DNA of 64,000 nt. It comes from Blumeriella jaapii (Eukaryota > Ascomycota > Leotiomycetes > Helotiales > Drepanopezizaceae). Both the position numbers and the translations under genes were made by a program. The notes beneath the pieces are model-generated. The model ran no database searches, was not told the DNA's origin, and saw nothing but the letters and a program-made list of their open reading frames with translations. Below, one piece after another: positions 1 to 64,000 of the stretch. How positions within the stretch are numbered: the stretch's first letter is position 1; each line of letters opens with the position of its first letter. Location: the NCBI GenBank assembly GCA_009599575.1, contig VWND01000009.1, positions 930,001 through 994,000 on the forward strand, written 5' to 3'.

Positions 1-549
1 CAGAGAAAGGCCGAGAAGCTGAGACTTGAGCTCGAGAAGGCTGAGCGAAAGATTCAAGAATCCATGCAAGGCAGCTCCAAGCGTAAACGCGAGAATGGCG
101 ATGAAGGGGACGAGGATCGCCAAGGCAGCGACGAAGATTCTGATGGCTCCTCAAGCTCCGAGTCCGAGCCTGAAACTGCCTCCACTCGTCAACAGACTCC
201 ATACCGCACGGCGCAATCAACGAAGGCGCAGCTTCAGCGACACTGCAAGTACTTCTCGACTGGTGGTACCTGCGGTAAGAAGGGCAAGTGCCGCTTCGTT
301 CATGATCAGGAGATTCGCGATCAAGCTTTGAGAGACAAGGTCGCCAACGGTGGCAAGATGACTTTGGCCCAGCGACTCATTCTGAACGACACGGCCAAGG
401 ACGACCTTACCATCTTGAAGTCCATCAAGTACCTCAAGGAGAAGGGATTGATGCCTGAGCAACTCAATGGTAGTACACCACGACACGATGACTACAAGAG
501 CGAGGAGGGTGCTTACGCCGAGAACCTCACCTACGGAGCAGATCCTTAA
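1..549 (+). CDS. CCCH zinc-finger protein, 3' part only
   Basis: The reading frame is open from the first base and stops at 547-549, so the gene begins upstream of the window. The visible part starts with a charged, probably helical stretch rich in Lys, Arg and Glu, followed by a low-complexity Ser/Glu/Asp region. A single CCCH finger follows (C-x8-C-x5-C-x3-H, core CKYFSTGGTCGKKGKCRFVH), then a conserved-looking tail of about 85 residues ending YGADP. CCCH fingers usually bind RNA. The charged helix before the finger and the overall plan resemble fungal NUFIP1-type proteins involved in snoRNP assembly, but the diagnostic NUFIP segment would lie outside the window, so that identity is only a guess. 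Coding status is secure; function is not. Confidence 0.8.
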   Translation, partial: QRKAEKLRLELEKAERKIQESMQGSSKRKRENGDEGDEDRQGSDEDSDGSSSSESEPETASTRQQTPYRTAQSTKAQLQRHCKYFSTGGTCGKKGKCRFVHDQEIRDQALRDKVANGGKMTLAQRLILNDTAKDDLTILKSIKYLKEKGLMPEQLNGSTPRHDDYKSEEGAYAENLTYGADP

Positions 550-2139
550 CGCTCTTTCGTTCAAAGTTTAAGCTCTTGCCTTACTTGATTCCCCGGTACT
601 TCTTTCACAATTCCGACTGTTGGATTTTGGGAGAAGATGCAGAAACGGCCTGTCATTTGACAGAGCGACTTTCTGTCTCCTGCTGCCTTTACGATCACAT
701 AGCCTTGACCCGAACACTGCAATTGATTCCCTTGTGTGTTTTCACCATAGCTCAATTACCTGGCGCTGCGCGGGTGGCGGATGGATGGAAAAGCATGGAG
801 TGTTACGCTATCATTTGCGAGATGGGAGTTTCCTGTCATAGCTCTCGAGTCATGCCGTTTTCGGATTCGCCCCCTTCCCCTTCACATCCGCTCCTGCCGT
901 TGCCTGTAACCTTTATTCATTTATGTATTTGGCTCTCAGTTTGCTCATACCGTCTTCGCCTCTGCTTCCCCCAGTTTTCGCGTGGAGTGGCAGTAGTTCT
1001 CTGGCCAAGGCTCTAGCTATGAGTCTCAAGGCGCTGCTAGAGCGATTTGACCATGGCCAGATCCGACCAGGGTCACCCTTCCCAGGCAAGAGTGTAACAT
1101 AGTTTGCTGATTGTGGTATACATCAAGGAGAGAATGACTGTCACTGAAACATGCTTGCAAAGTGCTTGAAATGAGTGGCTCTGGAAGGTCAGGCAAGTCA
1201 TCGCCTGTCGGCCCTTGCAAGTCGGTCTTTACTAGAACGATTTTTATCTGTCACGCTCTCTGTTATTTCTCTATCTTCATAACGCACGAATCTAGCATGG
1301 TAGGTCTGATGATGATGATGATGATTTCGGTCGGGGCTGTAGGTCTCGGAGACTCGACGTGTACGTCTCCGGGACTTGATCGACGATGCAGCAGGCCGGC
1401 TGCTACCCTGCACTACCCCGACCGCATGTTTTTCCGATGTAATGGTTCTACTCCAGAGTAATGCCATGTTCCACGATGGCGATCCTTATAAAGGTAGATG
1501 AGTGGCGCGGGACTATGAACACCTCCGGGGTTGTCTTGGTGAGAATTGGAGCCTGCGGACTGTAGATTTCACGCAACGTAAGGGTCCGAGATGCTGGATG
1601 CGCTCCCGAATGTACAGCACCGTCACTCGTTGGTCTCTAGAGTCTTTCGTCTTTCTACGGATCAAGTTCCAGCCTCAGCCCTCCCCGTGTTCCCGTCCCA
1701 TCTCGCTTCTACATCCGGATGCATGGATTCTCCCTTTGCCCTCTCTACTTCCCTGACCCTCGTGTCACAGTCCTTGGGTATAGCATCGTAACATGTCAGA
1801 GACAGCCATGGTGAGAGTCTCTTTTTGATTGGACGCTTCGGCGCTTTTGTGGCACCCAGGCGAAATGCGTCCCGAGAAGGGCTTGGTAGCCCCTTCCTGT
1901 CGTGGAGGAAAAGGCCCGTCGCGTACCTGCAGCATCGGGGGAATTCCACTACGTACTCAGAGTCGTCTTTTCCGTCTCAATTCTACTTGACTACTTAATC
2001 ATTTCGCCATCGCACTCGCGCAACCTCCCTGTCCACCAGGTGAGTCTCTCTTTGCTGTCGTGGGTCTATTACCTCTCACAGACCTACGAATCTCTTCCCT
2101 CTTTTCCGTGTATATTGCTGTTCGCTCGAGATTCGCAAG
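550..2139. other. Intergenic spacer, no supported gene
   Basis: About 1.6 kb between the zinc-finger gene and the large oxidase gene. The open frames here are short, lack recognisable motifs and have no convincing splice pattern. A short TGA/ATG trinucleotide run lies near 1308-1325. The last few hundred bases are pyrimidine-rich and probably include the promoter and 5' leader of the oxidase gene. Confidence 0.6.
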
Positions 2140-5100
2140 ATGTCGGGATGGCTGAAGAAGTTTTTGGGCTTGGCTGTTTTGCCTGCCCTGGTCCACCCAT
2201 TTGCTCCGACGGACTCGACACAGGATGCCGTACGTATTTCCTTCCAGTAAGGAGGAAACCGAGGCATGCATTTAACAATCAACAGGACCCTCCCCAGTCA
2301 GGCTACCTCCCTAATCACAACATGGACCCGACTCTCGTTGCTACGTCCCTTGCCGTGGCGTGGAAGGCAACGTTTAATGCCAACGAGGTTTTCTACGCCA
2401 AACCATTGGTGTACACCCCACCAGGAGCACCGAACGAATATGTCATTACGGTGTCTAATCAGAACATTGTTCGTGTTCACGATGGGTTGACCGGCAACTT
2501 GATCAAGTCGAGGACGCTGGATCCGCCGTTTGCTGCATCAGATGCTAGTTGTGGGGACATGCCGAACACGATTGGTATATCTGGGACGCCCATCATTGAC
2601 ACCGCTACAGACACCATGTACTTTTTCTCCAAGGGGTATAAGAACGGTTAGTTGGTCCATCTGGACCTGATAAGCGAAGGCGTGGCTTACGATTCGGCAG
2701 CGCAGGCAGGGCCGCAGGGACCGATCAATGGTTGTAATTCCAGGACTGGATGTATGGCGACGGCTGACCGGGTTACAGGCGTATATAAAATGTATGCCGT
2801 GAATCTTCCGACACTTGCCGATGTCACTGGCTTCCCAGTTGTCATCGATGGACACTACGCTGCGAACGATCCTACAAGGTAAGCTCTCAGTTCATGTGTC
2901 CTCGCATGTCTGACTAACTCGGCATCAGATATTTTTTGGGGGGTACAGTCCTTCAGAGACCCGGTCTAGCCATGCTCGGCAACACGATCGTGTAAGTCAA
3001 ACGCTTCGTTCAGGATATCTGCTTACGAGGCGTGCTAGAGCCGGATTTGGTGGCCACTGTGACAACTTCAACTACACTGGGATGCTAGTCGCTGTCAGCA
3101 AGACAGCTGGAGTCGGTGTTACCAACATACAAGCTATGCAAGCCAGTCCTGGTACATCTTCTGCGATTTGACTTGAATGCGCGCATTGACTTCCCTAGGG
3201 GCTCAATCACCACAGGCTCTCGATATTAACGTCCAAGGGGGTGGTAAAGCTGGAATCTGGCAAGGTGGCATGGTGGGTTGACTTGCTGCGGGCTTGATAG
3301 AGCCGAAGTTAATGTTCCGGCAGGGAATTGCTGCTGATGTCAATCGGGTATTCTTCATCACTGGGTGGGTCTCACTCCAATGTACTTCAATGCCTGGCAC
3401 TCACGATCTCGCAGGAACGGTCGTGGAGCCGGCCAGAATGGAGGGGCCAATGGAAAGGCAGCCAGTGGTAAGGTATATTTGAGCACTCTGGAGCAAGCGG
3501 TGGTCAACATGGGGGTGAACCCGGGTACCGGTGAACTGAAGCAGCAAGACTACTTCGAGTCGTATGCGTATGACAGTAACAACGGAGGCGACACGGACTT
3601 TGGCTCAGGTGGCTGTGCTCTACTCGACCCAGGGACCTTCTACGGAACAGGCATTGCCAGAATCGCAGTGGGTGCAGGAAAGGACGCCAAATTGTTCATC
3701 ATGAATGCCGACGACCTAGGTGGATTCGCTGGCGGAAAAGCCGGAGCCGACAACGTCCTGCAGGTAATCAACGTAGGCGCCCCCGTGCTAAGCGGCTTAG
3801 GAAGCTACCCCCTGGAAGGAGGATATATCTACATCAACCCATCTGGAGACAGTCTGTACGCCTACAAGTTCAGCCGTGACGGCAATGGGAAGCCAGTCTT
3901 TACCCAAGCTGGAAAGTCCGCACGTGTTTTCTCCGGCAAATCGGTACCGACAGTCACCAGCAACAATGGACTGGTTGGGACTGGCATTGTTTGGTTGGTA
4001 GACATCAACTGGGGTCTTCAAGCCTACAATGCCGTGCCGGTGAATGGTGTCTTGACCCCAATCACGCTTCCATCTGGTGCTGCCACAGGGAGCCTGACCA
4101 AGTTTCAACGTGCTGTATTCGGAGACGGTCGAGTCTACACGGTGCGCAGCAGTGCGCTGGTGATGCTGGCTGGAGGAGGCAAAATGGCAAACCAACCGCT
4201 GACTTGCACGCCTAATCCGGTTGCCTTTGGCTCTGTCATGACTGGCCAGACCTCTACTCTTTCTGTTACATGTCTTGCAAATACCGCTGTTACAAACGCA
4301 AGATGCAACATTACCTCGCCCATCTTCAAATGCCCAACCACTGCTCTGCCGGCAAGTGTGGCTTCTGGTGCATCCTTCACGTTCGGACTGGTAAGTGCAT
4401 CCTCTGAAACGGACAGTAGGGTCTGACTTCAATAGACGTTCGATTTGACTTCCGCAACAACTCTCGCTTGGCAGAATGCGAATGGTGGAAATCAACTTGC
4501 TCCTGGTACGCAAGCTGGGAATCTGAATATCTACACCACCACAATCACGCCTGGATACCTGCCCGGCGTTGTCGTTCCACTCTCCGGTACGATCGTCGCC
4601 TCGGGAGGATACCTCACCGTCAACCAAACAGTAGCCTCATTGAGTGGAGTGTTTGTCGGCGATCAGTCAACTAAATCGGTCCTCTTGTCCAACCTAGGTA
4701 GCAAGGCTTTATCTTTTACTGGTTTTGCGTGGCAAGATTACTACGCCGGGGGGATGCCCTATCACAATGTGAGCTTACCAACCGTTGGCAACAGCTTCTC
4801 CTCGACATCATTCCCTGCTGTGGGTGCTACTATAGCTGGCGGTGGCACAATGGTCATCCCTTTAGCGTTCAAGCCTACTGCGACTGGAATCTTCGCCTCG
4901 TACCTCACGTGGTGGAGTGATGGAGGATATACTACTCTGCTCATGCAGGGTATCGCCCAGCAAGGCTCATCCTCCTCGTCGTCCGCTACCACTTCGTTGT
5001 CTACTATGAAAACTTTTAGCACCATAGTAGCCACAAGCATTTTGATCTCAAGCTCAGTCAGCAAACAGCCATCCGGTCCAAGCTCGAGCGTGTCTTCAAG

Positions 5101-7537
5101 CCCTAGCTCGACTAAACCTCAGCCAAGCTCTCCAACCAAGGCAACAGTAGCACCTACTCAAACTGGACCAATTGCTCCACCGAACGTCGAAGGCTACACG
5201 TACAAAGGGTGCTGGACCGAATCGACGACTGGTAGAGCTTTGAACATGAAAAGCCATTCCGATGATGCCATGACCCTCAAGATGTGTGCTTCTTTCTGTT
5301 CGGCGGTGCCGTCGTATATTATGTTTGGGGTCGAATATGGTCGCGAGTGTAAGTCTGGCTGGTGTTGTCCTATTCGAAGCTGATCCGTACAGGCTACTGC
5401 GGTGATGTTCTGCGTGCTGGAAGTGTGGCAGCTCCTGAAACCGACTGTACATTCCTGTGTCCTGGGAACGCACTGGAATACTGTGGAGCTGGGAAGAGGC
5501 TACAACTTTACGCTCTTGGTGTTGCTCCAACTTTAGCGACGGTTTCCAAAGCCAGCTCGAGCGCCGCAATTTTCTCGACGTCAACCAAACCTTCAGTATC
5601 GAATGCTACGAGCTCACCATCAACGTCATCAGCCTTGCCTTATATCAAGCCTCCAAATTCCGTCCAGAGAGCCTACACATGGAGCATTGGCTGGGTGCGG
5701 GCATCTCCGGATGGGTTCTCGCGGCCCATGATCGGTATCAATGGACAATTTCCTTGTCCTCCGCTAATCGCGAACATGGGCGACACCTTTAAGATAACCG
5801 TGACGAACAACCTTGGAAATCAGAGCACTGCTATCCACTTTCATGGTATCTTCCAAACGAACACAACGTTCTCGGACGGACCAGCAATGGTCACACAGTG
5901 TCCCATCCAGCCGGGTGCTTCCTTCGTGTACGAATTTACAGTGAACCAGCCTGGCACGTACTGGTATCATGCTCATATTGGAGTAAGATTGATGCTGATC
6001 CCAGCCATCCCCAAACATCTGTTTGGAAGACATTGACCAATGCAGGGTCAATATCTCGACGGTCTTCGTGGTCCGCTTCTCATCGAGGATGTCAATGCGC
6101 CGTATCGCGGTATCGACACCGAACACATTCTGACGCTTAGTGATCTGTATCATACAGAGGCACCACCGCTCATCAATTACTACCAGTCCCGGGACAACGC
6201 CAACAACAACAATGGTGCAGAACCCGTCCCTAACTCTGGTCTGATCAACGAGAGCCAGAACGGTAGATTCAAGATGCGTCCGGGAAAGAAGTATCTCTTC
6301 CGGATCATCAACATGGGGGCCTTTGCGCCATTTTATCTGCAGTTCGATCAGCACGACATGACTGTTGTTGAGATTGATGGTGTCTACACGAAGCAGGTTC
6401 CTGTCAGCCAGCTCTTCATCACGGTCGCGCAGCGTTATAGTGTCATCGTCACGGCCAAGACCGACAGCAGCATGAATTTCGCCGTGAAGGCGTCGATGAA
6501 CACCGACATGTTCAACCCGACTGTCATCCCGGCGACTTTCAACACAGAGGTAATCTCATGCATCGTGTATGGTCCGACACTAACGGATTCAGGTCTCGGC
6601 ATACCTTGTTTACGATGATGCTGCCCCCCTTCCAGGCCCTCTTACCATCAAGCCTGCGCCGTTTGACGATTCGGTCTTCACTCCCTACGACGAACAAGCA
6701 GCTCTGTCTCCGGTGACGATGCCAATCCAGTTGACTGTCTCCTTCGGTGCCAATCAGAATGGCCAGTGGCGCGGCTACTTCAATGGGATCGATTACGTTC
6801 CCCAAAAGGTGCCCACGCTGTACACGGCCATGAACGCCCCTCTCGCGAACATCAACACGCCTTCCATCTATGGTGCGAACTCGAATCCCTACGTTCTTCC
6901 CATGGGCGCGGTGGTCGAAGTCACGATTCAGAACCACGATGCCGTCGCCCACCCTTTTCACCTGCACGGACACAATTTCCAGGTCATATCCCGAAGCGCG
7001 GGCAGCTCCAACTTCCCCATCAGCATCCCAGCCGGAGCGCCGATGCGTCGTGATACGGTCCAGGTCATGTCCGACGGGAGCGCCACGATTCGATTCGTGG
7101 CCGACAACCCGGGTATCGCTCTTTTGCATTGCCACATTGAATTTCACGTCGAGGCTGGTTTGACGGCGACCTTTATCGAGGCGCCGACTGAGCTGCAGGC
7201 GAAGCGGCTCTACCTACCCGTGAGTCACCGGAGTGTATGTGACGAGCAACGGATCCCCAGAAAAGGGAACGCGGCGGGCAACTCGGCGAACTATTTGGAT
7301 CTGACGGGCGCGAACACGGTGGCTGACACGGCGTCGTGGGGGCGAGTCATCTTTTCGTGCCATGTTTACCAGAAGACTGACGATGCCGCAGAGCTCTGGT
7401 CGTCAAGCCCGCCGTCGCAGCGTCGGCCTTCCCACTCGATTGAGCCGATTGTGGGCACGGATTCTTGGGAATTGGGTTTCCAAGCACAAGATGCTCTCAG
7501 CGGGGGTGGGGGGGAGGGGGGGCATAAGGTTGGCTGA
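2140..7537 (+). CDS. Secreted tri-domain oxidase: beta-propeller/PQQ-like + WSC + multicopper oxidase
   Basis: Twelve exons fit: 2140-2229, 2286-2646, 2701-2878, 2929-2991, 3039-3151, 3199-3272, 3324-3364, 3415-4390, 4436-5348, 5393-5982, 6046-6549 and 6593-7537, giving 1,616 codons. The start was chosen because it gives a signal peptide (MSGWLKKFLGLAVLPALVHP). Residues about 30-570 resemble fungal quinoprotein-like beta-propellers (NGVYKMYAV, GTGIARIAVGAGKDAK). About 570-820 look like Ig/ASPM-type repeats, followed by a Ser/Thr-rich linker. A WSC domain spans about 882-978 (GYTYKGCW, GRECYCG, LEYCGAGKRLQLY), then a second Ser/Thr linker. About 1018-1615 is a full multicopper oxidase with all four copper motifs: HFHG, WYHAHIG, HPFHLHGH and HCHIEFH followed by Leu at the axial position. 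WSC domains bind polysaccharide; laccase-like oxidases oxidise phenols or metals. The second intron may instead end at 2778, giving a shorter loop. The C-terminal tail runs into a G-rich tract and is the least certain part. Confidence 0.85.
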
Positions 7538-7669
7538 TGGATTGTGATTTCGTGTCATGCGGTCATCTGAAGCGGAGATGGTGAAGTTGGGGTCAGCAAG
7601 TACAGTAGATACGTATTATGTGCCTACCAAAGCAATGTCATCTCGAACAGGAGAGTTGCTCCCGCCGTC

Positions 7670-7730
7670 TGTTCCTGGTGGAGGTGGAAGTGGAAATGGA
7701 AGTGGAAGTGGAAGTGGAAGTGGAAGTGGT
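7670..7730 (+). repeat. GGAAGT-type purine minisatellite
   Basis: Tandem copies of a GGAAGT/GGAAAT hexamer preceded by GGTGGA copies. The run is almost purely purine on the plus strand, so it could adopt a triplex-prone structure. No coding sense is evident. Confidence 0.8.
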
Positions 7731-8428
7731 GCTGACGGACGCCAGACTGTGTGCGGATCACGTGACCGCGTTACTGCCGCGTTACTGCACGATGTCCAGG
7801 TGCCTCGTCGACCTCGTCATGTGCCAAGAGGACGACGGTGCATGCGCATCGAGAAGAGCGCACACACGTTCTCCCATGATTGGCCGTGGATGGCCGACGG
7901 GACGACACTCGCCCTTGGGCATCTCGCTCTGGCATCCTTGCCTTCATTCATTCGTTCATCCATTCACTCAATCACTCCCTCGCTCACTCCCTCGTGCTTC
8001 CTGGCGACGACGCGACACGGTGACGACTGCTCGGACACATGGAGACAGGCATTCCTTGCTGCGGAGGAGGAGGAGGAGGCCACAGGGAGATGTGCAAGCC
8101 TGCTTCGACGCTGGTTCCCCTTCACGGTCAGGGGCGTGCGGTGGAAGAGTCGATCCAGGGCGTTCACTCATTTACGTCTTCATTCATTCACCCATTCGCT
8201 TCTACGGAAGCGCATGTATCCTCCTCGCTCATCCAGGACTTGCGGTCCGGTATGTACTGTATGGTACTGTACATCTGTACCTCCCTACGGTACCGAGTTG
8301 CCTCGCTCATCTACCTGGCTCATCTTCATCTTTCCCGTTCGCAGCAAGCTCTCGAGCCAAGCCAGGCAAGCCTTTCCTCCTTGAGCATGGATAGGGTGAC
8401 GCTTCCGTCGCTACCGGGCTGGGCAGAT

Positions 8429-8489
8429 GGGATGCCGTGACGGGATGCCGTGACGGGATGCCGTGACGGGATGCCATGACGGGATGCCC
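8429..8489 (+). repeat. 13-bp tandem array (GGGATGCCGTGAC)
   Basis: Four to five head-to-tail copies of GGGATGCCGTGAC. The fourth copy carries one change (CCATGAC). The array runs directly into the 14-bp array that follows. Confidence 0.85.
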
Positions 8490-8498
8490 TTACAAGAT

Positions 8499-8990
8499 GC
8501 CTCATACGGGATATCTTATACAGGATATCTTACACAGGATATCTTATACAGGAAACCTTATACAGGAAACCTTATACAGGATACCTTATACAGGATACCT
8601 CATTCGGGATATCTCATACAGTACACCTCATACAGTGCTGTACTGTACATACAGATTACCTCATACAGGATACCTTATACAGGATACCTCAAACAGTACA
8701 CCTCATACAGTACACCTCATACAGTAGTACACCTCATACAGTGCTGTACTGTACATACAGGATGCCTCATACGGGATATCTTATACGGAATATCTTATAC
8801 GGGATATCTTATACGGGATATCTTATACGGGATATCTTATACGGGATATCTTATACAGGATACCTTATACAGGATACCTCATGGATGCCTCATACAGGAT
8901 ACCTCACACAGTACATCTCATACAGTACACCCCACGCAGTACATCCCACACAGTACACCCCACACCGTACACCTCACACCGTATTCCCCC
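8499..8990 (+). repeat. 14-bp minisatellite (CTTATACAGGATAT family)
   Basis: About 30 tandem units of a 14-bp sequence. Variants are interleaved in blocks: CTTATACAGGATAT, CTTATACAGGAAAC, CTCATACAGTACAC and CTTATACGGGATAT. Some units become TACAGTAC, linking this array to the TACTGTACAGTA motif seen throughout the window. Homogeneous blocks, such as the run of ACGGGATATCTTAT units near 8770-8850, suggest recent local amplification. Confidence 0.85.
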
Positions 8991-9403
8991 ACACACAGCA
9001 CTGTCCTGTACCCTACTGACAATGCATATTTCGGCCAATCTCCTTCCTTCCCTGCTGCATTTAAGGAGCAACCCTCTTCTTTCTCGCTTCTTTCTCGCTT
9101 CTTTATTTCTCGCTTCTTTATTTCTCGCTTCTTTCTCGCTTCTTTCCGTCTTGCCACCACGACGGTACGGGACTGTTGGGTACTGGACCGTCCTTGACTC
9201 TACTACTGCACCACCACTTTTCTCTCCCTGTGCTCTTCTTCCTCCCAACTAGCCTCGTCGACCTCTTCCTCCTCCTCCTCCTCTCCTCCTCCTCCTCTTC
9301 TTCTTCTTCTCTCCTCCTCTTCTTCTTCCTCTTCTTCCTCTTCTCCCCTCCCCCTCCCCCTCCCCCCCCCTCCCTCTCCCCCTCCTCTTCTTTCTGGCAA
9401 AAC

Positions 9404-11375
9404 ATGGCCGACCTCTGCCACCATCCCCAGCACCCCGACCCGATCCATGACGCGCCTCACGCCTCCGAGAAGGGCGACGACCACGTCCGGCGGCCCTCCG
9501 GCCCCGACCAGACGCGTGAGATGGACCTCTTCCACTCCCTCCTCCACCCCGACGACCTCTACACCCCAGAAGGCGTCTACTGGGCCGACCTGCCCTTGGC
9601 CCAGCGGCTCCGCTTCGTCCACAAGGTCAACAAGGCCGAGACCACGGCCGAGCTCTCCTCGCTCGGCGCCATGATCAAGAAAGATGCGTGGAGCCCGGTC
9701 CGCTGGTACACGCGCAACGCCCTGCTCCCCGGCGCCGGCCTGGGCCTCGAAGGGTACGCGCCTCGTGGATCCCCGCACGTGACTGGCCCTCGCTAACGCG
9801 CCCAGCTACGTTCTCTTTTCCATCGGCAACCTGACGCCCCTGTTCCAGGCCGCCTGGCCGGCGTGCTGGAAGAGCTTCGACGTCTGCCAGAAGGAGTGGG
9901 TCGAGGCCGTCCACTATCTCGAGATCCTGGGCATCATCGTCGGTCAGGTCATGGTCGGCTACACCGGCGACAGGTAGGCCAACGCCCCTGCGTGGGCGCC
10001 GCCGTGCTGATCCGCGCTAGAATCGGTCGCCGCTTCGGCCTCATTCAGGATGCCGTCGTCATGTTGCTGGGCCTGGTCTGGCTCACGGCCTCCTGGCGCC
10101 GGGCGCCGCTCGACCCGGGAGGATCGTCTGCACCGGGGCCGCAACGTCACCATGGCCTTCCTGATGCAAGGCTGGGGTCAGTTCTTCAACCAGGTCGTCC
10201 TGATCCTGCTCCTCCTCATCTTCCACCGCAGCGCCAACCCGCCGTACGGCGTCGTCGCCGCGCAGTGGACCTTCCGGGTCTCCTTCGCCCTGCCCGCCGT
10301 CGGGACGTTGGGGCTCGTCTACTACCGCATGTACAAGATGCCGCTGGCCTCGCGGGCGCTCAACGAGGCGAAACGGAAATCCCAGGTCACGGGCTACGAC
10401 GTCCAGTCCTTGAAGCTGACCCTGAAATACTTCTGGCCTCGTCTCCTCGCCACGGCCGGCGCCTGGTTCTGCAACGACGTCTTCTTCTACGGGAACAAGC
10501 TCTTCCAGTCGCAGTTCATCCGGATCATCTCCCCCGAGACGGCCCGCTCGGGGAACGTCATGACCGGCTGGCTGTGGAACCTGCTCAACGTCGGTGTCTC
10601 GCTCCTGGGCTACTACCTGGCATCCTTCTTGATCGACCACAAGCTCTACGGGCGCAAGACCATGCAGCAGGTCGGCTTCCTGATGGACTTTATCTTCTTC
10701 GTCATTCCCGCCTTTCACTACAAGTACTACACCTCGATCGAGGGGGTCAAGGCCTTCCAGGCCATGTACTTCCTCTCGTCCTTCTTCAACCAGTTCGGCC
10801 CGAACAGCGTCACGTTCCTCGTCGCGGCCGAGGTCTTTCCCACCCCGGTGCGCGCCACGGCCCACGGGGTGGCGGCGGCGTGCGGCAAGGCCGGGGCTCT
10901 CCTGGCCGCCGTGCTCTACAACTACATCTCGCCCCAGACCAAGTTCTACTTCGTCCCGTGGTTCGGTCTCGCCGGCATGACCCTCACCTACCTCTTCCTC
11001 CCCGACACGACCGGGCTGGATCTCGCGGAGCAAGAACGCCGATGGAGCTACCTGCGCAACGACCGCGGGGACCAGTATCACGGCATCGCCGTGCACCCCA
11101 AGCACCTGTCTGTGTGGGAGCGCATCACGGGCGTCGGCAAGCACTACGACCCCGCGCTCGACCGGGCCAGCAAGATCCACGACATGCGCCAGGACTGGGC
11201 GCAGCGGGAGGCCGAGAGGCAGAAGGGCGAGGATGGCCGTGTCGATGCTGACGACGACGAGTACAGCGAGGAGATCCACGACTACTTTCGGCAGACGCAG
11301 TCGACGTCGCCTCACAGCGCGGTCGGGAGGGGGAAGCAGTCTGACGAGGCCGACGAGAAGGCGGGTCGGCCTTAG
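9404..11375 (+). CDS. MFS metabolite/phosphate:H+ symporter-type transporter, apparently disrupted
   Basis: Exons 9404-9753 and 9806-9973, then 10021 onward. The protein has an acidic N-terminus followed by a major-facilitator core. YVLFSIGNLTPLF, GIIVGQVMVGYTGD, IGRRFGLIQDA and the long C-terminal half (MAFLMQGWGQFFNQ, QFGPNSVTFLVAAEVFPTPVRA, FLFLPDTTGLDL) are typical of the fungal 12-helix metabolite:H+ symporter group that includes phosphate and glycerophosphoinositol transporters. The reading frame changes near 10090-10115. Upstream the frame ends at LTASW and downstream the other frame resumes at STREDRLHRG. In the family these are separated by roughly 40 residues that include helix 4 and a GVGGEYPMT motif, which is absent here. 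A 46-nt intron at 10076-10121 could restore frame, but its donor (GTCTGG) is poor and it would still lack those helices. The gene is therefore probably non-functional, or the assembly is wrong here. Confidence 0.75.
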
Positions 11376-11891
11376 GGGTGGTTGTCTCTCTCTTGTCCCC
11401 TTTCACTCCTCTTTATTCCGGTCTCTTCACATGGCATGAGATCTGGCGCAACGGGCCTCCAGGGGCGAGGCGTAGGAGTTTTGGCGTTCACGGGAATTTT
11501 GCGAATCACGGAATCAGATCGGGAGGGCATGCACTTTCTCTCTCACCGGCTTACGGGGTGGGAAATGTGTATCGGAGCAGGGCGGTGCGTCTGAAATGCG
11601 TGGGTGCACGCGAGGCATTGCTGCGAGCGGTATTGATGCGTATGTATCTAGAGCCCATGCATGATTGAACGTTGTTGAACGTTGACGAGCCCCCACGTGA
11701 CTTGCACACGACCTTTTCTCCATCACCATCCCGGGACGCGGAATGATGAGCGGGTATCGCTGGTTCGGTGTCTGGCGGCCAGATGAATGCAAACTTAGCG
11801 TGTCCCGTCAACGGAGCGCAATGGAAAGCGGGTGAAGGAAAGTTGAAAGATGGTATCATGACACCCCATAACGCCAAGAAGCCCATCAGAT
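11376..11891. other. Convergent 3' spacer, no gene seen
   Basis: Lies between the 3' ends of the transporter gene and the SIL1-like gene, which are transcribed toward each other. It probably contains both 3' UTRs. No motif-bearing frame was found. Confidence 0.55.
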
Positions 11892-13115
11892 TCACAGCTC
11901 TCCCTTCCTTGCCTTCCCCCCAGCTCTCGCCCTCCCGCCTCTCAGCGCCTCGAGAAAGTCCTTCCCCCAGCCCTGCTTCCGATGCGGCGCCACATGGTGC
12001 TCCCAGCAGCCGTCGGCCAACCTCCCGTCCGGGCTCTCGCACGCCTCGGCATCCGCCATGCCCTCCTTCGGCCACACGCCGAGCTGAGCGCCCATGTCCT
12101 CGTCGAGGAAGTTGTCCATGACGAGCTGTGCGACCTTCTTGCGCACGCCGTCGTACTCCGCGCCCGGCTTCAGGAAGACGGCGAGCAGGAGATCCATGCC
12201 GCGCTTGACGATGAACGAGTCGCGGATGCTGGGCTCTTTCAGGAGGCCGCTGATGGCCGAGACTTTGGCTTTCAGGGCCCCGGCGTCCTCCTCGTGGCCC
12301 AGACGGCTGCGGAACATGGTGACGAAGTTCGCGGCTTCGGCGCCGGCGCCGGCCTGGCCGCACGAGGGGTAGATGACCGCCTTGCTGTAGCCGGCGACCC
12401 TTTTCAACGCGCTGGGGTTGTTCTGGATGGCCGATGCCAAGATGTTGGCTGCTTTGTGGTCTCTGCCGTTTTCCTTGGCGGGCATGCTCTGGCTGCCGTA
12501 GCCCAGGGTCAGACAGACCAGCTTCTCGAGAAGGGGGCCATCTTTCACGATCTCGAGGCCGTAGAAGATGTCGTGGGATAGCTCTCGCAGATCATCGAGC
12601 GCGGAGTCGAAAGCTCCGCCTTCCTTCTGAACTGTGATCATGGCTTGTTGAAACGCAACGGCTTCGTCCCCCGCAGAAGGTGAGGGAGGAGAGATCTTGC
12701 CGGCGGCTTCGTAGGCCGGGGCGCCTTTGGGAATGGGTGGCTTGGGATCTGCCTCGTCGGATTGCGGGACAACCAGTATAGACTGCTCTGTCGAGAGCTG
12801 GTCCGGAGGTATCTCGAGGATCCCGTCGACTGCGCCCTCCTCGCCTTCCATGGGTATGTTCAGCCGCGCCTCTTTCTCCCCCGACCAAATGTTCATGCGT
12901 ACGTGTAGACCTGGTGGTAGATCCTGGCCTTCTCTGATGATCTGGAAGTCCTTCGTTGGCTGGAAAACATGCGGGTAGCAGTCGTTGGGATCAGAGGCCG
13001 AACAAATCAGATCTGAGCCTGCTTCAGGAGATTCGGAGGGCGGCGAGACTGCTCTTGCGAGTATAGGCAGGCTAAGAAATGCAATGCCCAGAAGGCGACA
13101 AGCTGATGCGACCAT
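11892..13115 (-). CDS. SIL1: SIL1-type nucleotide exchange factor for ER Hsp70
   Basis: A single uninterrupted 407-residue frame. It begins with a clear signal peptide (MVASACRLLGIAFLSLPILA) and ends in KGEL, which resembles an ER-retention tetrapeptide of the K/HDEL type. The body contains NDCYPHVFQPTKDFQIIREG near the N-terminus, then an all-helical region (DDLRELSHDIFYGLEIVKDG, YSKAVIYPSCGQAG) like the armadillo fold of Sil1/BAP. Sil1 promotes ADP release from the lumenal chaperone BiP/Kar2 during protein import and folding. Length and plan fit fungal Sil1. The next gene upstream on the same strand ends only about 65 bp before this ATG, so the promoter is very short or the two genes are partly co-transcribed. 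The retention signal differs from the usual fungal HDEL, which is a minor oddity. Confidence 0.85.
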   Translation of the reverse strand: MVASACRLLGIAFLSLPILARAVSPPSESPEAGSDLICSASDPNDCYPHVFQPTKDFQIIREGQDLPPGLHVRMNIWSGEKEARLNIPMEGEEGAVDGILEIPPDQLSTEQSILVVPQSDEADPKPPIPKGAPAYEAAGKISPPSPSAGDEAVAFQQAMITVQKEGGAFDSALDDLRELSHDIFYGLEIVKDGPLLEKLVCLTLGYGSQSMPAKENGRDHKAANILASAIQNNPSALKRVAGYSKAVIYPSCGQAGAGAEAANFVTMFRSRLGHEEDAGALKAKVSAISGLLKEPSIRDSFIVKRGMDLLLAVFLKPGAEYDGVRKKVAQLVMDNFLDEDMGAQLGVWPKEGMADAEACESPDGRLADGCWEHHVAPHRKQGWGKDFLEALRGGRARAGGKARKGEL

Positions 13116-13180
13116 CTTGTTGCTGGTATCGATGTGACAATCGGAGAAAAGCCCTTCCGTGCACTTTCCAGAGGCACGTA

Positions 13181-13597
13181 TCAGGGAGTCACAATAGAAA
13201 GGACACGATTGATTCTCCGCTTCAGCCTCCGCAGTTTTCGCCTCTGCCGCTCGGCTTTCTCCACCTCGAGGACAGCCCGATCGAAGGCGTGGATGTCAAA
13301 GGGGTTCGATTTACCTTCGGCCTGTTGTTGTAGCTCGACCTGCCAGGCCTCCAAGATCCAAGGGTAGCCGGTGAAGAGTCCTCGGTCTTCCCAACTGCTT
13401 CTGAGAAGTGGGCAATCTTGCCACTTGACTAGAAACCAGACAATGCCTTGGCCGGGCTTGGAGTACTGCGCGAGGATCTTTTCGGGCGGGTGGTCCTGGC
13501 CGTCGTCGGTTTCGAGGGAGGCAAGGGATTCGTTGTCCTCGTCGCTCAGATCCTCCAGGTAGTCTGCAAATGCCGGCTGTGGATGTCCGGAATCCAT
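13181..13597 (-). CDS. Small chromodomain protein
   Basis: A 138-residue product is obtained from the ATG at 13597 (MDSGHPQPAF). The same frame extends upstream to 13819, but that extension would overlap the start of the divergent complex I gene and lacks motifs. After an acidic N-terminus (DLSDEDNESLASLETDD) comes a chromodomain-like core: EKILAQY, IVWFLVKWQDCPLLRSSWE, then WILEAWQVE. This matches the chromodomain pattern of an aromatic strand, a K-W pair and S-S/T-W-E. The C-terminus is a basic helix (RRKLRRLKRRI). Chromodomains bind methyl-lysine histone tails or nucleic acid. A role in chromatin is inferred; no catalytic domain is attached. The 159 bp between this ATG and the plus-strand ATG at 13757 would act as a bidirectional promoter. 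Confidence 0.65.
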   Translation of the reverse strand: MDSGHPQPAFADYLEDLSDEDNESLASLETDDGQDHPPEKILAQYSKPGQGIVWFLVKWQDCPLLRSSWEDRGLFTGYPWILEAWQVELQQQAEGKSNPFDIHAFDRAVLEVEKAERQRRKLRRLKRRINRVLSIVTP

Positions 13598-13756
13598 CTT
13601 GAGGACAAGTGGCCGTCTTTGTGTCGTCGAGATGGATTCCGATCGATGTACTGCCGTCCACGTCTGCTCACCGCCCTGCTGACTAAACTCGCGATTGTCA
13701 CAACCGACCTCAACCTCACGTCTGAAGCGGCCGACGCCCAATTGAACCACCACATC

Positions 13757-14376
13757 ATGTTTGCACTCAGGAGGAAGGCTGTTGGAGCTGCTGGACGTCT
13801 CCCCGCAGCTGTCGGTCATAGGGTATCCCCATATTCGACGGCACCCCGAGAAGGCCGGCGATCACGGACATCACCATCATGAAGCACCAAAGGCAGAGTC
13901 GCTCGGAGTCAGTACATGATGGTAGAGAGACGAAACCATGCTGATCCAATCCTAGACCCAATTCTACGTCACTCTCGCCATCATTCCTCTCTCCCTCGGA
14001 GTCTATGCGGCATCGAGACCAGATGCTCAAGGCAACCCACGAGGCCTCTCCAACTTCATCGGAAGCTTCCACACAGAATACAAGGACAAATGGGCCCGGA
14101 CGAACAGCATCCATACTGCGGCGTTGGAGGCGGCAGCGGCCGACCGCAATCTGTTTCAGAGCACCCCAGGAACCAAGCATGTTGAATTGAGATTCCCAGA
14201 GTAGGTACTGTTGGGCATGTCACGGCGCATTGCTAATCCGAGGTAGGATTTTCAACACGGGATCTCCATTCAACGTCTCGGCTGGCCAGGGACCGAGGAA
14301 TATGGATGCCCTGGTCGCCCACTACGAGAAGAAGAACTTGGAGGCAGAGGAGAAGAGGGCGAAGAAGGAGAGCTAG
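13757..14376 (+). CDS. Mitochondrial complex I 17.8-kDa-type accessory subunit
   Basis: The recognisable part runs through exons 13851-13907, 13956-14200 and 14247-14376. It has a His-rich patch (DHGHHHHEAPKAESLG), one membrane helix (FYVTLAIIPLSLGVYAAS), then a conserved body (HTEYKDKWARTNSIHTAALE, ELRFPEIFNTGSPFNVSAG) and a charged C-terminus ending KKES. This is the layout of the fungal NADH:ubiquinone oxidoreductase 17.8 kDa subunit, an inner-membrane accessory subunit. The start MFALRRKAVGAAGRLPAA at 13757-13810 looks like a mitochondrial presequence but is in another frame. Joining it needs an unusually short intron of 40 nt (13811-13850, weak donor GTCGGT) or a frameshift. The later two introns (48 and 46 nt) are normal. 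Confidence 0.75.
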
Positions 14377-14586
14377 CGGTGATACCAGTGCTGTACATAC
14401 GAACATTTCATGGCCTGTGTCTGTGTATGATTGCAAGGAAGGCGTGTGCAGACGAAGGTCAGATGGCTCTTTCTGTGATTGACATTGCTGCTTCTACCTC
14501 GTCCGCTCCGTTTTCTCACCACATTGCCATTGCCCTTTTTCTTTTCACTAGCATTCTTCATCGATATAAATATAGCGACAATAAAC

Positions 14587-15603
14587 ATGGCGTCATCCGA
14601 GGAGTCTAGTTTAACAAGGTCCAAGCTGCGCGCTGTCGTTGCTCGAGCTTATCGCGAGATCACCGGCAAAGCAAACCAACTTAGTCGTGCGGAGATGCTA
14701 GACAAAACCGGCTGTACGACTCCCTTGATCGCCCCGACGTCGTACTGATTCCTTAGCGTACTGGAACTCTTTTTTGTATCGTGAGCACGAAACACGCCTC
14801 GTGTCGGGAGGTAAGGCGCCAAAATCCCAACCAGTAGCCGGATCTGACGAGAGCTAGAGAGAAGTCTCCACAGCCAAAAGGCGAACGTCAAACATCGGGG
14901 TCTCTACGCGATATATGCCGAGTACAACATTCCAAAGGGGGAGGTGATCATGCACCACAAGGCTTTGGCAACGTATTTCTTTCCCGAGCAGCCCGATCGT
15001 CGTGTCGAAAATTACAGCATCGCCAGAACGGCCCGAGTTGGACCCGCAACGGGTTTTGAGCAGTGGCTCAAGATTGAGATGGAAGCTGCGGCCCGGACTT
15101 ATCCTGCCTGCGTGAAGTCGATTCAGGCATCGGTCGAGTCTTTTGACGGGGACTTTTTTCATTGGGAACTTTGCGCCTGGGACAGATTCTCTATCCACGG
15201 ACCCGACCTGCGCGATCGAAATCCCCTCATGAGGGGCCACTGCCGTAGCCTCTTCTCCCCGTACGTTCACTGGATCCATCATTCTTGCTTTCCCAATGCA
15301 CGGTTTCATCAGATCTTCGACCAGGACGGCTGTGTTCAGCTCGCCGTCGTCGCGGAAGAGGACATCTTGAAAGGAGATGAGATCACCGTGTTTTTCAGCG
15401 AGGAGAAAGATCCGGTTCAGCGGAGGGAAGTGATACAGACCAGATTCAGCAGCCTGCGGAGCCTGCTTCGGTCAAGATGTAGGTGTGCACCATGCGCTCG
15501 GGGGTTTAAGGACGCGGCGAGTTGGCAAGCTAGGAAGACTCAATATCAAGTCCTCAGGGGGTTGCCTGGTGGGCAGCGTACGAGATCCTTGAGCGATGGG
15601 TGA
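14587..15603 (+). CDS. SET-domain protein
   Basis: Three exons (14587-14713, 14757-14810, 14858-15603) give 308 residues. The SET signature is visible: GLYAIYAEYNIPKGEVIM at the N-side, then HHSCFPNARF (the HSC-x-PN motif that lines the S-adenosylmethionine pocket), and KGDEITVFFSEE. A short Cys cluster, RCRCAPCARG, follows and may act as a post-SET zinc site. SET enzymes methylate lysines on histones or other proteins. The substrate cannot be told from the sequence. The protein is shorter than SMYD-type enzymes and has no MYND finger. It fits the large, poorly characterised group of small fungal SET proteins. The frame upstream of the second exon would terminate at 14746-14748 if the first intron were retained. 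Confidence 0.8.
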
Positions 15604-16106
15604 AAACAGCCGTTTTGAGCGTCCCATTAAGCGAGCTTTAGTGTTGTCACATGAGACTTTCTCTTGACAGTCCCCCTCTTGCTGATGTAAGTATCAGTTC
15701 GCAGGTTTAAGACGAGCTCAGGCTTCGATGCATTTCTTGTATACAGTACTTTGCTCGACCGCGTAAGCACACCTTTGGCAGCCCGAGTAGAGACTTTTTG
15801 CACCCTCCTGCACTGTAGACCAACGGCGCAGGTATGAGGCTAAGGTGGAACTGCTTACTCGCTCATCGCGATGTACATGTGTACAGTAAGTACTGTACTC
15901 CAGATCACTCGCTGTAAGGCGGAGCACATCGTAGATCGGTTTACCTTGACGCCACTTACGGATCTCTTAGGGCCGGGAGTGGTTCTGTACAGCTACGCTG
16001 TCCCTTGAATGGAGTGAAATTGTCAAAACGCTAATCCGAGATGAATCAAAATATGTTCAGATGATAGAAATGTACACACACAAACACCGTCGCTAGTGCC
16101 ACACAC
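15604..16106. other. Convergent 3' spacer, no gene seen
   Basis: Sits between the 3' ends of the SET gene and the GH5 gene. It contains one copy of the GTACTGTAC-type string near 15890. No motif-bearing frame was found. Confidence 0.55.
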
Positions 16107-17480
16107 TCATGCATAGCTTATTGCCGCTGCAGCTCTCAGATCTTGTACATTGGCCGGCAATCTCCACGATGACCAATCCTTGGTATACAGACCTGAATCA
16201 GAGTCAGCAACACCTTTTCGAATTCAGGAGCGAAAACGTACCCCAGTCTTCGTCATCATCCAATTGTGTCTGTCGGATGTAGTAACTCCCAGCAATAGCC
16301 CAGACAAACCAGCCTCCCTTTTGTTCCGTCAGAAACTTGAGCAGGCACGTGGCGTATGTGGACGTCCTCGAACTCTCTTCTTGGGGGAATCCGAACTCCG
16401 TCATGATCATCGGGACCGTGTTGGCTACCTTACCACCCAGCGTGCTGTAGCCATGATCTATCAAGCCGCTTGTCAACGCGTCGCAGCTGACGACATTTCT
16501 CTCGTAGTTGTGGAGCTCGAACACGACTTTGTTGGCAAATGTGAAGTTGCCCGGCTTGAAGACCGTGCCCCCCCCGAGATTCGTGCCCTCGACGACCTCC
16601 TTGAGCGTGTTGTCAAAGTCGAGGCCGGAGAACAGGATCAGAACGTCCTTGTTGGCCGTGTGGAGGTCCCCGGCTGCGGGGACCATGTTGTCATACCAGA
16701 CTTTCCAGTTGTACTTACCATCGTTGATCTTAGAATCTGCTGGACCGCGGAGCTCGTTGCGCAAGCTCATGGCTGATAGCGCTGGCCATTTCTTACCCTG
16801 TGTGTTTGTCAGTTGGCTCGCAACCCGTGTTTGGAGAGCTGCCTACATGGTCGGCCATGAACGCAAGACCTCGCCTCCATTTCTTGACGTCGAAGTCTGA
16901 GTCTCCGAACCATGAGTTGACGTCCCCTGCTGAACAGCACCATTGGGCCTTTGACACATGGTTATCGAGAAGGATGTGTATTTGTTGCTTTGCACACTCT
17001 GCTGCAACGGCATCGAAGACCTAATGCCCATCAGCATATGGTAGGCGGAGACATTCGAACCGTGCTTACCTGCAGTCTCGTCGTCTCGGCCGTGAAGCTG
17101 GGATTCTTCTCCAGCACTTTGTTCAAGACTGCCAAGCCTTCTGCCTCTCCTAAAGCCTTCTTGAAGGCGTCCGAGATCTTGACGTCGCCTCCCTCGTCGA
17201 GGACGTCGTCGATCATCTGGATGGCGTACGTGAGGCGGATCGCATTCATCCCCAGACTCTTGATGTCCGTGATGACTTTCTCGATGCTCGTGTACTGGAG
17301 GCCCTCGGGAAGCATCACAGCGCCAGCCCCAGGCCAGTTCGCCCCAACAAAGGTCACTTTTCTCCCTTGCGCATCGAGGATCCAGCGGTTCTCGGTGACC
17401 AGGGGGCCATCCGGCCAGGCGCACTCTCCACCGACGACACCGAGGGCGAGGACGGCGAGGGCCGTAGGGAGGAAATGCAT
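16107..17480 (-). CDS. Secreted glycoside hydrolase family 5 (cellulase-like)
   Basis: Exons on the minus strand are 17070-17480, 16847-17020, 16242-16797 and 16107-16192, giving 408 residues. It starts with a signal peptide (MHFLPTALAVLALGVVGGEC); an in-frame ATG 33 bp upstream is possible but gives a worse leader. GH5 landmarks are in order: WPGAGAVMLPEGL and LGMNAIRLTYAIQMI near the N-side, HILLDNHVS, the acid/base motif LRNELRGP (Asn-Glu pair), the HNY motif of strand 6, and the nucleophile MTEFGFPQ. GH5 enzymes retain configuration and cleave beta-1,4 or beta-1,3/1,6 glucans or mannans. The subfamily cannot be fixed by eye, so substrate is open. No carbohydrate-binding module is attached. 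Both catalytic Glu residues are present, so it should be active. Confidence 0.85.
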
Positions 17481-18205
17481 GGTGAAGAGGGGACGATGCA
17501 GGAGAAAGGACAAATGCGCAAAGGAAGGTAAAGAAGTTGGCTGAGCTGCACAATGTTCATGTCAGTCATCCGAGCCAGGAGACCTTTATACCTACAGCAA
17601 TGAAAGTCGATCAGAACAGATCCGCGCGCTAAGCCTCCCTTGTCTTGTCCATCGCCAGCACCGTTGCAAGTTGGAATTCTACTAACAGCTATGCCTCCAT
17701 CCCAGAGAGGGTTATGTCACAGACTGAAAATGGGAACAAAACTGGAGCACCTGTGGCGTGTAGGTTGGGATAAGTGCCTACTTGTACCAGGAAAGTTTGG
17801 TCTTGAGAGCATTCTCGAGGTATGAATAGCACTGTGCTGTGCATACGAGGTCGTATTTAAAAAGCGTGTGTTTATATCCAGGATGCGTCGCGGTTTTGGG
17901 GCTAAATTTAGAATCATCAACGGAAGATTTGAAAGTGTGTTTGTGACCAGGGTTTGGTTTAGACGCTGAAGCAGCATACATACAAGGTCTCCCCTATCTT
18001 TCTCGGAAGAGGGTGCAGTTCGCGGTGCGTCTCTCAGCTATTTCGAGCTCTTTCATCAATCCTAAACATGCAGCATCGAGCTATGCTTCCATCACGCAAC
18101 GCATCCGCTCACTGCGACTGATCTTGATCCGCACTGTCCACTATCCATTTCACCGCTAGACGTTTCACCGATCTTCCTTAGATACACGACGATAACGGAA
18201 ACAGG
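17481..18205. other. Divergent intergenic spacer
   Basis: Contains the GH5 promoter side and no motif-bearing frame. Several short minus-strand frames exist but have no splice or family support. Confidence 0.5.
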
Positions 18206-18487
18206 ATGACCGCCCAGCCCACACCCAAGGGGAATGGCCTTTTCCCCCTGAACGACCCGACCCAAGGCAGTCAAAGAGCCCAAGATCAGCCCAGGGACAC
18301 GATTCAAGCAACGCCGACGCCCGCCAAGCAGCTGGACAAGTTCTGCCGATGGGAAGTAGAGGCTCGAAGAAATCAAGACTTGATCGACATCAACCAACCC
18401 ATTGGAGGCCAACTGACCGAATTGACCCATCCCCTCTATGTTCTATACCATCTCACTTCTACAAAGTACAAAGTACAAGTCGCTTGA
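18206..18487 (+). CDS. Possible small hypothetical protein (93 aa)
   Basis: An ATG-to-TGA frame with codon choice like that of neighbouring genes (GAC, CTG, CAG, ACC, GGC). The product is rich in Gln, Pro and Thr at the N-terminus (MTAQPTPKGNGLFPLN) and has a helical middle (KQLDKFCRWEVEARRNQDL). I recognise no family, signal peptide or membrane segment. It could be a lineage-specific gene or an exon of a larger gene. There is no clear intron next to it. Confidence 0.3.
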   Translation: MTAQPTPKGNGLFPLNDPTQGSQRAQDQPRDTIQATPTPAKQLDKFCRWEVEARRNQDLIDINQPIGGQLTELTHPLYVLYHLTSTKYKVQVA

Positions 18488-20689
18488 ATGGTGGATCAAA
18501 ACTGGGGCGGTGGGCGTTTTCTTTTAGAGTTGTAACATATTCAATGACATCTGAAGGTGGCCCTCGACTTTTTTTTGGCCCATACGAAGACACTTTGTAA
18601 TCAAGGACTGCTAGTCATGTTGCGAAATTGAATCTACAGTATTATGCACACACCAACCCTATCGAAAAGTCTGTTTTTTTTCCCGAGGGAAAGCGGAACT
18701 CTATCTGTGCAGAGCCGACCTCTCTGACTCAGGCCTTTCTTAGGAGGTTTACCGGGGATCTAATGATGGGTTGGCAAGAGCTCCACGGGTAATGTGGCAA
18801 GTCGTATCCAAAGAAAAGCGGGACGGGACGACGTCGATGTGTTTGTTGATGCTAACCGAGAACATCGGATCGGATCGTCAAGTTCGGTCGGAGCAACATT
18901 GACAATTCTGTTTTCCTGCATCGAGGCGTCGCCGTTTCAAGAGCCCTGACGCGGTCCCTTTCTATATGTTTACAGTAGGGGTGGGGTACAGCACAGTACC
19001 GTAGTACTGTATGTACTGTACTTCATGTCAGAGAAATAGGTGCCAAGAATCCCATGCGCCCGTTTTCTGGGAAAAGAAAGACAAGAATACGGAGGTTCGG
19101 TGGTCAAGCGCGCCAATCGTAGGGAGCTGCTTTTTTTCTGCCACGAGTCCTCCTGAGATACAGTGCATTCTACAGTAACTACCTATGTACAGGACAGTAC
19201 AGTAGACCTGTTTCGACTCGACATCCTTTCTCACCTGGTCTTTGAAACACACCCCCTTTCCGTCGTGTTTTCTGGATATTTGCGAGATGGACAAACGCAG
19301 GGCTTCGCGAGCTTGATTGAGGGCAGGTGTTGGTGTTTCGGCGGGGCATCCCCAGCTCAAGCTATTGATAGTGCTCCAAAAGCTCTGTTGTTTATACAGT
19401 ACATAGTATACATGGAACAGGTACCTGCAAGTTGATCTCAAAACGCCTTGTTTCCTAGTAAAAGCTTAAGATTCTTGAAACGCGGTGGAAGAGTCGATCG
19501 CGAGTCTCTGACCAGTCTCTTCGTCATGTGATATTGTACTTTTGGCTGGGCTGGGTAGATCGATCTCATCCTTTTCCCCTCTCCATCTAGATTCCAGCTC
19601 TGATGCTGAGGATCTCATTTCCGATCACATCATATTAAACTCACTTTTCCATTTTCCCTCCTACGTATGAGCTTTTGTAGGAGGATGAAATCCCCGTGCG
19701 GGTCATGTGATTAGAACAATGACTGAGAGAGAGCATGTGCTCACACGTGATGTGAGCCTTTTCCTCCCGGGCAATTGTCACCGTTCACGGAGATTGATTT
19801 CTCATCTGGTCTCATACGGAGAAGCACAGCGAAGAACGGCGTTCGATCAGATCAACCCAGCATTTTCCCGTGAGACATGCAAACTGATCATTTCAAGCCT
19901 GAGCTAGCGTTCAACTTTCCAGTAGATAGCGAGGTTTCTGAGCCCTCCCGACGCCTCTAGAACCACGACACGAGGAGGGGAAACAACGAGTATCAGTGTA
20001 GAGATGGAAAGCTTCACGAGAGGAGTTCAGCGGCTTGTGTGGTGACACGAGCCTCAACCATGCCGTCTTCCGAGGGTGTGACTGGTACAGTGCAGTATGT
20101 ATGTACAGTACGAGACGCAAGCACAGCCAGCCAGCCAGCCAGAAGACTATGGAAGGATGCAGCGCGCTACTTCTTCGCCCCGAACAGAGCCCGGAACACA
20201 GACAAGGACTTGGAGGGGACAAGCACGCCGAAGAGGACATAGACCATAGATAAGGACTCTGGTTTGGCCGAGTGACATGTAAAGCGCGCGTCGACGAGAG
20301 GAAACAACGTCGTACAGGACTGTAGGTCTGCTTACGGACGAGTTGCCAGCAGGCCAGCAAACACACCGAGTACTGTACATATGTACAGTACCTGTCGTAT
20401 GCAGGAAGACGAAGTGGAAGGGTAGGGTTTCGGACGTCGGGCGTTGCCCAATCATGGGGTGTTGCTGTACATACAAGTCTTGTCGTACAGTTCTGCTGTA
20501 CAGATACATACAGTACATACAGTATGTACGGTACGGTAGGCTCATAGGGCTGACTGGGGTGTGAGTATCCTGGACTGGGGCAGCAGGGCGTGTGTTTGGT
20601 TGGGCTGATCCTGTATCAGACGTACATTCAAAGATATGTAGGTACTGTAAGGAGAACGAATGCACGAGGCCGTTGATACGCTTCCTTTA

Positions 20690-21020
20690 GTACAGTACAG
20701 ACTGGACCGTATATACATACAGTACATTACATACATATTGTACAAAACATGAATACAAACAGTATATTACATACTTAGGTACTGTATATTACATACAAAT
20801 AGTACATTACATACATACAGTACAATACATAGATACTGTACAAAACATAAATACAAACAGTACATTACATACATACTGTACATTACATACAAACAGTATA
20901 TTACATACGTACTGTACATTACATACAAACAGTACATTACATACATACAGTACAATACATACATACTGTACATCACATACATCCAGTACATCACATACAT
21001 CCCGTACATCACATACAGTA
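20690..21020. repeat. 18-bp minisatellite (ATTACATACAAACAGTAC)
   Basis: Roughly 15-18 tandem units of 18 bp. They alternate between ATTACATACAAACAGTAC and ATTACATACATACTGTAC types, with ATCACATACATCCAGTAC variants at the right end. Because 18 is a multiple of three it creates an artificial long frame on the minus strand made of repeated MYVMYC-type hexapeptides. Each unit carries AGTAC or CTGTAC, so the array is built from the same short string that is dispersed elsewhere. Confidence 0.85.
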
Positions 21021-21514
21021 GCAGCAGCTGTGCCTCGTGCGGCACAGGCAGAGATCCGAGCGTTTGAGTCATCATTCTCTTCGTTCGAAAGCGTGACGAG
21101 CTCACCGAGTCGGGTGCCAAGATGCTGCTTACAGCTATTGTACACGGGCCCTGGTGATTGCTGACGAGCGTAGCATCTGCCAGCATGGATGGTGATACAG
21201 CCCAGTCTGTATGTACAGAGGTATGTACTGTAGATGTATCTGTGTAGATGTACCGTATCGTAGATGTGAAGCGAGCTCACGCGGGCAAACAAAACAACAA
21301 GCGGACTACTGTAAGACCCCTTGGGATATTAAAAGCGGCCTCCCTCTGGCCGATCCAGCGCGATGGCGTCTCCACCTTCTGATTGGCCAGCTCGTGTCGC
21401 CCCACTGGCGCGCTCAGGGCGGCCACACCCAGGCAGCCGTCGACGATCCTCGCGCAAGGCGCTCTGCTCGGGTCAGGCTTTCTTTCGACTGTCCATCTTT
21501 CTCGACCTTCTTTC

Positions 21515-21575
21515 CGAGTCCAACTCCAACTTCAACTCCAACTCCAACTCCAACTCCATCTCCACCTCCATCTAT
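21515..21575 (+). repeat. TCCAAC/TCCACC hexamer run
   Basis: Imperfect tandem hexamers, pyrimidine-rich on the plus strand, located in the presumed promoter or leader of the C2H2 factor about 520 bp before its ATG. Confidence 0.7.
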
Positions 21576-22091
21576 CCCCGATTATCAACACCTGTCAACC
21601 ATCGACTCCGCTCGTTCCATGCGAGTCGGACCCTCTCGTGTCTTATATCCTCGCGGCCGCGACGACGAACCAGGCAGCAGGGGCCTCGACCTATCGCCGT
21701 CGCTCCTCTCCATCCTGCCCCCATCGACGCGACGACAACACGCATTCGCTGATTGCGACGAGAGTCCTCGTCCGTGGAGCCTGCGGGATCGCAAGAAGCG
21801 TATGCTCCCTCTCTCCTTGTGTCTCGGCAGCCGTGCCCCTTCGACCCGACCATCGACACGCCAGATGCCCCATCTCCTCCTCGAGGGGCAGAGCTTCATC
21901 TCTGCCAGCCAGAGGCCCGGTCCGGCCAAGCTCGATGGGGAATGGCACATCCCTTCAACTCTCCTTCAGCTCCTCCACCCGCAGGGCTGTGACTCATCAG
22001 CGCGCTCTGCATCGAACAAAAGGCCCAGAGCTAATCGGATCACAGCACCGTACACCCCAGCACCGACCGCGAGCTTCCCCGGCCACTCGCC

Positions 22092-24545
22092 ATGTCGTTC
22101 AAGCATCCCCGCCGAACTACAAAGACCACATCGTCTGCTCTGACTCCTCCATCCCCCCCGAGTGCCGCAGGCCGTCCCGACGTCAACACCAACATGTCCC
22201 TCCGCAAAGGCGCGACCTTCCACTCTCCGCCTGCCAGCCCCGAGTGTGAACTCCCACATCACTTCAGAGCCCCCTCGCTCCCTCGCCGCTCGCAATCCAC
22301 CCTCGACGATGTGGTCGACGCGCACAAGCGTCGCGTCGCGATAGCTCTGGGAGACATTGACCGCGGACTCTCGGCCGTGGCGGATCCCACCACCGCAAGA
22401 CAATCGTTCCCCGACGAGGCCAATCCCGTCCCTCTGGGATTCCTCAATCACACCGTCGCTACGCCGGCTTCCAGATCATACGGTCCCACCATGGCAGGAG
22501 TGATGGACCGGGAGCCGGCCGCGAGCCGACGCTCCTCTCGCGGGCGCCATGCACGTCGCCCATCGAGATGCTCAGACAGCGGGCTGGGATCCTCGATCCT
22601 CTCCCAGTTCGGAAAGATGGCGACCGCCACGCAAGCAACGAGTGTGGAAGAGCAGGTCACGGCGTCGGCTATAACTAGGTCGGCGGCTGCGGATTCCTCC
22701 ACGATCCAGCGACTTCCCAGACTCAGTGGGCGTGCGAGCAACCGCATCAACGAGCATATTCTGCGACCGCTCCTGGCCCAAACGTCCTTGAAGGACTTCC
22801 ACCCCATTGTCAGGGACTGCCCCAGAAGGATCCACGAGAAGGAGATCGTCTGTCTCCGCGATTTGGAGAAGACCCTGATCTTCATGGCACCCGTAAGTGA
22901 AACCCACGATGATGTTGTACGGGGAGTTGCTCACTGGTTTTCGCGTGTGAAGGAGAGAACCAAGACTGTCGCCTTGTATCTCGACTTCTGCCTCACGTCG
23001 ATCCGGTGCATCCAAGCAACTGTGGATCACCTCAGCGACCGCGAACAAGTCCGTCCCAGTGACCGCCCGTATACTAACGGATACTTTGTCGATCTCGTCG
23101 ACCAGATCAAGCAATACGCCCAGCAGGTCCAGGCCGCCCGGGAACGCGAGGAAAAGGGCGAGCAGATTGGAGAGATGGATCCCGAATCGTACGTTCCTCG
23201 TCGTCGCGGCGCCCGGACACTCGCTGACCCATCTAGAACCGACGAGGTCTTGCTCCACGGAGGTCTCACCAAGAACGGCCGCCCCGCGGAGCTCGTGCGG
23301 GTGAAGAAGAACGGAAAGGCCATCTCCATCGCCACGGGCCTCCCCGTCGACATTGAGGAAGACGGCAAAGACATGCGCTTCAAACGCTCCTTGAGTGAGG
23401 AGGCCGAGGAGGACGAGTCCGTCTTGCGCTCCATGGCTCGCCGCAAGAGATCGGCGTCGGCTGCGGACCTCGCCCCCAAACGCTGTCGTGAACCCGGATG
23501 CGACAAGGAATTCAAGCGTCCGTGCGATCTCACCAAGCACGAAAAGACCCACTCTCGTCCTTGGAAGTGCCCGGTAGAGTCCTGCAAGTATCACGAGTAT
23601 GGCTGGCCCACCGAGAAGGAGATGGATCGGCATCACAACGACAAGCACTCTTCTGCCCCCCCTCTCTACGAGTGCCACTTCAAACCGTGCCCGTACCGCT
23701 CCAAGCGTGAATCCAACTGCAAGCAGCACATGGAGAAAGCTCACGGCTGGACCTACGTACGATCCAAGAACAATGGCAAGAACCGTGACAAGGCGTCCGT
23801 GACCAACCATGGCCTACCCACTCCTGCCCTGACCGGTATGCACACACCCAGCAGCGATGGAATCAACGTCGCTACGCCTGAGGAGGACGTGACTGGCTAT
23901 GAAGGCTCGGCCTGGGGGGTGAGTGAGCATCCTGGTCTCGACTTTCCCATCTACCCATCCGACGAAGACGTGTTCGCTCCAGGCCCCTCTCTCACCCTCG
24001 AGTACTCCCCTCTCTCCGTCAACGCCTCTTCCGACCAATCGCCGTTCATGGGTACCGATCAGTTCGCAGGCCACTTTGATCCCTTTTCCAACAGTGGCGA
24101 AAATGGCGACTTTGACCTGTTTGAGAATGAAGATCTGTACTCGGCGAACGTCCAACTGCCCACCCCCTCCCACGATGTCTACAACGACTTCAACATGGGT
24201 TTTGAAACGTCGGGCATGACCTTCGGGGGGCACATCTCCCCCGTTGGACAGGGTAACACCATGCTCTACACACCCACCTCTCTTCAAGATCTCGATGAAG
24301 GTTTTGAGGATTTGATGCCTGGTTGCCTCGATGACTTTCAACTGTTCCCCGGCTCCACTGGCACGATTTCCAGCACCGCGCCTAGTGCACTGTTTGGGGA
24401 ACTTTCAACCCCGATGAATAACTTTGCTGCTGCCTCAGCCCAGCAGCTGCTCGACTTTTACGCTGCCAGCACAGCTACCGCGGGTCACGATATGACCGGT
24501 ATGGATTGGACCGTGGATGACCAGTTTGGCTACCAGGCTCAGTAG
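22092..24545 (+). CDS. C2H2 zinc-finger transcription factor
   Basis: The frame is open over its full length, but two segments look like introns whose lengths are multiples of three and that lack stops: 22893-22952 (60 nt) and 23189-23236 (48 nt). Removing them joins MAP to ERTKTVALYLDFC and ES to TDEVLLHGG, giving 781 residues. The N-terminal third is Ser/Pro/Arg-rich. A conserved helical block follows (LDFCLTSIRCIQATVDHLSD, YTNGYFVDLVDQIKQYAQQ), then GGLTKNGRPAELVRVKKNGK. Three C2H2 fingers lie at about residues 428-515 (CREPGCDKEFKRPCDLTKH, WKCPVESCKYHEYGWPTE, YECHFKPCPYRSKRESNCKQH). The C-terminus is acidic and aromatic, like an activation domain. A nuclear DNA-binding regulator is secure; its targets are unknown. 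An alternative start lies at 22195. Confidence 0.85.
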   Translation: MSFKHPRRTTKTTSSALTPPSPPSAAGRPDVNTNMSLRKGATFHSPPASPECELPHHFRAPSLPRRSQSTLDDVVDAHKRRVAIALGDIDRGLSAVADPTTARQSFPDEANPVPLGFLNHTVATPASRSYGPTMAGVMDREPAASRRSSRGRHARRPSRCSDSGLGSSILSQFGKMATATQATSVEEQVTASAITRSAAADSSTIQRLPRLSGRASNRINEHILRPLLAQTSLKDFHPIVRDCPRRIHEKEIVCLRDLEKTLIFMAPVSETHDDVVRGVAHWFSRVKERTKTVALYLDFCLTSIRCIQATVDHLSDREQVRPSDRPYTNGYFVDLVDQIKQYAQQVQAAREREEKGEQIGEMDPESYVPRRRGARTLADPSRTDEVLLHGGLTKNGRPAELVRVKKNGKAISIATGLPVDIEEDGKDMRFKRSLSEEAEEDESVLRSMARRKRSASAADLAPKRCREPGCDKEFKRPCDLTKHEKTHSRPWKCPVESCKYHEYGWPTEKEMDRHHNDKHSSAPPLYECHFKPCPYRSKRESNCKQHMEKAHGWTYVRSKNNGKNRDKASVTNHGLPTPALTGMHTPSSDGINVATPEEDVTGYEGSAWGVSEHPGLDFPIYPSDEDVFAPGPSLTLEYSPLSVNASSDQSPFMGTDQFAGHFDPFSNSGENGDFDLFENEDLYSANVQLPTPSHDVYNDFNMGFETSGMTFGGHISPVGQGNTMLYTPTSLQDLDEGFEDLMPGCLDDFQLFPGSTGTISSTAPSALFGELSTPMNNFAAASAQQLLDFYAASTATAGHDMTGMDWTVDDQFGYQAQ

Positions 24546-25285
24546 GGACTGGTGGAAGCTGACCCGTCAGGCGTGGAAGACCTCGTGAAACGGAATGTAC
24601 TAGCACGGCGTTTTTTCCCCTTCTCTTCTTTCCTTTTCTTTTGCGTCTTCACAGGAATGGAGCACAGAACATGATTATAATACAGATGGGCAGGGATCTC
24701 GACGGGGTTAGATGGCATTTCTTCTTGGCTTGCCGACTCCGGGGATGTGGGGCACCAGGTTTCTGTATTCTTGGTTGCATTTGCCTGGAAAGGTAGGGAT
24801 GGAGATGGGAGTGATCGGCGATGGATTTAGCCGATCATGATATCTATGGGTTATGACAGGAATGCAAACACCTCACAACTCGCAGTTTTTGCTATTGCCC
24901 AGTGAGTGAGGTGACGAAACGTATTGATCCACCATCCGAGATGTCAGGGTCATTCAACTTCATTCAACTCGAGAAGAGATTTGTGCTCTTTTCCTGCGTT
25001 CTGTACTGATCTCCTGCTGGAATCGACACAGTCGCGTGTGTGCACGTGATTTCCTTCCTGCCCCGAACCAGCTCGACATCGGCCCAGCCGACTCTTCCGC
25101 TCTGGCTGCCTTCTATCCTCTTCGGCTCGGTGGGAAGCCATCGACCATGGGCGAAAGCGAAAGCGGAGAAAAGTGGTATGCATTAACTCTACGAGATCAG
25201 ATACATCTTACATAAGCAGTCGCGAAGCGCGCTTCAAAGCCGACTCCCAGTTTTGACCCCAACCCATAACAACGCACATCCCTCT
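24546..25285. other. Convergent 3' spacer, no gene seen
   Basis: Between the 3' ends of the C2H2 factor and PMT4. No motif-bearing frame or repeat was seen. Confidence 0.5.
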
Positions 25286-27675
25286 CTACTTTGCAAAGTG
25301 CAAATCAAAGCCCAGCCACTTCCTGGCGTTCACTTGCGCTGCGTCGAGGCCTGGGTACCCATACGTGAGAGGCAGGAACCAGTACCAGCTTCCAACAACG
25401 AGCGTAAGAATGACGCCGACCGCTGCCCAGGACACCACGAGGTTCTGGCCGGCAACCTTCTCGCGCGCGGGGATGTGCTTCTTGGCTGATTCCTTCTTGG
25501 CTGAGGCCGTATCGAGGACCGGCTCTCCACTACAGACGAATTCGAGAAGGGCTCCTGTCACCAAGGCCGAGGCCAGATGTGCGGGCAGGTAGTGGTGGAG
25601 GAAAAGTTGCCGACCCATGACATAGAAGGGAAGATAGTGTGTAGCCCAGGCAATGAAGAAAAATCCGGTTGAGTTGTAGAGACGAGATCGAGTACCTGTA
25701 CACGTTAATTGAGAAATCAACCGGTGATCATGACTCACGTAGATCCAACGCATCCACACCACGGCGAAGAGACAGCTGGTCAGCGGCAATGATACCGACG
25801 TACACAGCCAGGAGACTGCTCGCTATCCACCAACCAAGGGGGTTTCCAATGAAGTAGATTTGCTGACGGGAATCATTGTGTGTCCAGAAGCTAACACCAC
25901 GCAACAAGAAGGGCCAGATGAAAGGCTCGCTGGCGTAGGGATGGCTACCGGTCAAGGCGTTGTTGTGGTAGAACATGGCTCTCTGCAACTCGAACCATTT
26001 CCTGAAGAACGAAAGGCTCTTGACCTTCCGCTCTTCCTTGACCAATCGCGGGTCGCCGGCGGCGATGGAAGGGATCGAGTCAACATACCAGATGTTGGAG
26101 CTCTGAGCCAGGTTCTTGTTGCCGTTGATCTCTTGTTGCTTGTAAGCCCAGTCTGGGAGCGGGGTGTTGTGAGTCCACATGGCAACCTTGCTCGGGTGGT
26201 GAATGAGCTTGAATAGTCCAGAGAGGCTCTTGAGCTCCTGGAGGGTTTTCCCACTCTCAATGCGGATTTCAAAAATAGTGTCGTTGTAGCGCTCGCCTAG
26301 AGCATCCTCCATGGAGACCGTGGTGAACTCCTGATTTGTTGGGTAGTATGGGGAAGCAACATCGTGAGATAGAAGCATGGTGTTGGTAACCACATGTCTA
26401 AGTCTGACACGGTCGTTGTTTCTCACGACCCTTCCAAGCTCCTCGTTGTTGTGAAGAGGGAGAATTTCCCAGTGGTTGTTGGCATCGGAGAATGGGTAGC
26501 CGGTGACTTGCTGACCTTGACTCGAAACTCGGCCATCCTCGTATCTGAGAGGATACTTGTCCGGGTGACTGTGGAGGAAGCTGTGGGTCTCCTTGTGCTT
26601 GATCTGAATGTGATCCATGTAGTTGACGGTGACCGCTTGGGAAGACATGAGGTTTTCGCTGAGAGTCTCTTGAAACTCGGGCGACATGAAATCGTCACCT
26701 GGACCAGATCGAGTCAGAATCGCGAAATGGACCTGGAACCAGAAGAGGTAGAAGAAGAATGGCACGACGATAAGAGCAAATGCTCGGGCAACGAAATGTT
26801 TCCCGAATTCTGGCAGGCTGAGAGCTCCTTGGCGGCGGTTGGCGTTCAGCAAATCCCAGAGGTCAATTGCCACTGCGGCGCCAATGGTCACGAACGAAAA
26901 GGTTCCCACGTATTTGATCGACATGATGCAGCTGAGAGAAAATCCGGTCAGAAGCAGCCACTTCCACCACTTGCGCCCGAACGGTTCATGTCGGAGCTTG
27001 TAAAACTTGACGTAGCACAGAAGACTGCACGCCATGGCGAAGATGAGTCCCGCATCCAGAAGGATAAGTCGAGTTTGTCCAATGTGTGCATTGTCAAAGA
27101 GGACTAGGCAGGCAGAGAGGATGCAAGCTGGCAGGGTGTAGCCGGATTCCCACATGATGGCGAAAACCACCGGGACCGTCAGAGCCCCAAGGAGAGCTGG
27201 CATAGCACGGTAAGCCACGTATGGGACCTTGTTGTCGACATAGGAATCGCCAATGTTCTCGAAATGGAAGTGTCCATCGTAGCCCACGAACCAGCCCATC
27301 AAGGCGAACAAAAGCTTTCCTAGGGGAGGGTGGACATCGAAGAAATAGGTTCGCTCGAGGTAGTACGAGGCGAACTGTGGTTGTTAGAAGATAGACCAAC
27401 GTTGGGTTGCGGAGCCGAACCTTGCCAAAATGCACCTCATCAAAGACGACCTCGTTCGGATGGCTGATGCCCCAGAATCTCGTCACGAACGCCAGTACCG
27501 TGATAATTGCAATCGCCATTCTGTAGTCCCACTCGGCCCGGGGTCGCTTCTTTGCCAGCTTGGCCTTGATCAAGGAGTCGAGATCGGAGTCTGCGATGCC
27601 AATCGAGACGGCATCTTTTGCTTTCGGCGTCACAGAAACATCTTTGCGCTTCCGCACCGAGCCTTGGCCCGTCAT
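25286..27675 (-). CDS. PMT4: Dolichyl-phosphate-mannose protein O-mannosyltransferase, PMT4 type
   Basis: Minus-strand exons 27421-27675, 25739-27374 and 25286-25695 give 766 residues. It transfers the first mannose from dolichyl-phosphate mannose to Ser/Thr of secretory and membrane proteins in the ER membrane. Visible features are VVFDEVHFGK joined across intron 1 to [20 protein letters not shown], which is the first lumenal loop with the conserved Asp-Glu pair. Then come VGYDGHFHFENIGDSYVDN, multiple hydrophobic helices, and three MIR-type segments between about residues 320 and 520 (THSFLHSHPDKYPLRY, RLRHVVTNTMLLSHD). The C-terminal helices include THYLPFYVMGRQLFLHHYLP. FENIGDSY and the FASYYLE loop fit PMT4 rather than PMT1 or PMT2. 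All expected parts are present. Its paralogue PMT2 lies about 5.6 kb away. Confidence 0.9.
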
Positions 27676-27785
27676 GGCGAGGAAAGCCGATTAAATCAAG
27701 TTGAGAAGCTGTTTGGCCAGAGAAGTTGTCAGAGGGAGTTCTCGACAGGAGCTTTTGGGAGCTTGGTCCGAGTCAAGGGCGCTAC

Positions 27786-28132
27786 TTACAGAAGCAGTAG
27801 TCCTTGGGTGAAGCCCATGCAATGAAGAAACGGGCATTGACCAAGCCGGTCAAGAGGCAGATGGTGGTGGTCGTGGTCGTGGTGGTCGTGGTCGTGATCG
27901 CTGCCGTCGACAAAAATGTTGTGCGTGTCGGGAGTCACAAACTTTTGGAAGCCAAAGGTGGTCCTGGAGTGACCGTGGAGTTGGTGCCACGAAAACAAGT
28001 CGAGTAAATCGTGTCCTTCTTCCGCCGTTGTGGTATAGCGCAGGCGTGATGCAGGGGGGGCAGGGGTCGACGACTCTGTAGCACCGTACAGGAATGCACC
28101 GTACACAGAGACAGCACCCGCGGGATCTATAG
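27786..28132 (-). CDS. Possible exon of an unrecognised His/Asp-rich protein
   Basis: On the minus strand a good acceptor with branch site (CTGACTTCTATAG, ending about 28133) precedes an open frame with coding-like codon choice. It encodes PAGAVSVYGAFLYGATESS, then EEGHDLLDLFSWHQLHGHSR, HNIFVDGS and a run of alternating Asp/His residues, and stops 111 bp upstream of the PMT4 ATG. I could not find a first exon with an ATG. The Asp/His run comes from a GACCAC repeat. It could be a real small gene, or a long leader of PMT4. No family is recognised. Confidence 0.3.
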
Positions 28133-28335
28133 AAGTCAGACGAACAGGGAGCGGTTGATGCTATCAAGCAAGGCAGAAAAGTCCTGGATACTGTTGATCC
28201 TCTGCAAACTCAAATCCCAATGCTTAATCCGTGTCACGTCGAGGTGGACGACCGTCACGTGACCTGACCATTGCCCACGGGAATGGGTGACGAGTCTCTT
28301 CACTACAGCATCTTCGAATATGCCCAGTGCTTGTC

Positions 28336-28941
28336 ATGGCAACACTCAGAAGAGCTCTCCCATGCCTCCCTAGGACGGTGATCCATCTCTCAAATACACC
28401 CATGCAATTCAGGAGGCATCTCGCAGCCTCACCGCGATCCAGGGCCGAGATGATTCCAATACTCACCGAGAATGCCATGGCTCGTGAGTCGGTCTTGAAC
28501 CCCCCCCCTTCTTCCCCCCCCCCCCCATGCAACACTTGATTAACATTGCATCCAGCTGTCGGTCCATATGTAAGGCTGCATCTCGTGTTGCTGTCCCAGC
28601 TCTTTTCTCACATCTTGCAGTCCCAAGCAATCAAGACCTCCCACGCAATCTACTGTTCGGGCCAGCTTCCCGCTGATGCGCAAGGCAACATCGTGGAGGG
28701 TACCATGGGCCAACGCACCGCCGCCGTGTTGAAGGCGCTCTCGGCCGTCCTGCGAGAGGCGGGCTCGTCCCTGGACAAGATCGTCAAGGCACAGATCTTC
28801 TTGACGGACATGAGCGACTTTGCAGAGATGAACGCTGAGTATGAGAAGTGGATCAAGCACAAGCCGGCCAGGAGCTGCGTCGCGGTGCATCAGTTGCCAA
28901 AGGGTGTGAACATTGAGATTGAGTGTGTGGCATTGCCTTGA
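28336..28941 (+). CDS. RidA/YjgF-family reactive imine deaminase, mitochondrial form
   Basis: Exons 28336-28483, 28556-28569 (only 14 nt) and 28621-28941 give 160 residues. The first exon encodes an Arg-rich mitochondrial-type presequence (MATLRRALPCLPRTVIHLS). The tiny second exon supplies the start of the family motif, which reads NAMAPVGPYSQAIK once joined. The rest is the classic chorismate-mutase-like RidA fold: IYCSGQLPADAQG, GSSLDKIVKAQIFLTDM, ARSCVAVHQLP and IEIECVALP, including the conserved Arg of the active site. RidA enzymes hydrolyse 2-aminoacrylate and related enamines released by PLP enzymes. In yeast the mitochondrial form Mmf1 affects isoleucine synthesis and mtDNA upkeep. 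The first intron holds a poly-C tract at about 28498-28527. Confidence 0.9.
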
Positions 28942-29535
28942 CTAGGCCTAGATTAGGAGTCTTACAGTACCACGTCGCGTTCGTGGCCATCCGTTCTGCT
29001 TTGATATCATACGAACCGTGGCCATGGCAGAAGCAGATTATCCAGCGTCTACATCAGCACGAGCCCGTACGGCTTGGGAGGGAGAATCGTTCTTTGCTGG
29101 TTGGAAGACCTCAGGGAGATGAAATCATGTTGGTTGAAGGTGATGGTTCACATCTGCCCCATTCGAAACCATATCTGACCTGCCATATATTACAATAAAG
29201 CATTAGACGCAAACCGACCAATGCCACCGTCCAACGCCAAGTACCCATCCTGCGCCACATTTTTTCAGAGAACCCCCTGGGGAATTTCCAGCCCGTTCAT
29301 AACCCATGTTTGCTCGTTTTCTCGCTCCCAATGTGCGCCGAATATCAACAATGAAGGGGAAGATGAAACGCCATCAACGCTTGACTCCATCCCAGATCCG
29401 CTCGGTGATGCAAACGTGTCGTAATCATGGCAAAGGTATGCTGTTATGAAAATGGTGTGTTCGTGCGATTTCGTAAGAAAAACGAGGTCATTGACTTGGT
29501 GGGTATCACCAGTCAGAATTGCTGCCATCATCCCT
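28942..29535. other. Convergent 3' spacer, no gene seen
   Basis: Between the ends of the RidA and RING genes. An AATAAA-like ACAATAAAG occurs near 29190 and may serve as poly(A) signal for the RidA gene. Confidence 0.45.
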
Positions 29536-31169
29536 TCAAGAGGCGGTGGTGTCATTCTGGACTCTGGTCCGGACGCGGAAAGTGTCCCTCAGTCTTCCAG
29601 TAAGCCTTGCGCGCCGGCTAGGCTCATTCGCATCCCCGGTCGACTCTTCTGCGCGCTGTGTCTCCTGTCGGAGTTGACGGAGGGCTGCAATTCTCTCGTG
29701 GGCGGGTGCGTGGCGAAGGCGACTAATATCGAGGATACGAGGCACTCGATGACGATGGTGAGCACTGCCTTCGCTAAATGGCTGTCCGTCGTTGGCTTCG
29801 CCGAGAGGAAGAGGTGGAGGAAGCTCGCCATTACCCGCGGCGACGCCTTCGGCCGAAAAAGCGGGACGAAGATCGTGTCGACTGCCATGTGTCAGTAAAC
29901 CTCAAAAGAAAATGGGTGAATCTACGAACCACAACGGGCACGTTCCCGAGACGTTCAGCAACCACGGATCGATACATGCAGGATGGTACTTGTGGTTGCA
30001 AGGCAGCACCCGGACATCATCACCAGTAGTGAAGTCCTCGGTACAGATTGAGCATCCCAGATCGCCTTCGTTCGGCGTAGCGTCATCTCCACTCTCGACG
30101 GACCCAGCCTCTGCTGCTCCTTCCCTAGATCCGACCGTAGCCTCGGAAGATGGTGTATGGCCCCCCTCCCTCTCCTGCGCAATGTGTGTCGCAGCGGTCG
30201 TGGTACCAGCAGCAGAATCACGGGTATGTGCTTGCCCATCTTCAAGCTCGATATTGCCGGGCTTGACTGGCTCCTTGTCTCCGAATTTGACTAGAGGAAG
30301 GGTCTCCAAGATGGCTCTGCTGAGGCCCCTCGCCCGACTTTGCGCAGGTCTACCGCCCGACGTTCCAGTCCGCGGTCCATATCTCTCGGGGTGTCGGTGG
30401 GCACGTACCGCACCGGTAGCAATGATGACCAGGAACAATAGAGTGATGACACCTGTAACGCTGTAGAGAATGCTCATCGCCGCAGCAGTGGTCGGAGCTG
30501 GATTTCCAGGAGGGTTAGTTCCGGACTGATATGATCCGGTTGATGACCCATTGTTGATGCCAATGCGAGCGCCAACCGAACCTGATCCTTGAGTCGCGAA
30601 CATGCGCGCAACGCTCAAGACGTATTTCGAGTCCTCCCGCGCGATCATGGTATAGAATGTCTGATAGGGGTACGTGCCATTCAGGTTGCAATTTAGCGAC
30701 GTTAGACTGTAAAGCACAATGGCCATGGGCCGCCTGTCAGCGGCGGTGCCCACCACTTGGGAAGGATCGATGTTCGAGCCATCCGGATCACAGCTGATGA
30801 AGGCGATCGCGCTGGCCGTGAGGTTGTTCGCAGATGTGGAGTCGACGGGTGTCAGGGAGCCATTCCATGCTTGAGCCTGTAAGACTGTCAGATATCTGCC
30901 CATGTTGCTCTCGTTGCAGGAATACGCACAGCGACTGCCGTGTGGCTCATCCCTAATCCCACGCTCTCCGTGAGCGGAGCGATGGTGAAGAACCTCTGAT
31001 CAAACATAACCCCTCCACTCAGCTGCAGGTTCGTCGTGCTCTGTGCATTGGAGATTGTAACGTTCGAAGGCTGTACCGACTGGGCGCAAGCAAACAGGTG
31101 AGAGCCCGTAAACAGGGCCAGCGATAACAAGAGCGTTGCCATGCCTCGGGGAACGATCGACATTGCCAT
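29536..31169 (-). CDS. Single-pass membrane RING-H2 E3 ubiquitin ligase
   Basis: Minus-strand exons 30930-31169, 29930-30876 and 29536-29881 give 510 residues. An N-terminal signal peptide (MATLLLSLALFTGSHLFAC) is followed by a lumenal or extracellular domain of about 200 residues. One membrane helix (ILYSVTGVITLLFLVIIATG) and a basic/acidic cytosolic linker come next, then a RING-H2 finger (CSICTEDFTTGDDVRVLPC, NHKYHPACIDPWL). The last Cys pair, CPLC, is completed only after splicing at 29930/29881. A tail of about 110 Arg-rich residues follows. The plan matches PA-TM-RING ligases of the endomembrane system (GRAIL/RNF13-like), which ubiquitinate membrane cargo. I can see the plan but cannot verify the PA fold by eye. 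All eight zinc ligands are present. Confidence 0.85.
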
Positions 31170-33271
31170 GGTGTGTTTTGATGGAGAGGCGAGAGGCGAG
31201 AGGAGGGAAGGGAGTCAAGAAGAGGGGGAGGACAGGGAGGAAGAAGATCTTTGAGGAAGCAAAAGCAGCCGGTCCGGTCGTGCTCGTGTGTTGGATCCTG
31301 CGTCGTGGTTTGGTTTCGGTTTTCGGTTCTCGGTTTCGAAGCCCAGATTAGCAAGATCGCGAGGTGGCGCGGTGGACAGACAGGAAACAGTCGGCTCGTG
31401 AAACCTGGAGTTGGGAGTCTGGAACAAAAGAGCTAAGCCTTTCTTGGGCAAGCGCACGCTCGGCAATATCGGGGATAAGGGGGGCCACTGATGCTGCTCT
31501 GGGGAAAAGGCGGGGCACGGATGGAGAGAGGGAGAGAGGAAGAGAAGAGAAGGAACTGAAGGAGGAGAACACAGAGTCAAGTGAGCCGGTAGTCAAGTCA
31601 GCTCTGACTTGATTACGAGACCAACGACTGGGCTTCTTACTGCAATGAAGTCAATCGGGAAGAAAGTCAGCCATATGCAAGTTGGGCTGCAGAATGCAAA
31701 GTCTTTTATTTCCCAGGTTCCTTATCGATGACACACGTGACGTGATTATCAGCCGGGGGGAGGGGGTGGGGAGGCCGGGGTTGGATGGAGACGATGACGC
31801 ACTCCGAGCCACATCTCTTTCTTGACGCATTAAAGTTTCCCGTGACAATGCGACTCCGGGTATCAATTGCTCACGGCCTAAGGACCAACGGCAACGCCTT
31901 CACGAAGATTGCGGCGCGTCGAGGAGTCACGTGTGTGGCCGGTCGTGAACAGTCATGAACAGAAGGCCCCTAGATCAAACAGGAGAAGACGCTCTCTCAG
32001 ACCGACCACCTCAGACCGACCACCTCCGTGCCGACTGGCTCCGACTGGCTCCGAGCCCCCCAAGCTTCTCCAAGCTTCTCTTTATCTCAACCCTGTATAC
32101 CTGCGGAAGAAGTTCGGAATTCTAAACGTACTGGGGCAGGGTTGGGCAGCAAAGATACAGTACTGCACACAGTACTATGTAAACACTTGGTACCACTTGC
32201 TTCCACATGTGGCTTTGATGTCTGATCATATGGAAATAGGGCAGGTATGATATATATCGTGTCGAAGATGTGAGCCGCAGATGTGCTCGGAGTTGAAAGC
32301 AGGCTAAGTGCGGGTACTGTACGGTACAGTTTACCTGGAGAGAATGTGAGGAAATCAAATATGGGTACGTATCAAAAGATAAAAATAATGTGTTGTACTG
32401 CACTGTACCTGGAGGAGTTTGAGGAAGTGAATCCGAGACAGGAAAAAGAAATAGAAAGTCGTCACGGTCGCTGTCAAGTTCAGCGTAGCACTGTGTATTA
32501 CTGTACTATTTGCACAGCACGGTGCAGAAAGTGTCTGCACCCCCCATAGCAGTCAAGGTAGCCAGCCAATGGCACAGCCGAGGTAGACTTCACGCAGCCA
32601 AGATAGATTTACTAAGTTTGGTGCTATTTTACAATATTTAGCCGCTTTTTAAACACGTTTGATATGCTCCAAACCCTTCTGAATGCATTGGATTGAAACA
32701 TCCAATTAGCAGCGTGTACGATTGGTCGAAAATCTTTTTCGAACCTTGGCTGCTAAGGGGAATGCCAACACTTTTTGCACGCCACTGCACAGTATGAAGT
32801 GTCCTGATTCAGCTTAGCGAGCGAGCTGCAAGGGAGACTCGTGAGCATGCCTGGTGCCCGATTCTTGCACTGTCTGTACTGTAAGGGACCCCTTACCCCT
32901 TGATTAGGATACGCACCCTTCCAACCTCAACGCGACCCTTTTTTCCCTTCTCCAGCTTCAATCCACGCCCGGACTCCGGACTACGTACAGTTCCATCGCT
33001 GGCATCGAGTCGGTCTTGATTCTTGCTGCACGTTTCCGTGCAGACATGTTCCTTTCTGCCCACTAAAGAGTACAGCTTTTAATTTTCGACACTTGCTTTT
33101 TCTTGACATACATTTCTTGAAATTCGAGGCCGCGCCGTGCCTCCTGACCCCCCCCCCCCCAACCAACCCCGAATCCGCAGACGGGGACCGCACAGTCCGG
33201 TGTGTGTGCCATCGACTCAGTCGGCTCTTCGGATTCTTGCAAAGTCAACTGCGGCACAGGGAAATCTCGCG
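31170..33271. other. Divergent intergenic spacer with microduplications
   Basis: About 2.1 kb between the divergent RING gene and PMT2. No gene is supported. It contains three adjacent perfect tandem duplications (31996-32080), several GTACTGTAC/GTACAG strings (about 32158-32175 and 32318-32330), and pyrimidine-rich promoter-like sequence before PMT2 with a poly-C run at about 33150-33160. Confidence 0.6.
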
Positions 33272-35705
33272 ATGGCTTCAGAAAAGGCTGTTATTGCGTC
33301 TGGCCTCGACGCCGAGATTCAAGCAGCCCGCAAGCGCAATGTGCCCTCTAACGCTTCCAACGGAGGGCTGGTGGATCGAATCGAGGTCGATGACAAGAAG
33401 ATGCAGAAGAAAAAGGTGCGCAGCTCTGCCGTGGATCGACCTTCTCAGCAGCTGATCTCGTCTCTAGCCCGAGCAGACGCTTCTGCAATTCCTGGACGAA
33501 TGGGAATTCATTATTGCGCCTGTCATCTTCACACTCCTGGCCTTCCACACACGCCTGTACAAAATCGGTCTGTCGCCCATTGTGACATGGGACGAAGCCC
33601 AGTACGAAGCTCCCCCTTCCCCAATCCACACAATCGCCGTTACTGACCCGTTTCTAGTTTTGGCAAATTCGGATCCCACTACCTCAAACGAGAGTTCTAC
33701 TTTGATGTCCACCCTCCTCTCGGAAAAATGCTGGTTGGACTGTCCGGATACATGGCCGGCTACAATGGATCCTTCGAGTTCAAGTCTGGCGAGGTATACC
33801 CCGACGAGCTCAACTATACCTTCATGCGCGCATTCAATGCCTTTTTTGGGGCTGTCTGTGTCCCATTGGCTTACTTCACTGCCCGTGAGATGGATTTCAA
33901 GCGTCCTGCGGTCTGGTTCGTCACGCTCATGGTCCTTTGCGAGAACTCGTACACCACGATCAGCAGGTTCATCCTCCTCGATTCCATGCTGCTGTGTTTC
34001 ACCTTTACAACCGTTTTGTGTTGGGCAAGGTTTCACCGACTCCAAAATCAAAGCTTCAGCGCCGAGTGGTTTGTGTGGCTCGTCTTGACTGGCATTAGCA
34101 TTGGACTCGTGGACAGCGTCAAGTGGGTTGGGTTCTTCGTTACTGCTATGGTCGGACTTTACACCATTGAAGATCTCTGGAGCAAGTTTGGTGATGTCAA
34201 GATGCCCAAGGTAAGATTCGCCAAGACTTTTCTGTTGACTTGCTGACCTCCCTTAGGTCGACCTTGCTACCCATGTTGTTGCCCGAGTGGTTGGCCTGAT
34301 CGTTGTTCCACTCGGTATCTACATGCTGTCTTTCGCCCTTCACTTCGCCATTCTCGAGAATAGCGGCCCCGGAGATGCTCAGATGAGCTCCTTGTTCCAG
34401 GCCAATCTCCGAGGAACCGAGGTTGGAAAGGACAGCCCTCTAGAGATCGCGTACGGCTCCCGGGCCACGATCAAGAACATGGGCTATGGCGGTGGTCTTC
34501 TCCATTCTCACGTCCAGACTTACCCCGAAGGCTCAAACCAACAGCAAATCACTTGCTACCACCACAAAGATGCCAACAACGAGTGGTGGTTCTACCCCAA
34601 TCGTTACCAGCCTGACTTCGATCCCAATGCCGACCTCAAATACGTTGCCGATGGCGATGTTCTGCGTCTCATCCACTCTCAAACTGGTCGCAACCTCCAT
34701 TCTCACGAGGTCTCGGCTCCCATCACCAAAGCCGACCGTGAAGTTTCGTGTTACGGAAACACCACTGTAGGCGACGAGAAGGATCACTGGACCATGGAGG
34801 TGGTCAAGGATGTCGGCTCAGGCGACAAGAGCAAGATCCGAACCTTGACGACCGCGTTCAGGCTTAAGCACACCGCTCTCGGCTGCTATCTTCGCGCTGG
34901 TAACGTCAACCTGCCTCAGTGGGGTTTCAAGCAAATCGAGGTGACCTGTGACAAGGCCAACAACCCCCGAGATGTTTACACTCACTGGAACGTCGAGGCC
35001 CATTGGAACGAGAAGCGTTAGTACTCTGTCCCATTCTCTTCACACGACTAACCAACTGCAGTCCCTGCCGCCGATGCTGGAGCTTACAAGTCTCCTTTCC
35101 TCCAGGACTTCATTCACTTGAACGTTGCCATGATGACCTCGAACAACGCCCTTGTTCCCGATCCGGATAAGCAAGATGATCTGGCTTCTGCTTTCTGGCA
35201 GTGGCCCATTCTCAACGTTGGACTCCGCATGTGTGGCTGGGATGACCACATCGTCAAGTACTTCCTTCTGGGAAACCCCCTCGTCTACTGGGGCTCGACC
35301 GCATCCCTTGGGTTTATCGGTCTCATGGTCCTCTGGTACCTCGTCCGATGGCAGCGCGGCTACAAGGAGCTGATGCAATGGGACCTGGACCAAATCCACT
35401 ACGCCGGTCTCTATCCTGTCCTCGGATGGTTCCTCCATTACATCCCCTTCGTGTCCATGGGCCGCGTGACCTACGTTCACCACTACTACCCTGCGCTCTA
35501 CTTCGCCCTTCTCGCCTTTGGCTTCGTCACGGACTGGATGCTGCGAAGCAAGGGGAGAACGGTGCAGATTGCCGCCTACGGCATTCTGTACACCTTGACC
35601 ATCAGCCTCTACATCTACTTCATGCCCATCTCGTGGGGAATGGTCGGACCGAACCGGGACTACCGCTACCTCAAATGGTTCGACACATGGAAAGTCACGG
35701 ACTAG
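33272..35705 (+). CDS. PMT2: Dolichyl-phosphate-mannose protein O-mannosyltransferase, PMT2 type
   Basis: Exons 33272-33415, 33468-33601, 33658-34210, 34257-35016 and 35062-35705 give 744 residues. It is an ER-membrane enzyme that adds O-linked mannose to secretory proteins; in yeast Pmt2 works as a heterodimer with Pmt1. Splicing creates the loop-1 motif [20 protein letters not shown] followed by [12 protein letters not shown], carrying the essential Asp-Glu. Next are [20 protein letters not shown], several hydrophobic helices, and MIR segments ([52 protein letters not shown]). The C-terminal membrane part contains [20 protein letters not shown] and ends near [23 protein letters not shown] and the MIR arrangement place it in the PMT2 subfamily. 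Nothing is missing. It is divergently oriented from PMT4 with two unrelated genes between them. Confidence 0.93.
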
Positions 35706-36823
35706 ACCAGGCGCGTCACGACCCCGTCCCGCGGCGTTCGCGTCGGCAGACAGGCTGGATGTGGGATGTGGGATAGCTTGCGGTGGATCAGGGATCTGGA
35801 TGGGACGATTTACACCACTCACCACGTGCACGGGATCAGGGAAGCAGCGAGATGTTTGATGAGCTACCTGTACTGTATGTTTAATCCAAGATGATGATGA
35901 AATGTTTTTTTTTGTTCTTTTTTTTTTTTTTCTTTTGGTGGCCCGGGGCACCATCGACGGGCTTGTGCACGGCGTGATGCGTCGGTATGGAGGGGGCGCC
36001 AGGTCAAGCGATCGATCTGCTCGACTCTCGATCGCCTACATCGCCTACAACATCCCTCATCCCAGCGGCTTTCGTCGCTGACACGGTGACACATCTATCT
36101 ATCGCGGTGAATGTTTTTCCCGTCTCCCGATAGACGTTCAAGACAACGGCTCGTGACGGAAGCATCCCGTTTCGGTTCTTGGGGGGCAGAGAGCATGCAC
36201 AGAGAGGCTCAGGCCGTGAGGAGATGAGATTACGGCACCAGAATGCATCGCAGAGCCTCCGAGACCTCCGTGAGCAGAGGGAGTCTGGACAGGCGAAGAA
36301 GCGGGGAGCGCCAACTAGGGACATGCTGTACAGTACCCACCACGCCCCAACCGAGAGGACTCCCCCGCCGAGGGTCGTCGCGCCTCGCCTCGCCTCGCCT
36401 CGATCCTCCGCCGCAGTTTTACAGTCCGGTCCAGTCCTGGATGTACTGAACAGCACTGTGCCGTACCGTGGGCTCTACCGCCAACGCGGGAGCCCGCCAA
36501 TCACGACACGGCACACGGCCGGTGGGGGTCGGGAGGGACGGGTGGAGAGGGGGCCGCTGGGCTTGGTTTTCCTTCTCGCGCTGCCGCGGTGCCGCTGTGC
36601 TGGGACGACCGAGGCGTACACACAGCACAGTCCTGTAGGCCCCGCGCCCGCTGGAGAAGAGGGCGGCAGCACGCACGCACCTGCGACCGAGACCGAGACC
36701 GAGACCGCTTTACAGCATGTGCTGTGCTGTGCTGTGCTGTACTGTATAGTTAGTCGTAGAAGCCGGATTCGAGAAGGCCGGGCCAGGCCAGCACGAGCGT
36801 CGAACTCGCAGGTGTCGTGGTAA

Positions 36824-36836
<13 letters not shown>

Positions 36837-36869
<33 letters not shown>
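36837..36869 (+). repeat. TG dinucleotide microsatellite
   Basis: About 16 uninterrupted TG units. It produces runs of Val/Cys or Thr/His in artificial frames; no coding role is evident. Confidence 0.9.
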
Positions 36870-36873
<4 letters not shown>

Positions 36874-39394
36874 AAGAGAAGAAGAGAGGAAGAGCCGATG
36901 AAGCAAAGGCTCGAGTCCGGTCAGGTGGAGCACGTGTGTTCTGGGAGTTTGCACTTTGGCACCGCAGTCGGCTAGCCGCGTCGCCTCCTCGTCTCGTCTC
37001 GCCTCGCCGCCGCATCCGATCGGACCGTGTGGGTGGGCTATCACTTTCCTTCCTTCTTTCTGTCTTGTTATGTTTTCTTTTTTTCTTCTCTTTTCTCTTT
37101 TTTTTTCTTTTTCGTGTGCGTGCTGGCCTCTGTTGCCCCCGCTGTACAGGACTGTACAGTACATGTGTGAAGGCTGATTGATCCGGTGATCTCGACCTCC
37201 GACCGCCGCCGGCTACGTCGAACGACTCGACACCGCTCTTTGGTGCCACGGATGGCACTCGCACACGCGGGCGGTCCAGCCTCTCCCACCTCAGGTCATC
37301 GTCGGCCTTTGGATCCTGCTATTTGGGGGGGTTTTGTGTTTGTTTTTTTTCGCTTCTTTGTTTGGGGGTGTGTTTTGGGGGGGGGGGGGGGTTTTCCCAG
37401 CCCCTCAGCTCCCAGCCCCAAACCTTTCTCCCTTTGCTTGGTTCCGGGGCTGAGCAGGGGGACGGAGGGGGGGCTGAGGTGCGGGAGTTAAGTACATACC
37501 TTACATATACACAATACCTACTGTACTCTTCTGTAGCAGCTGAAAAGGCTGAGCTGTGTTACAGTTCTGTACGTACGCACAGTACATTACCGTAGCACCG
37601 TGAAGCGCTTACCTGCTTACGATATACATGGCAAATTGGGGCCCGACCGATATCAATCAAATCCGAGTGAACTCGAAACAACATCCACACCCAGGAAACG
37701 ACCATCGGTTTGATAGTGATGATTTCACGTGCATCCATCGAGTCGTCGGTAGGATATTGCATCCTCCCGAGAGACCGAGTACGCAGCCATGGGAGTGTTC
37801 TCCCGTCACGATTGAAATTAGAACACACACATCTACACATGCACAATACAGTAGGATGGATAGCGAATAAGCCGCGTCATTGCGGATGTACGGTCATATT
37901 GTACTGTACAGCGTCAAGAGCGTGCAATCGGAATCTTACGAAACAGGGACGCCATATCATCGCAATTCCATCACCCAGTCCCATGGTTTCGATATGCAGT
38001 ACAGTAAAATGAAATGTTATATCTGACTGCGACGGTACGTGTGCGCAGTACATATCGTATAGGATAATACAGAATTGTGTGTTACAGTAGTGCAGCAACA
38101 CTAGTCGGCAGGGTTAGTGAGACTGGTCGGACTGACTATTGTCTTGTGCCCTTTAACCTGTTTGGGTAGCATTTTTCCAACCGGGTCCACCATGCGGCTC
38201 TGCACTGTCCTGTTCTGTAATGGTACAGTACAGTACAGTACAGTCCTGGATTGTACAGTCAGCAAAGTCACGCGCCCAACATTCCTCGCTCGCTTCTCGC
38301 TTATCGCTCGCTCGCTCGCTCGCTCACTCGCTCTTTGTCTTTTCCCTCTCCCACCCTGATCCTCTTTCATTCGCTCCTCCACACCAATCATCTCGTCTCC
38401 TTCTCTCTCTCTTCCTCTCTTCTCCCTCGCCCAAACTCCACACTCGTCACCTCTCGACTGCGACCTCGACAAAACAGTACAGACAGACAGTACAGTACTG
38501 TGCAAGACGTTGTACAGTACCGACAATTCCATACCCTACAGTACGCTCTCTTCCGCAAACCCTCCACCCAACCCCAGATTCCTGATCGGCCCCAATCGTC
38601 ACGATCGTCGCTCTGCTCACTCTTGTCACTCTTGTCACTCCCGTCACGGTCGTCACTCTCGTCACGGCCATCTGTCCTCTGTCCTCTCTCTTCTCTCTTC
38701 TCCTGTCTCTCTTCTCTCGTCTCTCTCTCGTCTCTCCACTGTCATCTGTCATCTGTCATGGCTCCGTGTTCAGCCTCCATCTCAGCATCGATGCAATCTT
38801 CATCCATAGATTGCAATTGATTGCTTAACCTTCTCGGCTCCGGTCGCAGCAGCATCGCTCCCGTTTGCCAATCCTCAACCCCCCCCCCCCTCCCCCCTAC
38901 CGAAGCGAAAAGCGAAAAGCGAAACGCAGCCAATCCCGAGATTCAACCCATCTCCGGTCCCTTTTTTTGGCTCTGGCCCTCCCTCCCTGACAGAACTCTA
39001 CTTGTCCGATTCGTAGGGGACCTGCCGCCAGAGGCCCCTCCCCCACGATCAGGACGGTGCGGTACGGGACAAACGGGACATACAGCGCAGTACCGTACAT
39101 GTACCGCGAAAAGCTTCATCGTCATCGCATCGCTTGGGCCTGACGAGCCGTCACCTGATTGCCGGTCGCTGCGGTGCGGTCGGGCTAGTGGCCCAGTCGT
39201 CGCGCTGCTTCGATGTTTGTTTGTTTACTGACTTTCACACCTGTGCCTGAGGACGATGCGAGAAGCTGACACCCAGTACAGTTGTTGCTACAGAAATACT
39301 TCGAGCATCTCTCCCGCGCCTCCGGCTTTCCGAATCCTCCAGCGGCCGCATCGCCATCTGTCGCAACAGCCCCATCTCTCGTCGACCTTCCGCA

Positions 39395-39475
39395 CCATCA
39401 CCATTACCACGACCACGACCACCACGACCACCACGACCACGACCACCACCACCACCACCAACGCCATCACCACCG
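39395..39475 (+). repeat. CACCACGAC trinucleotide-type run
   Basis: Imperfect repeats of CAC, GAC and ACC that give His/Asp or Thr runs in translation. Located in the presumed HAP2 leader region. Confidence 0.7.
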
Positions 39476-40486
39476 CCATCACTCCCATCGACAGACACGG
39501 CCGCGCCCTTTTCATCGCGTCCAGCGTCCGTCAGCCCGAATCCCCGGTTCGGATTACGACTGGCCGAGATTGCCCGCCTCGCGCCACCCCCAGGGCCAGA
39601 ACAAGCCCTCTGCGTGTGCAAAGCCGATTGAGTGACAAGGTAGGCCTAGTTGATCCATGCCGCCTATGCACGGCCAGCGCATCGCACTGGCCCAAGACCA
39701 CCTCCCCCCCCCCCCTCAAAAAAAAAAAATTCACACCCGCCGCGGTTTTCCCTTTTCCCAATCGCCCTCCATTGCTTATCTCCCGCCGTTGGTCCAACAC
39801 CATAACATCATCGCTAATTCTTCTGGTTGGACAGTCGCTTTCGAAACCACTCAACCCACCCATCCACCCATTCGTCCATCCACCACCCATCCACTCACCG
39901 TCCCGGAGCAGCCGTTGTCACCGTCCGCCGTCCTCCTGACTCAGACCGCTGAGGCCCGGTCCGCAGAGTCAGCTCCCTCCCTTCCAGCGCAAGCTCTACG
40001 ACAGAGCCGCAAAGCCCACGCCCACGCACACAACACCGCTTCGTCTTGCACGTGTGCATTGACTTCATCCGCGCACGCAAGCCAGCCTTGCCAGCCTGCT
40101 GGAAGGCCTCCGCTACATCAGCTTGCATATGCTGTGCTGCATCCATTGCGGTGTACACCTATCCTACCCTACCACCTCGCCTGCCAGCACATCCCCGCAT
40201 CCACCAGCCAGCCGGCACACTTGCACGTCGGGTTCGTGGACATCAACACTACGCACTACCTGCCAACGCGTCTGCAAACCCAAAACGGCGCATCGAGTGA
40301 CCTCGATCCCCGGACTCGAGGCCGCAAGCCCATGACCCCAACCACACACCCGCACCGCGACATACTGGACGCAAACCGCACCAACGCGACTTCAGCCTCT
40401 TCGAACGCGATAACGCGCCGCGTCCCCTCGAACTGCCTGTCGCAGCATCCTCTCCCCAGTCGGACATCCAGGACGTGTCGACCATC

Positions 40487-41512
40487 ATGATGGAGTATTC
40501 GCAATACCCTCAACAGGCGCAGGCCCACAACTCGCATAACCCAGCGCACATCCAGGCTGGATATCCCAATCCGGGCCAACACCCGGGCGCCGGAGCGTCC
40601 ATCACGTCGCCCTCACCACAATCGATCCACCCCCAGCACGCCCTCCACAACCAGACGTCTCCGATACTCTCGTCGCAGGCGCAAACGGGAAACCCGGGCC
40701 ACGCGCTCAATCAGCAAATGAACTATCAGCAGTCGAATTATGGCCCCCCTCAGGGAGGGCTTCACTACGCGATGAGTGGGATCAACCCGCAGACCGCTGC
40801 CATGGCCGCGACGGCGGCCGCTGCCGGCTCCACCTACCCATACCTGCCCGATTCCGGTCTGCAGACGTCGCCGCGGATGATGGGTGTGCCGGTCAAGCAA
40901 GAAACGCAGCGCCGGTCGCCCAAGCAGATGAGCAGCCAGCTCGGCCAACACGCCCGGAGGATGAGCATCCAGGTGGGAGAAAACCCGGCCGTGGCCAACT
41001 CGCAACCGCTCATGAATCACGGTGCGCCTCGCCCGTCTGCGCCCCCGATGCCCAGCAATCCGCATCAGCAGCCACAGTCCCCCGAACTGGTCTCCGGAGC
41101 AGCCGAGGAATCGCCTCTGTACGTGAACGCCAAGCAATTCCACCGAATCCTCAAGCGCCGTGTCGCGAGGCAGAGGCTCGAAGAAGCCCTGCGCTTGACA
41201 TCGAAAGGCCGGAAGCCCTATCTCCACGAATCCCGCCACAACCACGCGATGCGGCGACCTCGAGGACCAGGTGGACGCTTCTTGACGGCAGATGAGGTGG
41301 CCGAGATTGAGCGGACGAAGGGAGATGGCGACGATGGAGACAAGCCCCTTGAGACGCCGCCGCAAGGAGGACAGAAGAGTGGTGGTGGGTCCGGCACCAA
41401 GCGCAAGGCGGATTCCGACCTGGCCACGCCCAGCAAGAAGACGAAATTAAGCAGGGCCCGAAGTGCGGAAGATGAGGACGAAGAGGACGATGATGCGGAT
41501 GATGACGGCTGA
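40487..41512 (+). CDS. HAP2: CCAAT-binding factor subunit HAP2/HapB (NF-YA)
   Basis: The 341-residue frame starts at 40487 (a second ATG follows directly) and has no intron. The first 200 residues are Gln/Pro/Ala-rich, as in activators. The NF-YA core lies at about residues 206-270: the subunit-interaction helix [20 protein letters not shown], then the DNA-contact part [20 protein letters not shown] and [12 protein letters not shown]. All invariant His and Arg residues of the CCAAT-contacting segment are present. A bipartite basic region ([19 protein letters not shown]) and a purely acidic tail end the protein. With HAP3/HapC and HAP5/HapE it forms the heterotrimer that binds CCAAT boxes and controls respiration, iron and nitrogen genes. 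In filamentous fungi HapX joins it. Upstream coding exons cannot be excluded. Confidence 0.9.
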
Positions 41513-43109
41513 CGGGCTCCTCTTCCCTCGAGGCTGTCTCCGCCGCTCAGTTTCTCTTTTGTTTTTTTCTCGTTTCTCTATCTACGCTCCTTTGTCTCGT
41601 TACGATGTTATGACAGCGTCTGCTTCGAATATCTTTGCTTTCAGCTTCCATTCGTCGGCGATCTGGCGTCGCTTCTGACTTCACCGTCTGGATACGAAGG
41701 AGCATACCACATGGGAATAGGCGGAGGGGGAGTTCGCTGGGTCTGGGTGAGGTGGATTGGTTTGGCTGCTGTGTGGGAAGACAAAACATGACACTCGTTC
41801 CGCGCGTGTATGTTTTCTTTGCCGAAGGCTCGCTTCGCTCCCTAGTGAATCAGAGAGCCCCTCTTTTTTACTGCCGAGCTTTGCAACCCCCTTTCTCCTT
41901 CACCCTGTGTCGACACATTTTCTCTCTTATCTGGCAGTCTCGCTTGCTCGAGGAGGAGAGTCAAGAATGAGGCGCACTTGTATTTTGGGCTTGGCTTTGG
42001 CAGGCCATGGGATGAACGGAACTACTAGAAATTCGGTACACTCACGTGGACTCAAAAATGCAAGGGCGGCGATGCTAGCTCGGCGGGAGGGGAGAAGGGA
42101 AATCGACAAATTGCGGCGCGAAATACCTGGGGTCTTCTCTCTCATGATGGATGCGTGCCTTTATTCATTACGCATTCATTGCCTTGATTGCTGGTCGAGG
42201 GTCGGCGGAGGGCACAGGATCTTGTATCATAATTCGATTCCTTGGGAGACGGGTGGGTCGTGGGTAGTAGGAGGGAAGGTAGGGTAGCCAGCCGTCTGAG
42301 GATCACGGGACACGTGATGCAGATTTGAAATTTGATGCCCATGAAGATGTGCCGCGCTGTGCTGCTTGCTTGCCTGTAAAATTTTGTCACACGTGAGATA
42401 GATGAGGAAGGGCTGGTTCACCGGGGGTCTCGAGGCAGGCGCGAGGAGCTCGAGGCTCGAGGCTCGAGGCTTACCGAGTCAGGTGATTTTTCGTACGGCA
42501 CAGATACAATACTGTACAGTACAGTATGTACATACTGAATTGTACAGTACAGTAACGTCCAATCCATCAGTGATTTCGTGGGAAAGACAGTCGGTCTCGA
42601 GAGATAGATAGCCGGGAAGAAAGAGAAGAGGGGAACAGAAACTCACCCTGGGGGCGACCAACTAACTACTGTACAGTACAGTACTGTACAATGATATCCC
42701 GAGTATCGAGTGTGGGATTGCCGCTCGCTCATCTCCATTGGCGGCCGAGCACCGGTCCCTGGATGATCTTAGCTCAACAGTCTTAGCTCAACGCGCATGC
42801 GCAACGCCAAAAAAACCTCGGGGATCCGTTCAGGGAAAAAAAAAAAAAAAAACCAACAACAACAACAACCACCCACGAGTGGTTCACGCAGCGAGAATCT
42901 CCCGCACGCAGCGAATTTTTGTGGCCGTTCCTTTCTTCTCCCATTGCCTTCCCCTGTCAACTCTCCTCTGCGACGACGACAGAAGAACTGTGGCGAGATC
43001 GAGCGGGCTAGGAATCTTCGATTGACGGAATTCAAGCGGCGCTCGAGAGGTCGAGAAGAGAGAAAGGAGAGAGAGGAAAGACAGGACAGCAGACACAGCG
43101 CCAACCAAG
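41513..43109. other. Intergenic spacer
   Basis: About 1.6 kb without a supported gene between HAP2 and GGC1. Contains dense TACTGTACAGTACAGTA strings at about 42510-42550 and 42668-42690, a CTCGAGG tandem run near 42428-42470, and a poly-A tract near 42836-42851. Confidence 0.6.
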
Positions 43110-44359
43110 ATGTCTCCTCCCGCTCTTGCAGGGCCCGGGTCGGCCGCGAAGAGTCACACCAAGGAGTCGACCATGGCGAGATTATTGGGATCGGGTGCGT
43201 TGGGCACCTGCGAGACGGAAAGGGCGTGTGCAGGGACGCTGACGGTGGTTGAATAGGATCCGCTGGTATCGCAGAACTGGCTGTCTTTCACCCGGTACGC
43301 TTCCTTCTCCAAACTCCCTTCGAAACCGCGGGCTCGAGAAGCGACCGACAGCTCGGGAGAGAGCGGTGCTAATGGCGGAGCACGCAGGTCGACACCATCG
43401 CCAAACGGCTCATGTCCAACCAAGGCCGAATCGTCGGCGCTGCCCAGCTCTCGCGCGTCATCTTCAAAGACACGGCCACGGCCCCCGTCTCGACCAAATT
43501 CCTCTCCCTCTTCCCCGGTCTCGGCTACGCGGCCGGCTACAAGGTGCTGCAGCGCGTGTACAAGTACGGCGGGCAGCCGTTCGTGCGCGACTACCTGGCC
43601 AAGAACCACGGCAGCACCTTCGACCGCACGTTCGGGGAGAAGACGGGCAAGGCCATGATGAGCAGTCTGGCAGGCAGTGTGATCGGAATCGGGGAGATCG
43701 TGCTGCTGCCGCTCGACGTGCTGAAGATCAAGAGGCAGACCAACCCCGAGGCCTTCCGGGGCCGGGGCGTCGTGCGCATCGTGAGGGACGAGGGCTTCGG
43801 CCTGTACCGAGGATGGGGCTGGACGGCGGCGAGGAACGCGCCGGGGTCGTTTGCGGTATGCTCTTCCCCTGGTCCTTTCGCGGATGGGCCATGCGAGTTG
43901 GATTCCAATCGGGACGTGGCTAACGTGTCGCGTGTGATGTAGCTCTTCGGAGGCTCCGCCTTCACCAAAGGCTACCTCTACGGCCTCCAAGACTACAACA
44001 AGGCGACCTGGTTGCAGAACTTCGTCGCCTCCATCGCCGGCGCGTCGGCCTCGCTGCTCGTCTCGGCGCCGCTCGATGTCATCAAGACTCGCATTCAAAA
44101 CCGAAATTTCGAGAACCCCGAGAGTGGGTTCAGGATCGTCGGCAGCATGGTGAAGAACGAGGGCATGACGAGCTTCTTCAAGGGCTTGGTGCCGAAGGTG
44201 CGTCTCCGTCGTCCCGTCCGATGCAGGTGCGGCGTTCGAGCCATCTTGACATGCTGACTCCTGCGATAGCTATTGATGACCGGACCCAAGCTCGTCTTCT
44301 CTTTCTGGCTCGCGCAAACCCTCATCCCGGCCTTCGACGTGGCGCTGTCCAAGAACTAG
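43110..44359 (+). CDS. GGC1: Mitochondrial GTP/GDP carrier
   Basis: Exons 43110-43194, 43257-43294, 43388-43855, 43943-44197 and 44270-44359 give 311 residues. It belongs to the mitochondrial carrier (SLC25) family of the inner membrane and exchanges cytosolic GDP/GTP. In yeast Ggc1/Yhm1 it supports mtDNA maintenance and iron balance. Carrier repeats are marked by FHPVDTIAKRLMSNQG, LLPLDVLKIKRQTNPE and SAPLDVIKTRIQNRN, each with the P-x-D/E-x-x-K/R signature. Strongly Ggc1-specific stretches include FPGLGYAAGYKVLQRVYKYG, LYRGWGWTAARNAPGSFALF and TGPKLVFSFWLAQTLIP. Length matches the family. The N-terminus has an extra 20 or so residues before MARLLGSGSAGIAELAVFHP, so initiation at the internal ATG (43173) is an alternative. 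Confidence 0.93.
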
Positions 44360-45135
44360 GCTGCCACTTTTCCCGGCCTGGTCCGGCGATGTGAGGTGAA
44401 CAACGGCGAAGGCGGGACCGGATCGATGCGGTTCGGAACAACTTGTGGTTTGGCGTTCAGGCCGGGCTCGACAGGCACGTCGGAGTGAACGGGAGGCGAA
44501 GGAAAAGAAGATGACAAGTTGGGCTTTTGATAATGTGCTACTTCGGTGTAAATAGCTTTGGCTTGCGGGTTTACTGTACTGTACATACAGTACCATGCTT
44601 AGCCCGGTGGACGGGTCGGCGGGCAGAGAGAAGCAAAACTCGACTCATGAACCTCGTTGCATCGCGGTCATTTCCGTCGGAGAAAACGTCGTTCACCCAG
44701 CTTGGAATGCGTGACAAAAAACCACCCGACTTGCCAAACGCCGAATCTCATTATGTAGATGGACCCTTCTCGACGGCCAAGCCTCCTTCTCTCTTCACGT
44801 GGCCAAGAACGAGCAGCTTCTCTCTCGAAGCGGGGACAAGGCCCGGGCCCAGCCGCCGAGCCGAGCCTCAACTCAAGCTTTCGTGCCAAACGTGCATCTT
44901 CTCTTTTCACCTCAGGTACATACCGTACTGTACTGTACTGTACTTGTTTCTCGCCCATCCCCCCCTCAGCAACCGCACACCCATCTTCCCAATCCTTCCG
45001 TCGCCGACGACAAAGCTGCGCACCGACGACGGTTGATCGCACGCGCAGGAACCGCGAGAGGGAAGCCCGAAGGCCTCGCACGGAAACGCAGCAGAGAAAC
45101 GAAAGAAGGAGAAGAAGAAGAAGACGAAGAACCAA
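44360..45135. other. Intergenic spacer upstream of NCE101
   Basis: No gene supported. Contains TACTGTACTGTACATACAGTAC at about 44572-44593 and TACCGTACTGTACTGTACTGTAC at about 44922-44944, and a purine-rich GAAGAAG run just before the NCE101 ATG. Confidence 0.5.
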
Positions 45136-45463
45136 ATGCCAGGCCCGACACAGCTCATCTCGCGCGTCGGCGACCCGCTCTTCGCGCTCGCCATCGGGCT
45201 CGGGGCCGCGGCGACGCGCATCCACCGGGAGGAGAAGGAGGCCGGGCGGGCCACGGGCGAGACTGTTGCCGCGGGGCTGAGGTAGGAGGGCCTGTCCTTG
45301 TCTTCGTTCTGCGAGAGGCGGCCGGGGAATGCGGTGTGTGTTTGCGGATGCTGATGCTGATGCTGGTGCTGGGGCGGGTAGGAGGGTAGGGCTTTCGCGA
45401 CTGCGACCGAGGACGGGACGGGGAGAGGCTGAGGCTGAGGCTGAGGTTGAGGGTGGCAGATGA
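45136..45463 (+). CDS. NCE101: Non-classical export protein NCE101-like
   Basis: Two exons, 45136-45281 and 45382-45463, give 75 residues; the unspliced frame would stop at 45282-45284. The first exon reads MPGPTQLISRVGDPLFALAI followed by a short hydrophobic helix and RIHREEKEAGRATGETVAAG. The second exon continues as LRRVGL after splicing. This matches the small single-helix fungal NCE101 family, named for a role in non-classical protein export in yeast; its biochemical role is unclear. The C-terminus is unusual: a GAGGCT hexamer repeat encodes an EAEAEAEVEG tail that may be lineage-specific. The intron of 100 nt is longer than most here and contains a GATGCT repeat. Confidence 0.75.
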
Positions 45464-46552
45464 GAATGGGAAGAGAGGCAGGGAGCGAGGCATCAGGCGG
45501 CCGGCGCGTTTGTATGGATTTGGCGATGGGGTGTGGAGTGGATGGGAGAGAGCGTTCGTTCGTTCGTTCGTTCGTCGGGTCTGTGTGAGTGGCGGGATAA
45601 ATGCACGCGTGCCATACATGGCTCACGTTCACGATTCGAAGCCAAGTACCGGCTAGGAGAAGGGGAGGAAATATGGGAGAGGGGGGGGGGGGGGGGGGGG
45701 GTAGGGGGTGAAGCGCGAGTCTCGATGGTTTGCTGAATATGAGCGGGGTGGGCGTTGGGCCAATCGTTGGGATGGAGATGCGCCTGCGTGGTACAGTACA
45801 GTACCTACCACTCAAGGAATGAAGATGCCCGATCGTACCCATCACGACCTTTGAACCACGGCGTCGGAAATGGACGCAACTACCATCTCCGTCTTTTCTC
45901 TCGGCGGAGGAGTGAAGGCACGGAAAAGGATGTGACGGCGAACGAAGCACATCTGCAGATCTGCGTCCGGAGTGCCCGCGTCTCAAAGCTGCGAGCAAAT
46001 CCCTTGGACGTGAAATTCGCGCGCAACGCTGGTGTCGGGATTCACGACATACACACATCACCAGGGAGGGAGGCTGGAATCACACGCGAATCTCGGTTGT
46101 GGGATGGATGTACACAGGATCAAAGCGTGACGCGACTCGTCGAGATGCCAAACGCCCGTTTTGCACAACACGATTTCAAATAGGAGTACCGGGAGTACTG
46201 TAAGTACTGGTAATACTGTGTAGAAAAACAACTGGATGCAAAAAATGAAGCATTCAAGCCTCCGATACAGTACCTCCTAGACACGCTGATCTTACTGACT
46301 GGCAATCAGCCCCAACATCGGAGCCTTTTCTCCAGCATTTCTCGCGCGCAGGTCTGCACGTATTCGGAGGCATTTGGACAAGGTAGTCATTGAATGAAGA
46401 AGGTGAGGAAGTTGTGGGTTCGAGCATGTGTTCGGAACACGCACAGTGACCAAGCTTGTACCGTACATGCGAGCTTACCAGGCTGTACGACTCGGCTACT
46501 AATCGCTCCTTTTACTAAACAACCTCTCTTGGATTGAACAAAACCCAATGGG
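45464..46552. other. Convergent spacer with CGTT and poly-G tracts
   Basis: Between NCE101 and the 3' end of TRM5. Contains a CGTT tetranucleotide run at about 45555-45575, a poly-G tract of about 22 bases at about 45680-45702, and GTACAGTACAGTAC near 45791. No gene supported. Confidence 0.6.
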
Positions 46553-48321
46553 CTAGGGCAAGTCCCTTCTCTCCCGAAATGCCACTTCGTGGGGCAACCG
46601 GAAAGTCGCGCAAAACATCCTCTTCTTCGGCGCCACATCCCTCACCTCGTAAACCGTCATCTCGTCGTCCCCCGGCTTGATTTCCCAACCCAACACCTTA
46701 CTGATCCTGTCACAGATCTCGCTGGTCTCTTTCACGTTGTCGTCACTCTTGGTCGAGAAACAATGCACATGCACCATCGGTAATTTGACGTTCGTGTGTG
46801 GAGCGAAGAGCTGTTCATGCGAGTGGTAGAGACCGTTGAAGGAGCCGACAAAATCGATGGCGGTTGCCGGCAAGTTCATCACAAAGTGGTTGATGGTCTG
46901 AGGAATGGTGATGAGAGTGGGCGGTGGAGGTGGAACAAGAGGGACGCCACGACCGGGACGCTTGGCTTTGAAGGGGATGGAGACTGTGTTTTGTTGGGTG
47001 GCGGTCAGGGTCAGAAGATCGTCGGCGGCATGGTAAATGAATTTGTGGCCGTCTTCGCAAAATGGGCGAACGAAGTGGGAAACCTGTGGAAACGTCAGTC
47101 AGGAGGAAAAGACTGCTAGGCACAGAGGCACTTGGGTTGAGGTCATGCCCGGTCCAAGGCAGCATGAAGCTAACTTGTAACCATGTTGACCGTCGTTGCG
47201 AGAGGCTGGAAGACGTGGAAAACCGACCTTGTTTCTGATAATCGCCTGCTTCATGCTCGCGTAGCTGTCCGGATTCAGGTCATTGGCCCAAACAAAAACA
47301 CCCTTCTTCCCCGCTGGAATGGCAAAAGGTCCAACGCCCGCCATAACATCGCACACAACCTCTCCAGGTTGGAACAGATCCACAAGTCTCTTGTGTTCAG
47401 TCTGTAACCTGCTATTCCAGTAGACCTTCGAGTAGTCAAATTTGAAGATACAGTCGCCTTCGCTCAACTCTACATTCATGTCGTCTGGTCCGGCAAGGAC
47501 TTCATATCCAAAAGTTCTGAATTCAGAGAGCGTTCCTACATCCTCGATTTTGTTGATAACCGTGCGTATCTGTGGATTCTTGTCTACCAGCACTTCGGCT
47601 ACAATCTTTTTGTACGGAAGATACTGTTCTCGAAGGTTCAAATGTGCTGTCATCAAATCAGTGATTCGTGTTTGCTCGCTATAAAAAGACTGCGCACCAA
47701 CGTGTCCAACGGTAGCAAATCCTACCGGGATTTCTCCTTGTGCATCTTCTGGCAGCAAAGATGTCATGACATCATCTATCAAACTTAGCAAGATAGCTTT
47801 CTGAGTTGGTAGTATCCAACATACATACGATATGTCCAATAGTTGTAGTCCAGCGTCAGGTCGTATGGAATAATTCCAATGTCATCCTCCTTGACAGCTT
47901 GCTGAAGGTCCGCACTCCACGTTGTAGGATCTGGTTGTGGATTAGATATCGGCATAAACATCATATCAAGTTCATGTACCCCCTGGCTTCACATCTGGCT
48001 TCAAGAGGAGGCACTTTCCCCCCTTCTCGGCCAGAACTGGGTCGGGGTCCGGCCGTACATTCATAATCCTCTCGAGCTGCATCAAGTCCTTGCTCTTCTC
48101 AAACTTCTGTCGATAGCGCGACAGATTCTTGAGGCTTGCTACTCGTGCTGCGGCTATCGGGATCGTTTTCGAGAACAATGCTCGGTCAAGGGCTGCGCTC
48201 GCCGAGCGGACAACGGGGGGACGGAAGAGGGACATTGCATCTAAAGAGGCTGCTAATTCTGCGTCCTGAGGGTTTTGTCAGTGCCGTATCTGTTACATCT
48301 CAGCAAAATGTTTACCTCCAT
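46553..48321 (-). CDS. TRM5: tRNA (guanine-37-N1)-methyltransferase TRM5
   Basis: Minus-strand exons 48316-48321 (only ATGGAG), 47980-48265, 47829-47930, 47228-47775 and 46553-47083 give 490 residues. If the 6-nt first exon is wrong, translation could begin at the in-frame ATG at 48235. The enzyme methylates N1 of G37 next to the anticodon using S-adenosylmethionine, in cytosol and mitochondria. Motifs: [20 protein letters not shown] near the N-terminus, [40 protein letters not shown], and the methyl-donor pocket [18 protein letters not shown] followed by [15 protein letters not shown]. The C-terminus matches class I Trm5 ([32 protein letters not shown]). The 144-nt intron before the last exon has a weak donor (GTCGGT). 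The protein is complete. Confidence 0.88.
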
Positions 48322-48527
48322 AGCTTCATGGCGGTGTCGAATTTCTTCGTAGAACTGTGACGTTGTTTGGACCAGGTCGTAATTTTTGTATTATTTCTGG
48401 GTCGCAAGGATGTGGCTAAGTAGGGCGAGGCTGCGTACAGCTAGCTACCTCGTGATGTCATCGTGAGGTCGTATAATTCTCGTGTCTGAACGCGTCCTGG
48501 AATCATCTTGATATCTCGTTGCACGCC
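48322..48527. promoter_or_regulatory. Divergent promoter between TRM5 and the AlkB-like gene
   Basis: About 206 bp separate the two ATGs of oppositely oriented genes, so they must share a promoter region. A CGTGATGTCATCGTGAGGTC segment near 48450-48469 contains a TGATGTCA bZIP/CRE-like site, which is a plausible regulatory element by inspection only. Confidence 0.5.
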
Positions 48528-49721
48528 ATGGCTGAATCTACCAAAAAGCGTACTCTTGACGCGTTCTTCAGCCCTCCTCAGAAGAAAGTGAAGGCTTCAG
48601 AGGGCGATACTCGTCCCAATTCGGAAGAGCAAACCAACAAGATTTTGGAGAAAGTAAGCTATTCTGGGAGAATGCCGACCGTTTTCTGTCTATATATCTG
48701 ATGAAAGAAAGGCTGAATTCTCGCATCATGCAACCTACCCGTTCCCTATCCCGCATTTCGATGCTCCAATAGCCACGGAACTGTCCTCGCTCCCTTCCAC
48801 AACTGGCAAACCGATGAATGACCAGCCAGATCTTGACCTCCTTTATTTCCAGCCTTACATACCAAAGTATCTTGAGCGGCAAATATTCCTGTTCCTGCGG
48901 TCACAATTACCATTCTACAGAGTCCAGTACAAGATCAAGCGCTATGGCACAGAGACCGAAATCAACACTCCAAGGTACGCTTTCACTTACACTTAAAAGA
49001 TCCCATGCTTCTAACTAATCGACTAGATACACCACAGTTTTCGGTCTAGATGAGACAGGAAGATTCGACGATGACGGCCAAGTAGTAGATGCCAAAACTG
49101 GTCGACCGGCTTCGAAAGACAAGAACTATACTAACTACCCACCGCGGCCGATCCCCAAGTGTTTGGATGATCTCCGACTCTCCACAGAAGCCGCAACAGG
49201 TTGCAAGTTCAACTTTTGCCTTGTAAACTACTACGCCTCGGGATCGGACAGCATTTCGTATCACTCAGACGACGAGAAGTTCTTGGGCAATATGCCGGCC
49301 ATTGCGTCGTTCTCCCTGGGAGCTAAGCGAGACTTCTTGATGAAGCATAAGCCTATTGCGCCGAACGATAACGCGCCACCGCCGCCGGAGACCAAGCCTA
49401 TCAAGTTGCCTCTAGCAAGCGGTGACATGATTTTGATGAAGGGAAGGACCCAGTCAAGTACGCCTGCTCCCTGTGAGATTGTAGAGGACTGCGTAGAATA
49501 GTCACGATGTAAGTCACTAGCTGACTTCGAGACCAGACTGGCTGCATTCAATACCAAAGAGGACAGGGAAGAACGCCGAGGATGGAGGCAGAATCAACAT
49601 CACGTTCCGAAGAGCAATGGTAAGGGCAGGGACCGAGAATTACAACAACTACAACGTAGGAAGAGGAACCGTCTACAAATGGGATGGAAAGGCGAAAGAG
49701 ATGAAACCGTGGAAGGCTTGA
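48528..49721 (+). CDS. AlkB-family 2-oxoglutarate/Fe(II) dioxygenase (ALKBH2/3-like)
   Basis: Exons 48528-48653, 48712-48974, 49027-49457 and 49537-49721 give 334 residues. The domain shows the catalytic iron motif ISYHSDDEKFLG (His-x-Asp), the distal His in NWLHSIPKRTG, and the 2-oxoglutarate-binding Arg pair in GGRINITFRRA. FCLVNYYASGSDSISYHSDD is typical of ALKBH2/3-type DNA repair demethylases that reverse 1-methyladenine and 3-methylcytosine. The N-terminus TKKRTLDAFFSPPQKKVK resembles a PCNA-interaction (PIP-like) peptide next to a basic segment, consistent with recruitment to replication forks. The canonical Gln of a PIP box is absent. The third intron (79 nt) is longer than average. 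The C-terminus ends in a lysine-rich tail. Confidence 0.87.
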
Positions 49722-50358
49722 GGTAGAAATCTATTCACCGTGATGACGGTTAGGTATTTATATCAATCAGCAAGAGGGTTCCCAGAATAGCGAGACAGAA
49801 GAGATATGCTCGAGTAAAACCAAAGAAGAATACGAAACACCAGAAAAGAAAAAACTGGCGTCTTGTTAGAGTTCGGACCAAAATTGTGAGCAAATGTCTA
49901 ATCAGGAACAGAGACGAGGGAGGCGTGTTACCGTACAGTACAACAGTACAGTAGTACCAAAACAATCAGAAGATGGTACTGTAGGTGGCAGACGTTCAAG
50001 AACTACCGCGAAATGAATGGGCAGACGAAGAAGTCTGATTCACACTCACATACCCAGATGCATATTCAGATATGAGCGCAGCTCCAGAGCTTTGCGTAAA
50101 CAAAGGTAGGGTGTACTGTATACATAGTACGGTGGGTAGGAAAAATGTTGTTGCGAACTCCCTGCGCGTAAACTTTTAGCGGCCAGATGGATCCGCCTGC
50201 AGTACAGCACAGTACATACAGTCGTGAGGCTGCGCAAGCCCACTCCTGACATCCACTACATAACACGCTGCAACAGATAGAACGGGATCATCTAACAGCT
50301 ACGAAATATTCAGACTCAATGTAGCACACGTTATCTTTGCGGCTCCTCAGATCTATCA
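49722..50358. other. Intergenic spacer
   Basis: About 640 bp with no gene supported. Contains GTACAGTACAACAGTACAGTAG near 49933-49955 and a similar string near 50199-50221. Confidence 0.5.
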
Positions 50359-52975
50359 ATGTCTACCCTGAACAATGGCACCGGGAGCACGAGATCCATC
50401 TTCCCCCAAGGTCCCAGCTTCACACTAGAAAACTTCTCCAGCAAGGACTTTATCGTACGGGACTTTATTGAGGATCTTTCCGGGAGTGCGATTCCCGTGA
50501 ATCGGCGATCTGGACCAGTGCAACAGCCGTTCGACTCTAAACCCTTGATACGGACGTTCGAGAGTAAGCCGCACCCCTCGTGGTGGGAAATCGATTGCTA
50601 ACCTGGCAGATGCCTTGTCACAGCTTGCAAATCTCTCGGACGAACTAGGAGAGAAAGAGACCGACCTCCTCACATCCGTACGACGCGCTGAAATACAACA
50701 CGACCAAACCCTGGAGACTCTCGGAAGAAAGCTGGACCAGTCGATAGATACCTTCGAGGCGCTTGATTCCTCGATCAATGGCTCCAATGCATCGAATGGA
50801 TTCGACCGAAGTGGGCGGCCTGACGGCGGTGGAAACATTGCTGTCCAGATTGGCGAGAGGCTCGAAGACCTGGATAAGCAGAAGAGGCGAGCCCTGGACG
50901 CAAATTTCTTGATACAGTGCTGGCTCGAGGTCAGCGAAAATGGCCAGCTCACGTCTTTGGAGGAGATGATCCGACGGCAGGGCAATGCGGAGAATAAGGT
51001 GCGGTCGGCAGTCATTGCGAGGCAGCTCATGAGGATAAGCCAGAGGCTTGACCCGGCTTCTTGGGCGCAAACGAATGGATCCAGGAAATCAAATGGGGCG
51101 TCGAATGGTATGACTGGATACCGGGGCCACAACACGAGGGAAATCATAGAGAAATTCTCGGAGACATTGGAGAAAGATCTGTTGAAGCAGTTTGACGAAA
51201 GCTACCGGAGGCAGAATTTCGACGACATGCTGGAATGTGCCAAAGTGCTCCACGACTTCAACGGGGGCTCAAGCGTCGTGGCCCTCTTCGTCAATCAGCA
51301 TCAGTTTTTCATAGACCGAAGCCAGCTGATCACGGAGGAAGTGACAACGGACAACGAGACTTGGGAAAAGCTTGCCGACCCCGATTCGGATCCTCCCGGC
51401 GTAGAGCCAAGTCTTCAGTCACTGATAGATGAGATCAGATTGGTGATGCAGGAAGAGTCTTTTGTCATCAAGCGGGCGTTTCCCTACTACGATGTGGTTC
51501 TGACGAAATTCATCCAGAGAGTGTTTCAGCAATCCATCCAACAACGACTTGAGATGGTTCTGGACAAGGCCGATACCATATCTTCGCTTGCATTTTTGCG
51601 TTCACTGCATGCATCAAGAAGCTACATCAACAATCTGATTGAGGATTTCAAAGCACATGGCTTGACGGAACATCCTGATGCATGTTCCGCGCAGACGGCG
51701 CTGAGTCTTGACCAGCAACTAGACGAGCTCTTCGTTCCATATCTTGTCGGGAATTCGTATATCGAGAGAGAACGCAAGAATCTTGAAGAGCTGTACTCGT
51801 CGCTACTTTTCAAATACACCATCTACCATTCCCGGCGCAAGAAGGCCCCGACAGGCTTTATGGCCTCGCTGGCTCAACAGGGCACCCAGCTGCTCTCATC
51901 GGCAAAAGATACCTACATCAACCGCCTGGAGTCATCAGAAATGACGCCGACTCAAAAAGCGATGATGTTGAGAGTTGCTGGGCTCCGCGATACCGACAAA
52001 AACAAGAACGAAATCGAAGTCACAGAAGAAGACGGTGTCCTGAGCGTCCCGAATGCAAAGCGGATGCTGAAATGGCTAGCTGAGGGCGTTCGAAGAGCCC
52101 TGGAACTGGGTAGCGGCAGCGATACCCCCAAAGATGTTTCCGCGCTGCTCAACCTTCTGCTGACCAGCATGGGTCAAGTATACATTGAAACAGCCCTTGA
52201 TGCTGCGGCCGAGAAGGCTACGGCTCAGGAGTACACCAAGGTCGAGCCAGATCTTGCCTACCTCCCATCGCTTCAACCCGCCATCACGATCACCAACATC
52301 TTGTCACGATTCATCAACACAGTTCTCATTCGGCTTGCGGAGGGCAACACGACCGTTCGACGTGGAATGGAACTCCAAGCTAGGTCCGGCGTCGAGCAAA
52401 TCGAGTCGAAAACCAACCTCATTGTCCGAAGTACTATTACTGTGGTGGTAAATTGGGTCACTAAACTGCTAGCATCTCAAAAGAAGCAGGACTTCAGGCC
52501 AAAGGACAGCGAGCTTGACGGAGGCTATCTCGAGATGTTGCAAACCGCGACCTGTCTCTCCATCTGCAACTTTCTTCAGCGAGTGTCTACCCTAGCCGCT
52601 CAAGCTATTGACGGCCAGAATCTGGAGGTGTTCAGCTCCGAGTTGGCGACCAGCATACGAGACTTGCTTTTCGAACATTTCAAGAAATTCCAGGTTAATG
52701 TAACAGGAGCTCTGATGGTCACGAAAGACGTCTCGAAATACGTCACGACACTGAAGGGGTGGCAGTTGACCAAGGATGGCGAAGCAAGTGTCGAGGTCTT
52801 GAGCGAGATCGGAACATTGTTCATTATTGGTCCGGAAGCTCTCCGTGAGAGGTCGCGCAACTTCGTGCCTGGCGGAGCTGGGAAGAAGCTACAGAAGGCC
52901 GATTTCAGACAGTTCATCTTGAAGCGGGATGACCACGGAAGTGTTGGGATCCAGAGCGTGCTCGCGGGGCTATGA
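50359..52975 (+). CDS. SEC10: Exocyst complex subunit Sec10
   Basis: Exons 50359-50563 and 50610-52975 give 856 residues. The N-terminus FPQGPSFTLENFSSKDFIVR, the junction LIRTFENALSQLANLSDELG, and the long helical body (ANFLIQCWLEVSENGQ, LLKQFDESYRRQNFDDMLEC, LFVNQHQFFIDRSQLITEE, VFQQSIQQRLEMVLDKADT) match fungal Sec10. With seven other subunits it forms the exocyst, which tethers secretory vesicles to growth sites at the plasma membrane. Sec10 pairs with Sec15. The protein is helical throughout with no membrane segment, as expected for a CATCHR tether. A Ser/Asn/Gly-rich insert around residues 150-165 is likely a disordered loop. The gene is complete, with one intron near the 5' end. Confidence 0.9.
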
Positions 52976-53915
52976 TACCATTTTTGCGAGATTGCAGATC
53001 GCATCTGGGGCGTTCGGGCGGTTTGGGATACCGTTTGTGAGTGAATGAATGCATGTCTGTCTGTATAAAGCATTATCAAAAACATGAGTTTCCTCGCCGA
53101 CTGCGGCCGTCTACCCAATCTTCGCACATCGTAGAGTGACTGACTCACGCGGATCTAGAATGTCCGTCATCAATTGCCACCACCAGAGTTGTGATTCTTC
53201 ACCCTTTCTCAAATGTACACCCCTTTCCCATGCGCCAAGTCCAATGTAATGCCGAAATTCTAGTGTTGTACAAGTTTCGTCCCTCGTATCCTCAAGCCCG
53301 AATTTTAAGGAAGCTGGAAGCCAAAGCCTGCCATACAGCTTTTATACTTGTCAATCGTAGTCGCGCAGTCCTTCTGTGGATCTCGCGCATTGCTGAACAA
53401 CATACACTCGTCGCGCGAAGCTTTCTCGTCTTTGCACACGCAGCATGGCTAGTTCCTGATCAGCATATTGCCTCTCTGAAGAAACTCAATTTGGGAACAA
53501 AAGCCAATCATACCTTGACTTTGGCGGCGGCTTCTCCAGCAGGCTTGAGATCTTGTGCCATGTTGGCCGAGGTGGCGGTAGCTGTAGCTAGAGCTCGTCA
53601 GTGGGTGCGAGAGGAAATGAAAGAGGGAGACTTGCGCATGGAGGTGAATTTGGATGCCATTTTCTGTTCTGTGTCTGGAGCGTGAGGGTTTTAGTAGCAG
53701 CACGTTGAGATACGTCGAGTTGTAATCAGCTTCAACAAGTGAGCCCGGGACGGAATATGTGGAACGGAAGACTAGGCGTAACGTTTACCCGAGATTGCGC
53801 TAAAATGCTAGCCTTGGTGGGGTAGTTGGCACGCTCCTCGACTGGCAACTCTTGCCACTCAAGCAACTTGCAACAACAATCTAGAGCACTTCTGTCACAC
53901 ACTTGACTTACGAAT
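52976..53915. other. Intergenic spacer
   Basis: About 0.9 kb between SEC10 and RNA1. An open frame covers 53191-53685 but has no motif, no splice context and mixed codon choice; I do not consider it supported. Confidence 0.5.
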
Positions 53916-55327
53916 ATGACAGCAAACACAAAGATTTTCTCGCTCGAAGGGAAAGGGCTGAAGCTGGATACTGCCGCAGATATTGAGGCGCACATTAAAG
54001 CTCTGCGAGAGAACGACATCGAGGAGATCCGACTCCAGGGCAACACGCTCGGCGTGGAAGCCTGTAAAGTTCTCGGGGAGGTTCTGGAGACGAAAAAGAG
54101 CTTGCAGGTAAGTCCCGTTTTCTTCAAGATACGCCGAGTCTCGTCCTACGAGTATCTATAGACTGACTGTGTTTCTAGATTGCCAACCTAGCCGACATAT
54201 TCACAGGACGCCTCCTGAACGAAATCCCACAAGCCCTCTCCTCCCTCCTCACCGCGCTAATCACACTCCCCAAACTGCACACAATCAATCTTAACGACAA
54301 CGCCTTCGGTCTCAACACCCAAGCCCCGCTCGTCGCCTTTCTGTCTAGCCACGTCCCGCTCCGACACCTCATCCTGAATAACAACGGCCTTGGTCCACAC
54401 GCCGGTATTTTGATCGCCGACGCCCTTTCCGCGCTGCACTTCAAGAAAGAAGAGGCACGAAAGACAGGCCAGGATGTTCCTTTCCTTGAGACCGTTGTCT
54501 GCGGCCGCAACCGTCTGGAAAATGGGAGCATGACGGCGTGGGCCAAGGCATACAGTTTGCATACTGGCGTGAAGGAGGTCAAGATGGTGCAGAACGGGAT
54601 TCGTCAAGAAGGCATCTCGCACCTGCTTACAGATGGTCTACGGCATGCGAAAGGCATCAAGATATTGGACCTCCAGGACAACACATTTACGATTTTGGGC
54701 GCTAAGGCTCTTGCAAGTGTGGCACCGGGCTGGACCGAGGTTCAGGAACTTGGGATTGGGGATTCGCTACTGGGCGCTAAGGGGGCGGTGCTGTTCGCGA
54801 ACTCGCTGGGGAAGGGCGAGAACACGAAGTTGGAGCTGTTGAGGCTGCAGTATAACGACATCACGACGAAAGGACTCGAGGCTTTCTTGAAAGCTGCTGA
54901 GGGCTCGCTCCCTGCTCTGAAGAAGATCGAGCTGAATGGAAACAAGTTCTCGGAGGAGGATCTGTCGCTGATGAAGTTGCGGGAACTGCTGGATGAGCGA
55001 AAGGAGAAGCTCGCCGGCGATGTTGTTGTGGAGGATGATTGGGGGATCGATAGTCTAAGTGATTTGGAGGACGATAGTGAGGACGAGGAGGACGAGGAGG
55101 AGGAGGAGGAAGAGGAGGCAGACGAGCTGAGGGAGAAGTTGTTGGACGATGCTCAGGAGGCCCAGGTCAGTACTTTCCCATTCATCCTTGACGATTCAGG
55201 AAGCTTCAACTTGCAGATTTGCACCGGGTGCAGTAGCTGACACCCATGATAGGAAGAGCCAATCGCTCAGAAGCAAGACAAGGACGTCGATGACCTGGCT
55301 AAGGAGCTCAAGAAGACAGCGATTTGA
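53916..55327 (+). CDS. RNA1: Ran GTPase-activating protein (RanGAP) RNA1
   Basis: Exons 53916-54107, 54179-55165 and 55253-55327 give 417 residues. Leucine-rich repeats run through the first 330 residues (IEEIRLQGNTLGVEACKVLG, LHTINLNDNAFGLNTQAPLV, LRHLILNNNGLGPHAGILIA, IKILDLQDNTFTILGAKALA, LELLRLQYNDITTKGLEAFL). The FLETVVCGRNRLENGSM repeat carries the conserved Arg-x-Arg-Leu-Glu-Asn segment of RanGAP. An acidic tail of Asp/Glu residues (DLEDDSEDEEDEEEEE) follows, then a short helical end added by exon 3. It activates GTP hydrolysis by Ran in the cytoplasm and so maintains directionality of nuclear transport. All usual parts are present. The acidic tail is coded by a GAG/GAC run prone to slippage. 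Confidence 0.92.
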
Positions 55328-56107
55328 ATTGAGTAGACCGCGTAGATAGTTATACCCTGCCGTGCACGACCCCGCGAATTAGACGAAGCAATGCATCTAA
55401 TACACACGTGCGATAAAAACACAGCCGGAGGTACCGAGCCTTGACTTCTGTGTGGTGATCTTACCGACTCTTGAACGACGCATCAGTCAAGGCCGGCTAT
55501 GTGAATGGAGGGGGTTCCACGGAAGCAGAGTAGCGCATCGGATCAATCTTACGGTTAGCGGATTGTGGGGATTGGTTGCTTCACGTAGGGCAATTTGAGA
55601 CCGAAGCCGGTCTTTCCTCCAAAACGATTGTACCCTGCGGTACGAACCAAAGTAGCAGAAGCTAACCCAAGTTCACCACGGCAGACCAGCGCAGATAACA
55701 GGCATGGGTGCCTAGCCCCGAGGACACTTCACAGTCTCACTTAACCAAATGGCACACATCCACGGAAAATGGCAGAAAAGCATCGTATTGTACCCACTCC
55801 CAACCCCAACGAGATAGAAAAGCAGTCGTCCACCCAGCGTCCAGACCTGATCCATCCAGCAACCATCATAGTTGCAGTCTCCCAGTTAACCCCCAATCAC
55901 CCCTCAAGCCCGCCACTAGCCATCTCTGAGTCTGCCGACAAGGACCGGGAAGGGACAAACTGCCATATGGAAGGTTGCTGTGGGTGGGGACGTGTTCGCG
56001 CAGGTAGAGGCCGAGGAAGTCCAGTCCCGTACATTTCGCCGCCGAAAACGCCGAGCAGAAGAAACAGATAGCCAGCTGAGTATCGATGACGATGCGGGGT
56101 CGGGAGC
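55328..56107. other. Convergent 3' spacer
   Basis: Between the 3' ends of RNA1 and ATG8. Two overlapping open frames near 55708-56071 have no motifs or splice signals. No gene is supported. Confidence 0.5.
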
Positions 56108-56708
56108 TTAAGCCGAAGGGAAGTCGCCGAAAGTGTTCTCGCCAGAGTAAGAGATGTACAAGAACCTACAGAGGTTACGTTAGCTAATGTTCCATATCAT
56201 TCGCGTGTTGCTTGTTCGCAGTTTTGATGGTTCATGTAACGAAGGGTACAGGCTAGATAGCGGACTCGCCGCCCCACTTTCGATAAGAGCTATGATGACA
56301 TGTAGAGAGGACAGTGACGTACCCATCCTCGTCCTTGTGCTCCTCGTAGATGCTGCTCATGAGCGCGGCGGTCGGGGGCAGGACCTCATCGACAAAGATG
56401 AAGATGGCCTTCTCTGGGGACAGCTTTATGCGTTTGCGGATCACATAGACGAACTGTCCGACGGTGAGGTCGGCTGGCACGAGGTACTTCTTCTTGTCGA
56501 TGGTCGCAATGTCCGACTTCTCGACCTTCTCGCAGATCACTGGGATACGGTCCGAGTACTTTTGACGCTGTAGGCCGGCTGTCAGCCGTTTGCGACGAGG
56601 ACCACTGCAGCCTGGGAGTGGCAGTCTGCTGGAGGGGCAACTTACGATGCGCTCGCTCTCCGCGCGTCTCTTCTCGTAAGGGTGCTCGTCCTTGAACTTG
56701 GATCTCAT
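56108..56708 (-). CDS. ATG8: Ubiquitin-like autophagy protein ATG8
   Basis: Minus-strand exons 56646-56708, 56323-56567 and 56108-56165 give 121 residues. The sequence is the highly conserved Atg8: [80 protein letters not shown], and after the last intron [15 protein letters not shown]. The conserved Gly lies five residues from the end and is followed by DFPSA, so Atg4 must remove five residues before lipidation to phosphatidylethanolamine. Atg8 builds and loads autophagosomes, and works in the Cvt or selective pathways and hyphal recycling. The last intron is long for this window (157 nt). If it is not removed, the frame would continue into a spurious tail ending near 56253. Confidence 0.95.
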
Positions 56709-58582
56709 TTTAATGATGTTAGAGGTTTGTTGATTGATCTGAGGTTGTGGAGGTGGAGGGAGGGATGTTGCGAGGTTGGGGTTGTTGGTGTCTTTGAAGG
56801 AGAGGGAGGGCTGCCGCGGGGGATGACCACACCGACTGTGACTTGACTAGCGTGGACACGTGCCGGGCATGACTAATCAATCGTGTCTTGGTCTTGGGTA
56901 GAGAGAGTGAATGTGTCAGATGGTTACGGCCAGGCGATCCACCTCTCACTTTTGCTCGGGGCTATGCTATGGGAAAGTACTGTACAGTACTGTACTGTAC
57001 CATGATTGATAGAGACTAGGTGTCTGCTGGAACGTAGGAGATCAGTCATGCATCGGACTATGAATGTTTACTCGGACGAGACGGGAATCCTCACCGGGCC
57101 TTTTACGTCTTTTGTTACGAGAGATAGGAACGATAATACTGACCAGAGCATGAGAATTGGAATTCCTTGAATGATCCTTGCCTGTACAAACAAAAGCATC
57201 ACCAACTCGAGATTCCGTAACGGGGTGTTCGAGTATCAAGGCAGTCATTTCGACGACAACAAGTCGGGTCTTAACAAGAAAGCCGATGGTTTGGTATTCG
57301 AGGACATACCGTACAGTAAGTAAGCACTGAAGAATCGAAGCTTTTCACCGGCCCTTTCTAGTCACGTTTTACTGAGAAATCGGCTCGTACAGCACAGTAC
57401 AGTACTGTAACGTAGAAGATCGGCTTTTCTAAGAGGATATAAACGTCTTAAATCAGCACAGCCGCGCTAGTCTTTTAAAAGGCAAGTGCGATTTGTCACA
57501 CAAACAGTACAGTAAGTAGTCAAGTCGTCCTATCGGGCGGAGGATCAATTGACTTCTCAAAGTACTTCCATTTCGGGTCATGCTCCGTAGCTTCGACTCG
57601 AAATGCATGCTTCAAACCTCCGCGACTCAGATGAGAACTTGTCTAAATGGAAGTACGACATCGACCTCTCCCTCAAGAGTTTTCGATCAATCGAATCACG
57701 CAACGAGCCTTAATTCTCCACAAGTAGTCCGTCTACTCGGTAAGGCGGTAGGTTGAACCAGGCGAACGGGTCACGTTTCTTAGATCACGTTACCAAGTAG
57801 CTCATGCTCAGGCCACCGCCTGCAATAGCAGACTTCAATTTGCCATAATCAATCCATTGCTCCTGGCCTCCTATCACCAGGCCATTCGAAACTGCTCGCC
57901 ACAACGAGAAATAAACATGCGACTCAACCCAACAACACCAACATCGACGATAACCGTGCCTTGCTTGGTATCAGTCCTGAAATAGGTGAAACCAATCGTG
58001 GAAAGATCCCGCGTGGGCTGAAGTCGCAGCGGGGCCTCCCCATTTCATCATACCGTGGCATCTGTAAAGCACCTGTCCCATCTCATTTTCCCGTCCCGTT
58101 CCGGCCCGTTCACTCCGAGGAATCTGGGACTCGGTGTCGATTGACTCTGCTCTCCTTGGTCTTGGGCCAAGCGCTCGGCTATGTTTGTTTACTTTTGAAG
58201 CGATGAACGTTGGCCGGGGCTGGCTCGGCGCGGCTCGGCGAGAGGAACAAATCGGTTTCCGGTTTCCGGTTTCTACTGTATGTAACTCGCAGTACTTCTG
58301 ATGTTCTGTAGGCAGAAACGTAAATGTCACATTTCCACCCATTTCAAGTGGGAAGCATCTGGCCAACAGCTTCCTAGGATGGAAAGGCTAACTTTCTTGA
58401 ACTGGCAAGGAGCAATGTGATGGCTAAGAAGGCCGTTTGATTACTTTGTCATTGGTTTGGTATGGCTTGCCTCCCTGCATCAACTCCGGTGCTATGCTCT
58501 CGTAAAGTTGAATGCGCCCGTGGCTATGCAAGCTAGGGCAAGTACCTAGGTATACAATTATCTATTCATGTCCACTGAACGC
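56709..58582. other. Long intergenic spacer
   Basis: About 1.9 kb between ATG8 (promoter side) and the 3' end of PCF11. No gene is supported. Contains the GTACTGTACAGTACTGTACTGTACC cluster at about 56976-57001, further copies at about 57390-57405 and 57503-57513, a 12-bp inverted repeat (57562-57656), and a GGTTTCC run near 58252-58272. Confidence 0.6.
57562..57656. repeat. 12-bp perfect inverted repeat (GTACTTCCATTT arms)
   Basis: GTACTTCCATTT at 57562-57573 is repeated as its reverse complement AAATGGAAGTAC at 57645-57656, with 71 bp between. It could form a hairpin in RNA or DNA, or be a pair of binding sites. No transposon genes or target duplications are visible. Confidence 0.6.
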
Positions 58583-61107
58583 TCACGGCTCGGTTTTAAT
58601 CTTAGCTCTAAACGCGATTTGATCGTCCTGCGGTTTGAGTTAGCTACTACGTGGATGACTCTTGGTTGGTTTGGCTCACCTCAGCCTTCCGCTTTCCCAA
58701 AATGGGTTCCGGGGTGGTTCCTCGCTTGATCTGAGACGTCACGTCTTTGGCAGCCTCTTCATGGCAACTGGCATGGAAAATTCTCTCTCCAACCCATTTT
58801 GCGTCCATCCAAACAAACTCCTGCAGCTCGTCCAGCCACTTCATCTCGAATTTCTCCTGGCAGATAGGGCAGCGGCTGGCGGCGAGAGCTGGATCATCTG
58901 GAACAGGAATGTACGAAAGTTTGGTGACCGCGGCAGCTGCGGCATTGTTGGCCCCGAGCGAGGGCTCAGAAGAAATGACACCAGTTTCGCCCTCGACTTC
59001 ACGGGATTTGATCCAGTCCTGGGATTGGTTAAGAGAGACCGGTAGTGAAGACAGGGATACTCACCAGTTCGTCCACGTACCAGCTTCTGTGTTGGCCTCG
59101 AGACTCCGCCTCTTCCATGCGCTGCCTGACGTGAAAGTGCCAGTCCATGTGAGCCGCTTTCTTCTCCCTACCCTGTACATCGGACTGAAATCGTCGGCCA
59201 CATTGAGTGCACGGCGCACCAAGACCTGTGTAGAGGCTGGAAATGAGATGAGGTCGCGGGCTAGTCAGATTAGCACGCGAGGACAAGCAGATGGGGCCAG
59301 GATCTCACATTTTCAGAGAGGCGGCTTTGAGGACGACATCGTTTGGAATAGCTGCTAAGGGAGTGCGCGCTGGATTGGGAGGCGTGCTGAGAAAAGGTGG
59401 AGGAAAGCCTGGGGGGAAGTTTGTAGATGGAGGGACCAAGGTTGCAGGAAGTGTTGGTGCAGGGCCGGAGAGCATTCCAGCAGCCCGTAGTCTTTCCAGC
59501 AAAGACGTTGAGTCGACTGGTGTGGCTGTTGGACCGACAGGCGGAGGCTGCTGGTAGGCAGGCTGAGCGGGGGCTTGTGGTGGTGATTGGATAGGCGCAG
59601 CTTGAGTGGGTATTTGAGAGGTTGCCGCCTTGGCTAACAAGGCGGCAAGAGCACCAGGACCAAGAATCGAGCTCAACGTAGGTTGCTGAGCGGGAGGTTG
59701 AGCAACTACTACGGGAGTGGGACGCGGAACTGGAGATTGGATTTGAGGTGCAGGCTGAGGTCTTGATAGCTGTGCAACTTGGTCTTTGATCAGTGATATT
59801 TGGTCAGGTGGTAGCTTTTGGCTTTGCAAGATGGTTTGTAGATCAAGCAAGGCTTTCAGTTTCGTTTGTATGCTAGCATCGTGTGGGTTTTGAGGCCACT
59901 CAGCTCTCGCGGAAGAAATGAGCTTTTCAATATCATTGTTCAAATCTTCTATCCCATCTCCAGACGAGCCATAACCCAGAGACACATGCTGCTGTTGCTG
60001 TTGCTGCCAGTATCCTGTCTGTGCAGGTGGTGGCTGAGAGTACTGTTGACTTGAGGGGCGCTGTGGCACTGTGAGATTCATCAATTCATCATCGAACTTG
60101 AAACTTACCGGCGGCAGTCCGTATTGTGGCTGGTCGCTTGGCTGGCTGTACTGCTGTCCGACCGGCTGGTGCCCATGAGCTGGCTGGCCGTACTGCTGTT
60201 GAGGATAGCCTGAGGGATATCCCAATTGCTGCAGAGGCATTTGTTGAACTTGTGGATAAGCTGGAGTCTGATAGCCCGACACTTGAAAACCTGCACCTTG
60301 GTACCCCGGGGCCTGATAAACGGGTGCTTGTTGAGGCGTTGTCTGGCGATACGCGTTCGGAGGGGTTGGTGTCTCGCGGTATGGGGCCGGCGACGGGCCT
60401 GGGCGCCCTCTAGCCATGCTGGACTGAGTTCGGGTATGCTCTTGGTGAGCTTGCAGGAAAGAAGTTCGAGCCTTGATGAGAGCATTTTCGATCGGTCGTG
60501 TAACTTCCGGAGGAAAGACTGGTCGCGTGTCCATCGATCCGGGCACCGGCTCCTTCCAGGTCTTCAACATTTCGACCATCTTCGCTCGCGTGTTGTTGTC
60601 GACCAGGGCATAGGCTTCCATAAAAGTCTGGTAGAGCTGTCGACCAAAGAAGAGGGTGTAAGGCGTACCAACATTTTTCACTATCGAATCGAGCACGTAG
60701 AAAGCCGGGAGCTTTTTAGGAGGCGCCACCTGTCGAACGTGAGCAAACGAAGGAGGCCACGGGAGCAACGTAACCAAGGCGGGAGAGCATCTCTCACCTG
60801 CTTGATGTGGGTTTTCAGCGCTTCTGAGATGGCCAGGGAATGATCGGTATTTTCCTGTGAAGCAGAGTTAATCTGCGGTCTGGGGGTATCGGACCTCTCG
60901 AGAGACAAAATACCTTCGCGATCACTACAGAAGGGTCAGCACGGCTGTGTGGAGAGAAGGGGGAGGGGAGGGCGTCAATGAAGGATTTGCAGCAAGAGAT
61001 CACCTACCTGTAAGATTGCTGATTTCATAGCGAGAATTGATACCGAGATCTTTCAAGGCGTCGGCAAACGACTCAGCAATCTCATCAGACTGTCCTCCAT
61101 AAGACAT
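58583..61107 (-). CDS. PCF11: mRNA 3'-end processing factor Pcf11
   Basis: Minus-strand exons 61008-61107, 60914-60924 (11 nt), 60798-60854 (57 nt), 59309-60729, 59065-59236, 58680-59018 and 58583-58627 give 714 residues. The first 140 residues are a CTD-interacting domain: SDEIAESFADALKDLGINSR, NTDHSLAISEALKTHIKQVA, LPAFYVLDSIVKNVGTPYTL. A long Gln/Pro-rich middle (residues about 180-550) follows. Two zinc clusters lie near the C-terminus: APCTQCGRRF ... HMDWHFHVRQR, and CPICQEKFEM ... HASCHEEA. Pcf11 is a subunit of cleavage factor IA; it bridges the Ser2-phosphorylated RNA polymerase II tail to cleavage factors and aids termination. The last short exon encodes a KIKTEP tail. If its intron is retained the protein would end in NQESST, an alternative C-terminus. 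Confidence 0.9.
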
Positions 61108-62081
61108 GATGACGGAGATGGGTGGTTGAGGGCCAAAGGAAATTCAAGAGCTTTGGGACTTCAGAACGGAGAACTAATTCCAGGCGGGCCACCCCCACAA
61201 GGGTGAATCTGCCAGACGACAACTCCTTTTCAAGAACAGCTAGCTAGATCCATGCAGACATTGAATTCTCAGTGAGAAGTAGAAGTGTGTATTTGGAAAG
61301 GTTTTTCTTGTTTGGTTTTTTGGATGACTGCGACCGATCCTTCCACCTGCCTGTCAAACACCTCGCACCCAACAACCTGCGCAACCCCCCCAGCCTCTTT
61401 TCAAGTATTCTCGTGAGTCGTCCGCAGAGGGCGATCGTGATGCAGGCGCGGCTGGAGGACGTATCGTCGGGGAGCGAGAGTGGTGTTGGTGTAGCAGATG
61501 TTGTCGTTGCCGGTCGTCGTCGGCATCGCGGTCGGCGGGTTGAGGTTGAGATGGTTGAGCCAGGGAAGTGGAGCTTTGGTTGGAGCGAAGGGCGAGAGGT
61601 CGGTCGGTTGCGGAGGTCGAGGTTGATCCGCTCCGCGTCCGCGAAGGGGCCGCTCAGGCGGTACTGCCAGGCGGTCAGACGGCTTAGTCATTCGTGGATG
61701 GAGCCAAGGCGAGCTATCCTCTATCTGGGACTGGACCGCCGTACAGTCAGCGGAATCATGTGACACTTTTATTTTTGGATCCCTCGACACGGCACTGTGC
61801 AGTCTGTACCGTACAGTACAGTTTATACAGTATATACTGTACTGTACCGTATATACTGTACTTGTGACAGTTGTTACAGTACAGTACTTCCCGACCGTCG
61901 CGCCTGGTTTCACCTTCACCTCCACCTCCACCTCCACCTCCACCTTCACTTCCATCTCCACCACCTCCATTACCATTACCATCACCATCACCATCACCAT
62001 CACCATCGCCACCACCATCACCATCGCCACCTCCACCCTCTGCAGATACCAAAACTAGACTCAACCAACCCAATTGGAGCC
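61108..62081. other. Divergent spacer with CACCTC/CACCAT repeats
   Basis: Between PCF11 and the I9-like gene. Contains GTACAGTACAGTTTATACAGTATATACTGTACTGTAC near 61810-61846 and a pyrimidine/CAC repeat that ends about 45 bp before the next ATG. No gene supported. Confidence 0.6.
61905..62035 (+). repeat. CACCTC and CACCAT hexamer arrays
   Basis: Adjacent imperfect arrays of CCACCT (61915-61960) and CACCAT (61970-62030). They yield artificial Ser/Thr-, Pro- or Met/Val-rich translations and sit directly upstream of the I9-like gene, probably in its leader. Confidence 0.85.
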
Positions 62082-62425
62082 ATGAGATTCGCTATTTCCT
62101 CGATCCTGCTCGCGACCGCTACACTCGTATTTGCAGTCACCAGAGACGTCCTTGTAACTTACCCCGAGTTAACCCCGGCCGAGATCATCGCAGACTATAA
62201 GCAAACCATCATCAATGGCGGTGGCACGATTGAAGCCGATTACCCAGCATTCAGGTCAGTCTCGGGCTCTCGCGCCTTCAAGCATCACGCTGATTCTTCT
62301 CTAGGATTTTCAACGCGAAGGGGCCTGCGGAGGTCTTCGACATCATCTTGACGTCGCATGCGAATTTCACGCCTACAGTCGAGGACAACACGGTGGTCAA
62401 CACCTTACCGGTCCCCCCGAAATGA
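62082..62425 (+). CDS. Small secreted peptidase-inhibitor-I9-like protein
   Basis: Two exons, 62082-62254 and 62305-62425, give 97 residues. The N-terminus is a signal peptide (MRFAISSILLATATLVFAVT). The mature part reads DVLVTYPELTPAEIIADYKQ, then GGGTIEADYPAF, RIFNAKGPAEVFDIIL and TPTVEDNTVVNT. This is the pattern of the I9 inhibitor fold (subtilisin propeptide and yeast Pbi2-type inhibitors): a VTYP strand, an amphipathic helix, a G-G-x-I strand and a V-E-x-x strand near the end. A secreted inhibitor or chaperone of subtilases is therefore inferred. Cytosolic Pbi2 has no signal peptide, so this is a secreted version. No partner protease gene is visible nearby. Confidence 0.65.
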
Positions 62426-63250
62426 GCTGTGCGTTCGGGGAGCGACATTTGTGCTACCGCGTTGCGTGACGTTGGCATGCGGGTCGGGTGTAGAGCGTAC
62501 CTGTTGTTATGGGACGCAACCAATGTAGAGGCGCACCGGTTGGGAACTTTGGCGCTGGCTGGCTGGGTTCGGAGCGTCATGGAAGATACGCAACTACTGC
62601 CTTTCTTGTTACGAGCTGCTGTTTTCGGGCCAAAAGATGCAGCTTTCGCACTGGCAGATTCCGTCTTGCATGGCGATATCTGTACGCGTCGTACATCTGT
62701 GCCAGATTCATCTTAGCTACCTATCTATGTGGAGAAGGATTCGTCCAGATGCCACTTGTCGAACAACCAGAACTGCCCTGCGTGATGTCCTCGTACCGTC
62801 TGAATCTTCCTCGGGATCCCGAAGCTGCGAGCGGTGCCTCGGCTTGTCCGGGGGTGCCATCGCAATGTGCAAGCGTCTTCATCGCATCTTGAGATTCTGC
62901 ATTCCAAATCCTTTCTTTACCTGCATGTTCGCAGGGCACGACCGAACCATCTATGTGTGCTTGTTGACGACAACTGATACAAAGGGGTTACGTGACATAG
63001 ATCGGAGCCAAGCCAAGTACAGTACCCAAGTGACAGCCGGTCCCGTCGCGACGTCGCGTTCGGTCCGGGAGCTGCTCGAGCAAGAGAACCGACATCGATT
63101 GAAGCCAAAACTCACAAACGCCGGCAGAGCAAGATGTCAGGCACCTCTCGAACCACAGCAAACAGCCCAATTTCTGCACCGCACACCACTCTTGCCTCCG
63201 CCTGAAGATACCACCGACTCAAGTGACGGGGCGCCCTCGCGATTCCAAAA
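62426..63250. other. Intergenic spacer
   Basis: About 0.8 kb. Long open frames exist on plus but lack motifs and normal codon choice; not supported as genes. Probably contains the 3' end of the I9-like gene and the Hook promoter. Confidence 0.5.
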
Positions 63251-64000
63251 ATGCCGTACAGTCGGGCAACAGAGCAGGCCTTGCTGGAATGGGTTCGCGC
63301 TCTCTCCGTCCATCATGGTCTGGATAGCTGCTGATTGGAATGTCTAGGCCAACACCTTTCCGCTCGACACGCGCGTTGCTTCTGTGCCGGACTTGACAGA
63401 TGGAACTGTCTTTGCTAAAATGCTCGGTATGTGCCCCCTGGACTTGTCTTTGGGCTGTCTCGGAGCTAATTTTCTATGCCTAGGTGATATCGATCCCTCC
63501 TACGCCGTACAGAATCTCGAGAAGAATGCTACGACGCCGAAATGGCTGGGCCAGAAGAAGAGCTTGGAAGCAATCTACCGCTCACTGCTTCGTTACATCA
63601 ACAACACGTGTGAAGCCATGGAGGCTTTCATAACGGCGAACCCGGTAGACTTGAATGCCATCGCAGAGCACGAGGACGCAGAGGAAACTGTCAAGGTATG
63701 AAATGCCGCGTGAAGTAAAGGCCTGGTTGACTTAGGTGGTCAGTTCCTCACGATGTTTCTGATGGCTGCCATACGAGGCACGAATACCGAGAAGTATGTC
63801 TCCATCATTACAACAGCTCTCGGCGCACCTACACAAACCGCCATTGCCGACATCATCAAGCAGGTAGGTGCACCACGTTGTAGGGATGCCGTGGACACTA
63901 ACCCTTTTCCCAGGTAGATGCAGTTGAAGATACCCCGTCTAGCGTGACCGCTCCTCCGGCACAGGTTGGTGACCCTGGTCTCGCTCTCGAAGGAAAGTAT
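63251..64000 (+). CDS. Hook-family dynein adaptor, 5' part only
   Basis: Exons 63251-63292, 63348-63426, 63484-63695, 63744-63863 and 63914 to the end of the window; the gene continues beyond 64000. Splicing gives MPYSRATEQALLEW joined to ANTFPLDTRVASVPDLTDGT, then DIDPSYAVQNLEKNATTPKW, LEAIYRSLLRYINNTCEAME, and EHEDAEETVKFLTMFLMAAI. This is the N-terminal Hook domain (calponin-homology-like), which binds the dynein light intermediate chain. In filamentous fungi Hook links dynein to early endosomes. The first donor (GTTCGC) is non-canonical in its context but is the only one that restores the LLEW-NTFPL family motif. The coiled coil expected downstream is outside the window. Confidence 0.8.

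What the first reader, a model, noticed from the sequence alone, without database searches (positions are those of the whole stretch)
2140..7537. A 1,615-residue secreted protein fusing beta-propeller, Ig-like, WSC and full multicopper oxidase domains
The sequence shows one signal peptide at 2140. An open exon (4436-5348) continues from the Ig-like repeats into the WSC domain. A second open exon (5393-5982) continues from the WSC domain into the first cupredoxin. No promoter, stop or start lies between them. All four copper motifs are intact. Family knowledge: propeller-plus-WSC proteins and stand-alone laccases exist in fungi, and WSC domains bind wall or plant polysaccharides. A laccase chained to a wall-binding module and to a quinoprotein-like propeller is, to my knowledge, unusual. 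It suggests an oxidase tethered to a polymer surface, possibly with a second redox or binding site.
Basis: partly seen in the sequence, partly recalled or inferred. Interest (0 to 1): 0.88.

Follow-up and report, generated by a model that had tools for sequence, protein, structure and literature searches.

The report
Wall-binding propeller fused to copper oxidase
A fungus carries one gene for a secreted protein that joins a bacterial-enzyme-like propeller, a cell-wall-binding module and a copper oxidase related to the yeast iron oxidase Fet3; other fungi carry the same or a shorter fusion, so the pairing looks like an evolved unit, possibly an enzyme that oxidises a substrate with oxygen at the wall surface.

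Summary
The fusion is real; the gene model and the word "laccase" need correcting. Order: leader, 8-bladed propeller, ASH/PapD-like Ig, Ser/Thr linker, WSC, Ser/Thr linker, multicopper oxidase. Ten of 120 listed long relatives have propeller and oxidase in one model; five of the ten lack WSC, so propeller plus oxidase is the constant pair. The oxidase is Fet3-derived (389 bits; best laccase 273) but altered: Glu185 and Asp409 kept, Tyr354 to Arg, Asp283 lost, no membrane anchor, not beside FTR1. The propeller has the fold of bacterial PQQ dehydrogenases (and of BamB) and resembles the former by profile, though subsets weaken this: two of five site residues align in 60 of 60 resamplings, three in 20-32. 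Best reading: a wall-tethered O2-reducing oxidase with a quinoprotein-type partner. PQQ use is untested; if real, it would be a second eukaryotic PQQ family. Seven aimed searches of a partial library listed no described case.

The parts
2140..7443 (+). whole coding region, 14 exons: 2140-2229, 2286-2646, 2701-2730, 2779-2878, 2929-2991, 3039-3151, 3199-3272, 3324-3364, 3415-4390, 4436-5348, 5393-5982, 6046-6549, 6593-7341, 7392-7443; 1,551 residues
   Evidence: splice model colinear with P0001 (1,552 aa) from end to end
2140..2205 (+). signal peptide (about residues 1-22)
   Evidence: hydrophobic leader MSGWLKKFLGLAVLPALVHPFA by eye; 77% identical in P0001; no predictor run
2286..4177 (+). propeller domain, residues 31-545 (with introns)
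   Evidence: model of relative P0244 (pLDDT 91.2); quinoprotein fold; profile match to PQQ dehydrogenases
   Evidence: its removal restores the INGVYKMYA reading of relatives
3061..3063 (+). D223, candidate counterpart of the metal ligand Glu177 of methanol dehydrogenase
   Evidence: pairing exact in only 21 of 60 resampled alignments
3258..3260 (+). W273, candidate counterpart of Trp243 (PQQ stacking)
   Evidence: exact in 32 of 60 resamplings
3416..3418 (+). N292, counterpart of the metal ligand Asn261
   Evidence: exact in 60 of 60 resamplings
3596..3598 (+). D352, candidate counterpart of catalytic Asp303
   Evidence: exact in 20 of 60, shifted by 2 in 12, unaligned in 28
3680..3682 (+). 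K380, counterpart of Arg331
   Evidence: exact in 60 of 60 resamplings
4178..4966 (+). Ig region, residues 546-793; the second half is an ASH/PapD-like (HYDIN-type) sandwich
   Evidence: human HYDIN 2e6j, TM-score by target 0.77
4967..5185 (+). Ser/Thr-rich linker 1 (residues 794-866, 49% S+T)
5195..5517 (+). WSC domain (residues 870-962, eight Cys), across intron 5349-5392
   Evidence: PF01822, 69.3 bits, cut-off 27.8; cysteines
5518..5646 (+). Ser/Thr-rich linker 2 (residues 963-1005, about 45% S+T)
   Evidence: residues 963-1004
5668..7440 (+). multicopper oxidase, three cupredoxin domains (residues 1013-1551), Fet3-derived
5836..5847 (+). copper motif 1 HFHG
5968..5976 (+). copper motif 2 HAH
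6220..6222 (+). E1176 = Fet3p Glu185 (kept)
6938..6940 (+). D1401 = Fet3p Asp409 (kept)
6950..6973 (+). copper motif 3 HPFHLHGH
7127..7147 (+). copper motif 4 HCHIEFH
   Evidence: its removal gives the C-terminus shared with P0001

Best explanation
A single secreted, wall-associated redox protein. Shown: one continuous reading frame joins a propeller of the 8-bladed quinoprotein fold, an ASH/PapD-like Ig domain, a WSC module and a complete multicopper oxidase; the propeller-oxidase pair recurs in other fungi, and the oxidase belongs to an anchor-free class derived from Fet3. Inferred: the oxidase oxidises Fe(II) and/or phenols with O2; Ser/Thr-rich (probably O-mannosylated) linkers and, where present, the WSC module hold it at a polysaccharide surface. 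Inferred more weakly: the propeller is a quinoprotein-type dehydrogenase or substrate-binding partner, so that electrons taken from a sugar, alcohol or quinol reach O2 through the oxidase, directly or by an Fe(III)/Fe(II) or quinone shuttle. My step-by-step estimates: single fused protein 0.93; oxidase active 0.9; wall or polysaccharide tethering through WSC 0.6; propeller redox-active with PQQ 0.25-0.3.
For: Colinear orthologue and 10 of 120 listed long relatives with propeller and oxidase in one model. All 30 fused, truncated or split oxidases in a 66-row tree group with one stand-alone metagenome protein at SH-aLRT 100, and one clade for the 30 is not rejected (p-AU 0.548). Fet3p is the best-scoring solved structure. 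Glu185 and Asp409 are kept in 11 of 11 fused rows. C-terminal hydropathy maximum at most 1.32 in 11 of 11 fused rows against 1.88-2.67 in 10 of 10 canonical-group rows examined. Propeller fold and profile similarity to PQQ dehydrogenases (reversed and shuffled controls).
Against: No transcript, protein or activity data. Tyr354 is Arg in 11 of 11 fused rows and Asp283 is kept in only 3 of 11, so efficient ferroxidase action is not assured; the review also notes a strong ferroxidase (Cryptococcus Mco6) with none of the four residues, so they are no sure guide. In the propeller the vicinal Cys pair, Glu55 and Arg109 of PQQ dehydrogenases are not kept; three of five site pairings are unstable on resampling, and the profile probability has a median of 37.6 (range 0.7-95.8) in subsets. 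By VIA-align, designed propellers, YxaL, Rv3035, tetrathionate hydrolase and BamB reach higher Z than the best PQQ enzyme, though over fewer residues. A profile search of PDB sequences with alignment A1 listed no PQQ enzyme. Fungi are reported not to make PQQ (PMC6881810, passage). Long linkers argue against fixed close contact for direct electron transfer. WSC binding is not universal: none was seen for FgrAldOx and CgrAldOx (PMC13094651, passages).
Confidence: 0.5

Rival explanations
1. The propeller is a non-catalytic binding scaffold (as BamB is) that, with WSC and Ig, places the oxidase on a polymer; only the oxidase is an enzyme, working as a secreted laccase/ferroxidase in wall or lignin chemistry.
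For: Among the 120 listed long relatives most with this propeller carry no oxidase, and 35 of 40 such proteins aligned have Val at the column of metal ligand Glu177, so the fold is used without a complete PQQ site elsewhere; BamB is a close fold match; several PQQ contacts are lost.
Against: Across the 112 aligned propellers Trp (109), Asn (107), Asp (111) and Lys (102, plus 2 Arg) are nearly invariant at the other four columns, and the metal-ligand column is Asp in 15 of 16 fused or split rows examined, more than a scaffold seems to need.
Confidence: 0.35
2. The oxidase makes pigment: a wall-tethered enzyme of the Abr1/brown1 kind that polymerises phenols (melanin), the propeller binding precursor or polymer.
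For: Two members of the fused clade (P0130, P0131) carry the source name conidial pigment biosynthesis oxidase Abr1/brown 1; anchor-free Fet3-derived enzymes including Abr1 are described as a suggested class in PMC3129051 (passages).
Against: The names are as the source wrote them and probably automatic. Abr1 keeps only Glu185 according to that review, whereas here Glu185 and Asp409 are both kept. Nine ORFs of this window that were scanned gave no pigment-gene domain (not an exhaustive annotation).
Confidence: 0.15
3. The fusion is an artefact of reading two neighbouring genes as one.
For: Several records hold the parts as separate models; no transcript was available.
Against: In the four species with both halves the separate oxidase models start in Ser/Thr linker, WSC or at the oxidase and lack a leader; the window has no room for a promoter, stop and start between the parts; ten one-piece models exist, seven from named species and three from metagenome sources.
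Confidence: 0.04

Closest known systems
Fet3-type ferroxidase (CAZy AA1_2; Fet3p, PDB 1zpu)
   Same: best-scoring solved structure (389 bits), copper motifs, Glu185 and Asp409 kept
   Different: Tyr354 is Arg, Asp283 lost, no C-terminal membrane anchor, not beside FTR1, fused to a propeller
Anchor-free Fet3-derived oxidases (ChMCO1, Abr1) as described in PMC3129051 (passages)
   Same: no C-terminal anchor, derived from ferroxidases
   Different: keeps Glu185 and Asp409 together (that review: none of the four in ChMCO1, only Glu185 in Abr1); carries propeller and WSC
Fungal propeller-Ig-(WSC)n proteins without an oxidase
   Same: same N-terminal order; one paralogue lies in this genome at C3:421514-422967, followed by WSC matches
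   Different: no oxidase; 35 of 40 aligned have Val where 15 of 16 fused or split rows have Asp at the metal-ligand column
Bacterial PQQ-dependent alcohol/methanol dehydrogenases
   Different: lacks the vicinal Cys pair, Glu55 and Arg109 counterparts; PQQ binding untested
AA5 copper radical oxidases with N-terminal WSC modules (PMC3620520, PMC13094651, passages)
   Same: a secreted fungal oxidase hung on WSC modules
   Different: unrelated catalytic domain; no propeller-Ig module of this kind
AA12 PQQ dehydrogenases of fungi (PMC6881810, passages)
   Same: fungal quinoprotein idea
   Different: resemble bacterial soluble glucose dehydrogenase, not the alcohol-dehydrogenase propeller; no multicopper oxidase is mentioned in that paper

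Membership tests
Multicopper oxidase (three-domain) | three cupredoxin domains with the four His/Cys copper motifs | tested here: met
Fet3-type ferroxidase (AA1_2) | closer to Fet3p than to laccases | tested here: met
   389.3 against 273.5 bits. The tree places it apart from the canonical Fet3 group; no solved laccase was in that tree
Fet3-type ferroxidase (AA1_2) | Glu185 and Asp409 | tested here: met
   both kept in 11 of 11 fused rows and 19 of 19 truncated or split rows
Fet3-type ferroxidase (AA1_2) | Asp283 | tested here: not met
   Asn in the window protein; Asp in 3 of 11 fused rows
Fet3-type ferroxidase (AA1_2) | Tyr354 (less critical according to PMC3129051) | tested here: not met
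   Arg in 11 of 11 fused rows
Fet3-type ferroxidase (AA1_2) | C-terminal membrane anchor | tested here: not met
   hydropathy maximum of the last 90 residues at most 1.32 in 11 of 11 fused rows; 1.88-2.67 in 10 of 10 rows of the canonical group examined
Fet3-FTR1 iron uptake pair | FTR1 permease gene beside it | tested here: not met
   the three FTR1 matches found all lie at C9:771707-772672, next to another Fet3-like gene (C9:768978-770718), about 160 kb away
Fet3-type ferroxidase (AA1_2) | oxidises Fe(II) | not testable with these tools
   needs an enzyme assay
WSC domain | Pfam PF01822 above cut-off, eight Cys | tested here: met
WSC domain | binds wall polysaccharide | not testable with these tools
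   reported for some WSC proteins and not seen for others (passages)
PQQ-dependent dehydrogenase (8-bladed) | quinoprotein fold over the whole domain | tested here: met
   on relative P0244, which is 58% identical to the window propeller; the fold is shared with cofactor-free proteins
PQQ-dependent dehydrogenase (8-bladed) | sequence-profile homology | tested here: met
   probability 94.0, score 67.7; reversed 15.8, best of 20 shuffles 22.1. But 60 subsets give median probability 37.6, and no Pfam cut-off is reached
PQQ-dependent dehydrogenase (8-bladed) | Asn261 and Arg/Lys331 | tested here: met
   N292 and K380, aligned in 60 of 60 resamplings
PQQ-dependent dehydrogenase (8-bladed) | Glu177, Trp243 and Asp303 | tested here: inconclusive
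   D223, W273 and D352 conserved but paired exactly in 21, 32 and 20 of 60 resamplings
PQQ-dependent dehydrogenase (8-bladed) | vicinal Cys pair, Glu55 and Arg109 (residue roles recalled) | tested here: not met
   single Cys119; Tyr/Leu/His/Asn at Glu55; Thr/Met/Ser/Leu at Arg109 in the 16 fused or split rows
PQQ-dependent dehydrogenase (8-bladed) | PQQ bound, dehydrogenase activity | not testable with these tools
   needs protein

The most novel reading that the evidence does not exclude
The propeller is an active 8-bladed PQQ-type dehydrogenase, the second eukaryotic PQQ family after AA12, covalently paired with a Fet3-derived multicopper oxidase: a self-contained extracellular electron chain that oxidises a substrate at one end and reduces O2 to water at the other, without releasing H2O2, on a wall surface.
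Probability: 0.22. Interest if true: 0.87.

Novelty: new variant of a known kind. Interest (0 to 1): 0.62.

Why it matters
Fungal extracellular redox enzymes are usually studied one domain at a time, and database models often cut this fusion into a nameless propeller and a "cupredoxin". A repeated propeller-oxidase pairing suggests that the two work together, which gives the large family of uncharacterised fungal propeller-Ig-WSC proteins a first functional lead. If the propeller uses PQQ it would add a second eukaryotic PQQ family and a natural model of a dehydrogenase wired to an O2-reducing copper enzyme, of interest for wall chemistry, lignin redox cycling and enzyme electrodes.

Tried and rejected
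Laccase sensu stricto was considered and dropped: Fet3p scores far better. A role as the FTR1 partner in iron uptake was dropped: the FTR1 found sits beside another Fet3-like gene. Finding the propeller by single-sequence search in Pfam, NCBIfam or PDB sequences failed (one search tested relatives, not the window protein); of ten relatives scanned only sub-threshold PQQ_2 or ACSF4-propeller hits appeared, and a PQQ_2 search of the own genome did not list this propeller. A PDB search with the mixed alignment A1 was filled with oxidase, WSC and Ig matches and listed no PQQ enzyme among 51. One origin for the propellers of all 18 fused and split rows is rejected (p-AU 0.0016), but three of the seven split propellers (P0244, P0246, P0262) were assigned by me without a matching contig, and the search that found the oxidase-free propellers in that tree held only proteins up to about 990 residues, so some may be truncated halves; I therefore draw no conclusion about loss of the oxidase. 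The 'split' oxidase label (19 rows) was set by me from the first residues before the tree was built; some of these are fragments that start inside the oxidase. In one search two of the 18 fused or split propellers (P0262, P0284) were dropped by a length filter, leaving 16. Two of the 11 PQQ enzymes were trimmed of their first 140 residues (membrane part). Rhexocercosporidium has a stand-alone oxidase and a stand-alone propeller with the same longest-contig length (P0149, P0341; 2.4 Mb), too large to call them neighbours. Rfam found nothing in the window. DNA of fungal relatives was not sought: genome contigs is described as bacterial and archaeal and metagenome scans were capped at zero, so splice sites and split models were not checked on DNA. 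In some searches only the candidates sharing most words were scored and only the best 120 were listed (of 391, 3,164 and 160); one search printed the parts of 160 of the 240 proteins (P0161-P0240 not printed). Queries were the uncorrected reading or parts of it.

Papers: passages read in PMC3620520, PMC8400822, PMC3129051, PMC13094651, PMC7902709, PMC6881810 and PMC6909477; the other papers were seen in search listings only. Seven searches aimed at such a fusion listed no paper that describes a propeller-multicopper-oxidase or WSC-ferroxidase fusion by title or start of abstract; they cover only the held open-licence library, one search listed 10 of 26 papers, and most listed papers were not opened. 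The other three searches were about residues, WSC binding and AA12.


Full report
Observation. The window lies in a 47.4 Mb genome of 91 contigs (G000:C9:930001-994000), a fungus by its introns and relatives (inference). Comparison with the closest relative, a 1,552-residue Drepanopeziza brunnea protein (P0001), exposed two further introns. One (2731-2778) is 48 nt, in frame and free of stops, so it could pass for coding. The other (7342-7391) has a GC donor, a branch-like ACTGAC and an AG acceptor; removing it gives the ending WGALVVKPAVAASAFPLD, matching WGALVVKPPSAAPAYPLN in P0001. The corrected model has 14 exons, 2140-7443, 1,551 residues, and aligns with P0001 from first to last residue. 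Identity to P0001 is 90% in the propeller, 84% in the Ig region, 78% in WSC, 86% in the oxidase, and 58% and 55% in the two linkers.

Architecture. On the uncorrected reading Pfam finds WSC (E 3.4e-19) and three Cu-oxidase domains, a sub-threshold HYDIN-type Ig domain and nothing for the propeller. The Ig exon models as a beta sandwich (mean pLDDT 71.6 over exon and linker, above 90 in most of the sandwich) whose best matches are ASH/PapD-like domains, including human HYDIN. The two Ser/Thr-rich linkers are 49% and 45% Ser+Thr. No hydropathy window near the C-terminus exceeds 1.25.

The fusion is shared. Of 391 long relatives of the WSC-oxidase part, 120 were listed. Searching those 120 for the four parts finds propeller and oxidase together in 10: four with propeller-Ig-WSC-oxidase (P0001-P0004: Drepanopeziza, Cadophora, Rhynchosporium, Acephala; the last with two WSC copies), five with propeller-linker-oxidase and neither WSC nor Ig (P0005, P0006, P0007, P0010, P0011), and one with a weak WSC (P0009). 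The constant pair is therefore propeller plus oxidase. In a search for stand-alone oxidases (3,164 hits, 120 listed) many near relatives begin inside a Ser/Thr linker, a WSC or the propeller. Four species (Leptodontidium, Acephala, Thozetella, Stipitochalara) have a matching propeller model with an identical longest-contig length (P0121/P0241, P0136/P0247, P0132/P0284, P0148/P0252). I read these as gene models cut in two; the DNA could not be checked. P0006 has an odd, Ser/Thr-poor linker (22%) that may be read-through of an intron.

The oxidase. Fet3p (1zpu) is the best of 178 PDB sequences matched (389.3 bits; best laccase 273.5). Of the residues that make Fet3p a ferroxidase, Glu185 and Asp409 are kept in all 11 fused rows and all 19 truncated or split rows; Tyr354 is Arg in all 11 fused rows; Asp283 is Asp in only 3 of 11. 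A review states that Glu185, Asp283 and Asp409 are decisive and Tyr354 less so, and that Phanerochaete Mco1, with the counterparts of Glu185 and Asp409, has the stronger ferroxidase activity; but it also names Cryptococcus Mco6, a strong ferroxidase with none of them (PMC3129051, passages). In a tree of 66 oxidases, all 30 fused or split rows group with one stand-alone metagenome protein (SH-aLRT 100); next to them lie six stand-alone Arg354 enzymes, and canonical Fet3 proteins with Fet3p lie apart (midpoint root). Holding the 30 together gives a slightly better tree (p-AU 0.548). The last 90 residues have a hydropathy maximum of 1.88-2.67 in ten of ten canonical-group rows examined, at most 1.32 in 11 fused and at most 1.38 in ten stand-alone Arg354-type rows. 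The only FTR1 place found in the genome lies beside another Fet3-like gene about 160 kb away. So this is an anchor-free, Fet3-derived oxidase that is not the iron-uptake partner.

Mechanism. Shown: the fused reading frame, the copper motifs, the class of the oxidase, the fold of the propeller, the recurrence of the pair. Inferred: secretion, O-mannosylated linkers, WSC-mediated attachment. WSC binding to chitin or laminarin is reported for some oxidases and was not seen for FgrAldOx and CgrAldOx (PMC13094651, passages). Most speculative: electron flow from a propeller substrate to O2. A Fe(III)/Fe(II) or quinone shuttle fits the long linkers better than a fixed contact. Fungi are said not to make PQQ, and AA12 was called the first and only known eukaryotic PQQ family in 2019 (PMC6881810, passage); a PQQ-using propeller here would be a second.

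Evolution. In a careful tree of 34 propellers the fused and split ones are interleaved with oxidase-free ones, and one clade for them is rejected (p-AU 0.0016). Because several of those oxidase-free proteins may be truncated models, this does not settle whether the oxidase was lost or the fusion arose more than once.

Verdict. A real, conserved domain combination for which seven aimed searches of a partial library listed no description: a new variant of known kinds, with an open and testable chance of a new eukaryotic PQQ enzyme.

Noticed in passing
own genome C9:768978-772672 (loci L020, L029): A Fet3-like gene on the minus strand lies about 1 kb from the only FTR1 place found in the genome, on the plus strand: the ordinary divergent iron-uptake pair, on the same contig as the fusion gene.
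   Followed up: partly
own genome C3:417920-422967: A paralogous propeller (39% identical) followed in the same direction by four WSC matches in one long open frame; no oxidase match was listed there: the common propeller-Ig-WSC type.
   Followed up: partly
window 25731-27383 (-) and 34257-35018 (+): Two stretches with protein O-mannosyltransferase-type domains (PMT with MIR; MIR alone) within 10 kb of each other; such enzymes would glycosylate Ser/Thr-rich linkers like those here.
   Followed up: no
window 8429-8995: Tandem repeats, chiefly about 30 copies of a 14-base unit (TACAGGATACCTCA and variants, 8491-8925), downstream of the gene; long open frames there are repeat-driven.
   Followed up: no
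P0257, P0273, P0277, P0281, P0287, P0297: Metagenome propeller proteins named 'iron transport multicopper oxidase' although no oxidase was found in them; the name may have leaked from fused relatives. P0249, a stand-alone propeller, is named glyoxal oxidase in UniRef.
   Followed up: no
P0012, P0022, P0025, P0030: Fungal proteins with two multicopper oxidase units in one model (Coemansia, Gymnopilus, Pyrrhoderma, Psilocybe); may be real tandems or fused neighbouring genes.
   Followed up: no
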